A stretch of 33,657 bases of DNA from NCBI GenBank assembly GCA_027071075.1, contig JALSUU010000101.1, forward strand, positions 1 through 33,657, given 5' to 3'. Shown in pieces: positions 1-33,657 of the stretch (its first letter is position 1; each line of letters opens with the position of its first letter). The notes under the pieces were generated by a model, which did no database searches, was not told the origin of the DNA, and worked only from the letters and a program-made list of their open reading frames with translations. This stretch comes from Sulfurimonas sp. (GTDB lineage Bacteria; Campylobacterota; Campylobacteria; Campylobacterales; Sulfurimonadaceae). The position numbers were made by a program, and so were the translations under genes.

Positions 1-56
1 GCATCATCCCAATTTACAAATTTTCCATTCATCCAAATATATTTGGCAGCGTCCAT
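1..56 (-). CDS. ilvE: Branched-chain amino acid aminotransferase, N-terminal fragment (runs off the window)
   Basis: Reverse strand reads ATG GAC GCT GCC AAA TAT ATT TGG ATG AAT GGA AAA... = MDAAKYIWMNGKFVNWDDA, an IlvE-like N-terminus, with GGAG upstream of the ATG. Only 18 complete codons visible. Confidence 0.6.
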   Translation of the reverse strand, partial: MDAAKYIWMNGKFVNWDD

Positions 57-169
57 AAATTCTCCAATTTTTATCTTTTAATTGTTGCTATTTTATCCAA
101 AATGCTATTTATATTTCATTAATTACGCAAAGGGTTACAAATTAATTACATAATTTAAGTTTTTTTCTA

Positions 170-175
170 TATAAT
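170..175 (+). promoter_or_regulatory. Putative -10 box (TATAAT) upstream of the desaturase, preceded by a T-rich stretch
   Basis: ttttttcTATATAATaag about 30 nt upstream of the TTG start. No clear -35. Confidence 0.35.
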
Positions 176-201
176 AAGAGAAACAATTTGAGGAATATAT
201 A

Positions 202-1371
202 TTGGCACAGGTATATGCAGATTACAGAGATGTTGATCAAAAAGAGTTAGAAAAAGATATAGATGCTATTAAAGTGACTATTGGAGGAAGAACGCAAGAA
301 GATTTTGACCATCTTTTAAAGCTTGAGCTATGGGGGAGAAGTGCTACAATCGGTGGATTTGCACTTATTGCCTTAGTTGTTATACTCTCTACAACTGCTT
401 CGGCTCTCTCTCCTCTTCTCTTTTGGTTAGGAGGAATTTTAGGTGCTACTCTTATGGGAGTTGGTAATGTAGGAAGATGGGCAAATGTTACGCATCCAAT
501 TTTACATGGGGCCTACGATAAAGTGCCGAACATCCCTTTTAGATACACAAAAAAAGGCTATGCCGCTGGGAATCGCCGTTGGATTGATTGGTTAGATTGG
601 ATCAAACCTGATGCTTGGGCTTTTGAGCATAACATTATGCATCATTACCATTTAGGGGAAGATGATGATCCTGATAATGTTGAATCAAATATGGTTTGGT
701 TGCATGAGTGGAAGGCACCGATGATTTTTAAGTATATGTTCGTATATGCCTTTGCTGCTGTTTGGAAACTTGCTTATTATGCACCAAATACATTGCGTAT
801 TTTAGCAAACAAAGAACGCATTAAAAGAAAAGAGAAACCATCATCAGATTATGAGCTGAGTCCTTTTACTAAAAATGGTTTAGAGTTATGGAAAAACTAT
901 ATTATACCTTATGGACTTTTTCAGTTTGTTTTCTTACCTCTTCTCTTTTTACCTTTTGGTTTTGATGCAGTTATAAGTGCTTTTATATTTTTGGTGATAG
1001 CAGAAGCTATTGCGAATATGTGGTCTTTTTTAGTGATTGTACCCAATCACTCTGCTGAAGATATTTACCAATTTTCAACGCCACATAAGAATCAAGGAGA
1101 GTACTACCTTCGTCAAATTATGGGAAGTGTGAATTACAATACTGGTTCTGATCTTATAGACTTTTCACATGGTTTTTTAAACTATCAGATAGAGCATCAC
1201 CTCTTTCCTGACATGCCACACAGTTTTTATCAAAAAATGCAACCAATAGTAAAAGAAATTTGTAAAAAACACAACTTAGAGTATAGACAAGAGTCAGTAT
1301 TTAAAAGAATCCTTATGACAATTGATCTTATGGTAGGAAAAACAAAAGTTCTTCGTATAGATGGAATATAA
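202..1371 (+). CDS. Membrane fatty-acid desaturase (TTG start)
   Basis: Three His-box-like clusters, HPILH, HNIMHHYH and QIEHHLFP, with hydrophobic segments between them. Confidence 0.85.
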   Translation: MAQVYADYRDVDQKELEKDIDAIKVTIGGRTQEDFDHLLKLELWGRSATIGGFALIALVVILSTTASALSPLLFWLGGILGATLMGVGNVGRWANVTHPILHGAYDKVPNIPFRYTKKGYAAGNRRWIDWLDWIKPDAWAFEHNIMHHYHLGEDDDPDNVESNMVWLHEWKAPMIFKYMFVYAFAAVWKLAYYAPNTLRILANKERIKRKEKPSSDYELSPFTKNGLELWKNYIIPYGLFQFVFLPLLFLPFGFDAVISAFIFLVIAEAIANMWSFLVIVPNHSAEDIYQFSTPHKNQGEYYLRQIMGSVNYNTGSDLIDFSHGFLNYQIEHHLFPDMPHSFYQKMQPIVKEICKKHNLEYRQESVFKRILMTIDLMVGKTKVLRIDGI

Positions 1372-1380
1372 AGCAGTTTA

Positions 1381-1397
1381 TGGAATAAAATTTGCTT
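1381..1397 (+). promoter_or_regulatory. Putative sigma-54 (RpoN) promoter for flgBC-fliE
   Basis: TGGAATAAAATTTGCTT: GG-N10-GC spacing typical of -24/-12 elements, about 45 nt upstream of flgB. Confidence 0.45.
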
Positions 1398-1439
1398 TAT
1401 CTTTTGTAAATAAAAAATAATATTTCAAAAGGAGTTAGA

Positions 1440-1868
1440 ATGATTCAAGTATCTCGTACTGCTGTCTTACTTAAAGATGCCCTCAACTACCGTTCAGCAC
1501 GACAAGATATGATTGCATCAAATATCGCAAACGCTGATACACCTAACTATAAACCTAGAGATATTAGTTTTGAACAGTCACTCATTGCAAAAAAAGCGGA
1601 TCTTCTAAAAAGAGATACCCATACGCTTAAAATGGCACAAACCAATGCAGCACATATCAAACCACAAAGTGAAACTGCTTCATACAAGCCAACACTTTTT
1701 TTTAGAGATGGTCACATGGCTAGAAATGATGGGAATAGTGTTGATATCGATGTTGAGACAACAGAGATGAGTAAAAACTCCATCATGTATAACGCGATTA
1801 TTGGTGCTATGAAAAAAGATAGTATGATTTTTAAGAGTGTGATTGAAGCATCACAAAAACTAAACTAG
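1440..1868 (+). CDS. flgB: Flagellar basal-body rod protein FlgB
   Basis: N-terminal ...RQDMIASNIANADTPNYKPRDISFE, size 142 aa, adjacent to flgC and fliE. Confidence 0.95.
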   Translation: MIQVSRTAVLLKDALNYRSARQDMIASNIANADTPNYKPRDISFEQSLIAKKADLLKRDTHTLKMAQTNAAHIKPQSETASYKPTLFFRDGHMARNDGNSVDIDVETTEMSKNSIMYNAIIGAMKKDSMIFKSVIEASQKLN

Positions 1869-1876
1869 GATAGATT

Positions 1877-2371
1877 ATGAGTAATTTTTTAAGCAGTTTT
1901 GACATTGCAGGATATGGTCTCTCTGCACAGCGTGTTCGTGTAAACACTATCTCAAGTAATATCGCTAATGCCCAAACTACTCGTACTGAAGAGGGTGGGC
2001 CCTATCGTCGTAGAGAAGTTGTTTTTAAAGCGATTGACTTTAACCAAAAGTTTAACGATGCACTCTCTAAAATGAGTCAGAGTGATACATATGAAGACCC
2101 TTTATCTCTTGGAGAGTTTGGAAAAAAAGTAAATCCTGCTATAATGAGCGTAGTAGTTGATAAAATATCAAGAGATGACTCAAAACCAAAAATGAAATTT
2201 GAGCCAAATCACCCCGATGCAGATGCTTCTGGATATGTTGCCTATCCAAATATTAATCCTGTAATCGAAATGGCCGATTTAGTAGAAGCAACTCGCTCAT
2301 ACCAAGCAAATGTTGCGGCATTTCAAAGTTCAAAAGATATGGCAAATAGTGCAATATCTTTACTACAATAA
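1877..2371 (+). CDS. flgC: Flagellar basal-body rod protein FlgC
   Basis: FDIAGYGLSAQRVRVNTISSNIANAQTTRTEEGGPYRRREVVF and C-terminal EATRSYQANVAAFQSSKDM. Confidence 0.96.
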   Translation: MSNFLSSFDIAGYGLSAQRVRVNTISSNIANAQTTRTEEGGPYRRREVVFKAIDFNQKFNDALSKMSQSDTYEDPLSLGEFGKKVNPAIMSVVVDKISRDDSKPKMKFEPNHPDADASGYVAYPNINPVIEMADLVEATRSYQANVAAFQSSKDMANSAISLLQ

Positions 2372-2390
2372 AAGTTAAAAGGAGAATCAG

Positions 2391-2696
2391 GTGAACAATG
2401 TTACTGGACTAACGGGCACATCAACAGCCGACTTACTTAAACAAAAAAGTAAGATAGATACTCCATCAACGGGTGGCGAAGCTTTTGCAAACCAGCTTAA
2501 ATCTGCACTTAACGAAGTAAATGAACTTCAAGAAAACAAAGAAGTAGCAGTTGCAGATCTTGCTACTGGGCAGGTAAAAGATCTACATCAAGCAGCTATT
2601 GCCATTGGTAAAGCAGAACTCAGTATGAAACTAATGCTTGAGATAAGAAACAAAGCACTCAACGCATATAAAGAGATAGGAAGAACCCAACTCTAA
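2391..2696 (+). CDS. fliE: Flagellar hook-basal body complex protein FliE (GTG start)
   Basis: 101 aa with C-terminal AELSMKLMLEIRNKALNAYKEIGRTQL typical of FliE; immediately after flgC. Confidence 0.93.
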   Translation: MNNVTGLTGTSTADLLKQKSKIDTPSTGGEAFANQLKSALNEVNELQENKEVAVADLATGQVKDLHQAAIAIGKAELSMKLMLEIRNKALNAYKEIGRTQL

Positions 2697-2699
2697 TCT

Positions 2700-4502
2700 A
2701 TGCTAAATCAAAATAGAAGTAAAAAGATACTCTTTCTTTATGGATTGATATCTACAGGTTTTTTACTTTTTGTAACTGTAATGCTCTTTACAGTAATTAA
2801 ACCCCGACATCTTCCGAGCATATATGCAAAAGAGAGTTCCCGTGCACAAAGAGGAAGTATTATCTCAGCAGATGGCTTTCACCTAGCAACTACAAAAAAA
2901 CTCTATAAAGTCGTTGTAAACACCCGATATATTGATCCTAATAAAAAAAATCTTTTCATAGAACTCTTTAGTATCTACTCAGGCATAAACACAAAAGAGA
3001 TAAAAAAACGACTCTCTCACAAAAAAGGTATAGTAGTCCTTAGCTATAATATTCCTCAAATTCAAGCACACTACCTCAAAGAATTAGCAAGAGAGTTACG
3101 CCGATTTAAAGTTTTTATGGAGTTAAAAAACAAAAGAACGGGTCTGCGTTCTGTGCATGGTCTCAGCATAATTGAGAGTGGAGAGAGCCGTGAATACCCT
3201 TATGGAAAGCTTCTTACTCCTATTTTAGGCTATCCCCATAAACTCGAAGATGATGGTTACACTTCTATTAAAGGTGTGAAGGGTTTAGAGAGACGCTTTG
3301 ATGATGTTCTTTCAGCGAGACAAAATGGCTCAAGCCGTGGTAAACGCGATGTCAATAGCTATATAATTTTAAATAAAGATAGTTTTACAAAAGCTAAAAT
3401 TGATGGTCTAGATATTAAACTTACTATCCCTATCTCTTTTCAGATTAAAATAGAACGCATGCTCGATAGTATGAAAAAAGAGATTCGCGCAAAACAGATT
3501 ATGATAACAATTATGAACTCTCAAACAGGGGATGTCTATGCCATGGCAAGTTCTAATAGGTTCTACCCAAAAAAAATCAAAAGAAGTGATTATCCTTCTC
3601 TAAACTCTGGGATGACCGAGTACAGTTTTGAGCCAGGAAGTGTTATAAAACCCATAACTTTCTCCCTACTACTAGAACATGGCTTAGTCAATCCCTATGA
3701 TTTAGTCAATGGGCACAATGGTCGTTATAGGATGGGGCGTAAAGTGATTACAGATGAGCATAAATTTGATTGGTTGAGTGCTGAAAATGTCATTGTCTAC
3801 TCATCAAATATTGGTATGGCACAACTCTCACAAAAACTTTCAGGATATGAATTTCATGAAGGACTCAAAAAATTTGGATTTTCCAAACAATCTACACCTG
3901 ATTTAATTTATGAAAGATTAGGTTCTATTCCATCACCAAAAAGATTAGAGAATAAAATCTATAAAGCTACCTGTTCATACGGTTATGGAATGCAAGCCAA
4001 TCTGATGCAACTGCTCCATGCCTATTCAGCTTTTAATAACAATGGTCGTACAGTCTACCCAAAAATAGTCTCTGCCTTTATAGATGAGCATAACAAAGAG
4101 AGTAAAACACCTTACACCAAACCTATTCAAGTCATTAAAAGTTCTACTGCAGCTATCATGAAAAAGATTCTTATCAAAACAGTGAATGAAGGAACAGGGA
4201 AAAAAGCGATTACCCCTGGTATTGTAGTGGGTGGAAAGACGGGAACTGCCCATATTGTTGAGAAGAAAAAATATATAAACAAGTATAACACTGCTTTTAT
4301 GGGTTTTGCAAACGATGCAAAGCACAAATACTCCATCGGTGTGGTAGTAGTCCAACCTAAAAAGAGCCAGTTTGCATCACAAACAGCTGTTCCTGTCTTT
4401 AAAAAGGCTGTTGATATTATGATTGAAGATGGATATTTAACACCCTCTTTAAATCCAAAGATTGTCAAGAAGACGCGTTCTTCCCACAAGCACCTCCACT
4501 AA
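2700..4502 (+). CDS. Penicillin-binding protein 2 / FtsI-type transpeptidase
   Basis: N-terminal TM segment; SxxK (SVIK in FEPGSVIKP), SxN (YSSNIG), KTG (GKTGTAH). Starts 3 nt after the fliE stop. Confidence 0.93.
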   Translation: MLNQNRSKKILFLYGLISTGFLLFVTVMLFTVIKPRHLPSIYAKESSRAQRGSIISADGFHLATTKKLYKVVVNTRYIDPNKKNLFIELFSIYSGINTKEIKKRLSHKKGIVVLSYNIPQIQAHYLKELARELRRFKVFMELKNKRTGLRSVHGLSIIESGESREYPYGKLLTPILGYPHKLEDDGYTSIKGVKGLERRFDDVLSARQNGSSRGKRDVNSYIILNKDSFTKAKIDGLDIKLTIPISFQIKIERMLDSMKKEIRAKQIMITIMNSQTGDVYAMASSNRFYPKKIKRSDYPSLNSGMTEYSFEPGSVIKPITFSLLLEHGLVNPYDLVNGHNGRYRMGRKVITDEHKFDWLSAENVIVYSSNIGMAQLSQKLSGYEFHEGLKKFGFSKQSTPDLIYERLGSIPSPKRLENKIYKATCSYGYGMQANLMQLLHAYSAFNNNGRTVYPKIVSAFIDEHNKESKTPYTKPIQVIKSSTAAIMKKILIKTVNEGTGKKAITPGIVVGGKTGTAHIVEKKKYINKYNTAFMGFANDAKHKYSIGVVVVQPKKSQFASQTAVPVFKKAVDIMIEDGYLTPSLNPKIVKKTRSSHKHLH

Positions 4503-5270
4503 AATAATACTCTTAGAGAGTTGCACTTCTCTTATATACTCAAAATCACGATTTAAAATCTCTACATATCCAATCTCAAGTGGCGATAAAATTCTAAGCA
4601 TTTTTTCTTTAATCACTGTAATATCTAACTCTCCACTGCCAACCATCTTTGTCGCCTCATAGAGAGCTGTAGATATTTTTAAAGCCTTAACTCTCTCCTC
4701 TTTACTCAGATAAATATTCCGACTACTCATAGCTAGTCCATCACTCTCTCGTACGGTATCCACAGGAACGATTACTACACTCATAAAAAGTTGTTTTACC
4801 ATTAAGCTAATGAGATTTAACTGTTGTGCATCTTTTTTACCAAAATAGGCAAAATCAGGATTCACTATGTTAAAAAGCTTATTAACAACTGTTAAGACTC
4901 CATTAAAATGTCCTGGTCGCGTAGCACCCTCAAGTACAAAGCCTCGTACATTTGGAGCAACTATAGAGAGTTCATCCTCTCCATATATATCCTTAGCTTG
5001 AGGTAAGAACACGACATCTACTCCAGAAAGTTCACATATTTTCAAATCTGCATCATTGCGTGATGGATAACTCTCTAAATCTTCTCCTTGCAAAAATTGC
5101 GTAGGGTTCACAAAGATAGAGACAACTACAAACGCACACTCCTCTTTAGCCCTTTTTATAAGAGAGAGGTGCCCATCATGCAAGGCTCCCATAGTAGGAA
5201 CAAATCCTACTCTTTTACTCATAGTTTTAAGATAAGTTTTTAGCTCTAACGCATCTGAAATAATCTTCAT
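4449..5270 (-). CDS. panC: Pantothenate synthetase
   Basis: VGFVPTMGALHDGHLSLI, SIFVNPTQF, RPGHFNGVLTVV, YFGKKDAQQ. Confidence 0.97.
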   Translation of the reverse strand: MKIISDALELKTYLKTMSKRVGFVPTMGALHDGHLSLIKRAKEECAFVVVSIFVNPTQFLQGEDLESYPSRNDADLKICELSGVDVVFLPQAKDIYGEDELSIVAPNVRGFVLEGATRPGHFNGVLTVVNKLFNIVNPDFAYFGKKDAQQLNLISLMVKQLFMSVVIVPVDTVRESDGLAMSSRNIYLSKEERVKALKISTALYEATKMVGSGELDITVIKEKMLRILSPLEIGYVEILNRDFEYIREVQLSKSIILVEVLVGRTRLLDNLWI

Positions 5271-5323
5271 TTTAAGTCCATATATAATATAATCATAATT
5301 ATACTACAGATGGAATAACTTTT

Positions 5324-6421
5324 ATGGATAATTATGAATATACAGAACTTTTAAAGAGTGTAAAACTTAAAATGGACAATATCACCGATGTTGTCGAACC
5401 TAATAAAATAAAAAAAAGACTCTCTGAGATAGAAGAGCTTGAAAATGATCAGGAGTTTTGGAATGATGCTACTTATGCTGCTAAAATTCAAAAAGAGAAA
5501 ACCCAACTCCAAAGAAAACTAGATAAATATACTCTAGCCAACGATGCAGTCAATGATGCTATAGAGTTATATGAGATGGCAAAAGAGGAGAGTGATGAGG
5601 AGTCGCTTGAAGCGCTCTACAGTGATGCCCCAACCCTCCAAGAGCAGATAAGAACGATGGAGATAGAGGTACTTCTCAGTGGAGAGAGTGATGCGAACAA
5701 TGCCATAATTTCTATTCATCCAGGTGCTGGAGGTACAGAGTCACAAGATTGGGCACAAATGCTCCTTCGCATGTACAAACGATGGGCAGAGAGACGAGGT
5801 TTTAGTGTAGAAGTCCTAGACTTTCAATCAGGAGAAGAAGCGGGAATCAAAGATGTTTCCTTTATAGTCAAAGGTGAAAATGCCTATGGGTACCTCAAAG
5901 TAGAAAATGGTATTCATAGACTTGTTCGTATCTCACCTTTTGACTCCAATGCTAAACGCCATACTTCGTTCTCTTCTGTAATGGTCTCTCCCGAGATTGA
6001 TGATGATATTAACATAGTTATAGAAGATAAAGATATTCGTGTCGATACATACCGTGCTAGTGGCTCTGGTGGACAACATGTCAACAAAACGGAGTCTGCT
6101 ATTAGACTCACGCATATTGAGACTGGTGTCGTTGTTCAGTGTCAAAATGATAGAAGTCAGCATAAAAATAAAGCAACCGCTATGAAGATGTTAAAATCGC
6201 GTCTTTATGAGTTAGAACTTGAAGCACAAAAAGCTGAAAAAGATGGCATCTCAAAAAGTGAAATAGGCTGGGGGCATCAAATTCGTTCTTATGTGATGCA
6301 ACCCTATCAACAAGTAAAAGATACCCGCTCAAATGAAGCACTCTCAAATATATCTGGCATACTAGATGGTGATATAGATAAAATGATAGAGGGTGTACTC
6401 ATAGCTATGAACCGCTCTTAA
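5324..6421 (+). CDS. prfB: Peptide chain release factor 2, single uninterrupted frame
   Basis: SPF tripeptide ([15 protein letters not shown]) and GGQ ([19 protein letters not shown]). Full 365 aa in frame 0. Confidence 0.96.
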
Positions 6422-6758
6422 TTAGCTTTTTTCTTAAAAAGCTATATCCCAAGGAAGCACTTCCTAAAACCATAGCCAAAATTGTAAGATACTCAAACTG
6501 CTTCTTTTGTGTCTCTTTGAGTTTTTTTAAAAAATGTCTCTTGTCTACTTTTTTCTTTTCTGTTTTAGAACTACCTCCAACTACACTTGCCTCCATTCTC
6601 GCTAGGTTGGCTGTAGCTCTATCATTTTCTGAGATTACTTCTTGAGGCATCACCCAAAATCGCACTAAAAACCCAGTCAGTAAAAAGACTATACCTATAC
6701 TCCGAAATATAAGCGTTTGATGTTTTAAAAAAAATTTCAAAATATTTCCCTTTTTCAC
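6405..6758 (-). CDS. Small two-TM membrane protein, unknown function
   Basis: Hydrophobic helices [20 protein letters not shown] and [19 protein letters not shown] flanking a basic segment. Fills the gap between prfB and bpt. Confidence 0.7.
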
Positions 6759-6803
6759 TCTTTACAAAGAACTCTATTATACAAATTATGTCAAAATTTG
6801 CGT

Positions 6804-7517
6804 ATGAATCTACTTAAAGAATTTTCCCTTGAAGATAAATGCTCTTATCTTGAGAATAAAAAACAAACAACCCATTATAAGATTATTGATAACTGCTCAA
6901 CACAAAGCTCTCAAGATTTAATAGAAAGAGGATTTCGCCGTTTTGGTAAAATGTACTTTAGACCTATTTGTGAGGGGTGCAGTGAGTGTCAAAGTATTAA
7001 AATAGATGTAGTAAATTATAAATTCTCTAAATCAGCACGCAGAGTTATAAAAAAAGCTTCCCATCTTAAAAGTTATATCCAGAAACCTACACTGAGTCAA
7101 GAGCACCTAGATCTGTTTGAAAAGTATCATCTACATATGCATCAGAAAAAAGAGTGGGATTATAATAAAACTACAGCAAATCACTACTATAACTCTTTTG
7201 TTGCAGGGCATGAAGAGTTTGGTCATGAGATACTCTACTTTTATGAAAATAGACTTATTGCAGTTGATTTGATTGATATCCTTGATGATGGAGTATCTTC
7301 TATATATTTTTATTATGATCCAGAATTTTCCCATCTCTCTTTAGGAAAGTACTCCCTCTATAATCAAATAAAATATGCAGCAAAAGAGAATAAGAAATGG
7401 ATTTATTTAGGATACTATGTGGAGGATTGCCCCTCTCTATCCTACAAGTCAGGGTATAAACCCTATCTTACACTTAAAGGGAGACCATCCCTTCATGAAG
7501 AGTATACTTGGAGTTAG
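6804..7517 (+). CDS. bpt: Aspartate/glutamate leucyltransferase (arginyltransferase family, Bpt/Ate)
   Basis: RGFRRFGKMYFRPICEGCSECQSIKIDV and YLGYYVEDCPSLSYKSGYKP. ORF track opens at a TTG at 6798; the ATG at 6804 is more likely. Confidence 0.9.
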   Translation: MNLLKEFSLEDKCSYLENKKQTTHYKIIDNCSTQSSQDLIERGFRRFGKMYFRPICEGCSECQSIKIDVVNYKFSKSARRVIKKASHLKSYIQKPTLSQEHLDLFEKYHLHMHQKKEWDYNKTTANHYYNSFVAGHEEFGHEILYFYENRLIAVDLIDILDDGVSSIYFYYDPEFSHLSLGKYSLYNQIKYAAKENKKWIYLGYYVEDCPSLSYKSGYKPYLTLKGRPSLHEEYTWS

Positions 7518-8179
7518 TTAGAAAGTTCTTTCTTTTGATTTTCTCTAATCTCTTCTTGCTCTTGATCTAAATTATTCTGTAATTTTTCTTCTAGTTTTTC
7601 TTTTGCAATTCTATCATTTTCACGAATTCTTTTGATTTTCTCCTCTTCTAGCTCTTTTTGAGATTTTCTAGCTCTTTTTAAAGCCTCTTTTTGCAATTTC
7701 AGTCTTTTATCTTCTTCTAAAAAAGTCTCTATAACTCCGCTTGCATTTATATCTTCACTATGTTTATAGTAATAATCTATAATCTCCGTTTTACTCGCCG
7801 ATAAATCTAATAAACCACTATTCACAATATGAGAAAAAAGTTTAAAATTATTCTGTTTCATAGATTGGATATAACCACTTTTAACCATGCGTAGATATTC
7901 ATCATTTATTTTTGAAAGTTCTCGGAGTCTATCTAAATAGAACTTTTTATCTCTACCTTTTACTTTCGATTCCAATTCAAAACCATACTGTTTTGTTTTA
8001 TTTACATCATGAATATATTTTTGTATATCTTCTTTACTTATTTGACAAGAAGCTATATTTTGTAATTTACCTATGTTCTTTACATTATTATAAATTACAT
8101 CACCTAAGACGGCATATGGTTTTGGATTAGAAGCGATTAAGAAAGTTGTTAAGATAGTAAGTAGTAGAATTTTATACAT
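7514..8179 (-). CDS. Exported protein with charged coiled-coil C-terminus, unknown function
   Basis: N-terminal signal-like MYKILLLTILTTFLIASNP; long E/K/R-rich helical C-terminus. Confidence 0.7.
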   Translation of the reverse strand: MYKILLLTILTTFLIASNPKPYAVLGDVIYNNVKNIGKLQNIASCQISKEDIQKYIHDVNKTKQYGFELESKVKGRDKKFYLDRLRELSKINDEYLRMVKSGYIQSMKQNNFKLFSHIVNSGLLDLSASKTEIIDYYYKHSEDINASGVIETFLEEDKRLKLQKEALKRARKSQKELEEEKIKRIRENDRIAKEKLEEKLQNNLDQEQEEIRENQKKELSN

Positions 8180-8226
8180 GAAAGTCCAATTTTTTTATAA
8201 TTATAGTGGATTTATAGTTTAAAAAT

Positions 8227-8248
8227 ATTTACTCCAAAGGGAGTAAAT
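8227..8248 (-). terminator. Putative intrinsic terminator downstream of fusA
   Basis: 9-bp perfect stem ATTTACTCC/GGAGTAAAT with 4-nt loop, followed on the minus strand by ATTTTTA. Confidence 0.55.
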
Positions 8249-8281
8249 AGAGCGATAGAGAAATCTGAATAGAGTTACAGA

Positions 8282-10372
8282 TTAACCATTACGCTTTTTC
8301 TGAATCTCTTCAGATACAGCTTTTGGAACTTCAGCATAGTGATCAAATTCCATAGCATAAGTAGCACGACCTTGCGTTGCTGAACGAAGGTCAGTTGAGT
8401 AACCAAACATTTCAGATAAAGGAACGAATGCATCAACGATCTTGTTACCAGCACGGTCACCCATAGAGTTTACTTGACCACGACGACGGTTAAGGTCACC
8501 AATAACATCACCCATATTCTCTTCTGGAGTCTCAACTTCAACTTTCATCATTGGCTCTAAGATAGAAGGTTTTGCTTTACGACAAGCCTCTTTGAATCCC
8601 ATTGAAGCAGCAAGTTTAAATGCCATCTCATTTGAATCCACATCATGGTAAGAACCATCATACAGTGTAACATCAACATCTTCCATTGGGTATCCAGCAA
8701 GAACACCATTTTGCATAGCTTCTTCACAACCTTTCTTAACAGCTGGAATAAACTCTTTTGGAACAGATCCACCTTTAATATCATTTGTAAATACAAATCC
8801 TGTATCGGCTTCACCTGGTTTCACAGTAAGATACACATGACCAAATTGACCACGACCACCAGATTGTTTAGCATACTTGTACTCTTGGTTCACTTCTTCT
8901 TTAATAGACTCTCTGTAAGAAACTTGTGGTGCACCAACTTCAGCTTCAACGCTAAACTCACGCTTCATACGATCAACAAGAATTTCAAGGTGTAACTCAC
9001 CCATACCAGCGATAATAGTCTGACCAGTCTCTTCATCAGTGTTTACACGGAAAGATGGATCTTCAGCAGCAAGCTTACTTAATGCAATACCCATTTTTTC
9101 TTGGTCAGCTTTTGTTTTTGGCTCAACAGCAACAGAGATAACTGGTTCTGGGAAGTCCATTCTCTCAAGAACAACTTTCTCTTCACCTGTACATAAAGTA
9201 TCACCAGTAGTTGTAGCCTTAAGACCAACAACAGCACCGATTTCACCTGCATAAATCTCTTTTACCTCTTCACGCTTAATAGCGTGCATCTTCACAATAC
9301 GACCGATACGCTCTTTCTTATCTTTTGTAGAGTTATGAACAAATGAACCAGCTTCTAATGAACCACGGTAAACACGGATAAAAGTAAGTACACCAACAAA
9401 AGGGTCAGTCATGATTTTAAATGCAAGTGCAGCAAAATCACCATCATCAGTTGATGGAACAGCTACTTCTACCTCTTCATCATCCATAAGAGTTCCCATT
9501 ATCGCTTCTGATTCAACAGGAGACGGAAGGTATGCAACAACAGCATCAAGTAGAGTTTGAACACCTTTGTTTTTAAATGCAGTACCTGGAGTCATTGGAA
9601 CAACAGCCATACCTAAAGTTGCAGATTTGATAGCAGCTACAACTTCTTCTTCACTAATCTCTTCACCATCTAAGAACTTCTCAGCAAAGTCATCATTACC
9701 TTCAACTTCTGCTAAAGTCTCAAGCATTTTTTCTTTATACTCTTCAGCTATCTCTTGAAGATCAGCACGGATATCTTGAACATGGTAGTTAGAACCCATA
9801 GCCGCATCTTGATCCCAAACAATCTCTTTCATAGTTACTAAGTCAACAACACCCTCGAACTCAGCTTCTGCACCGATTGGAAGTTGTATAGGCATTGGAT
9901 TACCCTTAAGACGCTCACGAATTTGAGTTTCAACTTCGTAGAAATCTGCACCAGTTCTATCCATCTTGTTAACGAAAACAATTGAAGGAACCTTATAACG
10001 GTTTCTTTGTCTCCATACTGTTTCAGATTGTGGTTGCACCCCACCAACTGCACAGAATACCGAAACAGCACCATCAAGAACACGCATAGAACGCTCAACT
10101 TCAATAGTAAAGTCAACATGCCCCGGAGTATCTATAATATTAATCTGCTTTCCAGCCCACTCACAAGTAGTTGCAGCTGAAGTAATAGTAATACCACGCT
10201 CCTGCTCTTGTTCCATCCAGTCCATAGTAGCAGCACCATCATGAACCTCACCAATCTTATGCTCAACACCAGTGTAGAAAAGAATTCTCTCTGTAGTTGT
10301 AGTTTTACCTGCATCAATGTGTGCAGCAATACCAATGTTTCTTACATCATTTAACTTGTGACTTCTTGCCAT
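8282..10372 (-). CDS. fusA: Elongation factor G
   Basis: [55 protein letters not shown] opens at 10414; the usual [23 protein letters not shown] start maps to 10372. Confidence 0.98.
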
Positions 10373-10458
10373 ATTTATGTACCTTGTATTAATTGTAGAG
10401 ATAACCTCTTTCATAAAAAAATAGATATTTACTTATAAAAGAGGTTCTTGAAAAATAG

Positions 10459-10478
10459 CTCTAACCAAAAGGTTAGAG
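10459..10478 (-). terminator. Hairpin between rpsG and fusA (possible partial terminator or processing site)
   Basis: Perfect 8-bp stem CTCTAACC-AAAA-GGTTAGAG; minus strand continues CTATTTTTC. Confidence 0.4.
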
Positions 10479-10502
10479 TATTCAAAGTGTATTACTTTTA
10501 GA

Positions 10503-10988
<486 letters not shown>

Positions 10989-11098
10989 TCAATTTGTATT
11001 TTCAAATTTACTCAAAATTAACCACTAAAGATTAATCCTGTAGCTATTGAATATATTATTAGGTTTAACACCTTTAATTGACTATTCTATATATATAA

Positions 11099-11149
11099 CG
11101 AAACTAGTTTCGTGGGCTTTCTGCCGAAGAAAACATAGCGTTAGCGTAG
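11099..11149 (-). repeat. Structured dispersed repeat, copy A (rpsL-rpsG spacer)
   Basis: Minus strand: CTACGCTAACGCT-atgttttcttcggcagaaagccca-CGAAACTAGTTTCG. Same architecture as copies B and C. Confidence 0.8.
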
Positions 11150-11259
11150 TGAAACGGACTTCTGGCACTAAATGCCGATACCACCGTGGTTAAAACCTAA
11201 GTGTGGTACTGTTCGTTTCGCGTACTCAATAGAAATAGCGGTTCCTAAAAAGTAATTTA

Positions 11260-11634
11260 TTACTTTTTAGGTCTCTTAGTTCCGTATTTAGAACGAGCAA
11301 CAGTACGGTTAGCAACACCAGCAGTATCAAGAGCACCACGAACGATATGATACTTCACACCAGGTAAATCTTTAATACGACCACCACGAACTAGAACGAT
11401 AGAGTGTTCTTGAAGGTTATGACCCTCACCACCGATATACGAAATAACTTCGAAACCAGATGTTAATCTAACTTTTGCAACTTTTCTTAAAGCCGAGTTA
11501 GGTTTTTTTGGTGTAGTTGTGTAAACACGAGTACATACACCACGACGCTGTGGACATGAAACAAGAGCTGGTGATTTTGATTTTTTAATCACGCGCTTAC
11601 GCTCATTACGAATCAGTTGATTGATTGTAGGCAT
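11260..11634 (-). CDS. rpsL: 30S ribosomal protein S12
   Basis: [14 protein letters not shown]..., [57 protein letters not shown]. Confidence 0.98.
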
Positions 11635-11889
11635 ACAATTCCTTTTATATAATTTTCCAGTAGAATTTAACTCACTATTGATAAGAATCCCTCCCTAAAG
11701 CTACAAAAAAACAAGTTTTTTGAGATTATAAGGGATCTGAACTCTATTACATAGAGAGTTATAGACACGGAATGATACATAAATAGTAATTAAAGTTTGC
11801 TTATTTTAAGAATTGATTAATTATTTGCTTTTAGGCTTAGCAATATTGGGGAGGAATGAAGGGGATAAATCCCTTCATTTATTTATGTC

Positions 11890-20554
<8,665 letters not shown>

Positions 20555-20655
20555 CTAACCTCGATGAATATTTGTATCAATTCAAGCGTCCTTGAATGAT
20601 TAATTTTGAGGCTCATATAAGAGCTCGATTTGTATAGTGCTTATAAACGACATAA

Positions 20656-20699
20656 GGGCACTTTTACCAAGAGAGAGAGTTCTCTTCGTAAAAGCGCCC
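20656..20699 (-). ncRNA. Long RNA hairpin in the rplL-rpoB spacer (RNase III-type processing or attenuation element candidate)
   Basis: Minus-strand RNA GGGCGCUUUUAC...GUAAAAGUGCCC pairs fully if G.U is allowed, with a further AAGAGA/UCUCUU inner stem. Confidence 0.6.
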
Positions 20700-20725
20700 A
20701 AAAAATGGAAGGGACAAGCCCTTCA
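20700..20725 (-). terminator. Putative leaky terminator/attenuator between rplL and rpoB
   Basis: Minus strand GAAGGG-CTTGT-CCCTTC-CA-TTTTTT: 6-bp stem followed by six T, just after the rplL stop. Confidence 0.6.
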
Positions 20726-20748
20726 CATTAAAGATAATTAAATAATAC

Positions 20749-21120
20749 TTACTTAACTTCTACTGTAGCACCAGCTTCTTCTAAAGCTTTTTTAGCTTCT
20801 TCAGCACTGTCTTTATCTACACCCTCTTTGATTGTAGATGGTAAAGCTTCACAAGCTTCTTTTGCTTCTTTAAGTCCTAAACCAGTAAGACCACGAACAG
20901 CTTTAATTACACCAATTTTCTTAGCACCAACATCAGTAAGTACTACATCAAATTCAGTTTTCTCAGCAGCAGCTTCACCACCAGCAGCAGCTCCACCAGC
21001 TACAGCAACAGGTTGTGCAGATACACCAAATTTTTCTTCGAATTCTTTAACAAGCTCAGAAAGCTCAAGAACAGATAAACCAGAAATGAATTCTAATACG
21101 TCTTCTTTAGTTACAGCCAT
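20749..21120 (-). CDS. rplL: 50S ribosomal protein L7/L12
   Basis: [70 protein letters not shown]. Confidence 0.98.
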
Positions 21121-21182
21121 AGTAACTCCTTTGTTTTATTATTTTATTTTTTAAGTGCTTTGCACTGTTTTAGAAGTGAAGA

Positions 21183-21665
21183 CTAAACTTCTTCCTCTAA
21201 TTTCTTTCTAAGAGCGTCGATTCCAACAGCCATATTCGTGATTGGAGCCATCCAAGTAGCAGCAAGCATACCAAGAAGTTCTTCACGACCAGGAAGTTTA
21301 GCAAACGCTTCAATTTTAGCTACATCTGCAGGTTCTTTATCTAAGTAACCGGCTTTGATAACAAATTTATCACTTTTCTTAGCGAAATCAGCAGCAATTT
21401 TAGATGCACTGATAACATCATCAGACCAGATAAAAATATTTGTATCTTTAATAGTAACACCACTCATATCAGCATTATTCAGTGCGATAGTAGCAAGTGT
21501 ATTTTTTACAACCTGAACACTTGTGTCTTTAGCTCTCGCTGCTTTTCGTAACTCTTCTAGTTCACTTACAGTCAAACCTTTATAGTCACATATTACAACA
21601 GCAGTAGTATTAGCAAAGGCAGTAGTTAATTCTGCAATTACTTCAGCTTTTTTTGACTTTAACAT
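21183..21665 (-). CDS. rplJ: 50S ribosomal protein L10
   Basis: MLKSKKAEVIAELTTAFANTTAVVICDYKGLTVSELEELRKAAR. The upstream in-frame extension (to 21686) overlaps the GGAGAT ribosome-binding site, so 21665 is preferred. Confidence 0.96.
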   Translation of the reverse strand: MLKSKKAEVIAELTTAFANTTAVVICDYKGLTVSELEELRKAARAKDTSVQVVKNTLATIALNNADMSGVTIKDTNIFIWSDDVISASKIAADFAKKSDKFVIKAGYLDKEPADVAKIEAFAKLPGREELLGMLAATWMAPITNMAVGIDALRKKLEEEV

Positions 21666-21694
21666 ATAATCTCCTTTCCTAGACATAACTTCAA

Positions 21695-21770
21695 GAGGGG
21701 CGAGAAAGGCTCGATTAAGCTCACTACCAACGCAGTAGATACCCCCAACTATCTTTAGTCCAAGTAATTT
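21695..21770 (-). ncRNA. Putative ribosomal protein L10 leader (autoregulatory)
   Basis: Minus-strand RNA GGACUAAAGAUAGUUGGGGG...GAGCUUAAUCGAGCC...CGCCCCUC immediately 5' of rplJ resembles L10-leader conserved blocks. Not checked with a covariance model. Confidence 0.5.
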
Positions 21771-21864
21771 CAGATTTCCAAAATGAAAATCTTTAGTTTA
21801 AAATAAAATTATTTCAAAATAAAGATTTTAGATTTCACCATAGGAATTACTCCTATGATTAAAA

Positions 21865-22557
21865 TTACTTAATGTCTGCTAATGCTACAACATCAAGTTT
21901 AACTGCAGGACTCATAGTTAAACTAAGAGCCGCATTTTGAATATAGCGACCTTTTGCAGATGCTGGTTTTTGCTTGTTAATTGCAGTAACAAAAGAAGTA
22001 AGATTTTCAGCAATTTGTGCTTCAGTAAAACTAGCCTTACCTATTCCTGCATGAATATTTCCTTTTTTGTCAACACGAAAGTTTACTTGACCACCTTTAA
22101 CATTCTTAACAGCTGTAGCTACATCTGGAGTTACAGTACCTGTCTTAGGATTTGGCATTAAACCTTTTGGCCCAAGAATACGACCAATTTGTCCAACAAG
22201 TCCCATACAATCTGGTGCAGCAACTACTACATCAAAATTGAAGATTCCCTCTTTAATGTCAGAAACCAAGTCATCAGTTCCAACGATATCAGCGCCAGCT
22301 GCCTTAGCTTCATCAGCTTTAACACCCTTTGCAAAAACTGCAACACGAACTGTCTTACCAGTTCCATGAGGCAATACAATTGCACCACGAACCATTTGAT
22401 CAGCATGACGAGGATCTACATTTAAATTCATTGCAATTTCAACTGTTTCGTCAAATTTTGCACTTACTAAGCTTTTTACCGTTGCAGTAGCTTCTTCTAA
22501 CGCGTATGCTTTTGTACTATCAATTTTTTCTACTAATTGTTTATATCTTTTGCTCAT
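21865..22557 (-). CDS. rplA: 50S ribosomal protein L1
   Basis: [41 protein letters not shown]. Confidence 0.98.
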
Positions 22558-22625
22558 AACAAATTCTCCATATTAAATTCTGCCACATAATTTCAAATCA
22601 CTGTGGTCGGTGATTACAGTAGATA

Positions 22626-23051
22626 TTAATCTACTATTTCAATACCCATTGAACGCGCAGATCCAGCTAGAGTATTTGCTGCCATCTCATTATCATCAGT
22701 ATTTAAATCATCAATTTTTTGAGCAACTACTTCCATAAGTTGAGCACGAGTAATCTTTCCTACTTTGTTTTTAAGAGGATTATCAGTACCTTTTTTAAGA
22801 CCTGCAGCTTTCATTAAAAGTGCTGATGCTGGTGGTTGTTTTGTAATGAAAGAGAAACTTCTATCACTATAAACCGTAATTACAACTGGAACTTTAAATC
22901 CCATTTTGTCTTTTGTTTTTTCATTGAATGATTTACAAAATTCCATAATATTAACACCGCGTTGTCCTAGTGCTGGTCCTACTGGTGGAGCTGGGTTAGC
23001 TTTACCAGCTTCAATTTGTAGCTTGATATAATCCATGACTTTTTTTGCCAT
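22626..23051 (-). CDS. rplK: 50S ribosomal protein L11
   Basis: [35 protein letters not shown]. Confidence 0.98.
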
Positions 23052-23101
23052 TTTCTTTCCTTTTTTATTATTTAATAGATAATCCGAACAAGTTCGGCTT
23101 A

Positions 23102-23150
23102 CTACGCTAACGCTAAGTTTTCTTTAGAAAAAACTCAGGCGACTAGTCGC
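23102..23150 (+). repeat. Structured dispersed repeat, copy B (nusG-rplK spacer)
   Basis: CTACGCTAACGCT-aagttttctttagaaaaaactcag-GCGACTAGTCGC, preceded by the inverted repeat CCGAAC-AA-GTTCGG (23084-23097). Confidence 0.75.
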
Positions 23151-23163
23151 TTTTTATAGCACT

Positions 23164-23212
23164 AACTACGCTAAGGTTAAGTTTCATAATAAAACCTAGC
23201 CTTAGCGTAGTT
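23164..23212. repeat. Imperfect inverted repeat reusing the CTACGCTAA motif
   Basis: AACTACGCTAAGGTTAAGTTT...AAACCTAGCCTTAGCGTAGTT: 21-bp arms with 2 mismatches and a 7-nt loop, directly after the nusG stop. Confidence 0.75.
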
Positions 23213-23220
23213 AACAAAAG

Positions 23221-23748
23221 TTATATAATTTTCTCTACTTGAGTATAAGAGATATCTACTGGAGTGGCTCTTCCAAAAATAGAAACATTTAACTTCAGCG
23301 TTCCATGCTCTAAGTCATACTCATCAACCGTTCCCGTAAAGTTTGCAAATGGTCCATCAATAATACGAACGGTTTCGCCATTATCAAAAAATACTTTTGG
23401 CTTTGGTGCAGCACGATTATTTACACGATCAAGTATAACATTAATATCATGCTCACTCAAAGGTGTAGGCACATTTCCCTCACCAATAAATCCAGAAACT
23501 TTTGGAAGTGATTGAATCATATGCTGAATCTCAGTATTTAATTCCATTTTTGAAAACACATATCCTGAGTATAAAGAACGCTCAGTTACTTTTTTCTTTC
23601 CATCTTTTACTTCAATAACATCTTCAGTAGGAACGATTACCTCTTCGATGAACTCTTGAAGACCATGCTCTTCTATCATGTTAAAGATTGCATCTCTTAC
23701 TTGTCGATCATTTCCATAAGTCTGAATGGAGTACCATTGTTGTGCCAT
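23221..23748 (-). CDS. nusG: Transcription termination/antitermination protein NusG
   Basis: MAQQWYSIQTYGNDRQVRDAI..., FFDNGETVRIIDGPFANFTGTVDEYD (KOW domain). Confidence 0.97.
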   Translation of the reverse strand: MAQQWYSIQTYGNDRQVRDAIFNMIEEHGLQEFIEEVIVPTEDVIEVKDGKKKVTERSLYSGYVFSKMELNTEIQHMIQSLPKVSGFIGEGNVPTPLSEHDINVILDRVNNRAAPKPKVFFDNGETVRIIDGPFANFTGTVDEYDLEHGTLKLNVSIFGRATPVDISYTQVEKII

Positions 23749-23758
23749 AATTAACTCC

Positions 23759-23938
23759 TTAACCTAATACTGCTGACATTATAGAAGACATTACTAAATC
23801 AACTAATGCTAAGAATGCTGCTATCACAGAAACTACAATCACTACTGAAATATAAGCCTGCTTCACTTGTCCAGCTGTAGGAAAAATTACTTTTAGTAGT
23901 TCCAACTTAGCGTTATCAATATGTTTTTTAAAATTCAT
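23759..23938 (-). CDS. secE: Preprotein translocase subunit SecE (59 aa, absent from the ORF track)
   Basis: Manual translation MNFKKHIDNAKLELLKVIFPTAGQVKQAYISVVIVVSVIAAFLALVDLVMSSIMSAVLG*; single TM, between tRNA-Trp and nusG. Confidence 0.92.
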   Translation of the reverse strand: MNFKKHIDNAKLELLKVIFPTAGQVKQAYISVVIVVSVIAAFLALVDLVMSSIMSAVLG

Positions 23939-24009
23939 TTATCTTCCATTGTAAATATATCATCTATTATAAATAAAGCATTTTTTTGCTTCACTAATAA
24001 TATATGGGT

Positions 24010-24084
24010 GGCAGGCGTAGGGGGACTCGAACCCGCAACACCCGGATTTGGAATCCGGTGCTCTACCATTGGAGCTATACGCCT
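24010..24084 (-). tRNA. tRNA-Trp (CCA anticodon, encoded 3' CCA)
   Basis: AGGCGTA...TACGCCT acceptor; anticodon arm CCGGA-TTCCAAA-TCCGG; T-loop TTCGAGT; ends GCCA. Confidence 0.97.
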
Positions 24085-24139
24085 GTATCTGTTAGTACGG
24101 TATCGGAAGTATACCTCAAGGGCACTTGGATTCCGATAC

Positions 24140-24191
24140 CTACGCTAACGCTTAGTTTTCTTCGGCAGAATGCCCATGCAACTAGTTGCAT
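24140..24191 (+). repeat. Structured dispersed repeat, copy C (rpmG-tRNA-Trp spacer)
   Basis: CTACGCTAACGCT-tagttttcttcggcagaatgccca-TGCAACTAGTTGCA. Preceded by a separate inverted repeat GGTATCGGAA (24099-24108) / TTCCGATACC (24131-24140). Confidence 0.8.
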
Positions 24192-24222
24192 TTCAAGAAA
24201 TCTAAATTAAAATGAAACTAAA

Positions 24223-24375
24223 TTACAGTTTCATCTCTTTATGTTCTGTGTGCTCACGACACCATTTACAATACTTGCGTACTGAAAATTTTTCTGTGTG
24301 AGTCTTTTTGTTTTTTGTTGTGTGATAGTTTCTTCTAGTACATTTCTCACAACCTAAGTGAATCGCTTCTCTCAT
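24223..24375 (-). CDS. rpmG: 50S ribosomal protein L33 (50 aa, absent from the ORF track)
   Basis: Manual translation MREAIHLGCEKCTRRNYHTTKNKKTHTEKFSVRKYCKWCREHTEHKEMKL*. Confidence 0.95.
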   Translation of the reverse strand: MREAIHLGCEKCTRRNYHTTKNKKTHTEKFSVRKYCKWCREHTEHKEMKL

Positions 24376-24397
24376 AGTAATTAACCTTTAGTGGTTA

Positions 24398-24420
24398 TCA
24401 AAAATTCGCAAAAGCGAATT
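24398..24420 (-). terminator. Putative intrinsic terminator/attenuator at the tuf stop codon
   Basis: Minus strand AATTCGC-TTTT-GCGAATT followed by TTT; the 5' arm overlaps the tuf TAA. Confidence 0.55.
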
Positions 24421-25618
24421 ATTTGACAATTGATGCAACAACACCAGCACCAACAGTTCTACCACCCTCACGGATAGCGAAGTTAGTACCTTCTTCCATT
24501 GCAATTGGGTGAATTAACTCAGCAGTAATACTTACATTATCACCTGGCATAACCATTTCTGTACCTTCTGGTAAAGTGATTGCACCTGTAACATCAGTAG
24601 TACGAACATAAAACTGAGGACGGTAACCGTTAAAGAATGGAGTATGACGTCCACCTTCATCTTTACTTAGAACATAAATTTCTGCAGTAAATGTTGTATG
24701 TGGAGTGATTGAACCTGGCTTACAAAGTACTTGACCACGCTCAACATCATCTTTACCAATACCACGAACTAGGATACCACAGTTATCACCTGCTTCACCT
24801 TGCTCCATCTCTTTACGGAACATTTCAACACCAGTAACAGTTGTAGTTTGAGTATCTTTGATACCTACGATTTCAACTGTTTCACCAACTTTGATAACAC
24901 CACGCTCGATACGACCAGTAACAACTGTTCCACGACCAGAGATTGAGAAAACATCTTCAACTGGCATTAAGAAATCTTTATCAGTTTCACGAGTAGGTTC
25001 AGGAATCCACTCATCAACAGTAGCCATTAAAGCAATAATTTTGTCTGACCACTCACCAAGAGTTCCAGTTTTTGCTTCTTCAAGAGCTTTAAGCGCTGAT
25101 CCAGCTGTGATTGGAGTGTCATCACCTGGGAAGTCGTACATGTCAAGAAGTTCACGAATTTCCATCTCTACTAATTCCATTAACTCTTCATCATCAACCA
25201 TATCTTCTTTGTTCATGAAAACAACGATGTACGGAACACCAACTTGCTTAGAAAGAAGAATATGCTCACGAGTTTGTGGCATTGGGCCATCCGCTGCAGA
25301 AACAACTAGAATAGCACCATCCATTTGTGCAGCACCTGTAATCATGTTCTTAACATAATCCGCGTGACCTGGACAATCAACATGTGCATAGTGACGCTTA
25401 TCAGTTTCATACTCTACATGTGAAGTAGCGATAGTAATACCACGCTCTCTCTCTTCTGGTGCATTATCAATTGCATCATAATCCATAAGCTCTGCATCGT
25501 TAGTTACTGCTAGTACTGCAGTAATTGCTGCTGTTAATGTTGTTTTACCGTGGTCAACATGACCGATAGTACCGATGTTAACATGCGGTTTATTACGTTC
25601 AAACTTTTCTTTTGCCAT
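24419..25618 (-). CDS. tuf: Elongation factor Tu
   Basis: [75 protein letters not shown]. Confidence 0.99.
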
Positions 25619-25697
25619 AGTGTTCTCCTACTTAATTTGTGAATTGAAATGGAATTATACCCAAAAATCATTCAATTATTGCTTAATTTAAACTTTA

Positions 25698-25772
25698 TGG
25701 AGCTCACGAGCGGATTTGAACCGCCGGCCTCTTCCTTACCAAGGAAGTGCTCTACCCCTGAGCCACGAGAGC
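25698..25772 (-). tRNA. tRNA-Thr (GGU anticodon, encoded CCA)
   Basis: Anticodon arm CTTCC-TTGGTAA-GGAAG; T-loop TTCAAAT; ends CTCCA. Confidence 0.95.
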
Positions 25773-25940
25773 ATTAGGCTTAAAAAAGCTCTTTAATGCA
25801 TAAGCAATAATTGAATAATTCTATAATACTACTAGTTTTTGTGATTAGATTTAAAGCTATACAGATATTTATATAAAATATTATATATGAAGTAATTTTT
25901 TGTAAGAATTATACTTCAGCTTCCAGAAGTTTTTCGTTTA

Positions 25941-26016
<76 letters not shown>

Positions 26017-26031
26017 ATTAAACTTTTAAAG

Positions 26032-26116
26032 TGGTGGGGAGAAGAGGAGTCGAACCTCTGAACCCATAGGGAGCAGATTTACAGTCTGCCGTCGTTGGCC
26101 ACTTGACTATCTCCCC
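26032..26116 (-). tRNA. tRNA-Tyr (GUA anticodon, encoded CCA)
   Basis: GGGGAGA...TCTCCCC acceptor; anticodon arm GCAGA-CTGTAAA-TCTGC; long variable arm. Confidence 0.97.
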
Positions 26117-26182
26117 ACTTTAACATAAAATAAAATTTTATCTTATCTGGTCTAACACTGTTTCTAATATATCGCATTCAGA

Positions 26183-26259
26183 TGGTGCCGACACGAGGAT
26201 TTGAACCCCGGGCCTGCTGATTACAAATCAGCTGCTCTAGCCAACTGAGCTATGTCGGC
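26183..26259 (-). tRNA. tRNA-Thr (UGU anticodon, encoded CCA)
   Basis: GCCGACA...TGTCGGC acceptor; anticodon arm GCTGA-TTTGTAA-TCAGC. Confidence 0.97.
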
Positions 26260-26278
26260 ATTTGAAATTGATAGCGGA

Positions 26279-26307
26279 ATTATAGTCTAATTTATTTTTC
26301 ATGTCAA
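26279..26307 (-). promoter_or_regulatory. Consensus sigma-70 promoter for the tRNA-tuf operon
   Basis: Minus strand TTGACA-N17-TATAAT, then TCCGCTA, 19 nt upstream of the first tRNA. Confidence 0.85.
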
Positions 26308-26315
26308 GAGTTTTA

Positions 26316-28235
26316 CTAAAAATTTATAAAATTTCCATCTTTTAAGATTTTAGCACTCCATTTTCCCCTATTTTCCTCTATTTCATCTACTATTCTTTTA
26401 AAGAAAGATGGTTTGATATGATTGATATAGAGAGATAAATTACTATTTAGCAAAGACTCCAGTTGTTTAAATAGAATTTTTGGGGTTAGGTGCTTACTCT
26501 CTCTTGCCAACTCTTCAAGGTCATTAGGAAAGGAGCACTCAACTACTATTGTTTTTATCTTTGTGTCTTTATTTACCTCTTCTTTTAAAGTATCAAGTGA
26601 ATATGTATCTGCTGTTATAAGTACAGATCCTGAATCTTTTGTATAAACATACCCACAACTTGCAACTGTATGATCTGTTAAAAATGCTCGAATAGATTCG
26701 CCATTCCCAATTTTATACTCCTTTCCTACCTCTACTTCTGTATAGGCAACAGCCATCTCATCCGAGAGGAGGAGTTTAATTTTAGAAAAATCTGGCCATA
26801 TTGTATTATTTAAAAAATTCTCTTTTATGGCTTTAATAGTTTCAGGGAGTCCAATAATATTTAAAGATTTTTTACGAAGATTAAAATAGTTATCTATGAT
26901 GTATGCAATATCTATTATATGATCTAAATGTGAATGTGTCATCCATATATTTTCTATATCTATAGACTCTATATTTAAAGGTTCCAATAAGTTTCCAGCA
27001 TCAATAACATTTTTATGATTGAGTAAAAAAGCACTTGTTCCATACCCTTTAGATTTTGTTCCGTATGCACCAAGAATTTTTATCTGCTGTGTTCTCTCTT
27101 CATCTACTTTATCAAGATAGATATCTTTAAAAGTTGCTCGTACTTCTTCTATTTTTTCAAGATTCTCAAAAAAGAGATCTATAAGTGCTGGATCAAAATG
27201 CTTCCCTCTCTCCTCTTTCAAGAGCGTAAATATACGCTCATCACTCCAAGCTTTTTTATAGACTCTATCGCTACCTAAAGCGTCAAATACATCTGCAATC
27301 GCTGTAATTCTTCCATAAATATGAATTTTTTCTCCACTGAGTCCATTTGGGTAGCCTGAACCATCCCATTTTTCATGATGTTCATAAGCAACTATAGCAG
27401 CAGCTTTTAGAAGTGGTCTTTCTGAATTTTTTATCATATTGTAGCCAAGTTCAGCATGAGTATTCATAATATGACGCTCATTTTCATCAAACCGACCAGG
27501 CTTATTTAAAATGCTATCTGCAATAGCTATTTTTCCTATATCGTGCATAGGACTCGCCTGTTTTAAAAGTTCAGCTTCTTCTGCATCAAGACCATAAGCA
27601 AGTGCTAAAATTTTAGAGTACTCAGCAACCCTTTTAACATGATTTCCAGTCTCTTTGCTTCTGCTCTCTCCAATAGAGCCCATAGTAAACACAACTTCTT
27701 TTTGTGTCTCTTCTATCTCTTGAGCAAGTTGTGCCGATATCAAGGTCTCAGCGGCATAGGTACTTGCAAGTGTTAAACGCTCCATATCTCTCGCATCAAA
27801 GTGCTCACTTGCACCTCTATGATTTATAACTTGAAATGCACCAATAATATTTTCTTCATAATCATACATAGGTATAACCATCATACTCTTTGTTTTATAT
27901 CCTGTTTGTTTATCAATCTCACAGTGAAAACGATCATCAAGATAAACATCATCAATAAGTTCACGCTCCCCACTATGGACAGAATCTCCAACAATACCAC
28001 AATCACTAGGAATTTCTATACGCTCTATTCCATGAGCGACCTTCGTCCATAGTGTATTTTTTTTCTCATTTACAATCCATATAGTACATCTATCAGCACT
28101 AGTAAGCGCCTTTCCCATCTTTGCAAGAACTTCTAAGATATCATCATAATCCTTGAGAGATGAAACCTCTGCTAAATGAATAAAGACTAGTTCAAGTATT
28201 TCGCTTGCACTCAAACTTCTTGCATGTTTTGCCAT
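26316..28235 (-). CDS. GAF + HD-GYP + C-terminal metallo-beta-lactamase-fold (class II cyclic-nucleotide PDE-like) fusion
   Basis: GAF-like N-terminus; HDIGKI and HHEKWDGSGYP; C-terminal THSHLDH and LITADTY. ORF opens at a GTG at 28241, but GGAG sits upstream of the ATG at 28235. Confidence 0.88.
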   Translation of the reverse strand: MAKHARSLSASEILELVFIHLAEVSSLKDYDDILEVLAKMGKALTSADRCTIWIVNEKKNTLWTKVAHGIERIEIPSDCGIVGDSVHSGERELIDDVYLDDRFHCEIDKQTGYKTKSMMVIPMYDYEENIIGAFQVINHRGASEHFDARDMERLTLASTYAAETLISAQLAQEIEETQKEVVFTMGSIGESRSKETGNHVKRVAEYSKILALAYGLDAEEAELLKQASPMHDIGKIAIADSILNKPGRFDENERHIMNTHAELGYNMIKNSERPLLKAAAIVAYEHHEKWDGSGYPNGLSGEKIHIYGRITAIADVFDALGSDRVYKKAWSDERIFTLLKEERGKHFDPALIDLFFENLEKIEEVRATFKDIYLDKVDEERTQQIKILGAYGTKSKGYGTSAFLLNHKNVIDAGNLLEPLNIESIDIENIWMTHSHLDHIIDIAYIIDNYFNLRKKSLNIIGLPETIKAIKENFLNNTIWPDFSKIKLLLSDEMAVAYTEVEVGKEYKIGNGESIRAFLTDHTVASCGYVYTKDSGSVLITADTYSLDTLKEEVNKDTKIKTIVVECSFPNDLEELARESKHLTPKILFKQLESLLNSNLSLYINHIKPSFFKRIVDEIEENRGKWSAKILKDGNFINF

Positions 28236-28363
28236 AAGCACTCCAGATTAATTTTCACTATTATACACAAACTATTTAAAAGGTCAAATTATCTTCATTT
28301 AATCTAATATCAACATCAATAGTGTTAAAATTAAGAATATGACTTAAATCGCAAAGGCTTATT

Positions 28364-29656
28364 ATGAGACTGGCTTTAATTTTTACACTCCTTCTTCCTT
28401 TTTACCTCATGGCACAGGATGCTAATAAGCTCAGTGAATATGATCAGGGTATAGCATATTATCAAGAGAATGATTTTCAAAAAAGTTATGCTATTTTTTC
28501 TAAAATTTACTTAGAGAATCTTTCTGATATAAACTTTAACTTCTACTTTGGTAGATCTGCTTACGAAACAGGACACTACGGGATGGCACTTGCTGCTTTT
28601 GAGCGCGTTGAGATGCAAGATGGAGCAAATCTACGAAATAAACTTGAAATGGCTAGAACATACTATATGCTCAAAATGTTTGAGGATTCTGAGAATGCTT
28701 TTAGAGAAGTTCTCGCAAATCCCAATATCCCAGAGAACATCAGAACAAACATAGAACTAGCGCTTTCTCGTGTTTCTAAAGTACAACAAACCTCTTTTAC
28801 TTATGCAAGAGCTATGATGGGAGTTTTGTATGACTCAAATGTCAATTATGGTTCAATAGGGGATTATAAGTATGGAGGGAGTGACCTTGCTAAGATTGAT
28901 GAACGCGCTGATATTGCTCTTGAAGCCTATGCAAATGCTGTCAATATTTATGATATTGGTGATAAAAATGGTTTTGCTATAAAAAATTCTCTTAATTTTT
29001 ATCTTAAAGAGTATCTCAAAGAAAAAGATTTTAATACTATGTATCTCGCCTATACTCCAAGTCTCCTTTATAAAGAAACAAAGTACACTGCTGAACTAGC
29101 CCTACAGATAGATACACTTCTTCTCAATCACAAAAGATATTTCCAAACACTTGCACTCATCCCTACTCTACACTATAATCACTCCACTACCCTCAATAGT
29201 TTAGTCGCACTAAAGTACCAGATGAAAAAATTTACACAATCATCCCTTGATGCCAATAGATATGAAGTATCCTATGGACTCCAAAAGATTCTTTCTCCTC
29301 GCTCTTATGTTCAAGGAAATATTTATTTCATAAACGAATCAAAGTTAGGTGGCGATGATATCTATGTAGATTTTACAGAGTACAAAACAAATATCTCTTA
29401 TGCAAATCAATTTTTCCCCGACTATGGAGCTGATTTTTTTGCGCAACTTAGATATAGAGGGTATAGTGACTACAGTAAAGGATTTAATTCTACTAGAAAA
29501 GATATAGGTGGCTTGCTTAATGCTAACTTTACAATGACACTACTGCCAACTCTTCAAGCAAACCTACGCACAAGTTATGAGTATGTAAACTCAAACCAAG
29601 GTCGTTTTACTTATGCAAAATATACTATTTTTGCTGGTATAACAAAAACATTTTAA
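28364..29656 (+). CDS. Outer-membrane TPR/beta-barrel protein, Slam/DUF560-like
   Basis: Signal peptide; TPR-like helices (ELARTYYMLKMFEDSENAFREVL); junction ALSRVSK...LYDSNVNYG; beta-rich C-terminus ending in Phe (TIFAGITKTF). Confidence 0.7.
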   Translation: MRLALIFTLLLPFYLMAQDANKLSEYDQGIAYYQENDFQKSYAIFSKIYLENLSDINFNFYFGRSAYETGHYGMALAAFERVEMQDGANLRNKLEMARTYYMLKMFEDSENAFREVLANPNIPENIRTNIELALSRVSKVQQTSFTYARAMMGVLYDSNVNYGSIGDYKYGGSDLAKIDERADIALEAYANAVNIYDIGDKNGFAIKNSLNFYLKEYLKEKDFNTMYLAYTPSLLYKETKYTAELALQIDTLLLNHKRYFQTLALIPTLHYNHSTTLNSLVALKYQMKKFTQSSLDANRYEVSYGLQKILSPRSYVQGNIYFINESKLGGDDIYVDFTEYKTNISYANQFFPDYGADFFAQLRYRGYSDYSKGFNSTRKDIGGLLNANFTMTLLPTLQANLRTSYEYVNSNQGRFTYAKYTIFAGITKTF

Positions 29657-29667
29657 GGAGTCCTAAA

Positions 29668-30792
29668 ATGAACAGAATAACTTTTATACTTATTACCTTT
29701 CTCATCACAACTACAAATCTTTTTGCAAGTTTTGCTGGAACTATTACAGCTTCTAAAGGTAATGCCTCAGTTCTGAGAGAGGGTAACTCACAAAAAGTAC
29801 ACATTGGTCTTAAACTGCAAACGAAGGATCATATTCTCACTAAAGGTGATGCAAAAGTACAAATTATATTTAAAGATGAGACTATTATTACCGTTGGAAA
29901 AAATAGTAACTTCTCGATAGAAGAGTTTCTTTTTGATGATGAAAATGAACCCTCTGCTAAGTTTGGTATGTTTGGTGGGGCTATGCGTGCTATCACTGGA
30001 AAGATTGGTAAAATCGCTCCACAAAAGTTTAGTGTCACTACAAAAACTGCTACTATAGGTATCAGAGGTACTAACTTTACAATAGCGACCAACGATGCAG
30101 GAAGATTAGAAGCCTATTGTACTTATGGGGAGATTAGTGTTAGTGTAAATGGAGAAGCTTATAGTGTAAAGCAAGGCTTCTTTGCAGTGCTCAATGGGAA
30201 TAATGGTGTAGAGATCAAGGCATTCACTCCTCAAGAGTTAAAATCTATGCAAGAGCATAAATTTGGAGTCAGTCAAAATAAAAACTCTCAAGTATCAAAA
30301 GGGGGAGATGTAGTTGTAAATGAGAGTAACGATAAGCAACTCGATCTTACTATAGATGATAAAACGGAGGTTACTATTAAGGATGTCACCCAAGAGAGTT
30401 CCGATACACTCTTTAAAGCGCGAACACTTGATTCTACTATTGCAGGCTACTCTATGGAGGATGCCACCTATCTCGGTAATTATACTATGTCTGAGAATCA
30501 CTCCATTTTAGACAACTCAGGAGATACAAAACTCTCGATTAATTTTTCAAAAGACACAGCACTCTTAGAGGTTGGAAGTTTTCAAAATGAATCTTCAACT
30601 TTCCAATACCAGTTTGAAAATGTAAATAAAAGTCAAGTCAACGGCAATGAAATTAATGGTGGTTTAGGGAGTGCTACTATGAACTTTTATGGTCCTGCTG
30701 GAAAAACAGTAACAGGGGATTTTATACATGATACTCAAGCAGAGGTATCAAGAGGTACATACTCTGTTCAAACATTTGAGAATCTCCATTAA
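29668..30792 (+). CDS. Exported FecR-domain protein with possible C-terminal TbpB-like beta-barrel
   Basis: Signal peptide to LFA|S; FecR-like ITVGKNSNFSIEEFLFD...TKTATIGIRGTNF; C-terminal GGLGSATMNFYGPAGKTVTGDF. Confidence 0.8.
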   Translation: MNRITFILITFLITTTNLFASFAGTITASKGNASVLREGNSQKVHIGLKLQTKDHILTKGDAKVQIIFKDETIITVGKNSNFSIEEFLFDDENEPSAKFGMFGGAMRAITGKIGKIAPQKFSVTTKTATIGIRGTNFTIATNDAGRLEAYCTYGEISVSVNGEAYSVKQGFFAVLNGNNGVEIKAFTPQELKSMQEHKFGVSQNKNSQVSKGGDVVVNESNDKQLDLTIDDKTEVTIKDVTQESSDTLFKARTLDSTIAGYSMEDATYLGNYTMSENHSILDNSGDTKLSINFSKDTALLEVGSFQNESSTFQYQFENVNKSQVNGNEINGGLGSATMNFYGPAGKTVTGDFIHDTQAEVSRGTYSVQTFENLH

Positions 30793-30795
30793 ATC

Positions 30796-32940
30796 ATGAA
30801 AGGAAAAAACAGGGTACTGCTGCTTCTTTTTGTACTCATATCTCTTAGTGTAACATCTGCTTACATTTTCATACCCAATCAGTTTCAATCTCTTGATAGT
30901 AGAATACGAGATTTTTACTTCTACTTTCGAGGTGAAGAGAAGACTAGTGATAATATTGTCATCGTTGATATTGATGAGAAGAGTATTAAAGTACTTGGTC
31001 AATGGCCTTGGGAGCGGGACAAAATTGCTCATATATTACAGAACCTTTCAAAACATGGTGCTGGAATAATCGGCTTAGATATTGTTTTTTCAGAGCAAGA
31101 TAAAACTTCTCCCACCCTTTTTGCCAAACAGTTTGGGGTAGACCCCGCAACAGCAAAAGATTATGATAAGATTTTAGCACAGACAATAGCACAAACCCCA
31201 ACTATTTTAGGATACCAATTTGTCCTAGAAAATAGCGAGCACAATGGAGAAGAAGCACCGCAAATTCCAGCGATTATCATTGAAAAGCATAAACAAAAAC
31301 AGGAGTTTCTACCCGTAGCACAGGGGGTAATGCCAAACCTTAAAATCATTCAAGATGCAGGATATTCAAGTGGTTATATGAACAATATTCCCGATGAAGC
31401 AGGAATGATACGAAGTGTCCCTTTGATTATAAAGTATGAAGATGAACTCTATACCTCTTTAGCCCTTGAGATGTATAGAATTGCATTAGGTGCAAAAAAA
31501 ATCTCTCTCAATTATAGCAATGTTGGTGTTGAAGAGTTAAAAATCAAAAAAACAATTATTCCGACAGATAGATTTGCAAAACTCTACATCAACTTCAGAG
31601 GTCCCGCAAAAAGTTACAAATATATATCGGCGAGTGATGTTTACGATAACAATATCTCTGATGCAGATGTAATGGGTAAGTTTGTTCTTATGGGAACCTC
31701 TGCCTATGGTTTAATGGATTTGCGTTCTACTCCTATGGATAGTGTTATTGCAGGAGTGGAAGTGCATGCCAATGTAATAGACAACCTTTTAAATGGCGAT
31801 ATGTTAGTAAAATCTGTTTTTGAAGAACCTATCAATATAGCAATTATTATCTTCACTACTTTTATAGTTGTTCTTCTTTACTCTAGGCTTCCTATAGCTT
31901 ATCTAGTAGTGGCTTACACTCTCTCTTTATATCTTATGTTCTATCTCAATTATTATTTACTCTTTAGTGAACACATGATACTCAACTCAATCTTTCCTCT
32001 GATGTCAATGGTACTCTCTCTCATCGCTACACTTGGAGTCAAGTATATTTTTGAGTTTCGCCAAAAAGAGATAGTCAAAAAAAGCTTCTCTAAAAAAGTT
32101 TCTAAACAAGTTATGGAAGATTTACTTTTACACCCGCAAGATACAAATCTCAGTGCAAAGGAGGTTGAGACTACTATATACTTCTCAGATATAAGAAGTT
32201 TTACTACCATCTCAGAAAATTTGCACTCCCCAAAAAGAATTACTGAGTTTTTAAACTTTTATATGAATAGTATGGTTATATCAATAGAGAACAACCAAGG
32301 AACCATCGACAAGTTTATAGGGGATGCTATTATGGCATACTGGAATGCCCCACTTGAAGTCAAAAACCACGCAGATAAAGCTGTTTTAACTGCCCTACAT
32401 CAAGTAGAGCAGAGAGATCTTCTTAATATCACTATTCATAAAAACTTTGGCTTTGATGTTGATTATGGTATTGGGATAAATACGGGTGATGTTGTTGTTG
32501 GAGAGATTGGTTCACAAGGGCGTTCTGACTATACTATCATAGGAGATGCAGTAAACCTTGCATCAAGACTAGAGGGAATGTGTAAACCCTATAAAGTGCG
32601 TTTAGTTATCTCAGAGTTCACAAAAGAACAACTCACACAAACCTATGTTACACAACTACTAGACATTGTAAAGGTAAAGGGAAAACATGAGCCTGTTAAA
32701 ATCTACGAGGTATTAAGTGTGGGTAGTGCCTCTAGTGAAAAACAAGAAGAACTTGATCAGTATCACACTGCCCATCAACTCTACAAAGAAGCAAATTTTG
32801 AAGAGGCAAAACAAACATTTAAGAAACTTTATGAAAAATATGATAAATACCTCTACAAGCTCTATATAGAACGCTGTGAGCACCTTATCAAAAGTGATAT
32901 AAAAGAGTTTGATGGGGTTTTTGAATACACCACTAAATAA
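30796..32940 (+). CDS. CHASE2-domain class III adenylate/guanylate cyclase (predicted adenylate)
   Basis: CHASE2-like N-terminus (IVDIDEKSIKVLGQWPWERDKIA...GLDIVFSE), TM segments before about residue 420, cyclase core YFSDIRSFT, DKFIGDAIMAYWNAP, SDYTIIGDAVNLASRLEG. Confidence 0.93.
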   Translation: MKGKNRVLLLLFVLISLSVTSAYIFIPNQFQSLDSRIRDFYFYFRGEEKTSDNIVIVDIDEKSIKVLGQWPWERDKIAHILQNLSKHGAGIIGLDIVFSEQDKTSPTLFAKQFGVDPATAKDYDKILAQTIAQTPTILGYQFVLENSEHNGEEAPQIPAIIIEKHKQKQEFLPVAQGVMPNLKIIQDAGYSSGYMNNIPDEAGMIRSVPLIIKYEDELYTSLALEMYRIALGAKKISLNYSNVGVEELKIKKTIIPTDRFAKLYINFRGPAKSYKYISASDVYDNNISDADVMGKFVLMGTSAYGLMDLRSTPMDSVIAGVEVHANVIDNLLNGDMLVKSVFEEPINIAIIIFTTFIVVLLYSRLPIAYLVVAYTLSLYLMFYLNYYLLFSEHMILNSIFPLMSMVLSLIATLGVKYIFEFRQKEIVKKSFSKKVSKQVMEDLLLHPQDTNLSAKEVETTIYFSDIRSFTTISENLHSPKRITEFLNFYMNSMVISIENNQGTIDKFIGDAIMAYWNAPLEVKNHADKAVLTALHQVEQRDLLNITIHKNFGFDVDYGIGINTGDVVVGEIGSQGRSDYTIIGDAVNLASRLEGMCKPYKVRLVISEFTKEQLTQTYVTQLLDIVKVKGKHEPVKIYEVLSVGSASSEKQEELDQYHTAHQLYKEANFEEAKQTFKKLYEKYDKYLYKLYIERCEHLIKSDIKEFDGVFEYTTK

Positions 32941-32984
32941 TGCTTAAACTATATAGTGATATAATCTAATATAAGGGAGTTGTC

Positions 32985-33657
32985 ATGTACTTTAAATTTT
33001 TTCAATATCTTTTACCAATAATAGTTGTACTATTTTTCACTGCTTGTAGTGAGGAGTCCAAAATAAAAGAACCCTCATATACGGGGACTTTTGTTGATGC
33101 ACCTGTAGCTGGGCTCACTTATAGTTGTTCCTCCTCTTCAGATTTTTTTCAAACTGATGCAAATGGAAAATTCACTTGTCCTGTTTGGGAAAAAGCGAAG
33201 TTTCAACTTAATGATTTACTTATAGGGACAGTATCCGCTACTCAAGATGTAGTAACACCTTACTCACTTTCACCAGATGATTCTTTATGTGCTGTTAATA
33301 TTGCTCGGCTTCTACAAACTTTAGATACACACCTAGAAGAGGGAGTACTCCATCTAAACAAAGATCTTCTAGAAAAAGTACCCTCCACCATAGAGTGTTC
33401 TAGTCCAAGTTTTGCAGATGATGTAGAAAAAGCTCTAGATATGAAACTCGTAACTGCAGAAGATGCTAAAAAAAGTATGGACTCAAGTATCATCGATCAT
33501 GAGGGAGAAGTACCATCTACTCCAACTCTAGCAGCGCTGCGCACCTCTGTAGATGAAAATGCTTCCGATGGAACTCTTGTTGGAGTAGTCACTATCATAG
33601 ATAAGGGTACTACCGATATCACATCCATACAACTAAGTGGCATAGGAAGTGAGAATT
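32985..33657 (+). CDS. Putative lipoprotein with cadherin-like repeat start, truncated by window end
   Basis: Manual translation MYFKFFQYLLPIIVVLFFTACSEES... (lipobox FTAC), GTFVDAPVAGLTYSC...NIARLLQTLD domain, then VDENASDGTLVGVVTIIDKGTTDITSIQLSG. Open frame to the last base. Confidence 0.8.
   Translation, partial: MYFKFFQYLLPIIVVLFFTACSEESKIKEPSYTGTFVDAPVAGLTYSCSSSSDFFQTDANGKFTCPVWEKAKFQLNDLLIGTVSATQDVVTPYSLSPDDSLCAVNIARLLQTLDTHLEEGVLHLNKDLLEKVPSTIECSSPSFADDVEKALDMKLVTAEDAKKSMDSSIIDHEGEVPSTPTLAALRTSVDENASDGTLVGVVTIIDKGTTDITSIQLSGIGSEN

Follow-up and report, generated by a model that had tools for sequence, protein, structure and literature searches.

What does a bacterium do with a single protein that joins a GAF sensor to an HD-GYP domain and to a domain of metallo-beta-lactamase (MBL) fold, and which nucleotide second messengers would such a protein degrade? 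The question is raised by an open reading frame of Sulfurimonas sp. (contig JALSUU010000101.1), which lies in the stretch of 33,657 nucleotides that was analysed here and that we call the window (Table 1). The original prediction had described a 639-residue frame with a GAF domain, an intact HD-GYP domain and a C-terminal MBL-fold domain, and this architecture holds: the Pfam matches are there, as are all the motifs that had been named, at residues 231-236 (HDIGKI), 286-296 (HHEKWDGSGYP), 433-439 (THSHLDH) and 540-545 (ITADTY). The frame starts with an ATG at 28235, preceded by GGAG 6-9 nt upstream, and an in-frame GTG lies two codons upstream of that ATG. Since 14 of the best 80 related loci, a single-cell genome included, have this fusion too, it is neither a chance event nor an assembly join; aligned fusions share 62-76% identity. 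A model of the full-length protein was poor (pTM 0.41, with a low-confidence segment at residues 373-405 in the region of the HD-GYP/PDE linker) and is too weak to be read for domain contacts. The fusion gene also has tuf and several tRNA genes (Trp, Thr, Gly, Tyr, Thr; window 24009-26259) as neighbours; loci of the Sulfurimonadaceae retain a neighbour of the size of tuf, and the tRNA-Thr gene at 26183-26259 appears to encode its own CCA end.

Table 1. Features of the fusion gene and of the divergent cluster beside it, in window coordinates.
Feature	Position	Strand	Evidence
Fusion gene, GAF / HD-GYP / class II cyclic-nucleotide PDE, 639 aa	26316..28235	-	ORF and Pfam
Promoter-like TTGACC-16-TATAAT, 5' of the fusion gene	28260..28287	-	11/12 consensus matches; consensus match only
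GAF sensor domain, residues 29-163	27747..28151	-	PF01590, 2.6e-12 (Pfam)
HD-GYP catalytic domain, HD_5 residues 191-351, GYP motif	27183..27668	-	PF13487, 5.5e-33
Short variable HD-GYP-to-PDE linker, residues 371-384	27084..27125	-	variable alignment columns
Class II cyclic-nucleotide PDE domain, MBL fold, residues 385-639	26319..27083	-	PF02112, 60.8 bits, domain alone
HSHLDH metal motif, residues 434-439	26919..26936	-	invariant in 17 fusions
ITADTY, bridging Asp ligand D543	26601..26618	-	invariant
NHIKP, last His ligand H606	26409..26423	-	H and KP invariant
TPR / beta-barrel-like protein, first in divergent cluster	28364..29656	+	weak TPR matches below Pfam cut-off
FecR-domain protein	29668..30792	+	PF04773, 7.9e-12
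CHASE2 sensor and class III nucleotidyl cyclase, predicted cAMP source	30796..32940	+	PF05226, 2.5e-57; PF00211, 8.1e-22

By family, the C-terminal domain is most likely a class II cyclic-nucleotide phosphodiesterase (PDE2), with cAMP, and possibly cGMP, as its predicted substrate. PF02112 (PDEase_II) spans residues 426-611 of the whole protein at 57.1 bits (2.2e-15, cut-off 23.7) and is the top-scoring MBL model, above Lactamase_B_2 (27.5-30.3 bits) and Lactamase_B (24.1 bits), so that a generic Lactamase_B identity falls away; the same family matches 23 of 23 aligned members. The top PDB match by phmmer is yeast PDE1 (4ojv), in which GLPHTIDVLQKHVFNDLIWPDL aligns to GLPETIKAIKENFLNNTIWPDF of the fusion and with which the domain has a GLPxTI...IWPDF stretch in common. 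When the AlphaFold2 model of the domain (pLDDT 95.8, pTM 0.93) was searched with Foldseek, yeast PDE1 again came first, above YhfI, RNase Z and Apyc1. Yeast PDE1, a class II cAMP/cGMP phosphodiesterase of PF02112, thus has HxHLDH, GLPxTI...IWPD, the ECS element and a complete set of ligands in common with the bacterial domain, which is, however, about 100 residues shorter and joined to GAF/HD-GYP. The residues that follow HxHLDH (HSHLDHIIDIAYI) depart from what we take to be the strict PROSITE-type class II signature; the yeast PDE1 alignment runs through this region.

All seven MBL ligands (H434, H436, D438, H439, H522, D543 and H606) are present and invariant in 17 fusions. Across 23 domains (40-63% identity to that of the window), H50, H52, H55, H138, D159 and H222 in domain numbering are invariant, and D54 nearly so, one locus (L022) reading HSHAEH. 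FDP-type di-iron MBL proteins carry HxExDH; the motif here is HxHxDH, which removes a sensor of that type from consideration. In a tree built from PDE2 domains, RNase Z proteins of the same order and one secreted MBL protein, the three groups separate, the 21 PDE2 domains and 19 RNase Z proteins forming distinct clades (support 99/98 and 98/98). An incomplete ligand set, or clustering with RNase Z, had been named in advance as evidence against a class II assignment; neither occurred, and together with the PF02112 score and the yeast PDE1 fold match these results uphold the reading of the domain as class II PDE-like. MBL phosphodiesterases of a similar kind that have been assayed prefer cAMP and cGMP, or cleave cyclic mononucleotides broadly (PMC9117128; PMC9293780). 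Among these, Rv1339, YhfI and Apyc1 likewise combine the MBL fold and HxHxDH with cyclic mononucleotide substrates, but they belong to the PF12706/Apyc1 branch, and a link to HD-GYP is not reported in either paper.

The remainder of the protein resembles a characterised enzyme. Residues 14-371 align full length (338 bits over 358 residues) to PmGH of Persephonella marina (PDB 4mcw), a GAF/HD-GYP dimer that converts c-di-GMP to GMP (PMC4159591), and the layout of GAF, long helix and HD-GYP is the same, although PmGH is without a class II PDE domain. The eight PmGH metal ligands (E185, H189, H221, D222, H250, H276, H277 and D305; PMC4159591) have their counterparts in E195, H199, H231, D232, H260, H286, H287 and D315, all eight invariant in 17 fusions, and the HD-GYP domain is in this sense as intact as had been proposed; it carries the E-T-G subgroup signature that has been tied to a trinuclear centre (PMC4159591). 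Further residues essential in PmGH are D183, K225 and D308 (PMC4159591). The last two are represented by K235 and D318, and the Arg/Lys contacts to the substrate occur as well; in place of Asp183, whose replacement by Ala inactivates PmGH (PMC4159591), the window protein has Ser193, and all aligned fusions have Ser. In the same alignment, Ser is also found at this place in the 3'3'-cGAMP phosphodiesterase V-cGAP3 (5z7c), which suggests that an HD-GYP domain with Ser193 may be active, and that the preferred dinucleotide of the predicted site could be 3'3'-cGAMP. The genome yields profile matches to 34 GGDEF and 13 HD-GYP domains; c-di-GMP is thus likely to be made, and the fusion would be one of several candidate c-di-GMP phosphodiesterases. 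The GAF domain resembles those of PmGH and of the adenylate cyclase 1ykd. Its sequence (NHRGASEHFDARDM) does not match the cAMP-binding motif NKFDE (N-K-x(n)-F-x3-D-E), which is complete only in three of eight fusions of the opposite order (PDE-HD) and in two separate long HD-GYP genes; cAMP sensing by the GAF domain of the window was therefore set aside.

A putative source for the predicted cAMP substrate is encoded next door. Genes for a TPR/barrel protein, a FecR-domain protein and a CHASE2-class III cyclase lie 122 bp from the fusion gene and diverge from it, and homologues of the TPR/barrel gene hold the same place in L058, L077 and L084. In the cyclase, the two metal Asp residues and the Asn-Arg pair are present, together with a Lys/Thr specificity pair that recurs in 29 of 29 aligned cyclases from related loci. 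In class III cyclases this Lys/Thr pair is of the adenylate-cyclase type, from which we infer adenylate specificity. A cluster of CHASE2-adenylate cyclase, cAMP-PDE, FecR and TPR genes has been reported in Campylobacterota (mBio 2022; PMC9239204), and the same four-gene set is complete in the window (26316-32940), the TPR match being below cut-off; in the main text of that report, fusion or linkage of the PDE to HD-GYP, as seen in the window protein, is not mentioned. Elsewhere the arrangement is tighter: in L034, FecR, cyclase, GAF/HD-GYP and PDE2 genes are contiguous or overlapping on one strand, as one operon, and in L049 the cyclase gene ends 10 nt ahead of the fusion gene.

This association extends beyond the window. 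Among 299 genomes of the order, a PF00211 cyclase is found in 87 of the 102 with PDE2 (none was detected in the other 15) vs 8 of the 197 without it (Fisher p about 2e-49, uncorrected for shared ancestry), and within the genus the cyclase is likewise absent from all seven sampled genomes that lack PDE2. At 62 of 103 PDE2 places a cyclase lies within 6 kb, in 57 of the 62 on the same strand. On these sequence comparisons, pairing with the cyclase is conserved. A receptor of CRP type, considered as a tracker of the module, was uninformative, as PF00027 occurs in 274 of the 299 genomes. PDE2 can also stand apart from HD-GYP: it adjoins a cyclase without an adjacent HD-GYP gene in four loci (L075, L079, L092 and L123), and several congeners have a lone PDE2 adjoining tuf, with neither HD-GYP nor a cyclase nearby, which indicates that the two activities are separable and their pairing favoured rather than obligatory. 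Tandem PDE2 pairs were seen in G014, G047, G100 and G124 (L051:5009-6552, L080:1138-2737), in some of which a cyclase adjoins.

How common the fusion is had been posed as a question with the original prediction, and a scan of GTDB species genomes was run that found at least 574 stretches with relatives, of which the best 80 were kept as named loci; these were the most similar and do not sample the relatives at random, many come from metagenome assemblies, and apparent gene splits in L014, L054 and L061 are possibly sequencing errors. Within the best 80, 14 have the HD-PDE fusion of the window and eight the PDE-HD fusion, while a separate HD-GYP gene is directly adjacent in 12 and within 4 kb in 10. 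In 22 of 22 cases the separate HD-GYP gene shares its strand with PDE2 (p about 5e-7 if independent), and the loci concerned belong to Campylobacterota, Aquificota, Nitrospirota, Myxococcota and Pseudomonadota. Judged by length, the 102 tabulated PDE2 frames comprise five of 640-663 aa (the layout of the window), 54 of 740-830 aa, the size of the PDE2-first fusion (eight of them confirmed by domain search), and 42 of about 260-311 aa. The HD-GYP subtypes differ as well, being compact and E-T-G in the fusion of the window and Y-T-G, with about 100 inserted residues, in the PDE-HD fusions, and in L184 (L184:1-1815, G359) PDE2 is followed by GAF and a compact E-T-G HD-GYP, with a divergent FecR-like gene, assigned by eye, adjoining the fusion. 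Domain order and signature thus point to at least three fused layouts, in both orders: GAF-HDGYP-PDE2, PDE2-GAF-HDGYP with Y-T-G and PDE2-GAF-HDGYP with E-T-G. In the tree, the layout of the window sits in a single clade centred on Sulfurimonas, around the base of which branch relatives with adjacent genes; separations or losses have followed several times.

Several of these loci have peculiarities of their own. In three (L034:4468-6412, L067:3741-5622 and L070:4881-6768) where HD-GYP and PDE2 are separate, the two genes are read in different frames and share about 30-35 nt, an overlap that could allow translational coupling or a frameshift product. In betaproteobacteria-like loci (L096:6773-9136, L104:6820-9207) a GAF/MshEN/T2SSE ATPase gene sits between PDE2 and HD-GYP; type II secretion ATPases are a reported class of c-di-GMP receptor (PMC4624772), with which a c-di-GMP output would fit, and the ATPase is a possible c-di-GMP effector of the module. 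The gammaproteobacterium Thiomicrospira sp. WB1 (L089:3814-8409) has a cyclase and a PDE-HD fusion that lie among Campylobacterota sequences in the tree, a position that suggests horizontal transfer. Another HD-GYP gene, which includes a membrane segment resembling YgaP, stands beside a second MBL gene in the genome of the window (L135:2338-4669, contig C82 of G000) and in a congener (L136:4160-6102, G016), the two genes overlapping by 4 nt in the latter; this MBL protein has an apparent signal peptide, no PF02112 match and a clade of its own.

Three other accounts of the protein have to be weighed. In one, PDE2 alone is catalytic, and GAF/HD-GYP forms a regulatory dimer that binds c-di-GMP or another ligand and steers cAMP breakdown. 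Such regulation would yield fusion and operon coupling as well, and the Ser in place of the Asp183 that PmGH needs speaks for it; yet the eight metal ligands, the Lys225 and Asp308 equivalents, GYP and the Arg/Lys contacts are all there, some metal ligands are usually lost in a binding-only domain while here they are invariant in 17 fusions, and in homologous fusions the HD-GYP part is better conserved (76-80%) than the PDE2 part (51-61%). We regard this account as unlikely. We give somewhat less credence still to a second, in which the MBL domain acts on pGpG released by HD-GYP, on 2',3'-cyclic nucleotides or on 3'3'-cGAMP. PmGH-like HD-GYP enzymes reach GMP unaided (PMC4159591), the closest relatives are PF02112 and yeast PDE1, and PDE2 tracks the class III cyclase over the 299 genomes and adjoins it even where no HD-GYP gene is adjacent, against which stand the adjacency to HD-GYP, which suits a two-step pathway, the varied specificity of MBL phosphodiesterases (PMC9117128) and the presence, in the same genome, of another HD-GYP gene that adjoins an MBL gene of a different kind.

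The third account, in which the C-terminal domain would be a tRNase Z or another generic MBL nuclease, is highly improbable. The 41 bits that TIGR02651 (RNase Z) gives for it compare with a cut-off of 293, and the closeness in fold of RNase Z structures is set against the separate clades of the tree. In its favour, no canonical RNase Z was found in the whole genome of the window (G000). Some congeners have one; two of these (G016 and G076) encode PDE2 alongside an RNase Z of nearly full score (280-282 bits), and PDE2 is missing from two thirds of the order. On score, tree and coexistence together, an RNase Z identity was rejected.

We therefore return to the fusion as a bifunctional cytoplasmic phosphodiesterase, whose class II domain is predicted to hydrolyse cAMP and whose HD-GYP domain is predicted to hydrolyse c-di-GMP, as the account that is probably correct; by comparison with PmGH and yeast PDE1 both active sites appear complete, and the account gains further strength from the cyclase next door, from conservation of the operon and from the recurrence of the fusion. 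The PDE2 domain would reset the cAMP, possibly also the cGMP, that the CHASE2-adenylate cyclase of the divergent cluster produces, and the HD-GYP domain would lower c-di-GMP at the same place. The GAF domain and long helix probably hold the dimer together, as in PmGH, and would carry the regulatory input. The protein would thus switch off the cAMP signal that comes from an envelope-sensing module of FecR and CHASE2, and would keep that module tied to the local level of c-di-GMP. In this proposal we infer both catalytic activities, control by the GAF domain and the physiological coupling. That PDE2 and HD-GYP make up a widespread and so far unnamed signalling unit, in which cAMP and c-di-GMP are removed jointly by a single protein or complex that is attached to a CHASE2-adenylate cyclase, is a wider proposal that we advance tentatively, at somewhat less than even confidence; the occurrence of at least three fusion layouts suggests direct allosteric coupling of the two breakdown reactions.

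The domains and the gene cluster are already known, and what is new is the PDE2/HD-GYP fusion and its recurrence; no description of an HD-GYP/class II PDE fusion was found in the open-access literature searched. A known parallel is Bd1971, which also joins cAMP and c-di-GMP signalling in one protein, but there a CRP-like domain binds cAMP and the EAL domain hydrolyses c-di-GMP only (PMC6717892), while in the fusion both messengers are predicted substrates. If both are indeed degraded by one protein beside a cyclase, the fusion would constitute a direct, hard-wired link between two messenger systems. Usually, transcription factors connect cAMP and c-di-GMP, or one messenger senses the other. 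Bacterial class II PDEs are poorly characterised, and the fusion gives them a context; because fusions and operons with this pairing turn up repeatedly in several phyla, the link would be testable with simple enzymes.
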